NCBI GenBank assembly: GCA_015490005.1
Contig: WFYS01000082.1
Coordinates: 1 to 51,702, forward strand
Source: Desulfurellaceae bacterium
GTDB taxonomy: Bacteria > Campylobacterota_A > Desulfurellia > Desulfurellales > Hippeaceae
Direction: 5' to 3'
DNA length: 51,702 bases
The position numbers and the translations under genes were made by a program. The first letter of the stretch is position 1. The number at the start of each line of letters is the position of its first letter. The notes beneath the pieces were generated by a model that saw only the letters and a list, made by a program, of their open reading frames with translations, was not told the DNA's origin and searched no databases. Below, in pieces: positions 1 to 51,702 of the stretch.

Positions 1-452
1 GAACTGTGAGAGGAAAGTGGTTTTATCGAAGTCGTAATTCCCTTCAAAAACGGAAATAGTGCAACTAAAGTTTGAAAAATTACATGAAGGAAAGAATCCA
101 ACAAGTCGTAATTCCCTTCAAAAACGGAAATAGTGCAACCTGACACCGAAGAGCCACAACCTCAAAAGACTCAACAAGCATCTCGTCGTAATTCCCTTCA
201 AAAACGGAAATAGTGCAACCATTTAAAAAAGATTGGCTTTTAAAGAATGCTATTGTAGTAGGGTCGTAATTCCCTTCAAAAACGGAAATAGTGCAACTGT
301 AAGATGAAAAGTATTGATTTAAAGGAAAGGTTCAACCTGTCGTAATTCCCTTCAAAAACGGAAATAGTGCAACATGAGTATTGAGATAATTAAAAAAATA
401 AAAGGAGGCACTATGAAGTCGTAATTCCCTTCAAAAACGGAAATAGTGCAAC
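1..452 (+). CRISPR. CRISPR array, trailing part (6 repeats)
   Basis: Six identical 35-nt direct repeats lie at 31-65, 105-139, 185-219, 263-297, 339-373 and 418-452. Each begins GTCGTAATTCCC and ends ATAGTGCAAC. They are separated by five unique spacers of 39, 45, 43, 41 and 44 nt, and a partial spacer occupies 1-30. The array continues off the left edge. The repeat core has a weak inverted TTCC/GGAA stem. The GCAAC end resembles the 3' end of many crRNA repeats, so transcription on the + strand is inferred, with the leader outside the window. The spacer at 374-417 holds a Shine-Dalgarno sequence followed by ATG, so it was probably taken from a gene start. No cas genes are visible and the type cannot be assigned. 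Confidence 0.97.
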
Positions 453-511
453 AGGACTCTCAAAAAGCCTATTTCTATAAGGCAAAAACTTGATAGCAAT
501 GCTATAAAGTT

Positions 512-532
512 TTCGTAATCCCCTATAAAAAC
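512..532 (+). repeat. possible degenerate terminal CRISPR repeat
   Basis: These 21 bases match the first 21 bases of the CRISPR repeat at about 17 positions (TCGTAAT, CCCT and AAAAAC are kept), but the second half of the repeat is lost. They lie 59 nt beyond the last full repeat, which is longer than a normal spacer here. A decayed repeat at the leader-distal end is common in arrays and would support + strand transcription. Chance similarity is possible. Confidence 0.45.
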
Positions 533-590
533 AACATTTCCTGCTGTACGAGAAATAACCCATATTTAGTTGTAAAAGAACACTTTTTAA

Positions 591-625
591 CAGGTTTTTT
601 AACAACATTAAAAAACCTGCTTTTC
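591..625 (+). terminator. hairpin terminator after CRISPR array
   Basis: A perfect 12-bp inverted repeat (591-602 with 608-619, loop CAACA) begins CAGG and is followed by CTTTTCT. The stem is AT-rich, with a GC foot and a short T tract. It is placed to end the array transcript before the rpiB operon. Confidence 0.5.
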
Positions 626-856
626 TAAGTTTCCTCTACTATCTACGCCATTTATTTAAGAAAGTCAAGAGAAAAATAAGTCAAAAAAACCTATACAAGA
701 AATATTGTTAATTGATAATCTTGATATAAAGAGAAATGCATAAAATTATGGCTTCTATTAAATAATCGATGCTCTTAAATTTTAGAGGTAATAAGTTTGG
801 AAAAATGCTTGTTTTTTGGTATAAATCGGCATAAAAGGGTTTTTTGGGGAGGAGTT

Positions 857-1291
857 ATGATTTTTATTGGTTCAGACCACGGCGGTTTTGAGCTAAAGGA
901 ACAAATAAAGGGATTTTTGAAAGAAAAAGACATTAAAATTGAGGACGTGGGGTGTTTTAGTGCAGAATCAGTTGATTATCCTGATATTGCGAGAGCAGTT
1001 GCCCTTAAGGTTGCAAGTTCTAATTCAAAAGGTATACTAATTTGCGGAACAGGAATTGGCATGAGTATAGCTGCGAATAAGATTAGAGGTGTTAGATGTG
1101 CATTATGTCATGATGCATACACTGCTGAATTTGCCCGTAGGCACAATGACGCAAATATCATTGCATTTGGCGGTAGGACAGCGGGTTTAGAGGTTGCTAA
1201 GCAGATGGTAGAGATATTTTTAAACACACCATTTGACGGTGGAAGACATGAGAGAAGAGTGAAAAAAATTATGGAATTGGAGGAGATATGA
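857..1291 (+). CDS. rpiB: ribose-5-phosphate isomerase B
   Basis: RpiB interconverts ribose 5-phosphate and ribulose 5-phosphate in the cytosolic pentose phosphate pathway. The 144-residue product has the usual family length. It shows the N-terminal [10 protein letters not shown] motif, the active-site segment [13 protein letters not shown] and the [12 protein letters not shown] segment typical of the RpiB/LacA/LacB family. An in-frame ATG exists at 797, but the family N-terminus begins at [10 protein letters not shown]. The GGGGAGGAG ribosome-binding site just before 857 confirms that start. The stop overlaps the glyA start by 4 nt (ATGA), so the two are translationally coupled. The rpiB-glyA pairing is common in bacteria. 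Confidence 0.95.
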
Positions 1292-2526
1292 GCGTTTTGA
1301 GGGAGTTTGACCCAGATATTTTTAATGTTATAGAGAAAGAAAAAGAAAGGCAAATGTATGGCCTTGAGCTTATTGCAAGTGAAAATTTGGTATCTGAAGC
1401 TGTGCTTGAGGCTCAAGGGTCCATATTGACGAATAAATACGCTGAAGGTTATCCAGGCAAAAGATATTACGGTGGTTGCGAATATGTTGATGTAGCTGAA
1501 AATATTGCTATTGAGCGTGCTAAGAAGCTCTTTGGTGCTGAACACGTGAATGTCCAACCTCATTCTGGTTCTCAGGCTAACATGGCTGTTTATTTGGCAA
1601 CGCTTAATCCTCAAGATAGACTGTTGGGTATGGATTTATCGAACGGAGGGCACCTTACGCATGGTGCACGTGTGAGTTTTTCTGGAAAACTTTATATAAG
1701 CTTTGGGTATGGTGTTAATCCGGAAACGGGTTTGATTGATTATGATGAGGTTCAGGCTATTGCTGAGGAGTTTAAACCAAGATTGATTGTGTGTGGAGCA
1801 AGTGCCTACCCTAGGGTTATAGATTTTAAAAAATTTAGAGAGATTGCAGACAGCGTTGACGCTTATTTGATGGCTGATATTGCCCATATAGCAGGGCTCG
1901 TGGCAGCAGGCATTCATCCAAGCCCCATTCCATATTGCGAGTTTGTTACGACAACGACACATAAAACCTTAAGGGGTCCACGTGGTGGCATGATTATGAC
2001 AAAGGAATTTTTTGCGAAGCCCATAGATAAAATGGTTTTTCCTGGCATGCAGGGTGGACCTTTGATGCATGTAATAGCAGCGAAGGCTGTGTGTTTTAAA
2101 GAAGCGATGAGCGATGAGTTTAAGGAATACCAGAAACAGATTGTTAGAAACGCCAAAAAACTTGCCCAGGTATTGATGGATAATGGTTTTAAGCTTGTAA
2201 GTGGTGGAACAGACAACCATCTGATGCTTGTGGATTTGACCGATAAAAAGATAACAGGCAAAGAGGCGGAAGAGGCTTTGGGTAAAGTTGGAATAACTGT
2301 CAACAAGAATACAGTTCCTGGAGATACTCAGAGCCCATTTGTGACGAGCGGAATAAGAATAGGAACGCCTGCTATTACAACTCGTGGCATGAAAGAAAAT
2401 GAGATGGAAAAGATTGGGGAATTTATTTCAGAAACACTGAACAACATAGGGGATGAGAAAAAATACGCAATAATCAGAGAAGAGGTGAGAAAGCTCTGCG
2501 AAGAGTTTATGTTTTACTCTGTTTAA
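1288..2526 (+). CDS. glyA: serine hydroxymethyltransferase
   Basis: This PLP enzyme converts serine and tetrahydrofolate to glycine and methylene-tetrahydrofolate, the main source of one-carbon units. Its 412 residues match the family. The PLP-lysine motif [14 protein letters not shown] is intact near residue 230, as are the N-terminal LIASEN and [15 protein letters not shown] segments. The start overlaps the rpiB stop (ATGA). The last 31 bases of glyA overlap the inferred start of the following secreted TPR protein, so the downstream gene is probably read by coupling. Confidence 0.98.
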
Positions 2527-4709
2527 TTTTAATATTAACCATAAATGCCTTTGGTGCTGAGTTATCGTTTTTTAGGAAAAACGGCGTTTCGTTTTTTAAA
2601 ATTACAGGCATAGACAATAGAACTAAAATTTATACGAAGGGTGAGTATCTTGTTGCTTATTTTCCTGATAAACTTTTAAAGAAAGAGCTGTTTGATGAGA
2701 ACTTAAAAGACCAATATTTTAAAGGGTTTTATCTTGAGAATGCCGATAATTCGTCCATGATTGTGGTGGAGTGTAATGAAGGTTTTACTCCAGAGTTCGA
2801 AATTAAAGGTGACTCTGTGGTTGTGGAGCCTGTACCAAAAGTGGGTGTTTTTAAGAAAAATCAGGAAAACCTCATTCCTCCGCCTAAAAGCATGCTTGCT
2901 ATTCCCTTTTATGTTTCTGAAAACACGTTTTCTCCTGTCAAACAAACTAAAGCTAGCTATGATGAAACGCTGTTTTTTAGCGGAGTTAGAGCATTTTATA
3001 TAAAAAATTATCAGCTTGCCGCTGCTTTCTTTAAAGAAATTGTATTGAAATATCCAAGAAGCCCTTTTTTTATAAGCGCCTACTTTTTGCTCGGCGATTG
3101 CTATAAAAACATGAATAACTACGATTTGGCTATAAAGACTTATAATAAAGCTATAGAGCTTGCACCTAAGAATTCAGCCGTTGCACAAACCCTGTTTTCT
3201 ATGGCAAAGATTGATGAGAAAAAGAATATGTTTATGGCAGCCAGGAATATTTACAATAGAATCTTAAGGGATTATACAGGAACTAAATGGGCAGACAAGG
3301 CGTCTTTTATGCTTGGATACAGTTATTATTTAGAAAACAGATGTAGGCAAGCGCTTAAGCACTTTTTAAATATACCAAAGGCAAATTCCTATTATCCTTT
3401 GAGCATGGTGCTTTCTTCTGAGTGCTTTTATAGGGTTAAAGATTATGCAAAGGCCGTGCTTGCATATTATTACATGTCCAACAAATTGGATAGCATAAAT
3501 CCAACTAAATACTACAAAGAGCTTGGGGATGTTGGTGTCTCTTTGTGTAAGTTTGAGGACTACAAAGAGGCCAGAAAGGTCTTTGATTACTTGGAGTCTT
3601 CAGGAAATGAATTGATTTTAGAACACTCCTATATCTATAGAATGAAGTGTGACCTAAAGAAAGGTGATTTTGACGATTTAAATTATAGAGGCAAATATAT
3701 CTTAAAATACTCTAAAGATGAGGTTTTGAGAAAACAAGCGAGAAAATTGATGGATGAGGCAAAGCTTAAGAAAGGAGAGGTTAGCAAAAAGACAATAGAT
3801 GAGATAATGGCAAGGTATAGAAACGATCCAGAGGTTGTCTCATTGGCTCTGTACGTGTATGCAAGAAAGAATTTTAGGGATGGTAATTGCGATGAGGCCT
3901 TAAAATACCTTGTTAAGCTTAAAAAAACCTACCCCAATAGTGATTATAGTTCAAAAGGCGATGATATAGCTGCTAAATGTATAAATAAGATGCTGGGACA
4001 GTTTTACGCAAATCCATCAAGAAATTTGATAGAACAGTTATACAAAACCTCTCTTATTTTGAAGCCAAAGAAAGCCAATTTGTGCAAGCTCTCTTGGGGG
4101 CTAATCTTTTCTTATAAGGTTGGAGAAGTCGAGAAAATCATGCATTTGATAAAAGATAACGAGTGTAGGCAGTCTGTTATAGCTAAATTCTTTATTGAAA
4201 TGGGAGATAATGTTAAGGCTTTGAATATTGTAAACAACCTACAGAAGGTTGAGCCCTACATTTACTATCTAAACATGATATTTGGAGATGTGAATTACTT
4301 TAATGGTGACTATGAAAAATCTGTGAGTTTGTATGAGAATGCTCTAAAAGTTAAAAACAACCTTATGGATGATTATCTGCGTTTGAGAATAGCAAAGTCT
4401 ATGATGCAACTTAAAGAATTTAATAAAGCCAGGCAGGTTCTTGAGAGTGTAAAAACTTCTATTTATATAAACGAGGTTACGTTCCTTGAAGGTTTGTGTC
4501 TATACAAGAAAGGTGATTATAAAAATGCAATAGAAACGTTTAAAAACTTAATAAACAACCTGGATTACAAGGAAAAGGTTCTTTTCTATTTAGCGATGTC
4601 CTATTACAAATTGAATGATAAAAGCAATGCTATGAAGTATTTTAAGGAACTCAAGCTCAATTATCCTAACAGTGATTATCTAAGGGTTTTAAAGGTTTTG
4701 ATGTCATGA
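2496..4709 (+). CDS. secreted TPR-repeat protein, probable CTG start
   Basis: The first ATG in this frame is at 2757 and would give 650 residues, but the frame stays open upstream to 2457. From 2496 it encodes a textbook signal peptide: two arginines, a run of Leu/Ile, then NAFGA and a mature start ELSFF. No ATG, GTG or TTG lies in frame upstream. CTG at 2496 sits 8 nt after GAGGTG inside the end of glyA, so CTG is my preferred start (737 residues). The mature part has an N-terminal beta-rich region of about 120 residues and then many TPR units (for example [20 protein letters not shown]). This fits a periplasmic scaffold. The partner is unknown. The 3' end overlaps the histidine kinase gene (ATGA). 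Confidence 0.8.
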
Positions 4710-5803
4710 TGGATGATAAGCTCAAAAATCTGCAAAGAATGTTTGAGACGGTGCTTGATACAAGCAGGAAAATAGAAAATTCATACAATGAACTAAAGGG
4801 AAAATTCGAAGTTTTAGAAGGTAAACTAGAGAGAAACAGGAAATACCTTGAGAATATTTTAAGAAGTATTGATAGTGGTGTGTGTGCTGTTGACTTAGAG
4901 GGAAAGATTACCACCTTTAACAGAAAGGCCACTCTAGTTTTTAATATTAGTGAAGATGAGGCCAAGGGCAAGTATTTTGGTGAGGTATTTGCTATTGATA
5001 AACTTGAGTATGCCTCGGCTGGAAACATTGTTGAGTTTTTTAAGGGTGGAAAAAAGGTAAATATTAACGTTGAAGGGGAGTTAAAAATTTTGGATGTCTC
5101 TGCCTCGCTTGTTCTTGAAGAAAGCAGAGAAAGTGGGGCTGTAATAGTTTTTAGCGATATTACTCAGGTAGAAAAACTCAAAGAAGAAAGTGCAAAAAGA
5201 GAGAAACTTGCGGTAATCGGTCAGATGGCCGCATCTATCGCTCACGACATAAAGAATCCCCTTGCAAGTATAGAACTGCTCGTTCCTCTTCTGGATGATG
5301 GGGCAAAAAAGGATATAGTTGAAAATATCATGGTTAGTATCAAGAGGATAAACAACATCATCAACAATACATTGCTTTTTACAAAGACGATAAATTATAC
5401 GCCTGAAAAAATAGATACCATTGAGTTGGCAAATGAAGTAAAGCTTGAGTTGATGACGCAAATTAGAGATGCTAAATTTGTAGAAAATATAGAGAAATTC
5501 GAGTTTGTAAGCGATAAAAACCTTTTGAAGAGTGCCATAGTTAATGTTTTGTCTAACGCTTTTGACGCAGCAAGGAGTTCTGTAGAGTTTAAGGTTTATA
5601 GGAATAAAAAAGCTGTGTTCGAGGTTATTGACGACGGTGAAGGCATAAATGATTTGGATAAAATATTTGAGCCTTTCTATACAGATAAGAAAAATGGCAC
5701 TGGTTTGGGATTAGCCATTGTTAGAGAGGCGATAGATGTGTTAAATGGAAAGATAGAAGTAAAAACGTCTGACAATGGTACTATTTTTAGAATTATTCTA
5801 TGA
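4706..5803 (+). CDS. cytosolic PAS-domain sensor histidine kinase
   Basis: A 365-residue two-component kinase without membrane segments. In order it has an N-terminal coiled coil (about 1-50), a PAS domain (about 50-150), a HisKA domain with the phospho-acceptor H-box AHDIKNP (His180), and an HATPase domain with N-box (about 280-290), DDGEG (309-313) and GTGLGLAI (331-338). The layout resembles NtrB and the flagellar kinase FlgS of Campylobacterota. The FlgS comparison is inference only. No response regulator is adjacent, so the kinase is an orphan here. It overlaps both neighbours by 4 nt. Confidence 0.93.
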   Translation: MMDDKLKNLQRMFETVLDTSRKIENSYNELKGKFEVLEGKLERNRKYLENILRSIDSGVCAVDLEGKITTFNRKATLVFNISEDEAKGKYFGEVFAIDKLEYASAGNIVEFFKGGKKVNINVEGELKILDVSASLVLEESRESGAVIVFSDITQVEKLKEESAKREKLAVIGQMAASIAHDIKNPLASIELLVPLLDDGAKKDIVENIMVSIKRINNIINNTLLFTKTINYTPEKIDTIELANEVKLELMTQIRDAKFVENIEKFEFVSDKNLLKSAIVNVLSNAFDAARSSVEFKVYRNKKAVFEVIDDGEGINDLDKIFEPFYTDKKNGTGLGLAIVREAIDVLNGKIEVKTSDNGTIFRIIL

Positions 5804-6429
5804 GCGGTTTTTTGAGATTTTTGGGGCTTGTTGGCCTTTCTATGAAATATTATTATTTGAATGCTAAGATTACGGAAACTGTTGCAAGGAAGTGGGCTAA
5901 TGATGTTTGCAGAAAATTTGATATTGAAATCCAATGCTACGGAAAATTTAAACATGACAAGTTTGTGGTATTGGCAAATCATGAGAGTTATTTTGATATA
6001 CCTGCTCTTTATAAGTGTTGTAACAAAAAACTTGTTTGGGTTGCAAAGGAAGAGTTGTTTAAAATACCTATTGTTGGACATGCCTTGGGAGATCTTGACG
6101 CTGTGTCTGTGGATAGGTTTGATGATTTTAAATCCGCAAGGGCTATTTTGAGGCTCTTAAAGAATTTTGAAAACGGTGGTATTGTTATTTTTCCTCAAGG
6201 TAGTAGAATAGAGAAAGGTGCCTTTCATATGGGCGGCGTGTTTTTAGCGAAGAAAAGAGGTTTGCCAATATATCCTGTTAAAATAAATGGCACGGGTAAA
6301 ATTATGCCCGTTGGGAAGGTGGCTTTAAATAAAGGAAATGTGCTTGTTAGGATTTTTGAGCCACTAGATGCATCTTTACATTCTCAGGAAGATATAAAGA
6401 GAAAGGTTATGGAATTAATCTATGATTAA
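5800..6429 (+). CDS. PlsC-type 1-acylglycerol-3-phosphate acyltransferase
   Basis: This 209-residue LPLAT-family protein probably acylates lysophosphatidate in phospholipid synthesis at the inner membrane. The catalytic HX4D box is NHESYFD (His61, Asp66). The third conserved block is FPQGSR (about 131-136) where the usual form is FPEGTR, so Glu is replaced by Gln and Thr by Ser. That variation is tolerated in several subfamilies but leaves the exact acceptor uncertain. The gene overlaps the kinase upstream (ATGA) and rlpA downstream (8 nt). A role in lysophospholipid recycling is equally possible. Confidence 0.85.
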   Translation: MSGFLRFLGLVGLSMKYYYLNAKITETVARKWANDVCRKFDIEIQCYGKFKHDKFVVLANHESYFDIPALYKCCNKKLVWVAKEELFKIPIVGHALGDLDAVSVDRFDDFKSARAILRLLKNFENGGIVIFPQGSRIEKGAFHMGGVFLAKKRGLPIYPVKINGTGKIMPVGKVALNKGNVLVRIFEPLDASLHSQEDIKRKVMELIYD

Positions 6430-7186
6430 AAAATTGTTGCCATTTGCTATTTTGTTGGTATTTTTATCTTCTTGTTCTTCAAGGCATGTGGTAGAAACGG
6501 GTTATTATCCATATCCTGTAATGAAAACTGTTCAAACAGGTTACACTCAGGAAGGCATAGCTTCCTGGTATGGGCCTAATTTTCATGGGAAAAGAACGGC
6601 AGATGGCGAGATATACAACATGTATGCCCATACAGCAGCACATAAAACGCTGCCCTTCAACACCATTGTTAGGGTTATAAATCTAAATAATGGCAGATCG
6701 ACGGTTGTTAGGATAAACGATAGAGGGCCATTTGTAAAAAATAGGATAATAGACTTATCCTATTCTGCAGCCAAGGATTTGGGAATGATAGGTACAGGGA
6801 CAGCTCCTGTTAAAATAATTGTTTTGGGTAATGCAAAGAACTATAATGCCCAGTCAAATGTATATACAACAAACACAATAAAACAACCCAGTATGCAAGA
6901 ACTTGAACATATTGACATAGATACAAACATTGGCGCCGATACCCCAGCAATAAGTGTGCAATTTGCAGTACAATTCGGTGCTTTTAGAAATCTTTATAAT
7001 GCTCTTAGGTTGAGAGATAGACTTTTACATTTCTTTAAAGGTGTCTATATTGAAAAGAAGATTATCAGAGGAGAGGTGTTTTACAAGGTTCTTTTGGGGT
7101 CATTTGATTCTAAGGACGATGCTCTTAAATACGCTTCCAAATACGTTAACCCTATAACCTCGTCTTTTATTATTTCCGAAAAATGA
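6422..7186 (+). CDS. rlpA: RlpA-like septal ring lipoprotein with SPOR domain
   Basis: A 254-residue outer-membrane lipoprotein. The signal peptide ends in the lipobox LSSC (Cys18). Residues of about 45-140 form the RlpA double-psi beta-barrel, with GIASWYGPNFHGKRTADGE and the catalytic-site NDRGPF. Residues of about 180-250 form a SPOR domain (FAVQFGAF), which binds denuded glycan at division septa. RlpA proteins of this layout are lytic transglycosylases that cut stripped glycan strands. The gene overlaps plsC upstream and mfd downstream by a few bases. Confidence 0.92.
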   Translation: MIKKLLPFAILLVFLSSCSSRHVVETGYYPYPVMKTVQTGYTQEGIASWYGPNFHGKRTADGEIYNMYAHTAAHKTLPFNTIVRVINLNNGRSTVVRINDRGPFVKNRIIDLSYSAAKDLGMIGTGTAPVKIIVLGNAKNYNAQSNVYTTNTIKQPSMQELEHIDIDTNIGADTPAISVQFAVQFGAFRNLYNALRLRDRLLHFFKGVYIEKKIIRGEVFYKVLLGSFDSKDDALKYASKYVNPITSSFIISEK

Positions 7187-10100
7187 ACGTTTCAGCCTTT
7201 TCCTATAAATTGACAAAAAGTGAAGGCAAAAAATTCATAGTTTTAAGGGATAATATAGAAATAGATAAGCTTGTTCTTGCAGTTGAATTCTTTAAAAAAC
7301 TTTTTGGCAAAAGAGGTTTTATTTGCCCTTTTTATTCATACGAAATACCTCCTCACTCATCCATTAAACCTGCATCATACATAATATCTGGTAGGCTTGC
7401 ATCTATTTATAGGTTGTTGAATGAAGATGAGAATGTAGTTTTTGTAACTAATTTAAGTGCTCTCTTACAACCTGTAATGAAGGAAGAGGCGTTTGTTGAT
7501 AGGCTTATAAATATTAAGGTTGGAGATGATTGGAATTTTGATAATCTGATAAAAAGACTTGTGGAAGCTTATTATGAGCGCGTGGACCATGTAGAGGATG
7601 TTGGAGAATTTGCAAAGAGAGGTTATGTGTTTGATGTTTTTGTTCCATTTTACGAAAAACCTTTAAGGATCGAGTTTTTTGATACAGAGGTTGATAGTAT
7701 AAGATTGTTTTACCTTGAAAATTATAGGACTTTCCAAGAGATTAAAGAGGCGACAATTTTGCCTGCCAAAGAATATTCTTACGATAACGATGAGTTGGGT
7801 TATGTACTTTTGAAGGATAAAACATATATTGATAGATATAACTTGGATGGTTTTAAAAAATATACTGTGGTTGATGAACAAGACCTTCAAGCCGCCTATA
7901 GGTTAATTAGTTTTTACAAAGAGGATAGGCTTTTTAACTCTAAAGAAAATATAGAGTCTCTCTTGAGTCAGTGCGAAAGTATGGGGGAGTTATTTAAGAT
8001 TGGCAAGCTATTTCCCGATACGTATTCCATTGGAGAGAAAATAAAAAAAATTGCCGATATGTCTAAGTTTTTTAGGATTGTAATTGCCTGTGGTTCTTCA
8101 ATTAGAGTAGAGCATGTATCTAAATTTCTAAAAGAGAAAAACATAGACCATAAAAAACCTAATGGAAACCCATTAACGCTTACCCCTGGCGTATATCTGT
8201 CTGATGGTTATCTTTTTGATGGCATTATGGATGAAAGAAATAGATTCGCTGTTGTCACATTTTCAGATTTGTTTGGCAAAAGGGAGCTTTTTATACCAAG
8301 AACGAAGAGAAAGCTAAATAGGAGCGTCTCTTTTAGGGATGGGGATAGAGTTGTTCATAAGCGCTACGGTATTGCCCTGTTTAATGGATTGAAAAGGCTG
8401 AAAATTGACGATAGTGAAGAGGATTACTTTGAATTGGAATATGAGGGTGGGGACAAGATTTATTTGCCTGTTTATAATGCAGAGCAATTGAGTGAGTATA
8501 ATGGTAGTGAACCTTTAAGCTCTTTGAGAAACAATAAGTGGGCTAAAGCTCAAGAATTGGCGAAAAAATCCATTAAAAAAATACTTACAGAACTTGTGGG
8601 TACCTATGCTAAAAGACATCTTGTAAAAAGGAAACCTTACGATGTGAATTTGTATGAAATAAAAGAGTTTGAGGCGATGTTTGAATACGATGAAACATAT
8701 GACCAGCTTAAGGCTATAGAGGATATAAAACAAGATATGTCGAAAGATGCACCAATGGATAGATTGGTTTGCGGCGATGTTTCCTTTGGAAAGACAGAGG
8801 TTGCAATGAGGGCTATTGCTATAAGCGTTTTTAACTTTAGACAGGCCGTATTTATGGTTCCAACGACTCTTCTGTCTCTTCAGCATTTTAAGACATTAAA
8901 GGAGAGATTTGCTAATTTCCCTGTAAAAATTGCTCTTTTGAATAGATTTACAACTAAAAAGGAGAAAGAGATAATACTTGATGGCTTGAAAAATGGGGAA
9001 ATAGACGTTTTGGTTTCCACTCACTCTGTATATTCCGATAAAATTGAGTTTAAAAATCTTGGTTTAGTTGTGATTGATGAGGAGCATAGATTTGGTGTAA
9101 AGGTCAAAGAACATCTAAAATCTAGATATCCAAGTGTTGATATGTTGTATATGTCGGCTACACCTATTCCTAGAACGTTAAATATGTCTTTAAACGGTAT
9201 AATGGATATAAGCGTTATTAAAACTCCTCCCCTTGAAAGAAAACCCATAGAAACAATTATATCTAAGAGAAAAAGTCATGTGATTAGAGACGCGATTTTG
9301 AGAGAGTTGTCCAGAAATGGTAGGGTGTATTTTGTACATAATTCTATCGATAATATTGAAGATGTAAAAAGGGAGCTTGATAACCTTTTGCCTTTTGCTA
9401 GAAAATCTGTTGTCCATGCGAAAATGCCTAAAAGCAAGATAAAGTCTGTTTTCGAAAGTTTTAATAAAAGCGAGATAGATATATTGGTCTCTACGTCAAT
9501 AATCGAATCTGGATTGGATATTAAATCTGTGGATACGATAATTATCGACAATGCAGATAGGTTTGGGTTATCTGATTTGTATCAACTTAGAGGTAGGGTA
9601 GGCAGAGGGGATAGGGTTTCTTACGCATACCTGCTCTATGAAAAGAAGCTAACAGAGAATGCAGTCAAGAGGTTGAGATATATGAGTGAGTTTATTGAAA
9701 GGGGCTCGGGCTTTAACTTGGCTTTAAAGGATATGGAGCTGCGAGGATATGGCAATCTACTAGGAAAGGACCAATCGGGCAAGATAAAATCATTAGGATA
9801 CAATGTCTATATATCTTTAATTGAAGAAGCTATATGTGAAATGAAAAATCAACCTGTTGAACGAGATGTTGAGATAAAACACGCATTTGATGCCTATGTT
9901 CCTGATGATTTTGCTAAAAGTGAGGGGAAAGTAGAGATATATAAGAGATTGTCCCAAGTTAAAACGCGCGAGGAATTAGAGCAGCTAAAGAGAGAATTTC
10001 AGGGTAGGTTTGGTGATATACCTTCAACAGTTGAAAATCTGTTTATGATTGTTGATTTAAAAATACTATCCAAGAGTGTTTATATTAAGAAGTTGAACCT

Positions 10101-10290
10101 TTCAAGCCGAGGCATAATGATTGAGTTTTACGTGGATGCTACTATAGATACGGATAAATTAGTAAAAGTTGTAAATGAAAAAAAAGGTAGATTTTTATCT
10201 GAAACTACAGTATTTTTTGGTCTTTTGGGGAAAAGTTTGAAGCAGATACATGCAAGCCTACTCGAAATTTTTTCTAGGATTTCAAAATAA
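7183..10290 (+). CDS. mfd: transcription-repair coupling factor
   Basis: Mfd displaces RNA polymerase stalled at lesions and recruits UvrA. The 1035-residue protein is somewhat short for the family (E. coli 1148). The sequence shows an N-terminal UvrB-like region, the RNAP-interacting CarD-like domain (FRDGDRVVHKRYGIALF, near 380-440), Walker A GDVSFGKTE, the DEEHRFG box, SATPIPRTLNMSL, and a helicase C domain with QLRGRVGRG followed by the TRCF C-terminal domain. The usual GDVGFGKT has Ser in place of the third Gly, which still fits Walker A. It is the last gene of the + strand run and starts by ATGA overlap with rlpA. Confidence 0.97.
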   Translation: MNVSAFSYKLTKSEGKKFIVLRDNIEIDKLVLAVEFFKKLFGKRGFICPFYSYEIPPHSSIKPASYIISGRLASIYRLLNEDENVVFVTNLSALLQPVMKEEAFVDRLINIKVGDDWNFDNLIKRLVEAYYERVDHVEDVGEFAKRGYVFDVFVPFYEKPLRIEFFDTEVDSIRLFYLENYRTFQEIKEATILPAKEYSYDNDELGYVLLKDKTYIDRYNLDGFKKYTVVDEQDLQAAYRLISFYKEDRLFNSKENIESLLSQCESMGELFKIGKLFPDTYSIGEKIKKIADMSKFFRIVIACGSSIRVEHVSKFLKEKNIDHKKPNGNPLTLTPGVYLSDGYLFDGIMDERNRFAVVTFSDLFGKRELFIPRTKRKLNRSVSFRDGDRVVHKRYGIALFNGLKRLKIDDSEEDYFELEYEGGDKIYLPVYNAEQLSEYNGSEPLSSLRNNKWAKAQELAKKSIKKILTELVGTYAKRHLVKRKPYDVNLYEIKEFEAMFEYDETYDQLKAIEDIKQDMSKDAPMDRLVCGDVSFGKTEVAMRAIAISVFNFRQAVFMVPTTLLSLQHFKTLKERFANFPVKIALLNRFTTKKEKEIILDGLKNGEIDVLVSTHSVYSDKIEFKNLGLVVIDEEHRFGVKVKEHLKSRYPSVDMLYMSATPIPRTLNMSLNGIMDISVIKTPPLERKPIETIISKRKSHVIRDAILRELSRNGRVYFVHNSIDNIEDVKRELDNLLPFARKSVVHAKMPKSKIKSVFESFNKSEIDILVSTSIIESGLDIKSVDTIIIDNADRFGLSDLYQLRGRVGRGDRVSYAYLLYEKKLTENAVKRLRYMSEFIERGSGFNLALKDMELRGYGNLLGKDQSGKIKSLGYNVYISLIEEAICEMKNQPVERDVEIKHAFDAYVPDDFAKSEGKVEIYKRLSQVKTREELEQLKREFQGRFGDIPSTVENLFMIVDLKILSKSVYIKKLNLSSRGIMIEFYVDATIDTDKLVKVVNEKKGRFLSETTVFFGLLGKSLKQIHASLLEIFSRISK

Positions 10291-10312
10291 AAATAGCGCC
10301 GCTTTGCGGCGC
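10283..10312 (-). terminator. rho-independent terminator (minus strand)
   Basis: A perfect 7-bp hairpin GCGCCGC-AAA-GCGGCGC (10312-10296 on the minus strand) is followed by TATTTTTATTTTG. On the plus strand the hairpin lacks a T tract. It therefore ends the small RNA or the long envelope operon rather than mfd. Confidence 0.85.
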
Positions 10313-10394
10313 CGTGTTCAACAGGGCTCTCTCGGGCGAGAGAACAGGGGGGAGGCCCCACCTAAGGGGGAGTGAGGCAACAACCTTTGTTTAC
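10286..10394 (-). ncRNA. candidate small structured RNA, unknown family
   Basis: Positions 10296-10380 are about 68 percent GC in an otherwise AT-rich region, which in such genomes usually marks structured RNA. On the minus strand a promoter (TTGCAA, 16 nt, TAAAAT) lies just upstream and a 7-bp GC hairpin followed by a T tract ends the unit, giving an RNA of about 109 nt. It can form CCCC/GGGG and UCUCUC/GAGAGA hairpins before the terminator. The size resembles small SRP RNA, but the conserved GGAAGGxAGCA loop is not seen, and I do not recognise 6S, tmRNA or RNase P. It follows waaA by about 50 nt, so it could also be a stable 3' UTR product. Confidence 0.6.
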
Positions 10395-10400
10395 AGCTCA

Positions 10401-10428
10401 ATTTTACATTATTTTATCATAATTGCAA
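10401..10428 (-). promoter_or_regulatory. promoter for candidate small RNA
   Basis: Read on the minus strand, TTGCAA (10428-10423) and TAAAAT (10406-10401) are separated by 16 nt, a good sigma-70 pair. Transcription would begin near 10394. It lies between the waaA stop and the GC-rich island. Confidence 0.55.
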
Positions 10429-10446
10429 GTAAAAAATTATCTATGT

Positions 10447-11646
10447 TTAACTTGTTTTTAGTATATTAATTGTATTAGATAGATGACAATTTAATATAGA
10501 GGATAAGGCGTTAAAGAAAACTTTGGGATTCGCTGTGTTTTTTGTTTTAACTAGTTCATTTAATTTACTTAGGTTGTTTTTATCACTAATTTGATGAATT
10601 AAATTGTATTTTTTTAAAAGTACAACTTCATCTTTAAAGCTTTCCATGTATGGCCCACAGATGGTTAAATTGTTATAAAAAACTGGTTCTATAGGATTGT
10701 GGCCCTTTAAGCTCTCATGAAAGCTACCTCCAATGATAGATATATTTGAAAACGAATAGATTTTTTCTAACTCACCCATCGTATCGAGAATTAATATAGA
10801 TTTTGCAATCTTATTATCACTCCTTTTTACGTAAGACACTTTATTGCTATTTAGATAGCTTTCAAAAAACCTGAGGTCTTCAAGGTGGCGAGGAGCTAAA
10901 ATTATAAAGAAGTCATTTTTAAGTTTAGATATTATTTCTAAAGTAATATCCAACTCTTCTTTATGGAAACTTGCGAGTGTTAAGATTGGTTTGCTTGTTT
11001 CTATTGAGAAGGTCTCTTTTGATGCGAGTTTTTTACTTTTTTTGTTAAATACGCAGGACTTTATGTTGCCGCATACTATGACTTTGTCGTTGAAGTATTT
11101 ATATCTTTTTGCATCAGTTTTTGATTTTGCTATGATTAGGTCAAAGCTTCCTATGGTTTTTTTAAATAAAAAACCAAACTTTTTGTAGGATTTAAAGCTA
11201 TTCTCTGACATCCTTGCGTTGAAGAGTATTGTCTTTGTGTTGTTTTTTTTAAGTGTATGAATATAGGAAGGCCAGATTTCGGTTTCGAAAAACAGTGCAA
11301 TTTTTGGTGGATTTGATAGCACTCTTTTATGCATGAAAATTAAATCCATAGGCATAATAAATGTGTCTTTTTTATCTGAAAATTTATGTGCTGTGTCAGT
11401 AAATACGCTAATCACAGCTTCAGATTGTAATTCGTTTTCAAACTCATTTAAAAGAGAAAGAACGGTTTTAATTTCACCAAAGCTAGATGCATGAATAAGA
11501 AAGTAGTTGCTTTTGTTTATGGGTTTTGGAAAGAATCTGTCCAAAAGGTGGTATCTATACCTTTTGTTTGTTGCGGCTTTAATCAATAAAAACGGTAAAA
11601 AAATCAATAAAAGTAGTGTTAATAGTAAGTTATATACTACTATCAT
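10447..11646 (-). CDS. waaA: 3-deoxy-D-manno-octulosonic acid transferase
   Basis: WaaA (KdtA, family GT30) transfers Kdo from CMP-Kdo to lipid IVA at the inner-membrane face. The 399-residue protein has one N-terminal membrane anchor (about 5-25), the family's IHASSFGEIK segment and the signature FFETEIWPSYI, plus a C-terminal GHNPIEPVFYN segment. It is last in the lipid A run and overlaps msbA by 17 nt. The number of Kdo residues added cannot be read from sequence. Confidence 0.95.
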   Translation of the reverse strand: MIVVYNLLLTLLLLIFLPFLLIKAATNKRYRYHLLDRFFPKPINKSNYFLIHASSFGEIKTVLSLLNEFENELQSEAVISVFTDTAHKFSDKKDTFIMPMDLIFMHKRVLSNPPKIALFFETEIWPSYIHTLKKNNTKTILFNARMSENSFKSYKKFGFLFKKTIGSFDLIIAKSKTDAKRYKYFNDKVIVCGNIKSCVFNKKSKKLASKETFSIETSKPILTLASFHKEELDITLEIISKLKNDFFIILAPRHLEDLRFFESYLNSNKVSYVKRSDNKIAKSILILDTMGELEKIYSFSNISIIGGSFHESLKGHNPIEPVFYNNLTICGPYMESFKDEVVLLKKYNLIHQISDKNNLSKLNELVKTKNTANPKVFFNALSSILNCHLSNTINILKTS

Positions 11647-13369
11647 CGGCCACTTGGATTTTGTAAAGTTTTCTGTAGTATTCGCAACGTTCTAACAGTT
11701 CCTCATGTTTGCCTTGGTCAACTATCATGCCATTTTTCATGACCACGATTTTATTTGCGTTTACGGCTGTTGATATTCTATGTGCTGCCATGATTACAGT
11801 TCTATTTTTCATTAGGTTGTTCAAAGCCTTTTGGACAATTTGTTCACTCTCTAAATCAAGTGCACTTGTTGCCTCATCGAGTATTAATATATCTGGATTT
11901 TTAACTAACGCCCTTGCTATAGCGATTCTTTGGCGTTCTCCACCAGATAGGATAACACCCTGCTCTCCGAGGTTTGTATCATAGCCGTTTTTTAGTTTCA
12001 TTATAAAGTCATGAGCATAAGCATCTTTTGCTACTTTTATTATCTCTTCCATAGAAAGATTGTCTTTTCCATATGCTATGTTTTCTTTCACTGTTTTTGC
12101 AAATAGCAGAACCCTTTGAGATACAATGGCTATTTTCCTCCTTAAACTCTTAAGGTCAAATTCCTTTAAGTCTATGTTGTCAATCGTTATCTGCCCCTCT
12201 GTTGGGTCGTAGAATCTCGGTATAAGCTCTAAAATTGTACTTTTGCCTCCTCCGCTTTCACCGACCAAAGCCACGATAGATTTTGCCTGTATAGTTAAAT
12301 TTATATCTCTTAATACACTTTTGTTCTTGTCATCTTCGTATGAGAAATACACGTGCTCAAAGTCTATTTTGTCTTTAACACCAGTAAATTTTATATTGCC
12401 AGAATACTTCTCTTTTTCCGCATCTATTATGCTAAATATACGTTCTACTGACGCAAGAGAAGTGTTTATCTCGTTGTTTGCTTTTGCTATAGTTCTAAAA
12501 GGTCTATATAGCATAAACAATGCTGCCAAAAATGAGAAAAAACCTCCAACTGTTAATAATCCTTTAAAAACTATATATCCGCCTATCCAAATAAGTAAAG
12601 CAACACCGATGGAACCTATAAACTCCATAAGAGGGCTTGTTGCCTCATCTATCTTTATGGCTTCTAATTTGATGTTTAGCAGGTCATTGCTTTTTTTCTC
12701 AAATTCGCAAGCTTCCTGTTTTTCAGTAGAAAAAGCCTTTATTAGTCTCAAGTTTGTAAGTGCTTCCTGCATTTTTGTAGTGAGTTCGGCTATGGATACC
12801 TGCCTTTTTCTTCCTAATTTTTTCATCTTTCTGCCGATGTAAACGACGGGATATGCAGCCATAGGAAACACCAAAATAGCGACAAGTGCCAGCATCCAAT
12901 TATTTACAAAGAGTACCACTGCAAGGCCGATAACTTTAAAAGATTCACGAACGGTATTTGGAATGATGTTTGCAATGCTGTTTTGCACCTGTTCTGTATC
13001 GTTTAACAATCTTGAAGTTAAATCTCCGCTGTGGGTTATATCAAAATATTTGGTAGGCATATGAAGAATATTCTCAAATAGTTGAGTTCTAATGTCGAAT
13101 AGAATTTTTTCTGCTATGTAGTGGGTTTGGTATCCTTGAAGATATGTAAAAAGACCTTTGAAGAAGTACGTAAGTACTATGGCAATAGGCAGTAGTATAA
13201 GCATATGCTTGTTTTTATGTATAAAAATATCGTCTAATGCAGGTTTTATTAGATACGCTACAAGAGCTGATAGTGCACCAACACCGACCATGCAAACAAA
13301 TGAGAATAGCAATCTTTTCCAGTATGGCTTTAAGTAAGCCATCATTCTTTCAATTATTTTTTTATTCAT
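11630..13369 (-). CDS. msbA: lipid A export ABC transporter, MsbA type
   Basis: A 579-residue half-transporter with six N-terminal membrane helices (about 15-300) fused to one ATPase domain. Walker A is GESGGGKST, the signature is LSGGERQRIAIARAL and Walker B is ILILDEATSALD. MsbA dimers flip lipid A-core across the inner membrane. The place between lpxK and waaA supports that role over a drug exporter. It overlaps both neighbours by a few bases. Confidence 0.94.
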   Translation of the reverse strand: MNKKIIERMMAYLKPYWKRLLFSFVCMVGVGALSALVAYLIKPALDDIFIHKNKHMLILLPIAIVLTYFFKGLFTYLQGYQTHYIAEKILFDIRTQLFENILHMPTKYFDITHSGDLTSRLLNDTEQVQNSIANIIPNTVRESFKVIGLAVVLFVNNWMLALVAILVFPMAAYPVVYIGRKMKKLGRKRQVSIAELTTKMQEALTNLRLIKAFSTEKQEACEFEKKSNDLLNIKLEAIKIDEATSPLMEFIGSIGVALLIWIGGYIVFKGLLTVGGFFSFLAALFMLYRPFRTIAKANNEINTSLASVERIFSIIDAEKEKYSGNIKFTGVKDKIDFEHVYFSYEDDKNKSVLRDINLTIQAKSIVALVGESGGGKSTILELIPRFYDPTEGQITIDNIDLKEFDLKSLRRKIAIVSQRVLLFAKTVKENIAYGKDNLSMEEIIKVAKDAYAHDFIMKLKNGYDTNLGEQGVILSGGERQRIAIARALVKNPDILILDEATSALDLESEQIVQKALNNLMKNRTVIMAAHRISTAVNANKIVVMKNGMIVDQGKHEELLERCEYYRKLYKIQVADDSSI

Positions 13370-14354
13370 TCACAAATCCTTCTAAAAAGTCTTTTAAATT
13401 TTCTATGTTTAGTTCTATATTAACATATAAAATTCCGTTTTCACTCTCCAATTTAACAAAATCTTTTAATGTTGTTATTAAAAAATCTGCGTCAAGAGCG
13501 TTTTTTTCTTTTTTTAGTTGCTCTATTTCTTCATGCGTATAGAAATGATGATCTTCGAAGGCTACGAATTTTTTTACAGTTATGCCTAAGCTGTCAAGAG
13601 TATGTTTAAAACCTTCAGGGTTTCCCAATCCACAGAAGGCTAAAGCCGTTTTGTCTTGCACATCCACCTTTTCACCGTTTTTGTTCAATACCCCAACGGC
13701 TTCCATTTTAACATCTATACAATCTAGGGGTTCTTTTGGTTGTTCTAAAGCTGTCCCTTTATCTATGCAAACTGTTAAGTTGCATAATTTTAGAGATCTT
13801 TTTGAGTCTCTCAACATGCCAGCAGGCAGGTATAATCCATCGCCAAAGGGTTTATGCTTGTCTAGAACACAAATTTCCAAATCTTTTTTTATACTTCTTT
13901 TATGTAGGGCGTCGTCTAGTATTATAAACTTAGATTTTAGGCCTAATGCCAACTCTATTGCGGCTTCCCTCTTTTTAGATGCTATGACGTTTACATCTAC
14001 CTTTTTTGCTATCATATATGGTTCATCGCTGATATTTGGTGGTTTTTTAAATATGCTCCCATCTACAGAAACCAGATGAACCTGCTTGTCTTTTAGAGGG
14101 TAGTTGTTTGTTATTACCGTTGTTTTTCCTCGAGTTTTAAAAAATTTAGCAAGCTCAATCACAAAGGGTGTTTTCCCAACCCCACCGGCCACAATGTTTC
14201 CAACACTTATAATTTTTGCATCTTCAAACACTTTTTTTGGTTTTTTAGAATAATAAGTGTCCCTTAAGAATAAAAAAGCTCCATAAGCGAGTGATAGTGG
14301 CAGTAATACTGGTTTCAGTTTCTTCTGTAATTTTTTAATCTCATCCGGATTCAT
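13362..14354 (-). CDS. lpxK: tetraacyldisaccharide 4'-kinase
   Basis: LpxK phosphorylates the 4' position of the tetraacyldisaccharide to form lipid IVA. The 330-residue protein carries the P-loop GNIVAGGVGKTPF (about 52-64), the LDDALHKR segment (family DDGxQHxx) and the C-terminal TTLKDFVKL segment where the family has TxKDxVK. A single N-terminal membrane-associated stretch (LPLSLAYGAFLFL) is visible. The usual DDGFQH is DDALHK here, a mild divergence. Confidence 0.94.
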   Translation of the reverse strand: MNPDEIKKLQKKLKPVLLPLSLAYGAFLFLRDTYYSKKPKKVFEDAKIISVGNIVAGGVGKTPFVIELAKFFKTRGKTTVITNNYPLKDKQVHLVSVDGSIFKKPPNISDEPYMIAKKVDVNVIASKKREAAIELALGLKSKFIILDDALHKRSIKKDLEICVLDKHKPFGDGLYLPAGMLRDSKRSLKLCNLTVCIDKGTALEQPKEPLDCIDVKMEAVGVLNKNGEKVDVQDKTALAFCGLGNPEGFKHTLDSLGITVKKFVAFEDHHFYTHEEIEQLKKEKNALDADFLITTLKDFVKLESENGILYVNIELNIENLKDFLEGFVNE

Positions 14355-14925
14355 TTAAAGATTCTTCTAACTCCTTTGTTTTTTTATTAAACTCTGATTT
14401 TTTGTTGACGTGGATGGGTTTCTTGTAAATAAACGTAATTTTGGAAAACGGTTTTGGTATAATAAATTTATCCCAACTGTTGAGTCTGTAATAAGACGAA
14501 AATTTACCAATAACAGGATAGATTGGCTTTTTTGAAAGATATGCTAACTCAATAACGCCTTTTTTTGCCTTTCTTCTTGGTCCCTTAGGGCCATCAGGAG
14601 TTATACCTATGCTTATACCATTTTTTATCGCCTTCAACATCTGCATGAATGCTTTTTGTGGGTTTCTGTGGCTTGAGCCACCAATGGTTCCTAAGCCGAA
14701 GTATTTTATCGTATAGCTGGCTAGCAACCCATCTCTGTGGGTTGATATTAAAATATTCATTTTTCTGTTTCTATCGTGGGCAAATGGTAAAAATAGGATA
14801 ATCTCATGCCAAAAGGCGAATATCGATGGCTCACGTTCTATAGGTTGCTCGTATTCTACTTCTATTTTGCATAATTTTGCATATATTTTTATCAACATGT
14901 AAAGTAAAAAAGCCTTTAACTTCAC
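14341..14925 (-). CDS. DUF374 lysophospholipid-type acyltransferase
   Basis: A 194-residue LPLAT-superfamily protein of the DUF374 type. Visible motifs are FWHEIILFLPF, ISTHRDG (the HX4D-like region) and ITPDGPKGPRRKAKKG, the characteristic block of this family. Members sit in lipid A operons of bacteria lacking classical LpxL, and a late lipid A acyltransferase role is plausible by context (inference). It overlaps lpxK (14 nt) and lpxB (4 nt). Confidence 0.88.
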   Translation of the reverse strand: MKLKAFLLYMLIKIYAKLCKIEVEYEQPIEREPSIFAFWHEIILFLPFAHDRNRKMNILISTHRDGLLASYTIKYFGLGTIGGSSHRNPQKAFMQMLKAIKNGISIGITPDGPKGPRRKAKKGVIELAYLSKKPIYPVIGKFSSYYRLNSWDKFIIPKPFSKITFIYKKPIHVNKKSEFNKKTKELEESLNESG

Positions 14926-16013
14926 AATATAGATACAATTTTTTTTGCGATTTTTTCAGTTACGGGGTATTCGCCTAGTATATTTTTTAAGCCTTTGAGT
15001 TTTAATTTCATGTTTTCGTACACGGTTGTGTTATTATGGACTTTAAAGAACTCTTCTACTATCTTTTTTTCCGTTGCATCGTTCTGTATAAGCTCTTTTA
15101 CTATTTCTTCGCCAGAAATCAGATTTGGCAATGATATGAAACGCACATTTCTAACGAGAATTTTACCTATTCTATATGTTGAAGGACTGACTTTGTATAC
15201 AACCACCATTGGTAGACCAAACATTGCAGCCTCAAGCGTAGTTGTCCCGCTTTTTAATATACCGAAATAAGCTTTATCCATGTATTCATGCGGATTTTCC
15301 CCTATTTCTATAAAATCATACCTTTTTAGAATTTTCTCTTTTAAACTGCCTGGTAGATGCTTTGGATAAATCCAGACAAACTTAAATTTATTTGTCCTGT
15401 TGTTTATTATCTGCGCCGCTTTAAAAATTACTTCACTGTTTAGTTCTATTTCACTTTTTCTTGATCCGGGCATTAACAAAATAACGTTTTCCTGTTTATG
15501 CTTTCCAATCTTGTCGTGTAGTATATCTACTAATGGGTGCCCTAAGTATGAAACTTTACTTAGGTTGTTAAGTTTAAAAAAAAACCTTTCAAAAGGCAAT
15601 ATGGGGATAATCATGTCTGCATACTTGGCAAGTTGCTTTATTCTGTATTTTCTCCACGCCCAGACTTGAGGTGTTATGTAATAAACAACCTTTTTGCCAA
15701 GTTTCTTTGCATATTTTGCGATTTTTAGGTTAAATTCTGGGAAATCTAGGAGTATAATTAGCTCAATTTCTCTATTTTTTATTGCTTCTTTTGTATTTTT
15801 TAAAATCTTTACGGCTTTTTTTAGAATGGGCAAAGCTTCTTTTGCTCCTATGACAGATATGTCTCTAAAATCTGCTAGTTTTTCTGATTTACTTTCCAAT
15901 ATTGTTGAACAGATAGTAAAAAACTTGAAACTGCCTAGCTTTTTTAGCTCGTCAATCAGTAAAGATGCATAGTTTTCTGAGGACCTTTCTCCCGTTATTA
16001 TGAGGGTATTCAT
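14922..16013 (-). CDS. lpxB: lipid-A-disaccharide synthase
   Basis: LpxB (GT19) condenses UDP-2,3-diacylglucosamine with lipid X to form the lipid A disaccharide. The 363-residue protein shows ITGERSSENY at the N-terminus, LDFPEFNLKIAKYAKK, YYITPQVWAWRKYRI, LLMPGSRKSEI and SGTTTLEAAMFGLPMVVVYK, all diagnostic. It overlaps lpxA upstream and the DUF374 gene downstream by 4 nt each. Confidence 0.97.
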   Translation of the reverse strand: MNTLIITGERSSENYASLLIDELKKLGSFKFFTICSTILESKSEKLADFRDISVIGAKEALPILKKAVKILKNTKEAIKNREIELIILLDFPEFNLKIAKYAKKLGKKVVYYITPQVWAWRKYRIKQLAKYADMIIPILPFERFFFKLNNLSKVSYLGHPLVDILHDKIGKHKQENVILLMPGSRKSEIELNSEVIFKAAQIINNRTNKFKFVWIYPKHLPGSLKEKILKRYDFIEIGENPHEYMDKAYFGILKSGTTTLEAAMFGLPMVVVYKVSPSTYRIGKILVRNVRFISLPNLISGEEIVKELIQNDATEKKIVEEFFKVHNNTTVYENMKLKLKGLKNILGEYPVTEKIAKKIVSIL

Positions 16014-16789
16014 CTATCTCTTACAAATCCTCTGTCTGACTTTTTTAAAAATTCTATCATGTGTATAACGTTCTTTGAGGGGCTATTCTTTAATTTTTCG
16101 TAAGCTTCTTCGAATCTCAATTTACTTTTGAATATGGCTTTGTAGGCCTCTTTCAAATGCTCGATTTCTTCATTTGTAAATCCTGCTCTCTTTAAGCCAA
16201 TTAAATTTAGGCCGTGTAAAGTTGCCCTGTTGCCTGCAGCCAGGCAAAATGGAGCCACATCCTGAGCAATTCCACTCATTCCACCTATCATAGCAAATTT
16301 GCCTATTCTGTTAAACTGGTGTATCGCGGTCATACCGCCTATAACCACATTATCTTCAACAAATACGTGTCCTGCAAATTGAACGGCATTTGCAATGATA
16401 ACGTTGTTGCCCAAAATACAGTCGTGAGCTATGTGAACGTAGGCCATAATGAGGCAATTATTTCCTATTTTTGTAAGACCTCCACCGCCTTTTGTTCCTC
16501 TGTTAATCATGCAAAATTCTCTTATGGTCGTGTTATCTCCAATAATCAGTTCACTAAATTCACCTTTAAACTTTAAGTCTTGAGGTATTGTGCCTAAAAC
16601 GGCTGATGGAAATATCCTGCAGTTTTTACCTATTTTTGTGTATGAAGCAATATGCACATTGGGTTCAATGGTTGTATTATCTCCGATTTTTACGTTACCT
16701 TTTATGTTTACATAGGGGCCAATTCTAACATTTTCTCCCAGTTCAACTTTATCTTCTATTATAGCTGTTGGATGGATATCTGTAGCCAT
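16010..16789 (-). CDS. lpxA: UDP-N-acetylglucosamine O-acyltransferase
   Basis: LpxA carries out the first step of lipid A synthesis, moving an R-3-hydroxyacyl chain from ACP to UDP-GlcNAc. It is 259 residues of left-handed beta-helix hexapeptide repeats with a C-terminal alpha-helical domain. The catalytic His is His122 in VHIAHDC. The gene directly abuts fabZ (start one base after the fabZ stop), an order (lpxD-fabZ-lpxA-lpxB) shared with many proteobacteria. Confidence 0.97.
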   Translation of the reverse strand: MATDIHPTAIIEDKVELGENVRIGPYVNIKGNVKIGDNTTIEPNVHIASYTKIGKNCRIFPSAVLGTIPQDLKFKGEFSELIIGDNTTIREFCMINRGTKGGGGLTKIGNNCLIMAYVHIAHDCILGNNVIIANAVQFAGHVFVEDNVVIGGMTAIHQFNRIGKFAMIGGMSGIAQDVAPFCLAAGNRATLHGLNLIGLKRAGFTNEEIEHLKEAYKAIFKSKLRFEEAYEKLKNSPSKNVIHMIEFLKKSDRGFVRDR

Positions 16790-17254
16790 TTATCCAGTCT
16801 CCCTATCAATTTTTGCTGCCATTGTTGCTTCCGCTACAAGGTTGTCTCCAACAAATGCTTTTCCCTCTATTTTCCACACATCCATTTTATGTTTTAATAT
16901 TTTAACCTCCAAAATCAGTTGGTCGCCCGGAGTCACAGGTCTTTTAAATCTAGCTTTATCTATACCGACGAAGTACACCATTCTTTTTCCACCGATAGAT
17001 TTTTCAAAATCATCTTTATCCATGGATAAAAAGGCTAAAATTCCACCTGCTTGAGCCATAGCTTCTACTATTAAAACCCCTGGCATGACAGAGGCGTTGG
17101 GGAAATGCCCTTGGAAAAAAGGTTCATTAAAAGTTATATTTTTTATCGCCTTTATCCGATTTCCCTTCTCGTAATCTAAAACTTTATCAACCAAAAGGAA
17201 GGGGTATCTGTGAGGGAGTATTTTTTTAATATCTTCAATCGTTAGCATTCTCAA
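16790..17254 (-). CDS. fabZ: 3-hydroxyacyl-ACP dehydratase
   Basis: FabZ dehydrates 3-hydroxyacyl-ACP in fatty acid elongation and so competes with LpxA and LpxD for the same substrates. The 154-residue hot-dog protein has HRYPFLLVD, the catalytic His50 in FFQGHFP and Glu64 in [11 protein letters not shown]. It overlaps the lpxD 3' end by 20 nt. Confidence 0.97.
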
Positions 17255-18269
17255 TCACCTCTAATCTCTTTTCCAGTTCTTTTATTTTTTTATACATTTC
17301 GTACAGTTTTGGAGTTACTGCCGAGCTTTTGAGCCAGTTTTTATGGTCATATACTGGTATACCGCTGTAGACGCCTGATTTTTTTATGCTTGACCCTACA
17401 CCAGATTTTGCTGTTATTATGACGTTATCTGCTATGGTTAAGTGTCCAGCTATGCCTGTTTGGCCTGCCAAGATTACATTTTTACCCAATTTTGTTGAGC
17501 CGGATATTCCGGCTTGGGCAACCAGTATGGAATTTTCCCCTATCTCTACGTTGTGTCCTATCTGTACGAGATTATCTATCTTTGTGCCCCTTTTTATAAC
17601 TGTACTGTCAAGTGCGGCCCTATCAATCGTAACGCAAGCGCCTATCTCTACGTTATCCTCAATTACAACGTTGCCAATTTGTGGGATTTTTAAATGCTCT
17701 CCATCTTCGGTGTCAGCATAGCCAAACCCGTCACTGCCGATAACGCTACCAGAGTGAATGATAACGTTGTTTCCGATAACGCACTTTTCTCTAATTGTAA
17801 CGTTTGGGTATACGATGCAGTTGTCGCCTATTTTTGTGTTTTCGCCTATGTAAACAAATGGCATTATGTGTGTTTGCTTACCAATTACAGCACCCCTTCC
17901 AATGTAAGCAAAATCCTCAACTCTTGCAGTTTCGTCTATCGTTGCATTTTCACCTAAAAAAGTATTCTTACTTATTGAGGGCTCTGGTGTCCCTGGCAAA
18001 AATAACAATCTTAACACTTTGGCAAAGGCTAGGTATGGATTTTTGCAGATAACTAGGTTTAGAGTCGGGTAATTGTCTGGATTGATTTTATCTGAAACAA
18101 TTACGCACCCAGCTTTTGTTGATTGCAGGTATTTTTCATACTTTGGGTTTGAAAGAAATGCAAGATCTGTAGAAGTTGCCCTATCTATAGGCGAAATATT
18201 TTTCACCTCTATATCGTTTCTTATTATGGGTTTACAACCCAGAAGATTGGCTATTTTCTCTATTTTCAT
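17235..18269 (-). CDS. lpxD: UDP-3-O-acylglucosamine N-acyltransferase
   Basis: LpxD adds the N-linked hydroxyacyl chain, the third step of lipid A synthesis. The 344-residue protein has an N-terminal uridine-binding domain (about 1-100), a long hexapeptide beta-helix (about 100-310) with the [11 protein letters not shown] segment holding the catalytic His, and a C-terminal helix [13 protein letters not shown]. It overlaps skp by 4 nt. Confidence 0.96.
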
Positions 18270-18784
18270 TTCTGCTTTGTTGGGTTATTCATAAGTTTAA
18301 CAATTGTTTTCGTTATATCCATTTTATCATTCCAATATATAACATTGCCCTGGCTTGTTTCTAATACAGCGTCTATGCCATGTTTTTTAGCGTAGTCTTT
18401 AATTATGCCGATTGCCTTTGTAAGTATTTTGTTTGTTACACTTATTTCTTTTTGCCTAACTTCTTCAGAAGCTTGTGCTTGGTATTGCTGCAAATCTGCC
18501 ATATCTTTTGAATATTGTTGTCTCAATTTGTCCTTTTCTGCTTTTGAAATTTTCTTGTTATTTAATTTTTTCATTAAGTTTTTAAGATTGCTTTCCTTTC
18601 TTTGAATAACCAACTTTTTTGCATCTATGAGTGTTTTTAACTGTTCTTTTGCTTGAACTCCCATGTTACTTTCTTGCATAACTTTTTTTAGGTTAACAAA
18701 AGCTATTTTTGTTGCAAATGCGTTTGAACTTAAAATAATTAAACCCATTAACACCGTTAAACCTAAAATCGACAATCTTTTCAT
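18266..18784 (-). CDS. skp: OmpH/Skp-family periplasmic chaperone
   Basis: A 172-residue secreted protein with a signal peptide ending SSNAFA before [10 protein letters not shown]. The rest is a long, Lys/Gln-rich coiled coil (about 50-120) like the tentacles of Skp, which holds unfolded outer-membrane proteins in the periplasm. Its place between bamA and lpxD is the classic order. Confidence 0.93.
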
Positions 18785-18808
18785 AAATCTATCCTCCTAA
18801 ATTTGTTT

Positions 18809-21053
18809 TTAAAATAAAGCACCCATAGAAAATTGGAATACCGTAGATTGTTCATCGTCCCTCGGAGATAGGTTTTTGGCTATGGAAATCCTGATTGGCC
18901 CAAGGGGCGATATCCATCTTATTTCAAAACCTGAATCGTATCTTAAATCATCAAAGTTAAAACCACTTGTCCAAACATTACCTACATCGTAGAACAAAGC
19001 CCCGTATAGGTTTAGGCCACTTATAATTGGAAAGATTAGTTCAGTTGATCCATAAGCTTCTCTATCACCACCGATGTAGTTACCCTCATTGTCTTCTGGG
19101 GATAACTTGTCCACCTCAAATCCTCTCATATCATTGATACCGCCCAAGAAGAATTTCTTATCTATAGGAACATCTTTTCCACCATATCCTTGTGCGACCC
19201 CAATTTGAGCTTTTATGTGACCTACAAAATCCCAAAACAGTGGATGGAAATATTCTCCAAATAGTACTGTTTTTGCATATTTCCTATCTCCACCAAGACC
19301 AGCGAGAGTTGTGCTTAAGCTGGTGTTTACACCCCTTGTTGGAAGTATATAATTATCAAGCGTTTTGTAAGTAATAAATGGTATAAGGGCACTTTCTATG
19401 TAGCTACCTTCTTGTTGCTCTAAATAATAACTTGGATAATCGGTGTCTAAATCAATAGTTGTGGCTGTAAGAGAGTATTTGACTCCTACTATTAGTGTTT
19501 GATCCCAGAACCTTTTTGCAATAGAGGGGACTATGCCTGTTGTTCTTTCTGAATAATCGTAGTTGTCGTATTCTTCATGAAAAATGTTTACCCCAATGGA
19601 AATTGGTCTATTTTTCCACCATGGGTTAACTAAATTTAAATTAAAGTAGCTAGATTTAGTCGTCAAGTTTGCAGAAAGCTTTGCATGAATTCCACTGCCG
19701 AATAGGTTTGTCTCGCTGATTGAACCTTGTACCCCGAATTTTGTGTATGTTCCATAACCCACACCAAATGACAGCATACCTGTTCTCTTTTCGTCTACGT
19801 GCACTATCATTTTAACCTTATTTTTGCCAACGCGCTTAGTCTGTATCTTGACATCCTTAAAATAATCCAGGTTTATTAGGTGTTGCTTCGATTTTTTGAT
19901 TTTGGATGTTGAATAAACGTCGCCTTCTTTAAGCTCCAATTCCCTTCTTATAACATTGTCATGGGTTCTTACATTGCCTGTTATCTCGATTCTTGAAATA
20001 TAAACCTTCGGGCCTTTGTCTACATCCAACTCTAGTGTAGCTGTATGATTTTCCTTGTTTCTATGTATGACAGGATTTATGTCTGCAAATGCGTATCCTT
20101 TATCTCCATACATATCCGTTATTATTTTAATTCCTTGTCTAAGCTTTACCATGTTAAACGGTTTGTTTAATGTTAAATCTAAGGCTTCAAGCAACTCTTT
20201 TTTTGTTAAAGGTTTTATATCTTTAAAGCTTATGGATTTTAAGATATATGGTTCACCTTCTTTTATATGAATGTCTATGTGTATATTTCCCGTATCCGGG
20301 CTCTATGCTCACAAGTGGCTCGCTTACATTCGCGTCCAAGTAACCCTTTGATAAGTATTTGTCTATGATTTTTTGTCTATCTTTTTCTAAATCATTTATT
20401 CTTAATTTTCCTGTATAGAACCATGGTAAAAATGTTAAAATATATGGCCCTTTTTTTACGTGGTTTGATAAACCATTTTCTAAATCTGAAATAGATATAT
20501 GTTTGTTTCCAATGATGTTTAAATCTCTAATGACACCTTCTTTGCTTTCTCTGATGTGAAACACTATATCTACCCTATTTCCTGGAGCTTTCTTGAGTGT
20601 GTAGCTCACACTTGTTAAGTATCTACTTTTCGCTGCGTACATCCCAATTATGTTGTTAATAGTTTCTTCTATTAATTTTTTGTTTAGTATATTGTAAGGT
20701 TTTATTTTTAGTGTCTTTTGTAGTTTCTTGTCGCTTATTTCTTCGTTTCCCTCAAACATTATGTATCTCACGGATGGTTTTTCTTTTATCTTAAATATTA
20801 GAATATCACCTACCGATGTTTCATCTATCCATGCAGAAACTGTTTTGTAAAAACCCAGGCTGTAGATATTTAGGATGTCCTCATCTATTGTTTTAGGATT
20901 TAGTTCGTTTCCAACTTTGGAATTCACAACGCTAAGTACAGTTTCTTTGTCTGTTCTTAAGTTTCCTTCGACTTTTATTGATATAATTTGTTGGGCAAGA
21001 GCCGGAATGGAGAAGAGAAAAAAGATAAAAGTATAAATGCTAAGTTTTTTCAC
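18809..21053 (-). pseudogene. bamA: outer membrane assembly factor BamA, broken by one frameshift
   Basis: BamA inserts beta-barrel proteins into the outer membrane. One frame (21053-20253) gives a signal peptide and the first POTRA domains. A second (to 18809) gives the rest of the POTRA region, the barrel, the lid-lock motif MRGF and the C-terminal Phe. Removing one G of the GG pair at 20297-20296 (minus strand) joins them as IEPDTGNIHIDIHIKEGEP and gives 747 residues, a normal length. Every other part is intact, so the gene was recently whole. BamA is essential, so a sequencing error is more likely than loss. As read, the N-terminal product would be 266 residues. Confidence 0.92.
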
Positions 21054-21714
21054 CCAATTTTCCTCCGCTTAGATATAGAGTACGATGACATCTTGTTGCT
21101 ACATCTTTATTGTGTGTTGCTATTATGAACGTTTGATTAGCTTGAGAGTTGATATTTTTCATATTGTTAACTATATCAATTGAGCTTGCTTTGTCAAGGT
21201 TAGCGGTTGGTTCGTCTGCTATCACTATATCTGGATTGTTGATTAAAGCCCTTGCAAGTGCAACACGTTGTAATTCACCCCCAGAAAGAGTTGATGGAAA
21301 CCTGCTCATTTTATCAAGAGATAGTCCCACGAGGTTCATTATAATGCCTATTCTATCTTTTTCTGGTTTTAATCCAGATATCATTGACGGTAGTCCTATA
21401 TTTTCTTCAATGGTGAGTTCTCCAATGAGGGAGTAAAATTGGAACACGAATCCTATGTGCTTATTGCGTATTTTTGCTAGCAGGTTTTCGTTTGAAAAGT
21501 CTATTGAGTTACCTAAAAAAGATAAACTTCCGCTGTCTGGCCTGTTTAGTAAGCCTAAGATATGTAAAAGTGTGCTTTTACCGCTTCCAGAGACACCCAT
21601 AATCGCAATCATTTCACCTCTTTTGATACTTATGTCTATGTTATTCAAAACTTTAATGGTTTTTTGGCCGCTATTAAATGATTGTGAAATACCCTTTGCT
21701 TCGATTATTGTCAT
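21040..21714 (-). CDS. lolD: lipoprotein-releasing ABC transporter ATPase
   Basis: A 224-residue ATPase of the LolD/MacB group: Walker A GVSGSGKST, signature LSGGELQRVALARAL and Walker B IVIADEPTANLD. With the adjacent permease it would extract lipoproteins from the inner membrane for transfer to LolA. It overlaps the permease by 4 nt and bamA by 14 nt. Confidence 0.93.
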   Translation of the reverse strand: MTIIEAKGISQSFNSGQKTIKVLNNIDISIKRGEMIAIMGVSGSGKSTLLHILGLLNRPDSGSLSFLGNSIDFSNENLLAKIRNKHIGFVFQFYSLIGELTIEENIGLPSMISGLKPEKDRIGIIMNLVGLSLDKMSRFPSTLSGGELQRVALARALINNPDIVIADEPTANLDKASSIDIVNNMKNINSQANQTFIIATHNKDVATRCHRTLYLSGGKLGEKT

Positions 21715-22904
21715 TTGCGTAACACCTCTATGATGTCTAATTTTGACGCTTTGTACGCAGGATAGAGGCTTGAAAGTATAACCAAAGTGAATGATAGGAG
21801 AGTGATTCCTGCAATGTAGAGCCCATTTATGTCGACAGGTATTGTTGTTATATAGTAAACGGTTTTTGGAAGTTCTATAAAGTGATACTTTTTTAAAAGA
21901 AGGCTTAATAATATACCTAGGGCATCACCTATCAATACTCCTACGACGCCTATAATCGCAGATTGTTTTATAAATATATTTTTTATGTTTTTTGATGTTG
22001 CCCCGAAGCTCCTTAATATTGCGACATCTTTGGTTTTTTCCATGATTAACATCATTAAAGAGCTTGTAATATTGAAAGCAGCAACGATTATAACGAGTGT
22101 TAGTATTATAAACATTGCAATCTTTTCTAACTTTAAAGCAGTAAAAAAATTGTAGTTTAACTCCATCCAGTTCGAGGCGTAAAATTTGTAAGGCAAAAGA
22201 GGATTTAACCTGTTTGTGAATTTATCCGCTTTAAAAGGCTCTTTAAGGTTTACTGCTATCGTATTTATTAGCCCTTTCATGTTTGTTTTTGACCATATCT
22301 CGTTTAAAGATAGATACACAAAACTTGAATCGTAGTCATACATTCCGCTTTTAAAAAACCCTGTAATTGTTTCTGTAAAGGATAGGGGAGCAAATCCAAA
22401 TGGGGTCGTTTTGCCAAATGGCAAGATAATTCTAACTCTATCACCTACGGTAACATCTAACATCTTTGCCAGTTCATAGCCTAAAACCACACCCTTCTTT
22501 TTTATGGAGCCTTTTATGATATATTTGAAGACAGGATTGTTCTTTTTAATTTCCAATCCGTTTATAACCACTCCGCTAGAATACCCATTTGCACTAATCA
22601 TGCCTTGAGTTACAAGCAGTGGATAAACCAGTTTCACACCTCGTAGGTGTGCAATGGTATGCAAGAGCTTTTTGTTGTAAGGGAAAACTCCGCTTGTATT
22701 TTTCACTAAAACGTGGGGGTTAACATCGATGATTTTTTTTTCAAGCTCGTTATCAAAGCCATTCATCACACCCATTACTATAATAAGTGCAGCGACGCCT
22801 ACTATAATGCCTAAAACAGACATTAAAGAAGAGAACGATATAAACTTTTCTTTACCTTTAGATGATTTTATGTATTTTAAAGCCAAAAATGTTTCAAAGT
22901 TCAC
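21711..22904 (-). CDS. lipoprotein-releasing permease LolC/LolE
   Basis: A 397-residue FtsX-fold permease with the LolC/E N-terminus (FLALKYIKSSKGKEKFISF), a first membrane helix near 25-50, a large periplasmic domain (about 50-255) and three C-terminal helices. Only one permease gene is present beside lolD, so the transporter is probably a LolF-type homodimer as in many non-enteric bacteria (inference). Confidence 0.92.
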   Translation of the reverse strand: MNFETFLALKYIKSSKGKEKFISFSSLMSVLGIIVGVAALIIVMGVMNGFDNELEKKIIDVNPHVLVKNTSGVFPYNKKLLHTIAHLRGVKLVYPLLVTQGMISANGYSSGVVINGLEIKKNNPVFKYIIKGSIKKKGVVLGYELAKMLDVTVGDRVRIILPFGKTTPFGFAPLSFTETITGFFKSGMYDYDSSFVYLSLNEIWSKTNMKGLINTIAVNLKEPFKADKFTNRLNPLLPYKFYASNWMELNYNFFTALKLEKIAMFIILTLVIIVAAFNITSSLMMLIMEKTKDVAILRSFGATSKNIKNIFIKQSAIIGVVGVLIGDALGILLSLLLKKYHFIELPKTVYYITTIPVDINGLYIAGITLLSFTLVILSSLYPAYKASKLDIIEVLRK

Positions 22905-25261
22905 TGTATTGGTTTAATTAAAGCCTTATGTAATACTTCATCCATTGTTCTAACATAGTAGTATTTAAGTTTTCTCGATTTTATCTGATTTTGTACTTCA
23001 TTTGCGTCCTTTTTGTTATCAAAGGGCACTATAATATCGTAAATTCCAGCTCTTAAGGCGGCAAGTGTTTTTTCCTTTAATCCGCCTATTGGCAAAACCC
23101 TGCCTGTCAATGTGATTTCCCCTGTCATGGCTATATCGTGTCTTACAGAAATACCCGTTAAACATGATATTATAGAGGTTGCAATGGTTATTCCTGCGCT
23201 TGGACCATCTTTGGGTACTGCACCCTCTGGAACATGTATATGTAGGTCGTATTTTTCGTAGAAATCTTCTTCTAAGTTTAACTGTTTGTATTTACTGCGT
23301 GCAAACGTTACTGCCGCCTGCGCTGATTCTTTCATAACATCCCCTAAAGAACCTGTGAGAATTAATTTACCTGAACCCTTTACTTTTTGTGATTCTATAA
23401 ACAGAATTGCTCCGCCTACAGGCGTCCACGCAAGGCCAGTAGCTATTCCTACATAGCTTCTATCCAGCTTCTCTTCAACAGTAAAAGATGGAACTCCAAG
23501 GTAGTTTGTAACCATGTTGGCGGTTATGTGAAACTCTTTTTGCTTCGTACCTTCAGCTATTTTTCTTGCTATTTTCCTTAAAACCTTTGATATAGTTTTC
23601 TCTAAATTTCTAACACCCGCTTCTCTGGTGTAATTTTCAATTATTTTTCTTACTGCATTATCTGTCCAGGTTACCTTAAATTTCTCTAATCCGTGCTCTT
23701 TTATTTGTTTGGGTATTATATATTTTTTAGCAATATGCATCTTCTCTTCCGTTGTGTAACCTGAAAGCCTAATAATCTCCATTCTGTCCAGAAGAGGTGG
23801 AGGTATGGTCTCTGTTGTGTTTGCAGTTGTTATAAAAAACACTTGAGATAGGTCAAATGGCACACCTAGATAGTGATCTTCAAATTCGCTGTTTTGCTCT
23901 GGGTCTAAAGCTTCAAGAAGGGCACTTGCTGGGTCACCACTAAAGTCTCTTGATAGCTTGTCTATCTCATCTAATACAAATACAGGGTTTTTTACTCCAG
24001 CTTGTTTTAATCCCTGCACAATTCTTCCTGGCAGGGCTCCAACGTAGGTTCTCCTGTGTCCCCTTATTTCTGCCTCATCTCTTACTCCACCCAAGGAGAT
24101 TCTAACTAATTTTCTATTTATGGCTCGTGCTATCGATTTAGCAAGAGATGTTTTACCTACTCCTGGAGGACCTACAAAACACAAAATAGGACCTTTCATG
24201 TCCTTTTTAAGTTTCTTAACAGATAGATATTCCAATATCCTTGTTTTTGCTTCCTTTATATCATAATGGTCTTCGTCTAGTATTTTCTGGACTTTTTTTA
24301 TGTTGATTTTTTCCTCTGATCTTTTACTCCAAGGCATTGAGACCATCCAGTCGAGGTAGGTACGAATAACGTTAGCCTCTGCTGAATCTGGATGCATTTT
24401 TGCCAATCTTGATAACTGTTTCTCTGTCTCTTTTTTTGCAACTTCTGGCATTCTGGCCTTTTTAATTTTTTCTTTAAATTCCTCAACCTCGTCCGTTACG
24501 TCACTTTCCCCGAGTTCTTTTTTTATTGCTTTTATCTGTTCCCTTAAAAAATATTCCTTCTGTGTTTTTGATATCTCTTCTTTTGCCTGGTTTTGTATCT
24601 TGGTTTGAAGGGCTAGCAGTTGAAGTTCTTTGTCCAAAATTTCGTTTAACCTTCTAAGCTTTACCTCAACAGAATCTATCTCTAGAAGTTCCTGTGCTAT
24701 CTGTGTTCTTAGTTGTATATTGCTTGCTATAATGTCGGCAAACTTATCCGGCTCATCTATATTGTTTGCTATTACAACTATGTCGTTGGGTATGTTTTTG
24801 TTGTACGTAGCTAGCTGTTGCAATTGGTCCTTAACGGTTCTCATCAAGGCCTCGGTTTCCATATTCTCATATTCGCTAATTGGCATTAAGTCTATTTTCT
24901 CTTCTACTTCTGCTTCTATATAGGGCTTAAATTGCGTAAACTCCTTTACCCTTACTTTTTTTAATCCCTGAACCAAGACCTTAACCCTTCCGTCTGGCAT
25001 TTTAAGCATTCTCAAAATAAGACATGCAGTGCCGACTTTATATAAATCATCAGCATTGGGCTCGTTTACCTCGGGTTGTTTTTGGGTTGTTGTAACTATT
25101 ATTCTGTCTTTTGATAGTGCCTCGTCTATAGCTTTTATAGAAAAATCTCTTCCTACAAATAGAGGAATTATCATATAAGGAAAAACCACCATATCTCGTA
25201 ATGGAAGAACAGGCAGTGTATCAGGTAGTTTCATAATTTCTTGAGTGTCGTTTTCTGTCAT
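22901..25261 (-). CDS. lon: ATP-dependent protease Lon
   Basis: Lon degrades misfolded and regulatory proteins in the cytosol. The 786-residue protein has the N-terminal LON substrate-binding domain (LPVLPLRDMVVFP), an AAA+ domain with Walker A GPPGVGKTS, and the C-terminal serine-lysine protease domain with PKDGPSAGITIATS. Its length matches LonA. The start lies 4 nt past the stop of the hsp20-like gene, so the two stress genes are probably translated together. Confidence 0.98.
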   Translation of the reverse strand: MTENDTQEIMKLPDTLPVLPLRDMVVFPYMIIPLFVGRDFSIKAIDEALSKDRIIVTTTQKQPEVNEPNADDLYKVGTACLILRMLKMPDGRVKVLVQGLKKVRVKEFTQFKPYIEAEVEEKIDLMPISEYENMETEALMRTVKDQLQQLATYNKNIPNDIVVIANNIDEPDKFADIIASNIQLRTQIAQELLEIDSVEVKLRRLNEILDKELQLLALQTKIQNQAKEEISKTQKEYFLREQIKAIKKELGESDVTDEVEEFKEKIKKARMPEVAKKETEKQLSRLAKMHPDSAEANVIRTYLDWMVSMPWSKRSEEKINIKKVQKILDEDHYDIKEAKTRILEYLSVKKLKKDMKGPILCFVGPPGVGKTSLAKSIARAINRKLVRISLGGVRDEAEIRGHRRTYVGALPGRIVQGLKQAGVKNPVFVLDEIDKLSRDFSGDPASALLEALDPEQNSEFEDHYLGVPFDLSQVFFITTANTTETIPPPLLDRMEIIRLSGYTTEEKMHIAKKYIIPKQIKEHGLEKFKVTWTDNAVRKIIENYTREAGVRNLEKTISKVLRKIARKIAEGTKQKEFHITANMVTNYLGVPSFTVEEKLDRSYVGIATGLAWTPVGGAILFIESQKVKGSGKLILTGSLGDVMKESAQAAVTFARSKYKQLNLEEDFYEKYDLHIHVPEGAVPKDGPSAGITIATSIISCLTGISVRHDIAMTGEITLTGRVLPIGGLKEKTLAALRAGIYDIIVPFDNKKDANEVQNQIKSRKLKYYYVRTMDEVLHKALIKPIQ

Positions 25262-25265
25262 ACTA

Positions 25266-25601
25266 TCACCCCTTTATAAGTGTTATCTGTAAAAGTCCAT
25301 CTTTGTATTCCACGTCTTTAACTCTTTCTATCTTACAAGGCAGCTCCATTTCTTTTTTAAATTTCCCAAAAACCCTTTCTGCTCTTAGATAGACAGCTTC
25401 CTTTAAGTTTTTGCTTCTCTTAGTTCCTGTTATTTCTATTTTTGATTCATCAACGATATTAATACACAAATGGTTAAGGTCAAGATTTGTAATTTCCATC
25501 TCTATAAATACGCAACCCCCTTGTTCGCTAACGTCACACAAAGGTTCAAATGCGTAATCGTGATTTAATAGAAATATTAAGATTTCATTTATTGTGCTCA
25601 T
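25266..25601 (-). CDS. small heat shock protein (Hsp20/alpha-crystallin-like)
   Basis: A 111-residue protein that resembles the alpha-crystallin fold: a beta-rich stretch (VFIEMEITNLDLNHLCINIV), an ITGTKRSK segment, RAERVFGKFKKEMELP (family RxYGxFxRxxxLP) and the closing YKDGLLQITL (family YxxGvLxItL). It lacks a long N-terminal arm and the C-terminal IxI tail, so it may assemble less than normal sHsps. It overlaps the bamD stop by 17 nt and sits directly before lon. Confidence 0.82.
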   Translation of the reverse strand: MSTINEILIFLLNHDYAFEPLCDVSEQGGCVFIEMEITNLDLNHLCINIVDESKIEITGTKRSKNLKEAVYLRAERVFGKFKKEMELPCKIERVKDVEYKDGLLQITLIKG

Positions 25602-26343
25602 TTAATAGTTTCTTTATCTCTTTGGTATATTTGCTTTCAGGGTATTTTTCTCTTAATTCTTTAAAAAATTCTAATGCTTCCTTTTTTTTGCCTAAAGTCA
25701 AGTAAACTTTACCCATTAAAAATAACATATCGTCATTGAAGTTTACATTTTTGAAATGTTTATACATGTATTCAAGCCTATTTTCTGCAGCTTGGAAGTC
25801 GTCTAGATTTGCATAGAATTTAGCTACAAATAATTCATGCCTATAAAGTTCCTCTACACATTGCGTTAAAAAGTAATAAATCTTGTCTTTGTATGGATTG
25901 TTCGGATACTCTTTCAATAGTTCTAGGAAGGCTTTTATAGCTTCTCTGTCCGGTGTTGCATCAAGTTCGTACCCATTTCTCGATTTATACCAACTTAAAG
26001 CTATCTTATACTTTGCATATATTACATTTTTGCTCTTTGGATAGAGTTTTATAAATCTTTTATAGTAATCCCTTGCCAACATATAATCGCCTTTTGCAAA
26101 ATACACATCGCCAAGAATAAGCGTAGCCCTTTTTGCATAGATACTTCCTGGATGTTGGGCGTTTATCATTGTTAAAGCGTGTTCCGCTTCGTTATAGTCG
26201 TGGTAAATATAGTCTTGTATGCCCTCGTTGTACCATTCAAACGCCGGCTTTTCTACTTCATGGGGTATAATCTTTTTGTGAGAAGCACACCCAGATACCA
26301 AGAAAACAAATATAATCATACTTATCCAAACTAGTTTTTTCAT
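25585..26343 (-). CDS. bamD: outer membrane assembly lipoprotein BamD
   Basis: A 252-residue lipoprotein with lipobox LVSGC (Cys19) and tetratricopeptide repeats through about residue 245 (for example ARDYYKRFIKLYPKSKN). Length and repeat pattern fit BamD (YfiO/ComL), the essential partner of BamA. It is separated from the DUF721 gene upstream by 80 nt in which I see no clear promoter. Confidence 0.88.
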   Translation of the reverse strand: MKKLVWISMIIFVFLVSGCASHKKIIPHEVEKPAFEWYNEGIQDYIYHDYNEAEHALTMINAQHPGSIYAKRATLILGDVYFAKGDYMLARDYYKRFIKLYPKSKNVIYAKYKIALSWYKSRNGYELDATPDREAIKAFLELLKEYPNNPYKDKIYYFLTQCVEELYRHELFVAKFYANLDDFQAAENRLEYMYKHFKNVNFNDDMLFLMGKVYLTLGKKKEALEFFKELREKYPESKYTKEIKKLLNEHNK

Positions 26344-26423
26344 TCTAAAAACCCCAAATTTTTAAAATAAGATTATTGAGACAAAACAGTTGCTCTCTCT
26401 AATTTATTTAAGTTCTCATATGT

Positions 26424-26714
26424 TTATTTAAAAACCTCTTTAAACCTAATTTCCTTAACAACTGTTTCTCCAATAATTCCATTTACTTTATTCACTATCT
26501 CTCTTTCCATGAAAGATAATTCTTGACTAAATACCGGATTTGGTGTCCCTATCCATACGACACCGTTTTTAAAACTTAAAATTTTTAGGTGTCCTGACAA
26601 ATCTCCAAAAACATGTTTTAAAACCTCAAGTACACACTGACTCACCGTTAACTTTTCGTAAACACCACTTTTTGCAAGGTCGTTGAATATAATTTGTCCT
26701 ACACTTTTTGTCAT
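26424..26714 (-). CDS. DUF721 (DciA-like) protein
   Basis: A 96-residue protein resembling the DUF721 family, which includes DciA, the loader of the replicative helicase DnaB in bacteria without DnaC. Visible family features are an N-terminal helix pair (VGQIIFNDLAKSGVYEKL) and a C-terminal beta region GVVWIGTPNPVFSQEL followed by helix and VKEIRF. The ATG shares its A with the last base of the tRNA CCA end, and no normal Shine-Dalgarno sequence precedes it because the tRNA T arm occupies that place. Confidence 0.78.
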   Translation of the reverse strand: MTKSVGQIIFNDLAKSGVYEKLTVSQCVLEVLKHVFGDLSGHLKILSFKNGVVWIGTPNPVFSQELSFMEREIVNKVNGIIGETVVKEIRFKEVFK

Positions 26715-26791
26715 GGCGTACCCGGGGGGATTTGAACCCCCAACCTTAAGATCCGGAGTCTTATGCTCTATCCAGCTTGAGCTACGGGCAC
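26714..26791 (-). tRNA. tRNA-Arg (anticodon CCG)
   Basis: A complete 78-nt cloverleaf on the minus strand. The acceptor GTGCCCG pairs with CGGGTAC (one G-U). The D stem is GCTC/GAGC, the anticodon stem TAAGA/TCTTA encloses loop CTCCGGA, and the T stem GGGGG/CCCCC encloses TTCAAAT. Anticodon CCG reads CGG (Arg). CCA is encoded at 26716-26714. The 5' 24 bases overlap the end of the TusA-like gene, whose TAG stop is in the D loop, and the 3' A is the first base of the next gene's ATG. Confidence 0.97.
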
Positions 26792-27040
26792 TTCATTCTT
26801 TACCATTACCACCCAATCTCTCTCGTTTTTCTTTAAAACATTGTCCACGGTGGCTTTCTTCGCAAATGCCGCTTGGGCAACGACAGAAATATCTTCATAC
26901 TTGTTTACGTAGATAAGCATGTAATTGCCCTTATTTACAGACTCCAGATTACTTTGGACCTTTTCCGTTATTGCATCGCTTTGCTTTCCTCTTAAATCTA
27001 GTTCTTTATCGATGTTGAAGGTATCACTTCTTCCGTCCAT
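26768..27040 (-). CDS. TusA/SirA-like protein lacking the catalytic cysteine
   Basis: A 90-residue protein with the TusA-fold pattern: an opening ELDLRG strand, a helix, a YMLIYVN strand, a second helix (ISVVAQAAFAKKA) and a closing WVVMVKNE strand. True TusA carries Cys-Pro-x-Pro after LRG to relay sulfur. Here that position reads KQSD and the protein has no cysteine at all, so it cannot be a persulfide carrier. A binding or regulatory role is possible. It has a clear GGGGG ribosome-binding site after rpmE and ends inside the tRNA-Arg gene. Confidence 0.72.
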   Translation of the reverse strand: MDGRSDTFNIDKELDLRGKQSDAITEKVQSNLESVNKGNYMLIYVNKYEDISVVAQAAFAKKATVDNVLKKNERDWVVMVKNEVPVAQAG

Positions 27041-27055
27041 TTTATACCCCCAGAT

Positions 27056-27265
27056 TTAGTTTGTCTTATTTCTTCTGTACTTCCTGTTAAACTTTTCTAC
27101 CCTTCCAGTTTCGTCAACGATTTTCTGCTTGCCAGTAAAATAAGGGTGACATTTTGAACATACCTGTACGGTTAGGTTTGGAACGGTCGAGCGTGTTACT
27201 ATCTCGTTTCCGCAAGCACACTTGATTGTTGTAAGTTCATATTTTGGATGAATACCTTTTTTCAT
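27056..27265 (-). CDS. rpmE: 50S ribosomal protein L31 (zinc-binding type)
   Basis: A 69-residue ribosomal protein beginning MKKGIHPKY, with four cysteines (two in CACG, two in CSKC) that bind zinc in the C+ form of L31, and the family segment [17 protein letters not shown]. The ribosome-binding site AAGGGGAG precedes the ATG. The 68-nt gap upstream may hold its own promoter, but no clear -10 is seen. Confidence 0.98.
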
Positions 27266-27333
27266 CTGTCTACTCCCCTTTTCTAAATTTTTTCACGCCG
27301 TCAAGGTTAGCATAATTCTACTTTTCAATCAAA

Positions 27334-28275
27334 CTAAATTTTGATGTTTAGGCGTTTGCATCTAAGAATGGGTTCTTTTTTCATTAAATTTAAAGATATA
27401 TTTATCCCTTTTGCCAAGTTTTTTAGTTCGTTTTCTTTAGATAGAAACATTTTAAGGGCTTCTTCCTTCTTAAAATAAACGTTACAAGATATAGAGCCGT
27501 TAGTGTATATGCCGTCTATTTGTACTATTCCAAACTTTTTGTGATTCCAAATTAATGAGATTTTAAAGGATTTTCCAGCTTGTGGCTCGTTTTTGGTTTC
27601 CTTTTTTATGTAGATTTCCTCTTGTTTTGAGTTAATAATTAATGGCAGTTGTAAGAAAAAGTTTTCGTTATTTTTTGGATTGAATGTTACACTTTTTAAG
27701 CCTTCTTTTATAAGATGTATAAAATTTTTAGAATTTTTGTGTTCTTTTAATGATAACTTGTCTATAAGCTTTTTTATCTCGTCTTTATCAAAAATACGCT
27801 GTTTTACCAATTTTTCTTCCAATTTTTTTGTAAAGTTTTTTAGTTCGTCTGAATCTACTGCCCCTGAAAGTTTTGTTATTTGGACAATGGCTTGTAGTCT
27901 ATCATTAGTGATTAAAGACTCTTTTAGTTGATTTATTGCTTGTTTTATGAGCTCGTTTTTATCTTCTATAATTATCGGCTGATTGTGTTTTATGAAGTTT
28001 ATTATATTCTCCTCAGGTTCTACAATTTTCAAGATAATTTGAGGTGTTATCTGTTTTACCATTAATTTTAGCTTACTGCTCGTTATTGGGATGTTTGACT
28101 GAGCCTCAAACAGATTGTTTCTTATGCTAACTGTATATTTTAAATCTCCCTTTTTCTCAACGATTGTTGCCTCTACAATTTGTCCAACTCTCAAAATGTT
28201 TTTTATATTTTTTAATTCTGATATTTTTAAATTCAAGCTTGTTTTTGTTATGAACACGATACTATTCCTGGACAC
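27334..28275 (-). CDS. FliK-like flagellar hook-length control domain protein
   Basis: A 313-residue, lysine-rich cytosolic protein without signal peptide. The N-terminal part (VGQIVEATIVEKKGDLKYTV, then a strand-rich LKLMVKQI) and the C-terminal KFGIVQIDGIYTNGSISCNVYF region resemble FliK-like proteins, whose C-terminal domain switches the export gate. The call rests on pattern only. No other flagellar gene is adjacent. The ATG lies inside the ykgJ 3' end (28-nt overlap); a GTG at 28257 is an alternative start. Confidence 0.5.
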   Translation of the reverse strand: MSRNSIVFITKTSLNLKISELKNIKNILRVGQIVEATIVEKKGDLKYTVSIRNNLFEAQSNIPITSSKLKLMVKQITPQIILKIVEPEENIINFIKHNQPIIIEDKNELIKQAINQLKESLITNDRLQAIVQITKLSGAVDSDELKNFTKKLEEKLVKQRIFDKDEIKKLIDKLSLKEHKNSKNFIHLIKEGLKSVTFNPKNNENFFLQLPLIINSKQEEIYIKKETKNEPQAGKSFKISLIWNHKKFGIVQIDGIYTNGSISCNVYFKKEEALKMFLSKENELKNLAKGINISLNLMKKEPILRCKRLNIKI

Positions 28276-28619
28276 AGTTTTCTGACGTCATCAAGGCTTC
28301 TGTTTTTTAAGCTTTCCCAAAAAGGGAAACTTTTGCACTGTTTTGGCCTTTTTGCGTAGATTTCGCATCTGTAATTGTCATCTAAAAATACACACCTAAT
28401 TTCGTTTTTTACTACCAAATCTATGAGGGCAGTTTTACCGTTAACCTTTCTTGTGTAAAGTCTTAAAAATGCTTCTTTCTCTATAGTTAGAAACTTAGAA
28501 ATATCTTCTATGTCTCCTTTTGTCAAAAACACATATCCTTCGCCTATACAACACTTACCTTTACATGTTTTACAGGCACTTTTGTCAAAACAGAAGTTAA
28601 AACCCTCATTCTTACTCAT
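28248..28619 (-). CDS. YkgJ-family cysteine cluster protein
   Basis: A 123-residue protein with the YkgJ signature: a CKTCKGKCC cluster near the N-terminus and further cysteines in RCVFLDDNYRCEIYAKRPKQC, predicted to chelate zinc or an iron-sulfur cluster. The function of the family is poorly known. An ATG at 28658 is in frame, but ATG at 28619 overlaps the nth stop as ATGA and gives a family-like N-terminus (MSKNEG), so I prefer it. Confidence 0.85.
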   Translation of the reverse strand: MSKNEGFNFCFDKSACKTCKGKCCIGEGYVFLTKGDIEDISKFLTIEKEAFLRLYTRKVNGKTALIDLVVKNEIRCVFLDDNYRCEIYAKRPKQCKSFPFWESLKNRSLDDVRKLCPGIVSCS

Positions 28620-29230
28620 TTGACACCGATTTTTGGGCATATATCTTTTAATTGGCATTCATCGCAATTGGGCTTTTTGGCTTTACACACCCTTCTTCCG
28701 TGCAATATTAGACCTGTGTAGAAGACAATCCAATCCTCTTTTGGTATGACTTTTTTTATGTCTTCTTCAATCTCTTCAGGTTTTTCCGACTTTGATATAC
28801 CCAATCTATATGCCAATCTCTTTACGTGGGTATCTACGCCTATTGCCGGAATGCCGTAGGCCATTGACAGTAGGATATTTGCCGTTTTTCTTCCGACACC
28901 TGGGAGTTTTGTCAACTCATCCAAGTTCTTTGGCACTTCACTGTTAAAATCTTTAACCAGTATATCCGACAAAGCCTTTAGATTTTTGCTTTTTGTGTTG
29001 TGCATGCTGCACGATGATATAATTTTGTCTATCTCTTCAGTTGGTGCATTAGCCATATCATTTGGCGTTGGATAGTGTTTAAACAACTCTACTGTAATGA
29101 TGTTTGTTCTTTTGTCTGTGCATCTCGCAGATATAATAAGGGCAACTAAAAGTTCAAATGAATTTGAGAATTTTAACTCTACCGTTGGCTTTGGGTATAA
29201 TTCTTTGATTCTTTCAACCATCTCTTTCAT
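28616..29230 (-). CDS. nth: endonuclease III
   Basis: Nth is a DNA glycosylase/AP lyase for oxidised pyrimidines. The 204-residue protein has the helix-hairpin-helix LPGVGRKTANILL with catalytic Lys115, Asp133 in GVDTHVKRLA, and the C-terminal [4Fe-4S] ligands Cys182, Cys189, Cys192 and Cys198 (spacing 6-2-5). It overlaps der by 17 nt and ykgJ by 4 nt. Confidence 0.97.
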   Translation of the reverse strand: MKEMVERIKELYPKPTVELKFSNSFELLVALIISARCTDKRTNIITVELFKHYPTPNDMANAPTEEIDKIISSCSMHNTKSKNLKALSDILVKDFNSEVPKNLDELTKLPGVGRKTANILLSMAYGIPAIGVDTHVKRLAYRLGISKSEKPEEIEEDIKKVIPKEDWIVFYTGLILHGRRVCKAKKPNCDECQLKDICPKIGVK

Positions 29231-30509
29231 CTTTTGGTTCCTTGTAAGTGATTTTTATCGAGCAACCTTTGAAGTTGAATAGGTTATACAGGCTATTTCT
29301 CACGTAACGCTTGTAATTTTCCTCAATCTCGTTTGGTCTGTTTGTAAAGATAACGAGGTGTGGAGGATTTGTATCTACCTGTGTCATGTATTTCAACTTT
29401 ATCTCCTTGCCTCTTTTAGAGAAAGGGGCGTTTTGTCTGATTATCGAGTGAAGCTTTTTATTTAATTCGTGTGTTGGGATACGCCTTGAACAGATTTTGT
29501 AAACGTTTAAGATTTTATTTAGTAGTTTGTTTATGTTTTTTATCTCTATTGCACTTATTGCTACAATTTCTGCATAATTTACAAATGGTAACTCCCTTTT
29601 TAGTTTTTTCGAATACTCCTCAAACGTTATTTCTTTAACTAAGTCCCATTTGTTCAGGGCTATGATTATGCCTTTGTGCTTTTCTGCGACGATATTTATG
29701 ATATGTTTGTCCATCGATGTTAAGCCTTCACCTGCATCGATGACCACAACGCAGATATCGCTTCTGTCAATGGCAAAGAGTGAGAATATACTTGCAATCT
29801 TGTCTAGAGCCCCCTTTATCTTTGACTTTCTCCTTATGCCTGCCGTATCAACAATTAAGAAGCATTTGTTTTTATACTCAAACGGTGTATCAATACTGTC
29901 CGTTGTTGTTCCAATTTCGTCACTAACAACACTTCTGTTCTCATTTAAAATCGCATTAATTAGTGATGATTTGCCAACGTTTGACCTACCTACAACGGCT
30001 ATCCTTGCGTCAAACTCTATTCTTTGTTCCTCTTTGTCAATTAAATTAGTAATTTTATTTTTCAAAATATCAAAGTTTTTCTTATGGGCTGCGGATATTT
30101 TCAGTATGTCGCCAAATTTGTAGTAGTCATATTCAAATTCTTGCTGTTTTATGTCAGATTTATTGGCAACGAGTATGTATTTTTTATTTTTTTTAAGAAC
30201 ATATTTAAATATCTCCTCATCTTCAATGCTTAGCGGTGTGGTTAAGTCGAATACTATTATTACAACATCGCTTGAGTCTACTGCATGGTGTATCTGTTCG
30301 TTTATGTTTTCTTGAAAATCGCCGCTTCTTTCAAATCCTCCTGTGTCGATAAATAGTATGTCTCTGCCGTTTATGTTTCCATATTCGAAAATTCTGTCCC
30401 TTGTTGTTCCTGGAATATCCAGCGTCAAACTTTTGTTTTTCTTGATTAGGGCATTGAATATCGTTGATTTACCAACATTTGGTTTTCCTACAATGGCAAT
30501 TTTAGGCAT
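29214..30509 (-). CDS. der: ribosome biogenesis GTPase Der
   Basis: Der (EngA) has two tandem GTPase domains and helps 50S assembly. The 431-residue protein shows two P loops, GKPNVGKST and GRSNVGKSS, two DTAG/DTGG switch motifs, NKSD and NKWD specificity motifs, and a C-terminal KH-like domain. It starts the long minus-strand cluster, with GGGAGGGG as ribosome-binding site, and is divergent from the HD-domain gene across 85 nt. Confidence 0.98.
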   Translation of the reverse strand: MPKIAIVGKPNVGKSTIFNALIKKNKSLTLDIPGTTRDRIFEYGNINGRDILFIDTGGFERSGDFQENINEQIHHAVDSSDVVIIVFDLTTPLSIEDEEIFKYVLKKNKKYILVANKSDIKQQEFEYDYYKFGDILKISAAHKKNFDILKNKITNLIDKEEQRIEFDARIAVVGRSNVGKSSLINAILNENRSVVSDEIGTTTDSIDTPFEYKNKCFLIVDTAGIRRKSKIKGALDKIASIFSLFAIDRSDICVVVIDAGEGLTSMDKHIINIVAEKHKGIIIALNKWDLVKEITFEEYSKKLKRELPFVNYAEIVAISAIEIKNINKLLNKILNVYKICSRRIPTHELNKKLHSIIRQNAPFSKRGKEIKLKYMTQVDTNPPHLVIFTNRPNEIEENYKRYVRNSLYNLFNFKGCSIKITYKEPKDERDG

Positions 30510-30594
30510 GCTTCCCCTCCCTTTAATAAAAAGATTACCAATTTATCTGGATTTTGCAAGATAAGATTGATAAAATCAGCTTTGGAGGTGTATT

Positions 30595-31782
30595 ATGTGG
30601 GTAAATAAGGCATTATTTGAGCTGTGTAAGCTATCAGATTCTTTGGAAGGTGAGGATACATTCCACCAACGAAGAGTATGTTTTATCGCTTACAATATAG
30701 CTAAAGAGCTAAAATTCGATGAGCAAGGTTTGAATTTAGTCGTAAAAAGCGCTCTTTTACACGATATAGGTTTGCTTACCGATGAATCAAAGGTGGAGAC
30801 GTTTAGAAATATTATTTATGAGGATTTTGAGCTTTTGAATAAACATGCAATTGTTAGTGGAAAGATTGCGCGTTTCTTTAATATGCATTTAGATGTTGGT
30901 TTGGCCATAACTTTACACCACACACCTCATGAAAACAACACTTCGGTTATTGGCAATATACTGTTTTTAGCGGATAATGTTGAAATTGCTTATAGAAGTT
31001 TGACAAATCCTTATGCTTACGATGATTTGATTGATTTTCTTGAGCAAAAGAGAGAGCTATTCAACCCCGAGATGTTTGACGTTTTAAAAAATATAGCAAA
31101 AAAGGAATGTTTCTGGTTTTCCCTGTTGGAAAATCATGTTGATGATGCTGTTTTAGAAATTGTAGACCAACTACCTAAGGAAGATATGAATGATAAGCTA
31201 AAAACGGCCATTGTTTATTTGATTTCTTATATGACAGATAACATTGCCCCATTTTACGATAAATATTCGCTCTATGTGAAGAATATATCTGTTAATTTGG
31301 GCTATAAATTGGGTTTGGATACAAGAGTTTTGCACAATGCGGCGTTACTATCCCACGTGGGAAACTTAAAAATTCCCTATGACACCTTTAAAATGCCTTC
31401 TTTGGACGAGGAAACGTATAATATTGTAAAATCACATACGTTTGAGGGTTATCATATACTGAAGCGTCTGGGTTTTGACAGGGAGGCAGAGCTTGTTCTT
31501 TTGCACCATGAAAACAACACAAGAGAGGGTTACCCTTGTAGAATCAAACCAGAAAGAGAGGCTGCTGTGTTGGGCTTGGCAACAATCGTTGCAGCTATTA
31601 TGCAAGACAGGCCTTACAGAGGAGCTCGTAGCGACGAGAAAATAAAAGAGGGTTTGGGAAATTTTAGGGATATAGAGTTGTTTGACAAGGAAATATTAGA
31701 TGCAGCTATTGATATAGACTTGGAAAAGGTTAGAAAAACGGAAGATGAATACTATACGGCTGTTAGAAAACTGTTTGCTTGA
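30595..31782 (+). CDS. tandem HD-domain (HD-GYP-related) protein
   Basis: A 395-residue cytosolic protein with two HD-superfamily modules. The first (about 20-135) has LLHDIG (His56, Asp57), His84 in NKHAIVSGK, His108-His109 and an ADNVE Asp, so its metal site looks complete, but it has no GYP. The second (about 210-370) reads LLSHVG, so the key Asp is Val, yet it keeps LHHENN and REGYP typical of HD-GYP cyclic-di-GMP phosphodiesterases. Either a split-function pair or a regulatory second copy is possible. Substrate not known. The ribosome-binding site is GGAGGTG. Confidence 0.8.
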   Translation: MWVNKALFELCKLSDSLEGEDTFHQRRVCFIAYNIAKELKFDEQGLNLVVKSALLHDIGLLTDESKVETFRNIIYEDFELLNKHAIVSGKIARFFNMHLDVGLAITLHHTPHENNTSVIGNILFLADNVEIAYRSLTNPYAYDDLIDFLEQKRELFNPEMFDVLKNIAKKECFWFSLLENHVDDAVLEIVDQLPKEDMNDKLKTAIVYLISYMTDNIAPFYDKYSLYVKNISVNLGYKLGLDTRVLHNAALLSHVGNLKIPYDTFKMPSLDEETYNIVKSHTFEGYHILKRLGFDREAELVLLHHENNTREGYPCRIKPEREAAVLGLATIVAAIMQDRPYRGARSDEKIKEGLGNFRDIELFDKEILDAAIDIDLEKVRKTEDEYYTAVRKLFA

Positions 31783-31795
31783 GGAGGAGATGTAG

Positions 31796-33133
31796 GTGAA
31801 GCTATCTATTATTGGAAGCGGATACGTTGGCCTTGTTACAGGGGCTTGCTTTGCAGAGATGGGAAATAATGTAATATGCGTAGATATTGATAAGGAGAAA
31901 GTCAGAAGGCTCAACGATGGTATTGTGCCTATATTCGAACCGGGTCTAGATAAACTGATTAAGAAAAATATTAAAAATGGCAATATATCATTTACAACAG
32001 ATACAGAATATGCCGTGAAAAATAGCGATATTGTGTTTATAGCTGTAGGAACGCCACAGTCAGAAGATGGCAGTGCAGATCTAAACCACGTTTTGGAAGC
32101 AGCAAAAAGCATAGGTAAGTTTATTGACCATGAAATGATAATTGTCGATAAATCTACTGTTCCTGTTGGGACGGCAGATAAAGTTAAGATGACTATTGAA
32201 GGAGAGGTTAAGAAGAGGTTTCCTGATGGCGCGCCATTTAATTTTGATGTTGTATCAAACCCAGAATTTTTGAAAGAGGGTGATGCAATAAGTGATTTTA
32301 TGAAGCCAGATAGAGTAATTGTTGGTGCAGATAAAGAGAGCTCGATGATTATAATGAAGGAATTGTATAGGCCTTTTACGCTAAACCACGAACGCTTTAT
32401 TGAGATGGATGTAAGAAGCGCAGAACTGACAAAGTATGCAGCAAATGCTATTTTAGCTACTAAAATTTCATTTATAAACGAAATTTCTCGTATTGCCGAG
32501 GCTTTGGGCGCTGACGTTAATAAGGTTAGAGCTGGTATAGGGAGTGATAGACGCATAGGATACCACTTTATCTATCCAGGGGTTGGTTATGGTGGAAGTT
32601 GCTTTCCTAAAGATGTGAGGGCTTTGGAAAAGATGGCAACGGATGCAGGAATAGAGCCAAAAATCATAAAGTCTGTGCAGGATGTCAATTATGAACAGCG
32701 CTTTTACTTTTTGAGTAAGATTTACAAAAGGTTTGGTGAAAATTTGGAAGGCTTCACGTTTGCTGTTTGGGGACTTGCTTTTAAACCGCAAACCGACGAT
32801 ATGAGGGAAGCGCCTTCAATAACTATTGTAAACGAGCTGACAAAAAGGGGTGCCAAGATAAAAGCTTACGACCCTGAAGCAATGGAAAACGCCAAGAACT
32901 TCTGGCTAAAGGGAAATGATGATGTTGAATACTTAAACAATAAATATGATACACTAAACGACTCAGACGCCATGATTTTGATTACCGAGTGGAAAGAATT
33001 TAGGAGCCCTGATTTTTACGAGGTTAAAAAGAGGTTGAAAAGGCCGGTAATTTTTGATGGCAGGAACCAGTATAACAGAGATTTCCTAAAAGAATTTGGG
33101 TTCGAATATTATCAAATAGGGGTCAGTGATTAG
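31796..33133 (+). CDS. UDP-glucose 6-dehydrogenase
   Basis: This 445-residue enzyme oxidises UDP-glucose to UDP-glucuronate for surface polysaccharides. It has the N-terminal Rossmann fold (IGSGYVGLVTGACFAEMG), the central GYGGSCFPKDVRAL with catalytic Cys269, and the C-terminal UDP-binding domain (WGLAFKPQTDDMREAPS). The start is GTG at 31796 behind GAGGAGGAG; a nearby ATG at 31790 is followed directly by TAG and is not a start. Its 3' end overlaps the convergent nuclease gene by 11 nt. Confidence 0.96.
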   Translation: MKLSIIGSGYVGLVTGACFAEMGNNVICVDIDKEKVRRLNDGIVPIFEPGLDKLIKKNIKNGNISFTTDTEYAVKNSDIVFIAVGTPQSEDGSADLNHVLEAAKSIGKFIDHEMIIVDKSTVPVGTADKVKMTIEGEVKKRFPDGAPFNFDVVSNPEFLKEGDAISDFMKPDRVIVGADKESSMIIMKELYRPFTLNHERFIEMDVRSAELTKYAANAILATKISFINEISRIAEALGADVNKVRAGIGSDRRIGYHFIYPGVGYGGSCFPKDVRALEKMATDAGIEPKIIKSVQDVNYEQRFYFLSKIYKRFGENLEGFTFAVWGLAFKPQTDDMREAPSITIVNELTKRGAKIKAYDPEAMENAKNFWLKGNDDVEYLNNKYDTLNDSDAMILITEWKEFRSPDFYEVKKRLKRPVIFDGRNQYNRDFLKEFGFEYYQIGVSD

Positions 33134-33953
33134 ATTTAATTAAGTTTTCGGCTTGTTTTTTTAATTGTTTTATTTTCCTTTGTTCAAAGCCAAAAGAGAG
33201 TAGGGTGTCTTCGTCTGTAGCCAAAAGATGCCTTACTAAGACTATATTGTGTTCAAGCAGAGTTTTTAAAAGATTTTGTTTTATGCCAATAAGTGTTGTA
33301 ACAGGAAAGAGATGTTTTTCCTCAATCATCTTTTCTAATCCGCTGTCTTCCGGATACCTCCAAGCTATCGATTTAAAGTTATAGCATCGCGCAAACCTTT
33401 TTGCTTCGTTGGTTAATCTTGTGTTTGTGACAAGCCATCCTTCGAAGTTGTCTTTTCTGTATTTTTTCTTTAATGGTTCTTCTAAATCTTTGAAGCGGGA
33501 ATTTACGTACATTGCCACTTTAGAATCCGATGCCCTTGATGCAGAGGAGTGGTACTTGCATTCAACGGCTACGACAAGGTCTTTTTCAAAAGCTAAAACG
33601 TCTATCTCGTGAGATATACACTTACCCTCTTCTACAACATCAACATGTGTTTCAAAATCGTAAAAATTCAAAAGATTTGCAAAAAAACGCTCAAAAGGGT
33701 AGCCACTTGGACCTAATCTGAGCATGGCTTTCTTAAGTGAGTATCGTGCCGCATAGGAATGATTAAGCTTTTTTAAAAGTTCCTTGGCGTATTTATATAT
33801 TAAATTAGTTGTTACATAATCAGGCACTCTTTCTTTTATTATATTTCCTATTTCTTCTGCTTCTTTCCTGTTTGTGCCTGAACGAGTAAGCGATTCTATT
33901 AGTTTATCCACTTGGAATTCTTCTACTTCACCACCTGCTTTAACTACTTTCAT
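33123..33953 (-). CDS. ATP-cone plus Mrr-like nuclease plus HhH fusion
   Basis: A 276-residue protein with three parts. Residues 1-80 resemble the ATP-cone, the nucleotide-sensing domain of ribonucleotide reductase and NrdR (VVKAGGEVEEFQVDKLIESL). Residues 85-200 form a PD-(D/E)XK endonuclease core with Glu88, Asp118 in HEIDVLA and Glu131-x-Lys133 in VECKYH. Residues of about 215-276 look like a helix-hairpin-helix DNA-binding module. All core catalytic residues are present, so it is probably an active, ATP- or dATP-gated DNase (inference). It starts directly after the chemoreceptor stop. No methylase is nearby. Confidence 0.82.
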   Translation of the reverse strand: MKVVKAGGEVEEFQVDKLIESLTRSGTNRKEAEEIGNIIKERVPDYVTTNLIYKYAKELLKKLNHSYAARYSLKKAMLRLGPSGYPFERFFANLLNFYDFETHVDVVEEGKCISHEIDVLAFEKDLVVAVECKYHSSASRASDSKVAMYVNSRFKDLEEPLKKKYRKDNFEGWLVTNTRLTNEAKRFARCYNFKSIAWRYPEDSGLEKMIEEKHLFPVTTLIGIKQNLLKTLLEHNIVLVRHLLATDEDTLLSFGFEQRKIKQLKKQAENLIKSNH

Positions 33954-35611
33954 TTAATCATTGTTCTCCCAGGTAAAGCCTATTCTCAAACCACCCCAAT
34001 GCTTACCTTCAAAATAAATTGGAACTGATATGTCATTCATTACAACACCCGTATCCCTCATGTACGTCTGCAAGAGCACCGGATTAGTGTTCCTTGCTGC
34101 TGCAAGTCCCGTTGGGTCGTTGAATATTCGCATTGATCTATTGCCTACTAAATCCTTTTCGTAGTCGCCAGTTAGTGGCTTGTCGTAGATAGTGTTGTGT
34201 GATGGAAGGTATCCATTGTTATCCACCAACACTACAAATTTAAAATTCGGATCCATTCCTAAATACTTATCTTCTATGGGTTGTATGTATTTCTTTGTAA
34301 AATCGGTGAATCTGGTTCTGTGTTTTTGTGGGTTAGTGTTTGGAACAGGAACGTAATTTCTATCCCACAAATCAGCAGACGAAATAATTCCCTTTTTTGC
34401 AGCGTCTTCAAATGTATACTCTATTTCTTTCTTAGCGTTGAGCAAAATTGAATAGACTTTATCAATGTACGACCCCGTTCTGAACTTGATCATAAACGTG
34501 AATAGCTCCTCGGCAGTCTTTGAAATCTTGTATGTATCTTCTCTGATTTTTTCAATTCTATCGGCAGATTTTGTTACGTCCTCTGTCATCTTATCAACTC
34601 TTTCTGCTATCATGTCTATAGAAGATGACTGTTCTTCAGCGGCAGTGGCTACGTCTTCTATCATTCTGCTTGCTTCTTGTACGCCACTTGCTATCTCGAT
34701 AAGTGAATCCGAGGTGTTTTTATCAGCTCTTTGCCCTCGTCCACTCTATCTATTAAACTGAGAGTCGCCTCTATGGTTGATTGTGTTTCGTTTTGGGTTT
34801 TGGAAACAATCTGCCTAATTTGCTCTGTGGAGTGTGCTGTTTTATCTGCGAGTTTTCTAATCTCATCTGCAACAACGGCAAAACCTCTACCAGCTTCTCC
34901 AGCACGGGCCGCCTCAATTGCTGCGTTTAAAGAAAGCAGTGCAGTTTGGTCGGTAATTTCATTAATAACCGCCACTATCTTTCCTATTTCTTCAGAGGAA
35001 GCTCCCAGTTTTTTCATCATAGCGGCATTGTTCTTTGTTTCTTCTGCTATAGATTCTATTTTTTGGATAGCAAGTTGTGCTTTATCAGACCCATCTTTTG
35101 CGATTTCATTCACGTTTTGCATAAAATCCGACGTATTTGTGATGTTTTGTGTAACGCTACCTATCGTATCCTTGATTTCATACATCATTGTCTTGATTTC
35201 TTCCATATCTTCTGCTTCTCTTTTTACGTTTAAAGAAATTCTTTCAGCGTTAAAACTGACTCTGGCAGCTTTAGTTGCAACATTGTTTGACACTTTTAAT
35301 GTTTCTTTTAAAGCGTCTTGCACTCCGTGTATAAATGCGTTCATTAGGTTTAAAAAGTGTAATGGCTTTGGAGGTTTGGGCAGCCTATCTGTTAAATCAA
35401 ATGTTGAGCATAGCCTAGTATTGCAAAATTTGTTCAGATCCTTAAGTGGCTTTATAAAGGTTTTGTAGTAATATAGTAAAAAGATTGAGAAGAACAATGG
35501 TGTTAATATAACGAAAGCTCCTAGAATAAGCCCTTTTGCAACAAAATAGGTAATGAGTATTATCAAAAAGTAAACCAAAAAAATCACAAGACTCACAGAT
35601 ATAAAATTCAT
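33954..35611 (-). pseudogene. methyl-accepting chemotaxis protein, broken by one frameshift
   Basis: The N-terminal frame has two membrane helices with almost no periplasmic loop (about 1-50) and most of the signalling domain, including the tip [21 protein letters not shown]. It ends early at 34691. The second frame resumes in the same signalling helix (VATAAEEQSSSIDMIAE) and adds a C-terminal domain of about 170 residues with WDRNYVPVPNTNPQKHRT, like Cache-type ligand domains. Adding one A to the five-A run at 34721-34717 (minus strand) restores [19 protein letters not shown] and a whole protein of about 552 residues. The start at 35611 has GGGGGAGG upstream. Confidence 0.88.
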
Positions 35612-35624
35612 ATTTTGCCTCCCC

Positions 35625-35645
35625 CTTAGCAAAATAAATGCTAAG
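35625..35645. repeat. short inverted repeat upstream of chemoreceptor
   Basis: CTTAGC and GCTAAG flank nine A/T bases just before the chemoreceptor ribosome-binding site. It could be an operator or an mRNA hairpin. It is too short to name. Confidence 0.3.
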
Positions 35646-35700
35646 TTATTAGCTACCACATTATGTGTTATATGTCAAAGTATTTATTAATTCTTATATG

Positions 35701-35728
35701 TTGACGTTGACACGTTTTTTTGTATAAT
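35701..35728 (+). promoter_or_regulatory. sigma-70 promoter of hydrogenase-like operon
   Basis: TTGACG (35701-35706) and a perfect TATAAT (35723-35728) are spaced by 16 nt. Transcription would begin near 35735, giving a leader of about 108 nt. A second TTGACA at 35707 is too close to the -10 to be used with it. Confidence 0.75.
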
Positions 35729-35734
35729 TCCCCC

Positions 35735-35842
35735 TCAAGGTTGAAGGCGGTGGGGTTCGCCTTAAACCGCTCTTCTTTTAATTCCCAGAAGGGCCGATAA
35801 CCCCTGCAAAGGGTTTATATAGTTTTTTGGCAGGAGGTGTCT
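35735..35842 (+). ncRNA. structured 5' leader, candidate translational riboswitch
   Basis: The leader can form a hairpin AAGGCG/CGCCTT (35744-35749 with 35758-35763) whose loop holds GGGGTT (35752-35757). That loop is perfectly complementary to AACCCC at 35799-35804, so a 6-bp pseudoknot is possible. The same AACCCCTGC stretch can instead pair locally with GGGTT (35811-35815), or by CCTGC with GCAGG (35830-35834), which covers part of the AGGAGG ribosome-binding site. A small hairpin CTTCT/AGAAG (35772-35791) lies between. Mutually exclusive pairings that reach the ribosome-binding site are the hallmark of a riboswitch or protein-bound leader. I cannot match it to a known class. Confidence 0.6.
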
Positions 35843-36793
35843 ATGTTGTATTTGCTAAGTGCATTGCAACTACTATTCGTGGTTGTTTTTGCTCCACTTG
35901 TTGTTGGTGTATTTAACAAATTATGTGAGATTTTAGAATCTAAGCAAGGTCCTTCGATTTTCCAGCCGTATTACGACCTTTACAAGTTATTTCACAAGCA
36001 GAGCGTTGTTCCTCAGGTTGCATCGCCAATGTTTCAAATTGTTCCTTATGTTACATTTGCTATGTATCTGTTTTTAACTCTTGTCCTTCCTATAATAACG
36101 GGATTTCCACTCTCTTTTGGTCCTGTTGTTGACTTTATAGGTGGCGGTTTGATTTTTGGTGCCATTGCTGGGTTGAAGAAGCTTGCTGCCATTGATAGCA
36201 GGAACAACTACTCTCATTTAGGCGTGTCAAGGGCTTCAAGCATCGGTGCATTGTCTGAACCAATTGTTGTGTTGATATTTATAACCTTTGGCGTTATTAC
36301 GCATACAAATAACCCCTATGTGGTTAACAATGTTTTACAGACCTCAACCGATTGGTACTTGTCGCTTATACATTGGTTCGTGGTTTTTGCCTTCTTTATG
36401 GCTTTAATTGTAGAGACAGGAAAGTTGCCTGTTGAATCCCATACATCAAATGAGTTTGGAATGATAGACCAGGCAATTGAGATGGAGTATTCAGGGCGCG
36501 AGCTTGCCCTAATGAAGTGGGGTGGATACATAAAACAGTTTTTATTGATGAGTGTATTTTTAAATGACTTTCTGTTCCCTTTTTTCGTTCCTATGAAGGT
36601 TTCTTTTGTGGCTGTGCTTTTGTATAGTTTAATCCATCTTGTTAAATTGTTCGTTCTTGTGCTAATTTTTGCCATAATTCAATCAACAATATCTAAGTAT
36701 AAGCTGTTCAAAAACTTTGAGTATGTGGCTGTTGCCTTTTCATTTGCATTTTTGGCTATTGTTGTTTTTTATGCAACGGGAGGTAGGTTATGA
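35843..36793 (+). CDS. hydrogenase-4/Complex I-like membrane subunit (HyfC/NuoH type)
   Basis: A 316-residue membrane protein with about eight helices, homologous in pattern to HyfC, EchB and NuoH, the subunit that joins the soluble arm to the ion-pumping arm. Family landmarks are KQGPSIFQPYYDLYKLFHK near the N-terminus and the loop ETGKLPVESHTSNEF with EYSGRELALMKWG. GTG at 35837 is in frame, but ATG at 35843 is best spaced from AGGAGG. It is the first gene of a six-gene operon and overlaps the next gene by 4 nt. Confidence 0.9.
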   Translation: MLYLLSALQLLFVVVFAPLVVGVFNKLCEILESKQGPSIFQPYYDLYKLFHKQSVVPQVASPMFQIVPYVTFAMYLFLTLVLPIITGFPLSFGPVVDFIGGGLIFGAIAGLKKLAAIDSRNNYSHLGVSRASSIGALSEPIVVLIFITFGVITHTNNPYVVNNVLQTSTDWYLSLIHWFVVFAFFMALIVETGKLPVESHTSNEFGMIDQAIEMEYSGRELALMKWGGYIKQFLLMSVFLNDFLFPFFVPMKVSFVAVLLYSLIHLVKLFVLVLIFAIIQSTISKYKLFKNFEYVAVAFSFAFLAIVVFYATGGRL

Positions 36794-37425
36794 AAGAGCT
36801 GTTTATTCTTGTGGGTTTTGCAGAGATTGTTTTGGTTATTTTTATGCAGTGGCAGTATTACTTAAAGAAAATCATAGTAACATTTGCTATTTCTTCATTG
36901 TTGATTGGATTGTTGCTTTTTATGCAAGGTGGCTTTCAAAACAATGTAAATCTGATAATTTTAGCTGTTTTAACGCTTTTAGTCAGGTTTTTATTCATAC
37001 CTTACTTTATGCTTAACCGTCTTGGAAAGGTTTATAAGGAGAAAAATCCTAAACAAGTTGTTTCTACGGGCGCATCAATAATTATTTCTTTTCTCCTTGT
37101 GATTTTAGCGTATGTTATTTACAGGCTAACTCTTTATAGATACATTTCTGTGGAAGCGGGCTCTATCCCGATAGCAATAATACTTCAGGGTATTTTCCTT
37201 GCAATTTCAAGAAACAATGCTTTTGTTCAGCTTATTGGTTATATGATTATGGAAAATAGCCTGTTTTTTATGGCTGGGTATATGTTTCCAGATTTACCCT
37301 TCATAGTTGAAGCTGGCATTCTTTTAGACCTTTTAGGTCTTGTTATGATTTCAGGTGTGGTTATGAAGCTGAGGGAAGGTTCTGTTTCAGAAGTTATAGA
37401 TGAATTTGATGAGTTCAGGGGGTAG
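36790..37425 (+). CDS. hydrogenase-4 component E-like membrane protein
   Basis: A 211-residue protein with about six to seven membrane helices and few charged residues, matching HyfE-type subunits (related to NuoK and MrpC). The segment QLIGYMIMENSLFFMAGYM keeps the membrane Glu that in NuoK-like subunits belongs to the ion path. It overlaps the upstream gene as ATGA and is 3 nt from the next. Confidence 0.85.
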   Translation: MKELFILVGFAEIVLVIFMQWQYYLKKIIVTFAISSLLIGLLLFMQGGFQNNVNLIILAVLTLLVRFLFIPYFMLNRLGKVYKEKNPKQVVSTGASIIISFLLVILAYVIYRLTLYRYISVEAGSIPIAIILQGIFLAISRNNAFVQLIGYMIMENSLFFMAGYMFPDLPFIVEAGILLDLLGLVMISGVVMKLREGSVSEVIDEFDEFRG

Positions 37426-37428
37426 GGC

Positions 37429-38805
37429 ATGTTTGTTTATTATTTTCCTTTTATTATCCTTGTTTTTGCTTCACTTTTGTGTGTTTTTAAAAGAGATGCA
37501 CTTGCAGCTTTCGTAAGTGTTTTATCGAGTTTAATTGTAAGTGCTTTGTCCATAGTTATTCTCCTTAAGCCCAATGTGACTGCAGGTTATCTGTTTATAG
37601 ACGGTTTTTCAAAAATCATGGTAGTTTTAATTTCGTTTATCTATCTGACAACAGCGCTTTTTTCCATAACCTATCTAAAACATGTGGAAAAGCCTCTTCT
37701 TAAGAAGAACTTTTATTTTCTCTATTTAAATCTATTTGTCCTTTCCATGCTGTTTAGTGTTGTGGTTAAGAATTTGGGTTTAATATGGGTGGGTATAGAG
37801 GCTACCACTATAACAAGCGCCTTGCTTGTTGCGATTGACAATGACAAACCGGCAATAGAGTCTGCCTGGAGATATATTATCATAGTTTCCGTTGGACTTA
37901 TCATGTCTCTTGTCGGTGTTGTATTTGTCTATGGAGCTTGTCACACTCTGGATATTACAAAAATTGCGTTGTTGAAGAGTGCAAACTATAAACTGCTCCT
38001 TTTGGGTTCTGTGTTTGTTGTTACGGGTTTTGCAACAAAGGCGGGCATTTTCCCCTTGCATACATGGTTGCCAGACGTTCACGGTAGAGCTATAGCCCCG
38101 ATAAGTGCCATATTTTCATCCATTTTGCTACCCGTTGCCCTTTTTGGTGTTTATAGGGTTTTGTCCAGTGTTGGGATGGATTCTCTACATCTATATGCAA
38201 TTGTGTTGGGCTTTTTGAGTGTGATTTTTGCAAGTATTTTCTTGGTCAATCAAAAATTTTACAAAAGGATGTTTGCGTATTCGTCCATTGAAAATATGGG
38301 TATGATTCTGATAGGTTTAGCCCTTTTCAATAAATATGCCTTCTTGGGCGCTGTTGTTTTGCTTGTTTCACACGCATTTGCAAAATCCTCTGCATTTTAT
38401 TCAACAGGCAATGTTCTAAATGTTTACAAAACAAGGGAGGTTTCAAAGGTAAAGGGCATGGTTGAAAGGTTGCCTTTTACTGCGTACAGTCTGGTTTTTT
38501 CAGCCCTTGCCGTGACTGGAGCACCGCCTTTTGGAACATTTTTGGGAGAATTGCTGATTATCTACGGTATTTATATAAAATTCGGACTATTTTGGGTGTT
38601 AGTTTTAGCAACATTTTTGGTTGTTGCATTTATGTCTGTAAATTACAAGGTTGCCAGAATGGCTTTTTCGTCCTCCGAGTTTGATAGGGTAGAAAAGGTT
38701 AGAATGAGTGCTTTTGTGCCACTTCTAAATGTAACTGTGTCATTCGTGATTGTATTTTTGATTGGCTTTATTGAAAAAATCCTTATAGCGGGGATGATAA
38801 AATGA
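37429..38805 (+). CDS. antiporter-like membrane subunit (HyfF/NuoN/MrpD type)
   Basis: A 458-residue antiporter-like subunit with about 14 helices. The ion-path residues are kept: Glu124 in WVGIEATTITSALL and Lys204 in ATKAGIFPLHTWLPDVHGRA, followed by the broken-helix region. It is expected to translocate H+ or Na+. The start at 37429 follows GGGGGTAGGG. The end overlaps the large-subunit gene by 4 nt. Confidence 0.92.
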   Translation: MFVYYFPFIILVFASLLCVFKRDALAAFVSVLSSLIVSALSIVILLKPNVTAGYLFIDGFSKIMVVLISFIYLTTALFSITYLKHVEKPLLKKNFYFLYLNLFVLSMLFSVVVKNLGLIWVGIEATTITSALLVAIDNDKPAIESAWRYIIIVSVGLIMSLVGVVFVYGACHTLDITKIALLKSANYKLLLLGSVFVVTGFATKAGIFPLHTWLPDVHGRAIAPISAIFSSILLPVALFGVYRVLSSVGMDSLHLYAIVLGFLSVIFASIFLVNQKFYKRMFAYSSIENMGMILIGLALFNKYAFLGAVVLLVSHAFAKSSAFYSTGNVLNVYKTREVSKVKGMVERLPFTAYSLVFSALAVTGAPPFGTFLGELLIIYGIYIKFGLFWVLVLATFLVVAFMSVNYKVARMAFSSSEFDRVEKVRMSAFVPLLNVTVSFVIVFLIGFIEKILIAGMIK

Positions 38806-40031
38806 GGTTGTTGGGTGTATTTAAAGAGGATAATAGAGAATTTTTTCTCTTACAGGATGAAGGTAAGTTTTTTAAGTCAGATGCTCAGAATTTGAAAGAT
38901 GAATTTTCTAATTATGATTTGATAAAGAACAGGGATGTTTCAATTGGTTCAGAGCCTGTAGAAGGAGAGGGTGTTTTCAACTTTAGATATGGTCCTGTTA
39001 CAGCAGGCGTTAAAGAAGCTGGTGTTTTCAATATTTATACATACGGTGAAAGAATTCTATCAGTAAACATTGATCCATCTTATAAGAAAAGAGATATTGA
39101 GAGGCTTATACTAAAAAAGAATATAGATGAGGGGCTAAAATTTGCTGAATCTGTCTGTGGGAATTTTTCTGTCTCGCACTCACTTGCTTTTTGTAGAGCT
39201 TTAGAAAACTGCGCTAAACTTGATTTGCCTGAGGATGCCGTTCGTTTGAGAGTTGTAGCACTTGAGCTTGAAAGATTATACAACCATACAACTGTTTTCT
39301 TGAAACTTGCAAGAGGAGCTTCTCAAAATGTTTTGACTTCTCATTTGAGTTTCGTATTTGAGGAGTTGCTCAGAATAAATAGAGATTTTGGGCTGAGCAG
39401 ATTTTTGAAGGGTGTGGTTGTACCGGGTGGTGTTCGCGTGAACGAAAGCGCAAATTTTGAGGATTTGTCTAAGAGACTGCTGAGTTTGAAGGATAAGTTT
39501 GAAGAGCTATACGAACATGCACTTAAAAGTTATAACTTCATCGATAGGATTCACAACACGGCGCCGCTTGATAGGGAACTTGCTTTGAAAATAGGTGTTA
39601 CAGGTCCGACGTTGAGGGCGTGTGGCGTGAAAGAGGATTTGAGGATAAAGGAAAAAGGATACGAAAAGCTCTCCGTTGTTGTAGAGGAAGATGGAGACTC
39701 TCTTGCAAGGATGGAGGTAAGGGTAAAAGAGTTTTTAAATTCTACAGATGTGATTGTTGACAATATGGCTAAGGTTAAATCTTTGGATAAGCTCAAGGGC
39801 GTAGATTTAAAAGATTTAAATGGTGAAGGTATAGGATATAGCGAGTCACCTAGTGGGTTATTGGTTTACTATGTGAAACTGAATAGAGGCATTTTGGAAA
39901 ATGTTTACATATCAACTCCATCTGTTTTTGGTTTTAAGGCGTTTTCTGAGGCGTTTAGAGGGTTTATATTTACGGATTTCAGCTTTGCCTTTGATTCCTT
40001 TGGAGTCCACTTTTCAGACTGTGCGAGGTAG
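38802..40031 (+). CDS. NiFe-hydrogenase large subunit/NuoD homolog lacking the Ni-Fe site
   Basis: This 409-residue protein has the fusion layout of group 4 large subunits: a NuoC-like N-terminal region (about 1-60, FRYGPVTAGV) and a NuoD/HyfG-like domain. The first metal motif, normally CGxC, is Cys119-Gly-Asn-Phe122 in SVCGNFSVSHSLAFC, so the second Cys is Phe. The C-terminal motif DPCxxC is replaced by DSFGVH (398-403). Three of the four Ni ligands are therefore missing. The family scaffold (ALELERLYNH, VVVPGGVR) is intact. It cannot bind a normal Ni-Fe centre and so is not a hydrogenase in the usual sense. Ehr-type complexes and the Pyrococcus Mbs/Mbx enzymes are the nearest concepts. Confidence 0.9.
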   Translation: MRLLGVFKEDNREFFLLQDEGKFFKSDAQNLKDEFSNYDLIKNRDVSIGSEPVEGEGVFNFRYGPVTAGVKEAGVFNIYTYGERILSVNIDPSYKKRDIERLILKKNIDEGLKFAESVCGNFSVSHSLAFCRALENCAKLDLPEDAVRLRVVALELERLYNHTTVFLKLARGASQNVLTSHLSFVFEELLRINRDFGLSRFLKGVVVPGGVRVNESANFEDLSKRLLSLKDKFEELYEHALKSYNFIDRIHNTAPLDRELALKIGVTGPTLRACGVKEDLRIKEKGYEKLSVVVEEDGDSLARMEVRVKEFLNSTDVIVDNMAKVKSLDKLKGVDLKDLNGEGIGYSESPSGLLVYYVKLNRGILENVYISTPSVFGFKAFSEAFRGFIFTDFSFAFDSFGVHFSDCAR

Positions 40032-40040
40032 GGGGTGTTT

Positions 40041-40496
40041 ATGAAGTCGTGGGTTTTTTACGGGTTATCCAATAGATTGACGGAGAGGTTTAAAAAGAAA
40101 GATGGTAAGGTCAAGGGCTTAAGTCCTGTGTTTAGGAATTCTCTCCATATATTTCCAATTGATGTGGGAAATGACAATGAGTTGAATTTTGAGATAGAGG
40201 CTCTTCAGTCTGCACAGTACAATATCCACAGGTTCGGCATCTTTTTTACAGACTCTCCAAGACACGCCGATATTTTGCTAATTCTCGGTAGGTGTACGGA
40301 AAAGATGGTTTCTCCTTTGAAGGAGACGATAAATCAACTACCCAGTCCATATGGAATAGTCGTTATAGAGGGTAGTCAACCGTTTGGCATAAAACCGAAA
40401 GAGTTGGATTTAGATAATGTGTTGGCTTATTATGAGCAATATCTATCTGCAGATGAGGTTCTTTCTGTTTTGCTAAACATCATGGAGGTGAAATGA
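40041..40496 (+). CDS. NuoB/HyfI-like small subunit lacking iron-sulfur ligands
   Basis: A 151-residue protein recognisable as the NuoB/HyfI small subunit by SLHIFPIDVGN, FEIEALQSAQYNIHRFGI and SPRHADILLILG. The CxxC motif of the proximal [4Fe-4S] cluster (family GSCNGCDIEI) reads GNDNELNFEI, with Asp45 and Leu48 for the cysteines. The third ligand (family GACA) is GSQP, and the PGCPPRP segment with the fourth is absent. One Cys (85) is at a non-ligand place. No cluster of the usual kind can form. A GTG at 40035 is in frame; ATG at 40041 fits AGGTAGGGGG better. Confidence 0.85.
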   Translation: MKSWVFYGLSNRLTERFKKKDGKVKGLSPVFRNSLHIFPIDVGNDNELNFEIEALQSAQYNIHRFGIFFTDSPRHADILLILGRCTEKMVSPLKETINQLPSPYGIVVIEGSQPFGIKPKELDLDNVLAYYEQYLSADEVLSVLLNIMEVK

Positions 40497-42358
40497 TGGT
40501 TGTATTGTATTTAATCGGTGCTTTGGCTGGTTTTTTGAATAGAAAGCTAAGTTATTTTCTGGGTTTGTTGGCTAGTTTGCTCGCTTTGTATGTGGGTGTA
40601 AAGGCGACATTTTTTGGCTTTTCAGGTACTGCTCTATTTCATTTTTTTGACAATACTACTGTTGGTATAAATGTTGATAAATTAAACGGCATGTTCTTGG
40701 CTATTGCATCGTTGTCTTTTATTGCTGTTACACTGTTTTCTTTAGATTTTGGCGAGCTATACAGAAAAAGAATGGCAATCTTCTTGAATTTATCAATGCT
40801 TGGAATGGTGTTGATTCTTCTTGCCCACGATGGAATAACTTTTTTAATTGGGTGGGAGATAATGACCATTTTTTCCTATCTTTTGATTGTTGAACACAAA
40901 GGGGCTTATAAGGAGGCATTTAAGTTCTTGGCATTTAGTGAACTTTCAACGGTTTTACTTATTATTGGGTTTTTAGCACTTTACATTTCAAAGGGTAACT
41001 TTGCACTATCAGGCAGTACTAACAATTTAGTGTTTGTTCTTTTTACATCGCTTGCTTTCATAATAAAGATGGGTATTATTCCATTCCATACATGGCTAAA
41101 AGATGCACACTCCAAAGCCCCTTCCAATGCCTCTGCACTGTTGAGTGCGCCTGTAACATTAATGGGTGTCTACGGTTTGTTTAGGGTTATTGACCTTGCT
41201 GGATATAATCATTTGTGGGGGATAATTGCTGTTATTCTGGGTAGTGTCTCTGCTTTTTGGGGAGCAATATCTGCTGCTGCCTCGAAGGGTTTAAAGATTT
41301 TACCTGCATATTCAACCGTTGAAAATAATGGGATGATTTTAGCTATGCTGGGTTTTGCATCCTGCGCCCATGAGTATTCTACAAACTCGACTCTATTTAA
41401 ATTTGCTTACTTGACTGCGATAGTGCTTTCGCTTTCACATACACTCGCAAAAACACTTCTTTTCCTATCAATTGGACAGGCTAAGGAGCAGTTGGATGAG
41501 GAGAGTATTGATAATGTAAGAGGAATACATGAGAGTGTAGGAAAAATTCCAGCTTTAGGTGTTGTGATCTCTGGCTTGTCGTTTAGTGCGTTTCCTCTAC
41601 TTTTGGGTTATGTAGCTGAGTGGATGATGTTAGAGTCGATATTCCAATCTTATCAATTCACAAGCGTGTTTAACAGGGTAATAACCTCAACGGGAGGGGT
41701 TCTTTTGTCTTTGGGTATGGGCTTTGCCTCATTCTCTATGATAAAATTAATAGGCTACTCTGCATTGGGTTTTTCACACGGCAAAAAAGCCAAACCGATG
41801 AATAGAGTATTCATGCACTCTGCAGAGCTCCTCTTGATTGGTTTAATAGCGCTCTTTAGCTTTTTTGCAGTTAGATTGTTCTTTGGATTTGGGTATTCTC
41901 AGTTTGTAATAGGAGCATTAGCTGTTCCTAAGGGCTGGCTCATTGCAAGTGCTAAACCTGTTTTCGGAGTCATATCACCTGCATTTTTGGCTATAGTTTT
42001 GGCGGTTTTATTTGTTGTTCCTTTTGTTATCTATCTAAAAAGCAGGGCAACAACAAAAAGGGTCATCTCCTGGAATGGAGGTTTAAACTTAACAGAAGAG
42101 GAGTATTTCACTGCCAATGCATTCTCCTTTATAATCGAGTACATCTTGAGATTTGTTTATGCGACAAAAGAGATAAAGGATGGAAACAGAGTATTTGTCT
42201 CAATCAGAGACGTATTTGATGATGTCTATAATTATTTTGTAGGAATAGCTAACAGAGTTACATATCTGATAAGTAAGCTCGTTATGAATGGAAAAGTATA
42301 TTTTTATCTATCTTACATTTTGACTATGTTTGTCTTAATATTTATTGTTTTTGGGTAG
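40493..42358 (+). CDS. antiporter-like membrane subunit (HyfB/NuoL type)
   Basis: A 621-residue antiporter-like subunit with about 16 helices and a long C-terminal amphipathic region (about 540-600) like the lateral helix of NuoL/HyfB. It keeps Glu122 in GWEIMTIFSYLL and Lys192 in IKMGIIPFHTWLKDAHSKAPSN. It closes the operon, overlapping the small-subunit gene by 4 nt (ATGA). With the HyfF-like subunit the complex has two ion-path modules. Confidence 0.92.
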   Translation: MMVVLYLIGALAGFLNRKLSYFLGLLASLLALYVGVKATFFGFSGTALFHFFDNTTVGINVDKLNGMFLAIASLSFIAVTLFSLDFGELYRKRMAIFLNLSMLGMVLILLAHDGITFLIGWEIMTIFSYLLIVEHKGAYKEAFKFLAFSELSTVLLIIGFLALYISKGNFALSGSTNNLVFVLFTSLAFIIKMGIIPFHTWLKDAHSKAPSNASALLSAPVTLMGVYGLFRVIDLAGYNHLWGIIAVILGSVSAFWGAISAAASKGLKILPAYSTVENNGMILAMLGFASCAHEYSTNSTLFKFAYLTAIVLSLSHTLAKTLLFLSIGQAKEQLDEESIDNVRGIHESVGKIPALGVVISGLSFSAFPLLLGYVAEWMMLESIFQSYQFTSVFNRVITSTGGVLLSLGMGFASFSMIKLIGYSALGFSHGKKAKPMNRVFMHSAELLLIGLIALFSFFAVRLFFGFGYSQFVIGALAVPKGWLIASAKPVFGVISPAFLAIVLAVLFVVPFVIYLKSRATTKRVISWNGGLNLTEEEYFTANAFSFIIEYILRFVYATKEIKDGNRVFVSIRDVFDDVYNYFVGIANRVTYLISKLVMNGKVYFYLSYILTMFVLIFIVFG

Positions 42359-42445
42359 TTTATAACCATATGATAAGCATTGTTAATTAGTTTATTAAAA
42401 TGAGATTAAGCATTAATTTTCGAGAAATGTTGTTGTGATAAAATC

Positions 42446-42473
42446 TTGACTTATTTATGAATTATGATAATAA
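42446..42473 (+). promoter_or_regulatory. promoter of fixABCX operon
   Basis: TTGACT (42446-42451), 16 nt, then TAATAA (42468-42473). It lies in the 171-nt AT-rich gap after the hydrogenase-like operon. No terminator hairpin was seen before it. Confidence 0.5.
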
Positions 42474-42529
42474 ATATACGGCTTAAAATGATGAAGGAAA
42501 TGAATAAAAATTTTTGAAAGGAGGCTCAA

Positions 42530-43351
42530 GTGCACTTTCTAGTATTTATCAAACAGGTGCCTGATGCTGCCCAGGTTAGGGTGGATTATGAGACTGGTAC
42601 CTTAATTAGGGAAGGGGTGCCAGCTATCATTAATCCGTTCGATAAGCACGCTATTGAAGCAGCTGTAAGATTAAAAAATCAGTTTGGAGGCAAGGTTTCG
42701 GTTGTATGCATGGGCCCTCCTATGGCAGAGGATGCCTTAAAAGAGGCCATGTCCATGGGAGCCGATAAAGCGTTCCTGTTGAGTGACAGGATTTTTGCTG
42801 GATCTGACACACTAGCCACAAGTTATGCTTTGTGGGCTGCAGCTAAACAAATTATAAAAGAAGAGGGACCGGTAGACGTTTTCTTTGCTGGAAAACAGGC
42901 TATCGATGGTGATACGGCGCAGACTGGTCCTGGTATTGCAACTAGGTTTAATGTTCCTTTAATAACCTATGTTGTTGATATTAAAAATGTTGACCCCGAA
43001 AAGAAGACTTTGGAATTGGTAAGGCTTTTGGAGAGTGGGCAAGAAGTTATTCAAACTACAATGCCTTGCTTCTTAACAGTGGAAGAGGAGCTGAACACTT
43101 TGAGCTATGCACCTTTGCCATATTTAATTAGAGCTGCTAAAACCTCTGTAAAGGTTTTGAACTCTAAAAATACTGAAATAGAGGCTGAGTATTGCGGATT
43201 AAAGAACTCTCCTACAAAAGTTAGAAAAGCGTTTACCCCTCCAAAGAGAGAGCGTGGCGAGATGATTGAGGGTGATTCTGTGGATGGCATCATTAACCAG
43301 CTTTATGAAAAAATCGAGCCCGTATTGAAAACTATGGGCAAAGTACAATAA
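42530..43351 (+). CDS. fixA: electron transfer flavoprotein beta subunit (FixA)
   Basis: A 273-residue EtfB-type protein (IKQVPDAAQVRVDYETGTL, MGADKAFLLSDR, GKQAIDGDTAQTGPG). With FixB it forms a flavoprotein that takes electrons from NADH. Four genes in the order fixABCX indicate the bifurcating type, which reduces quinone and ferredoxin together (family knowledge). The start is GTG at 42530 after AAAGGAGG; no closer ATG fits the family N-terminus. Confidence 0.93.
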   Translation: MHFLVFIKQVPDAAQVRVDYETGTLIREGVPAIINPFDKHAIEAAVRLKNQFGGKVSVVCMGPPMAEDALKEAMSMGADKAFLLSDRIFAGSDTLATSYALWAAAKQIIKEEGPVDVFFAGKQAIDGDTAQTGPGIATRFNVPLITYVVDIKNVDPEKKTLELVRLLESGQEVIQTTMPCFLTVEEELNTLSYAPLPYLIRAAKTSVKVLNSKNTEIEAEYCGLKNSPTKVRKAFTPPKRERGEMIEGDSVDGIINQLYEKIEPVLKTMGKVQ

Positions 43352-43366
43352 GGGTGAGGTTGAGAA

Positions 43367-44380
43367 ATGATTAAACAAGATATAAGTAAGTATAAGCATG
43401 TTTGGGTTTTCATTGAGCATGAAAATGGTGAGGTGGCAAGGGTTTCCTTTGAGCTTTTAACAAAAGCAAGGGAGCTTGCAAAAGACTTAGGGTGCGAAGT
43501 TCATGCGTTTACGGTAGGAGATAAGGTTGAGCAGTTCGCAGATGAGGTCTTCAAATATGGAGCTAAGAAATTTTTTGTAATTGAAGACCCATTTTTGAAA
43601 GATTATATTACCGAGCCTTACAGGGATGCAATCGTTCATTTAATAGAAAAACATAAACCAGAAGTGGTTCTGATAGGTGCTACAACTTTGGGTAGAGATT
43701 TGGCAGGAACAATTGCTACTGTTTTGCAGACAGGCTTGACTGCAGATACGACTGCTTTAGATATTGATCCAAAGACAAAGAATCTATTGATGACAAGGCC
43801 TACCTTTGGTGGTAACTTGATGGCTACGATTTTCTGTCCAGACAACAGGCCTCAGATGTCAACATCAAGGCCAGGCGTTTACAAAGCCATTGAAGAGCCA
43901 GCTAAGGGGCAAGTTGTAAAAGAGGAATTTGAATTTGATAAATCCAAGTACACGAAGCAAATTATTGAAAAGATTATAGAAGAAGGCGAAAAAGTAAATC
44001 TTGGGTTCTATGATATAGTTGTGTCTGGCGGCTTTGGAATGGGTTCTAAAGAGAATATGAAGTTAATACAAGAACTAGCCGATGTTCTTGGTGGTACATG
44101 GGCTGCAAGTAGAAAAGCAGTACAGGCTGGTTGGGCTCCCCAAACAAGACAGGTTGGGCAAACTGGCCAAACTGTTCACCCAAAAATCTATATAGCGTGT
44201 GGTATTTCTGGGGCGATACAGCACCAAGCTGGTATGAAGTCTTCAGAGGTTATTATTGCAATCAATAAAGACCCAGATGCCCCCATATTTGAGATTGCAA
44301 CATACGGAATAATGGGTGATGTTATAGAAGTTCTTCCGAAGATGACACAAATGTTTAAGGAAAAATTAGGAAAGGCTTAA
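43367..44380 (+). CDS. fixB: electron transfer flavoprotein alpha subunit (FixB)
   Basis: A 337-residue EtfA-type subunit. The C-terminal FAD domain is intact, with GFGMGSKEN, QVGQTGQTVHPKIYIACGIS and SSEVIIAINKDPDAPIFEIA. The N-terminal domain packs on FixA. It follows fixA by 15 nt and precedes fixC by 13 nt. Confidence 0.95.
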   Translation: MIKQDISKYKHVWVFIEHENGEVARVSFELLTKARELAKDLGCEVHAFTVGDKVEQFADEVFKYGAKKFFVIEDPFLKDYITEPYRDAIVHLIEKHKPEVVLIGATTLGRDLAGTIATVLQTGLTADTTALDIDPKTKNLLMTRPTFGGNLMATIFCPDNRPQMSTSRPGVYKAIEEPAKGQVVKEEFEFDKSKYTKQIIEKIIEEGEKVNLGFYDIVVSGGFGMGSKENMKLIQELADVLGGTWAASRKAVQAGWAPQTRQVGQTGQTVHPKIYIACGISGAIQHQAGMKSSEVIIAINKDPDAPIFEIATYGIMGDVIEVLPKMTQMFKEKLGKA

Positions 44381-44393
44381 AAAGGAGAGCGAA

Positions 44394-45695
44394 ATGAGTA
44401 AAAAGGATTTTGATGTAATAGTGGTTGGTGCTGGCCCAGCTGGAATGGCAGCTGCTTACGTTTTGGCTAAAGCTGGTGTTGATGTTATTGTTATAGAAAG
44501 AGGAAAATTTCCTGGTTCTAAAAACGTAATGGGCGGTATCTTCTACAGAAAGCCTATGGATGACCTAATTCCTGAATTTTACAAGGAAGCCCCCATTGAA
44601 AGACATATAGTTGAGCAGAGAATGTGGCTTATGGACGATGTGTCTCACTTTAGTATGGGGATTAAAACTCAGAAGCACAACTCTGAACCTTACAACTGTT
44701 TTAGTGTATTAAGAGCCCAATTCGATAAGTGGTTCTCTAAAAAGGTTGTTGAGGCAGGAGCCTTGTTAATTAATGAAACGGTTGTTACAGAACCTATCGT
44801 TGAGAACGGAAAGGTTGTAGGTGTTAGAACTGATAGACCACAAGGTGACCTATATGCAGATTGTGTTATAGCGGCAGACGGCGTTCAATCTTTTTTAGCA
44901 AAATCTTTAGGTTTAAGGAAAAAGATAACACCAAACAAAGTTGCTTTGGGTGTAAAAGAGATTATAGGTTTAAGTGAAGAACAGGTTAACGATAGATTTG
45001 GTATAAAGGATTCCAAAGAGGGTGTGACTATAGAAATCACAGGTCCATTCTTAAAAGGAATGGAAGGAATGGCTTGGATGTATACCAATAAAAACTCTGT
45101 GTCTATAGGCATAGGTGTAATAATTGATGATTTAATTAACCATAACATGAATCCTAACGATTTACTTGAATCCTTGAAAAATCATCCTTCAGTTTTACCT
45201 TTGATTGAAGGTGGAGAAACAAGGGAGTATCTTGCCCATGTAATACCAGAAGGCGGCTACAAGAGCGTTCCTAGGATGTATGCAGATGGCTTCATGGTTG
45301 CAGGTGACGCAGCAATGCTTGTTGATAGCGTACATAGAGAAGGTTCAAACTTGGCTGTAGAGAGTGGTAAATTGGCAGCAAAGACATACTTGGAAGCCAG
45401 AGAATCGGGTGATTTTTCTGAAAAAACTCTTTCGAGATATCAAGAAAAATTGGAAGAAACATATGTGCTACAAGATTTGAGATACTACAAGAACCTACCA
45501 GAGCTACTTGAGGAGAAGAGATACTTACTAACAGAATACCCACAGTTCTTAATTGATGCAATGACTGAAATATATACGGTTGATGGAGTTCCAAAACCAG
45601 AGAAGTTTAGGAAAATAAAGGGTGAACTTAAGAGTAGGTTTGGGTATATTGGACTTGCAAAAGATTTATACACTATTTGGAGGAAATTAAGATGA
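44394..45695 (+). CDS. fixC: FixC flavoprotein-quinone oxidoreductase
   Basis: A 433-residue ETF-quinone oxidoreductase-like flavoprotein. The N-terminal FAD fold shows VVGAGPAGMAAAYVLAKAG. A second FAD motif is GFMVAGDAAMLVDSVHREG. It passes electrons from the FixAB flavin to the quinone pool, using the FixX iron-sulfur clusters. The stop overlaps fixX as ATGA. The ribosome-binding site is AAGGAGAG. Confidence 0.94.
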   Translation: MSKKDFDVIVVGAGPAGMAAAYVLAKAGVDVIVIERGKFPGSKNVMGGIFYRKPMDDLIPEFYKEAPIERHIVEQRMWLMDDVSHFSMGIKTQKHNSEPYNCFSVLRAQFDKWFSKKVVEAGALLINETVVTEPIVENGKVVGVRTDRPQGDLYADCVIAADGVQSFLAKSLGLRKKITPNKVALGVKEIIGLSEEQVNDRFGIKDSKEGVTIEITGPFLKGMEGMAWMYTNKNSVSIGIGVIIDDLINHNMNPNDLLESLKNHPSVLPLIEGGETREYLAHVIPEGGYKSVPRMYADGFMVAGDAAMLVDSVHREGSNLAVESGKLAAKTYLEARESGDFSEKTLSRYQEKLEETYVLQDLRYYKNLPELLEEKRYLLTEYPQFLIDAMTEIYTVDGVPKPEKFRKIKGELKSRFGYIGLAKDLYTIWRKLR

Positions 45696-45976
45696 AAAAG
45701 CTTAGAATAGAAGATAAGCTTTACCTTGTAGGCTATAATGTTGACCATGAATATAGCCATCTAGGGATTTCTGATTCAGAGGCGTGCAAGACCTGCGAGA
45801 AGAAGCAGTGCACATATGTTTGCCCAGCCAGTGTTTATAGTTGGGACGAAAAGGAACAGAAAATTAATATTAACTACGATGCTTGTTTAGAGTGCGGTAC
45901 TTGTAGGTTTGCCTGTGATTATATAACTTGGAAGTATCCACGTGGTGGTTTTGGTGTAGCCTATAAATTTGGCTAA
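45692..45976 (+). CDS. fixX: FixX ferredoxin-like protein
   Basis: A 94-residue ferredoxin-like partner of FixC. It has Cys32, 35, 40 and 44 (CKTCEKKQCTYVC) and Cys65, 68, 71 and 75 (CLECGTCRFAC), enough ligands for two clusters, plus the family C-terminal WKYPRGGFGV. The reading frame extends to 45677, but ATG at 45692 overlaps the fixC stop and has TTGGAGGA upstream. A strong terminator follows 27 nt later. Confidence 0.95.
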   Translation: MKKLRIEDKLYLVGYNVDHEYSHLGISDSEACKTCEKKQCTYVCPASVYSWDEKEQKININYDACLECGTCRFACDYITWKYPRGGFGVAYKFG

Positions 45977-46002
45977 AAAAAGATTTTTATCGTGTTACTT
46001 AC

Positions 46003-46030
46003 AAAAAGCCCCTTTTATAGGGGCTTTTTT
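46003..46030 (+). terminator. terminator of fixABCX
   Basis: A 10-bp stem AAAAAGCCCC/GGGGCTTTTT with loop TTTTATA is followed by a T run. The next gene starts only 14 nt later. Confidence 0.93.
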
Positions 46031-46043
46031 ATTTGGGTGAATT

Positions 46044-46664
46044 ATGGTTAAAAGGTTTATTGTTGGCGGATTATTAACAAATTGCTATGTTTATGTGGAT
46101 GACGAAACAAAAGAAGCAATAATAGTAGACCCATCTGAAAATGATAGTTCTATAGACTCTTTTATTGACTCAAATGGTCTGAGTGTTGTTGCCATAATCA
46201 ATACCCATTGTCATTTCGACCATGTGGGCGGAAATGCTTATTACAAGGAAAAATACGGCGTTTTACTTTCAATTGGTTATTATGATGTGGACTGTTTAAA
46301 AAGGGCTCATTTAGAGGCCAGAATTTTTGGAGTGTACATTAAGGAATCACCGAAGCCGGATTGTGCCCTTGATGATGGAGATGTGATAAATGTTGGCAGT
46401 TCTAAATTTAGCGTAATTCACACACCAGGACATACGCTTGGGTCTATCTGCTTATATGAACCAAAGGGAAAAATTCTATTTAGTGGAGACACTTTGTTTT
46501 TTGAATCTGTTGGTAGATGGGATTTGCCAGGTGGAGATTACGCTGCTTTAATGAGTAGTCTCAAAAGACTATTTGAGCTACCAGATGATGTTATAGTCTA
46601 TCCTGGTCACGGAGATCCAACCCAAATAGGCCATGAGAAAAAGCACAATCCTTTTGTAAAATAA
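46044..46664 (+). CDS. metallo-beta-lactamase-fold hydrolase (glyoxalase II-like)
   Basis: A 206-residue single-domain MBL protein with the metal motifs THCHFDHVGG, HTPGHTLGS, FSGDTLFF and YPGHGDPT. This matches the short glyoxalase II/YcbL-like group that hydrolyses thioesters. The substrate cannot be told from sequence. It starts 14 nt after the fix terminator, so it depends on read-through or on a promoter within the fixX end. It is convergent with groEL. Confidence 0.88.
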   Translation: MVKRFIVGGLLTNCYVYVDDETKEAIIVDPSENDSSIDSFIDSNGLSVVAIINTHCHFDHVGGNAYYKEKYGVLLSIGYYDVDCLKRAHLEARIFGVYIKESPKPDCALDDGDVINVGSSKFSVIHTPGHTLGSICLYEPKGKILFSGDTLFFESVGRWDLPGGDYAALMSSLKRLFELPDDVIVYPGHGDPTQIGHEKKHNPFVK

Positions 46665-46702
46665 ATAAAAAGCCCGCCACATCTTTTTAAGAAGTAGCGG
46701 GC
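46658..46702 (-). terminator. terminator of groES-groEL
   Basis: Read on the minus strand, GCCCGC (46702-46697) pairs with GCGGGC (46677-46672), with a weaker inner stem, and is followed by TTTTTATTTATTTT. The plus strand side lacks a T run, so it mainly serves groEL. Confidence 0.85.
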
Positions 46703-46720
46703 AACTTTGAAATCTGTTTT

Positions 46721-48376
<1,656 letters not shown>

Positions 48377-48381
48377 TTATT

Positions 48382-48645
48382 TTAATTAACAAATTTACCC
48401 AAGATTTCGTCTTCTTTTAGAATCACATACTTTTTGTCATCAATTTTAATTTCGTTGCCAGCGTATTTTTCATAAACTACAACATCGCCCTTGCTTACGA
48501 TTTCTACGTCATCTCCAACTTCCACTACAACTCCCTGCTGTGGCTTTTCTTTTGCTGTGTCTGGAATAATGATTCCGCTCTCCGTCTTCTGCTCTAAATC
48601 CTGTGGTTCTACCAAAACCCTGTCCATTAAAGGCTTGAATGCCAT
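48382..48645 (-). CDS. groES: co-chaperonin GroES
   Basis: The 87-residue co-chaperonin caps GroEL. It starts FKPLMDRVLVEPQDLEQKT, contains the mobile loop (TESGIIIPDTAKEKPQQG) and VVVYEKYAGNEI. The ribosome-binding site AAAGGAGGTGGG precedes the ATG. The CIRCE operator lies 25 nt upstream. Confidence 0.98.
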   Translation of the reverse strand: MAFKPLMDRVLVEPQDLEQKTESGIIIPDTAKEKPQQGVVVEVGDDVEIVSKGDVVVYEKYAGNEIKIDDKKYVILKEDEILGKFVN

Positions 48646-48669
48646 TTTCCCACCTCCTTTTAGTTTTTG

Positions 48670-48696
48670 TTAGCACTCATTGTTCTCGAGTGCTAA
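48670..48696. promoter_or_regulatory. CIRCE operator (HrcA-binding)
   Basis: A perfect TTAGCACTC, nine bases, GAGTGCTAA palindrome sits just upstream of groES. HrcA bound here represses the operon until heat stress, so an hrcA gene is expected elsewhere in the genome. A TTGACT (minus strand, 48728-48723) may be the -35 box, but no matching -10 is clear. Confidence 0.97.
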
Positions 48697-48841
48697 CAGT
48701 ACTCCTTTTTCTTCAATTTTCAAGTCAATATATTGTAAAATAATAGAAAATAAACCAAAATAAATATAAATAATATGTAATTTCTCGTTTTTTCATTTAA
48801 AGTCAATTTTTGTCAGATTTAATATTATTTTTAGTAAAAAT

Positions 48842-48870
48842 TTGACAAACATGGAGTGTTGTGATAATAA
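48842..48870 (+). promoter_or_regulatory. promoter of rpsT
   Basis: A consensus TTGACA (48842-48847), 17 nt, then TAATAA (48865-48870), gives a start near 48877, about 30 nt before rpsT. The 48721-48840 stretch upstream is very AT-rich and might act as an UP element. Confidence 0.75.
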
Positions 48871-48908
48871 AATGTTGCTTTAAATTTTGGTAGAAGGGGG
48901 TTTAGTAA

Positions 48909-49187
48909 GTGGCTAATCACAAGTCTGCAGAGAAAAGGGCAAGACAAAACGAAAAAAGATATATGAGAAACAAAGCTTACAGGACGAAACTTAAAAACAT
49001 TTTAAAGAAAACGAGAACAAAAATAGAAACGGAGACGGATAAAACAAATTTAGAGGCACAGCTCAAAGAAGCAGAAAGGGCAATAAGAAAGATTTGCTCC
49101 AAAGGCATAATCCATGAGAATAAAGCCTCACGCTTGGTTTCCCGCCTTTATAAGAGATATCACAAAAAAATTGCGCAGGCCTCTTAA
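48909..49187 (+). CDS. rpsT: 30S ribosomal protein S20
   Basis: A 92-residue primary 16S-binding protein. It opens ANHKSAEKRARQNEKR, the family signature, and ends in the helical KGIIHENKASRLVSRLYKR. The start is GTG at 48909 behind GAAGGGGG. A monocistronic unit between two divergent or convergent genes. Confidence 0.97.
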   Translation: MANHKSAEKRARQNEKRYMRNKAYRTKLKNILKKTRTKIETETDKTNLEAQLKEAERAIRKICSKGIIHENKASRLVSRLYKRYHKKIAQAS

Positions 49188-49216
49188 AGTTTGAGGTCTT
49201 CGCCTCTAACTATTTT

Positions 49217-51247
49217 TTAAGTTTTAAATAATCTGCTTATTTTCCGAAGAAAGCTGGTTTTTTCATTTAAATCTATAAACTCGAAAAATTTGTCTTTGTC
49301 TAAAACCAGCACCACACTATCTTCCAATATAACTCCTATATCTAAGAATTTTTTAGCTTTTTCTTTTTCTATTCTATCACCCTTGAAAACTATTGTTGGG
49401 TCAACAATGATCATATTTTCTTGAATTTTAAAGCCCTCTCTTTTTGTTTGGAATAGGTTTTTCCACATAAAACTTCCTCTGTAGTAGTAGTCGAGCAGCG
49501 GTTTATCGATGAAATAATCTGGCTTTTCCATTTTTGCTATTTTGAAGTATCCTTCAAATATTTTTCTGGTTAAGTTCAGATAATCCCCGTTTCTTACAAC
49601 ATTATCTTCGTTTTTGACCTGCTGTGAGAATCTAAATGAGAAGTCTTTGAATAAGGAATCATCAATTCCCTCTATAACGTCGCTAAAATAGTCATCAGTT
49701 TGAGATTTTTTGGTTTTATCAAAAGGTTTATTAATTTGCAGGTAGTAGATTCTCCTGATTATTTGCATATTTGCGTTGAATTCTGTGTTTGTCGTCGCTA
49801 TCAAGCATGGGTGTTTTCCGCTCAATGAATTTGTTATGCTTTTAACGAAACTCTCACCTTTGGTTGCTGAGGCAGATGAACTAGTGAAGTAATCCTTCGT
49901 TATTTCGTCTATTAAAATAGGGAAAATATTCTCCGAGAAGAAGTAGTCTCTGATATTTGCTGGCTTTATGTCAGTGTTGTAGTGAAAGTATCTACCCTGT
50001 GTTCCAAGTAGTCTGCTGATAAACTCAAGTAGATGGGTTTTGCCCGTCCATGCTTGGCCTGCAATGACCAAAAACGGCGGTATGTCGGATAGTGCCGTAT
50101 CCCTTCCTTTGTTTTTTGCATGTATCTGTCTAATTTCCCATATAAATGGTGAACTGAAAGCATAAAGTATTGCCTCAAAAACCCTCTGTTTGGAATACAG
50201 TTTTTTGGTTCCTATAGTGAATTTCTCGTATGCACCGACAAACATATTTATTTTCTTTATGAAAGTTGTTATAGTTTCTTCGTCAATAGGTTTCGAATAC
50301 TGCTCAAAATCATCTGTTTCTCTATTTCCTATGTAGAGTATATCATCCGTTTCATTATAAACAATCTCTCTCCTTAGGTCCAGTTCATCAGATTTCCTGC
50401 TGAGTCGCGTTATTTTAACTGATATAAGTTGCTGTTTCTTTGGGATTTCTTTGGGTGAAACTACCAAAACCCCTTTTTTAGTTCTTTTGGTTAGTGTGTT
50501 TATTATATCTTTGCTATTTGTTAAATATTCTTTTTTGTATTCTACCATGTCCGTTTCTACATTGCTTTCGTTCATCAGCTCCTCTAATGCTTGGGATGAG
50601 ACACCGGCTATACTCAGTTTACCTAGGTTTTCTTTTAATAAATCTAACGCCGTGTTTGTTGAGAATACTTGTATTGTAGTTTTATTTTCTTTTTTAAGCC
50701 TTTCTGGCACATAATCTATAGACTCAGACCATATGTGTTCAAATCTGTCAGTCATGAGTTTTACTAAATCTGGATTGTAGGTTTTATCGTATGCAATAAC
50801 CTCTTCAAACTGGTTTTTGCCCGAGAGTGCTTTTTGGGTTAAGTTTGCAGAACCCATAATTGCCCGTGTTTCTTGATCATTTTTCAGTATAAATAGTTTA
50901 GAGTGAATGGTTATGCCTAATTTGCTATATCTAACCTGTATTTCGTCATTTTTAATCTTGTCTATGATTTCCTGTGGTAGCGATTTAAAAAATTCAAACT
51001 GGGGTTCGGGGTTTATTAAGTTGAATTTATCATTTATGTCGTTGTCTTCTATGCCAATTATGAGTTTTACTTCTTGGAACCTGTGTTTAATAACAAAGTC
51101 GAAGAAAAACTTAGGTGATGATACAAATGTTATAGCTAATAGCTCACGAAACCCGCCAAACAGGGCATCTATGTTTTTTTCGAATGGTTTATCGTTTAGA
51201 ATAACATTTAAATATTTGACTTTCTTTGTGGTTTTCAATATATCCAT
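49217..51247 (-). CDS. PLD-like nuclease fused to AAA-type ATPase, possible defence protein
   Basis: A 676-residue protein I cannot name. Residues of about 1-170 form a phospholipase D-like fold with one HxK motif (His115, Lys117 in IHSKLFIL) and GSANLTQKAL; the usual Asp is missing, and a dimer would be needed for a two-His site. Residues of about 180-360 are of unknown fold. Residues of about 365-560 carry Walker A GQAWTGKTH (397-405), Walker B ILIDE (Asp447, Glu448) and a sensor-like ATTNTEF. A C-terminal domain follows. The DUF-style lone gene, next to core genes, resembles single-gene anti-phage nucleases (inference). ATG at 51247 has AAGGA upstream; a TTG lies 6 nt earlier. Confidence 0.75.
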   Translation of the reverse strand: MDILKTTKKVKYLNVILNDKPFEKNIDALFGGFRELLAITFVSSPKFFFDFVIKHRFQEVKLIIGIEDNDINDKFNLINPEPQFEFFKSLPQEIIDKIKNDEIQVRYSKLGITIHSKLFILKNDQETRAIMGSANLTQKALSGKNQFEEVIAYDKTYNPDLVKLMTDRFEHIWSESIDYVPERLKKENKTTIQVFSTNTALDLLKENLGKLSIAGVSSQALEELMNESNVETDMVEYKKEYLTNSKDIINTLTKRTKKGVLVVSPKEIPKKQQLISVKITRLSRKSDELDLRREIVYNETDDILYIGNRETDDFEQYSKPIDEETITTFIKKINMFVGAYEKFTIGTKKLYSKQRVFEAILYAFSSPFIWEIRQIHAKNKGRDTALSDIPPFLVIAGQAWTGKTHLLEFISRLLGTQGRYFHYNTDIKPANIRDYFFSENIFPILIDEITKDYFTSSSASATKGESFVKSITNSLSGKHPCLIATTNTEFNANMQIIRRIYYLQINKPFDKTKKSQTDDYFSDVIEGIDDSLFKDFSFRFSQQVKNEDNVVRNGDYLNLTRKIFEGYFKIAKMEKPDYFIDKPLLDYYYRGSFMWKNLFQTKREGFKIQENMIIVDPTIVFKGDRIEKEKAKKFLDIGVILEDSVVLVLDKDKFFEFIDLNEKTSFLRKISRLFKT

Positions 51248-51352
51248 CTTCAATCCTTCGCAATTAAGTTAATCGTTATTTATTGTAAAGTTTAAAAGAA
51301 GCCAAAGCAAATGTTTTGCGGCCATTATTTTTTTTAAAGATTCATTCTGTGT

Positions 51353-51702
51353 TTAGAAATACAATTTTCCAAAGGCTGCTATTGAGTCTTTTAGAGAAGA
51401 AAGCTTTTCCCTTGTATCTTCCACTGTTTCCAGCGCTATGTCGTTAATCGCCAGACCTTCTTCGTTTTTTATCTGAGATTTAACCTCACCCCATGGGTCG
51501 TATATCGCAGAATAGCCACCTATTTCCCATTTGTCACTTAATCCAACCCCATTGGAAGTGAGAAAGAAAAGTTGATTTTCTATAGCCCTTGACCTGCCTA
51601 GAACAAGCCAATGGTCAAGGCGAGTTTTAGGCCAAATAGCTGGGTTTAGGTGTATTAGTGCCCCGTCAAAGCTCGCTTTTCTAAAGAGTTCCGGGAATCT
51701 CA
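51353..51702 (-). CDS. carbon-nitrogen (nitrilase-family) hydrolase, 3' part
   Basis: The last 116 codons of a gene that runs off the right edge. Translation from the edge opens RFPELFRKASFDGALIHLNP and contains WLVLGRSRAIENQLFFLTSN and GGYSAIYDPWGEV, which are C-terminal landmarks of nitrilase/omega-amidase-type hydrolases. The catalytic Cys (normally three residues before RFPE) lies outside the window. The stop is at 51355-51353. Substrate not assigned. Confidence 0.88.
   Translation of the reverse strand, partial: RFPELFRKASFDGALIHLNPAIWPKTRLDHWLVLGRSRAIENQLFFLTSNGVGLSDKWEIGGYSAIYDPWGEVKSQIKNEEGLAINDIALETVEDTREKLSSLKDSIAAFGKLYF

What the first reader, a model, noticed from the sequence alone, without database searches (positions are those of the whole stretch)
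35843..42358. Hydrogenase-4/Complex I-like complex with intact ion pumps but almost no metal ligands
Six overlapping genes encode HyfC-, HyfE-, HyfF-, HyfG-, HyfI- and HyfB-like subunits. Seen in sequence: the large subunit keeps only one of four Ni ligands (CGNF for CGxC, DSFGVH for DPCxxC). The small subunit has lost every ligand of the proximal [4Fe-4S] cluster (Asp and Leu for CxxC, GSQP for GACA, no PGCPPRP). Yet HyfF- and HyfB-like subunits keep the membrane Glu and Lys pairs, and the scaffold motifs of the large subunit are conserved. No ferredoxin-like subunit or maturation gene is present. Ehr complexes and Mbs/Mbx show that such enzymes can lose the Ni-Fe site, but loss in both soluble subunits would leave a machine with no visible redox centre. 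It might be a conformationally driven ion channel or antiporter, or bind another partner, such as a quinone at the large/small/NuoH-like junction.
Basis: partly seen in the sequence, partly recalled or inferred. Interest (0 to 1): 0.87.

Follow-up and report, generated by a model that had tools for sequence, protein, structure and literature searches.

The report
Complex I relative without redox metals
A six-protein membrane machine related to hydrogenase-4 and respiratory complex I has lost the amino acids that would hold its nickel-iron and iron-sulfur centres, yet it is kept intact by selection in 17 bacterial species, so it probably still moves ions but by some means other than the usual passage of electrons.

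Summary
The six-gene cassette (35837-42358, +) is intact, under purifying selection, and found in the same order in 17 of 25 genomes of the phylum, including finished Hippea maritima MH2T. In all 17 the small subunit lacks the four-Cys site of the proximal [4Fe-4S] cluster, and the large subunit lacks three or four of the four Ni-Fe cysteines. No cysteine is invariant in any subunit. Conserved membrane Glu/Lys/His residues remain. The closest relatives, Thermoplasmata archaeal complexes, also lack the Ni-Fe site but keep the proximal cluster ligands plus a ferredoxin-like segment, so the cluster was lost secondarily. On the large-subunit tree the proximal cluster was lost at least three times (Desulfurellota, a Mycobacterium plasmid, an Allomeiothermus plasmid); a single loss is rejected (p = 4e-8). 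Only the Desulfurellota copies also lack the ferredoxin-like cysteines. No partner gene is conserved beside the cassette; fixABCX lies downstream only in this species and its sister. Nickel-free 'Ehr' complexes are known; I found no report of one with no metal centre at all. Best reading: a redox-inert ion (probably proton) transporter or gate, with the former redox arm as structural or regulatory cap. That function is inferred, not shown.

The parts
35837..36793 (+). HyfC/NuoH-like membrane anchor subunit (318 aa; GTG start, alternative ATG at 35843)
   Evidence: PF00146 E=1.4e-28. Slowest-evolving subunit. Keeps E141 and E217 (NuoH E157, E228) and invariant E193, E200, E206, D211; NuoH E216 and E220 are T/S and M/S.
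36790..37425 (+). HyfE-like membrane subunit (211 aa; C-terminal part NuoK-like)
   Evidence: NCBIfam hydrogenase 4 membrane subunit E=1.1e-12. Invariant E155, E174, D180.
37429..38805 (+). HyfF-like antiporter-type subunit (458 aa)
   Evidence: PF00361 E=4.4e-47. Keeps E124 (NuoM E144), K204 (NuoM K234), H315 and E374 (NuoM E407); NuoM K265 aligns with P235.
38802..40031 (+). HyfG/NuoD-like large subunit without a Ni-Fe site (409 aa)
   Evidence: PF00346 E=5.8e-24. Ni-Fe Cys columns C119, F122, H403, D406. AF2 pLDDT 91.5; best PDB match HycE 7z0s_E, TM 0.82.
40035..40496 (+). HyfI/NuoB-like small subunit without a proximal [4Fe-4S] site (153 aa)
   Evidence: NuoB family E=5.9e-11. Ligand columns D, L, S, Q. 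AF2 pLDDT 80.8; best PDB match MbhJ 6cfw_J, TM 0.69.
40493..42358 (+). HyfB-like antiporter-type subunit with ND3-like C-terminal part (621 aa)
   Evidence: NCBIfam HyfB E=3.1e-104. Keeps E122, K192, H316, E376; the ND3-like loop Cys of HycC/HyfB (WxCG) is replaced (WNGG).
35701..35728 (+). promoter-like site TTGACG-16-TATAAT, 108 bp before the first gene
   Evidence: Consensus scan, 11 of 12 matches. Such sites are no more frequent in the region than in shuffles, so this is a suggestion only.

Best explanation
This is a complete member of the complex I/group 4 hydrogenase superfamily that has no Ni-Fe site, no proximal [4Fe-4S] site and no ferredoxin-like cluster site, so it cannot pass electrons by the family's route. 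It most likely works as a redox-independent ion transporter or gate. The two antiporter-type subunits and the HyfC/HyfE path conduct H+ (perhaps exchanged for another cation). The former large/small subunit arm is kept as a structural and regulatory cap whose pocket and beta1-beta2 loop acid still handle protons, or bind a ligand or partner that sets the gate. Shown: gene set, ligand loss, conservation, purifying selection, predicted fold of the soluble subunits, repeated loss of the proximal cluster site. Inferred: assembly as one complex, absence of any cofactor, and transport.
For: All 17 Desulfurellota copies lack the four-Cys proximal-cluster site and three or four Ni-Fe cysteines, and no cysteine is invariant in any of the six subunits. 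The cassette keeps its order and frames in every complete locus. Purifying selection acts on all six genes. Soluble subunits do not evolve faster against HyfF than in cluster-bearing archaeal relatives (G/F 1.14 vs 1.85; I/F 1.13 vs 1.34). Key membrane residues used for proton transfer in complex I are invariant. The hydrogenase beta1-beta2 loop acid (HycE E193 = E72, D/E in 15 of 17) and the proton-path residues H162, E310 and R272 (R/K) remain (roles from PMC9474812). The fold is predicted to be retained. The proximal cluster was lost at least three times, so complexes of this family can evidently be useful without it. No neighbour is conserved that would bring in electrons.
Against: No transport, expression or protein data were available. 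The cassette lacks the Mrp B, C, E, F and G subunits of proven antiporters. Several E-channel acids of NuoH and the middle Lys of NuoM are replaced, so the proton path is not identical to that of complex I. The hydrogenase canopy Arg and Asp (HycE R478, D529) are lost. Presence or absence of MnhE or NhaA in the genomes does not track the cassette. A non-metal cofactor such as a flavin or quinone cannot be ruled out from sequence.
Confidence: 0.5

Rival explanations
1. An Ehr-type oxidoreductase that still performs redox chemistry through an unrecognised cofactor or partner, for example a quinone or flavin in the large/small/HyfC cavity reduced directly by a soluble donor. FixABCX next door would be the donor in this species.
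For: The pocket fold is predicted to be retained. fixABCX follows the cassette by 172 bp in the window and L003. Cluster-bearing Ehr relatives are suspected to be redox enzymes (PMC6349859).
Against: fixABCX is not found beside the cassette in the other Desulfurellota loci (two of these loci end at short contig ends). The complex I quinone Tyr and His are missing. No cysteine is invariant. Without the proximal cluster there is no relay from any donor to the pocket.
Confidence: 0.17
2. A pump driven by non-redox chemistry in the old active-site pocket or by a bound partner enzyme, by analogy with DAB complexes (recalled, not tested), where a NuoL-like subunit works with a carbonic-anhydrase-like protein.
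For: Three His (H126, H162, H181) and many acidic and basic residues are invariant in the large subunit of the Desulfurellota group. The C-terminal (D/E)SFG...(C/A)A(R/K) motif is strongly conserved.
Against: H162 is conserved in hydrogenases and complex I anyway. No partner enzyme gene is conserved nearby. No substrate is suggested by context. The spatial arrangement of the His residues was not examined.
Confidence: 0.13
3. A decaying remnant: the redox arm is degenerating and the genes persist for no function.
For: Ligand loss in both soluble subunits.
Against: 17 cassettes without internal stops down to about 36% large-subunit identity, low dN/dS and no relative acceleration of the soluble subunits.
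Confidence: 0.03
4. A sensory or regulatory membrane complex: the gate state is read by chemoreceptors or other signalling proteins rather than used for bulk transport.
For: Chemoreceptor or other signalling genes flank the cassette in several loci (window, L045, L048, L049, L050, L053).
Against: The neighbour is not conserved in position or orientation and is absent in most loci.
Confidence: 0.06

Closest known systems
Ehr (energy-converting hydrogenase-related) complexes, including the Thermoplasmata 'putative group 4 hydrogenases' (Yelton 2013, PMC3750248) and the Sulfobacillus ones (Justice 2014, PMC4378227)
   Same: Same six subunits and, in Thermoplasmata and in Burkholderia and Mycobacterium plasmids, the same gene order C-E-F-G-I-B. 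Ni-Fe ligands lost. Nearest in the large-subunit tree.
   Different: Thermoplasmata and most plasmid Ehr small subunits keep all four proximal-cluster Cys, and several also have a ferredoxin-like Cys segment. The Desulfurellota group has neither.
E. coli hydrogenase-3/FHL (Hyc) and hydrogenase-4 (Hyf)
   Same: Homologous large, small, HyfB, HyfC, HyfE, HyfF subunits; same predicted fold as HycE and HycG.
   Different: Has all Ni-Fe and Fe-S ligands, HycB/HycF or HyfA/HyfH ferredoxin subunits and maturation genes, none of which the cassette has.
Allomeiothermus silvanus pMESIL01 and Mycobacterium branderi pJCM12687 Ehr-like complexes
   Same: Ni-Fe site and proximal cluster ligands both lost.
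   Different: Keep four Cys of an N-terminal ferredoxin-like segment. Independent branches on the tree. A. silvanus has a different gene order.
Respiratory complex I (NuoB, D, H, K, L, M, N)
   Same: Fold and membrane Glu/Lys residues; an acid at the position of the fourth Ni-Fe Cys.
   Different: No N2 cluster site, no NADH module, no quinone Tyr/His.
Mrp Na+/H+ antiporter
   Same: Antiporter-type subunits of the same Pfam family (PF00361) and a proposed function without redox chemistry.
   Different: No Mrp B, C, E, F or G subunits in the cassette; retains the large and small subunits and the NuoH-like anchor.

Membership tests
Group 4 [NiFe] hydrogenase (Hyc/Hyf/Mbh) | Two CxxC motifs binding Ni-Fe in the large subunit | tested here: not met
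   C119, F122, H403, D406 against HycE C241, C244, C531, C534; in all 17 relatives the last three are non-Cys, and C119 is V in one.
Group 4 [NiFe] hydrogenase (Hyc/Hyf/Mbh) | Proximal [4Fe-4S] cluster in the small subunit (four Cys) | tested here: not met
   D, L, S, Q in the window; across 17 copies only a single lone Cys in one column of L053.
Group 4 [NiFe] hydrogenase (Hyc/Hyf/Mbh) | HyfB/C/E/F-type membrane arm | tested here: met
   NCBIfam and Pfam matches, conserved charged residues.
Ehr complexes | Group 4-like gene set with Ni-Fe ligands lost | tested here: met
Ehr complexes | Fe-S relay able to carry electrons (proximal cluster, ferredoxin-like subunit or segment) | tested here: not met
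   No proximal-cluster site and no ferredoxin-like segment in any Desulfurellota copy; proximal-cluster Cys present in all 33 Thermoplasmatota copies.
Respiratory complex I | N2 cluster; quinone-site Tyr and His in NuoD | tested here: not met
   Columns carry no N2 Cys; the NuoD Tyr column is Gly or another residue; the loop His column is K/G/A/L and similar.
Respiratory complex I | NADH-oxidising module NuoEFG and NuoI | tested here: not met
   Not in the cassette or its immediate flanks; a separate NuoB/NuoD pair is on another contig.
Mrp antiporter | MrpA-G gene set | tested here: not met
   No MnhE (PF01899) match in the window's genome, which is 86% complete; no such genes in the cassette.
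Mrp antiporter | Na+/H+ or K+/H+ exchange activity | not testable with these tools
   Needs transport assays.
Mbs/Mbx | Polysulfide/ferredoxin redox complex with Fe-S clusters in small and ferredoxin subunits | tested here: inconclusive
   MbsL and MbsJ (6u8y) are distant matches. Mbs sequences were not aligned column by column, but the small-subunit cluster ligands are absent here.

The most novel reading that the evidence does not exclude
A whole clade of complex I-superfamily machines has abandoned redox chemistry altogether and become a metal-free ion transporter or gate, and loss of the cluster next to the active site has happened independently in at least two other bacterial lineages. 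This would show that the membrane arm and the coupling arm can be selected for without electron transfer.
Probability: 0.48. Interest if true: 0.9.

Novelty: new variant of a known kind. Interest (0 to 1): 0.78.

Why it matters
How redox chemistry drives ion pumping in complex I is still debated. A natural homologue with the same pocket, anchor and antiporter-type subunits but no redox centre would let the coupling and transport parts be studied apart. It also warns that 'hydrogenase-4' or 'formate hydrogenlyase' annotations in Desulfurellota may not mean hydrogen metabolism: a comparative genome paper lists a formate-hydrogen lyase in Desulfurella amilsii (PMC5317093), although whether that entry is this cassette was not checked. 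The plasmid-borne relatives with a broken relay suggest that the phenomenon is wider than one phylum.

Tried and rejected
Sequencing or assembly error: rejected (17 species, a finished genome, low dN/dS). Shifted ligands: rejected for cysteines (no invariant Cys in any subunit). Pseudogene or relaxed soluble arm: rejected. FixABCX as a general partner: not conserved beyond L003. A conserved unnamed partner gene: no family in more than 5 of 23 loci. Replacement of Mrp or NhaA antiporters: no clear pattern; of the 17 genomes with the cassette, 4 also have MnhE (G013, G014, G016, G017) and 3 have NhaA (G019-G021), and MnhE without the cassette occurs in G009 and G018. A single origin of proximal-cluster loss: rejected by AU test. 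Expression data for Desulfurella or Hippea: none retrieved. Whole genome in the Python box: not available. Prior description of Fe-S loss: not found in the held library in six topical searches, but subscription papers such as Coppi 2005 and Marreiros 2013 were not readable.
Full report
What is there. The window lies in a MAG of the Desulfurellales. A sister species with 87% identity in the large subunit is titled 'Desulfurellales bacterium', and G007, in the same genus code as the window, has exactly the genome length of Hippea maritima MH2T, 1,694,430 bp. Six genes on the + strand, with 4-bp overlaps or 3-bp gaps, encode HyfC-, HyfE-, HyfF-, HyfG-, HyfI- and HyfB-like proteins. A promoter-like site precedes the first gene, but such sites are no more frequent here than in shuffles.

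Metal ligands. Mapped on E. coli HycG, the proximal-cluster cysteines C48, C51, C115 and C145 are Asp, Leu, Ser and Gln in the window. Mapped on HycE, the Ni-Fe cysteines C241, C244, C531 and C534 are Cys119, Phe122, His403 and Asp406. The ND3-like loop cysteine near the end of HyfB (WxCG in HycC and HyfB) is also replaced (WNGG in the window).

It is a clade-wide trait. A small-subunit profile found the cassette in 17 of 25 genomes of the phylum; 16 loci are complete and one is cut by a contig end. In all 17 the four-Cys small-subunit site and the second, third and fourth Ni-Fe cysteines are gone, down to 36% large-subunit identity. No cysteine is invariant in any of the six proteins, so the ligands have not simply moved. 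In the same genome the NuoB of ordinary complex I keeps its cluster cysteines, an internal control against error. dN/dS is about 0.02-0.25 for all six genes in five species pairs. The soluble subunits do not evolve faster relative to HyfF than they do in cluster-bearing archaeal relatives. Decay is therefore very unlikely.

Where it came from. The nearest relatives outside the phylum are Thermoplasmata archaeal cassettes in the same gene order. Their large subunits also lack the Ni-Fe site, but all 33 small subunits examined keep the four proximal-cluster cysteines, and those read in full also carry an N-terminal CPxxAI...CIxCxxC stretch like a ferredoxin. In the large-subunit tree the Desulfurellota copies form one clade (100/100) inside or beside the Thermoplasmatota group; archaeal monophyly is not rejected (p = 0.07). 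Cluster loss is therefore secondary in Desulfurellota. Plasmid-borne relatives give a graded picture. Burkholderia, Caballeronia, Cupriavidus, Azospirillum, Methylovirgula and Rhodococcus copies keep the proximal-cluster cysteines, and a Streptomyces plasmid copy keeps three of four. Mycobacterium branderi and Allomeiothermus silvanus copies have lost all four but keep four ferredoxin-like cysteines. The tree needs three losses, and forcing the losers into one clade is rejected (p = 4e-8). Long branches (L100, L102, L103) and unequal composition call for caution.

What is kept. HyfF keeps the equivalents of NuoM E144, K234, H348 and E407; HyfB keeps the Glu, Lys, His and second Glu in the same columns; HyfC and HyfE keep invariant acids. 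The middle Lys and some E-channel acids of complex I are replaced. In the large subunit the beta1-beta2 loop acid (HycE E193, window E72), H162, E310 and R272 of the proton path described for FHL (PMC9474812) are kept, but canopy R478 and D529 are not. AlphaFold models of both soluble subunits keep the family fold, with best matches HycE (TM 0.82) and MbhJ (TM 0.69). These are single-chain models; assembly was not modelled.

How it may work. Without a proximal cluster, Ni-Fe site, quinone Tyr/His or ferredoxin, electron flow by the known route is not possible. This is inference from ligands, but a strong one. With a conserved membrane arm and a non-decaying soluble arm, the simplest reading is a redox-independent ion transporter or gate, probably for protons because the Mrp/Mbh subunits linked to Na+ are absent. 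What opens or drives it is not known: a gradient, a bound ligand or a partner. FixABCX is not the general partner, since it adjoins the cassette only in the window and L003. A role in pH homeostasis is attractive because relatives occur in acid-mine archaea and bacteria, but this is speculation.

Known or new. Ni-free Ehr complexes are documented in AMD archaea, Sulfobacillus, comammox Nitrospira and Margulisbacteria (PMC3750248, PMC4378227, PMC10284858, PMC6349859); the passages read speak of the Ni-Fe motifs only. I found no report of Fe-S loss in the small subunit, within an open-access library that lacks the key subscription papers. The placement is therefore Ehr-like, new variant; membership in [NiFe] hydrogenases, complex I or Mrp fails tested features.

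Noticed in passing
window 33954-35659 (-): A methyl-accepting chemotaxis protein is split over two frames (34691-35659 and 33954-34664); the MCP signal domain breaks at position 127 of 172. Frameshift, pseudogene or assembly error.
   Followed up: partly
window 42530-45976 (+): fixABCX (ETF subunits, FixC, FixX ferredoxin) follows the cassette by 172 bp; found beside it only in the window and L003.
   Followed up: yes
L045, L048, L049, L050, L053 and window, flanks of the cassette: Chemoreceptor genes (L045, L048, L049, L050, window) or another signalling gene (L045, L048, L053) lie beside the cassette in several species.
   Followed up: partly
L102:7093-7887 and L104:7077-7949: Ehr-like small subunits on plasmids of Mycobacterium branderi and Allomeiothermus silvanus lack the proximal cluster ligands but keep ferredoxin-like cysteines.
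   Followed up: yes
L101, L102, L103, L112: DUF190 genes, and in L103 and L112 CrcB-family genes, lie near plasmid Ehr-like genes.
   Followed up: no
window 33123-33953 (-) and L053 next to the cassette: An AF1548-like nuclease with an ATP-cone domain lies near the cassette in two distant species.
   Followed up: no
L109:5845-6360: A Streptomyces plasmid Ehr-like small subunit has Arg for the first cluster Cys and keeps the other three, a possible early step of loss.
   Followed up: no
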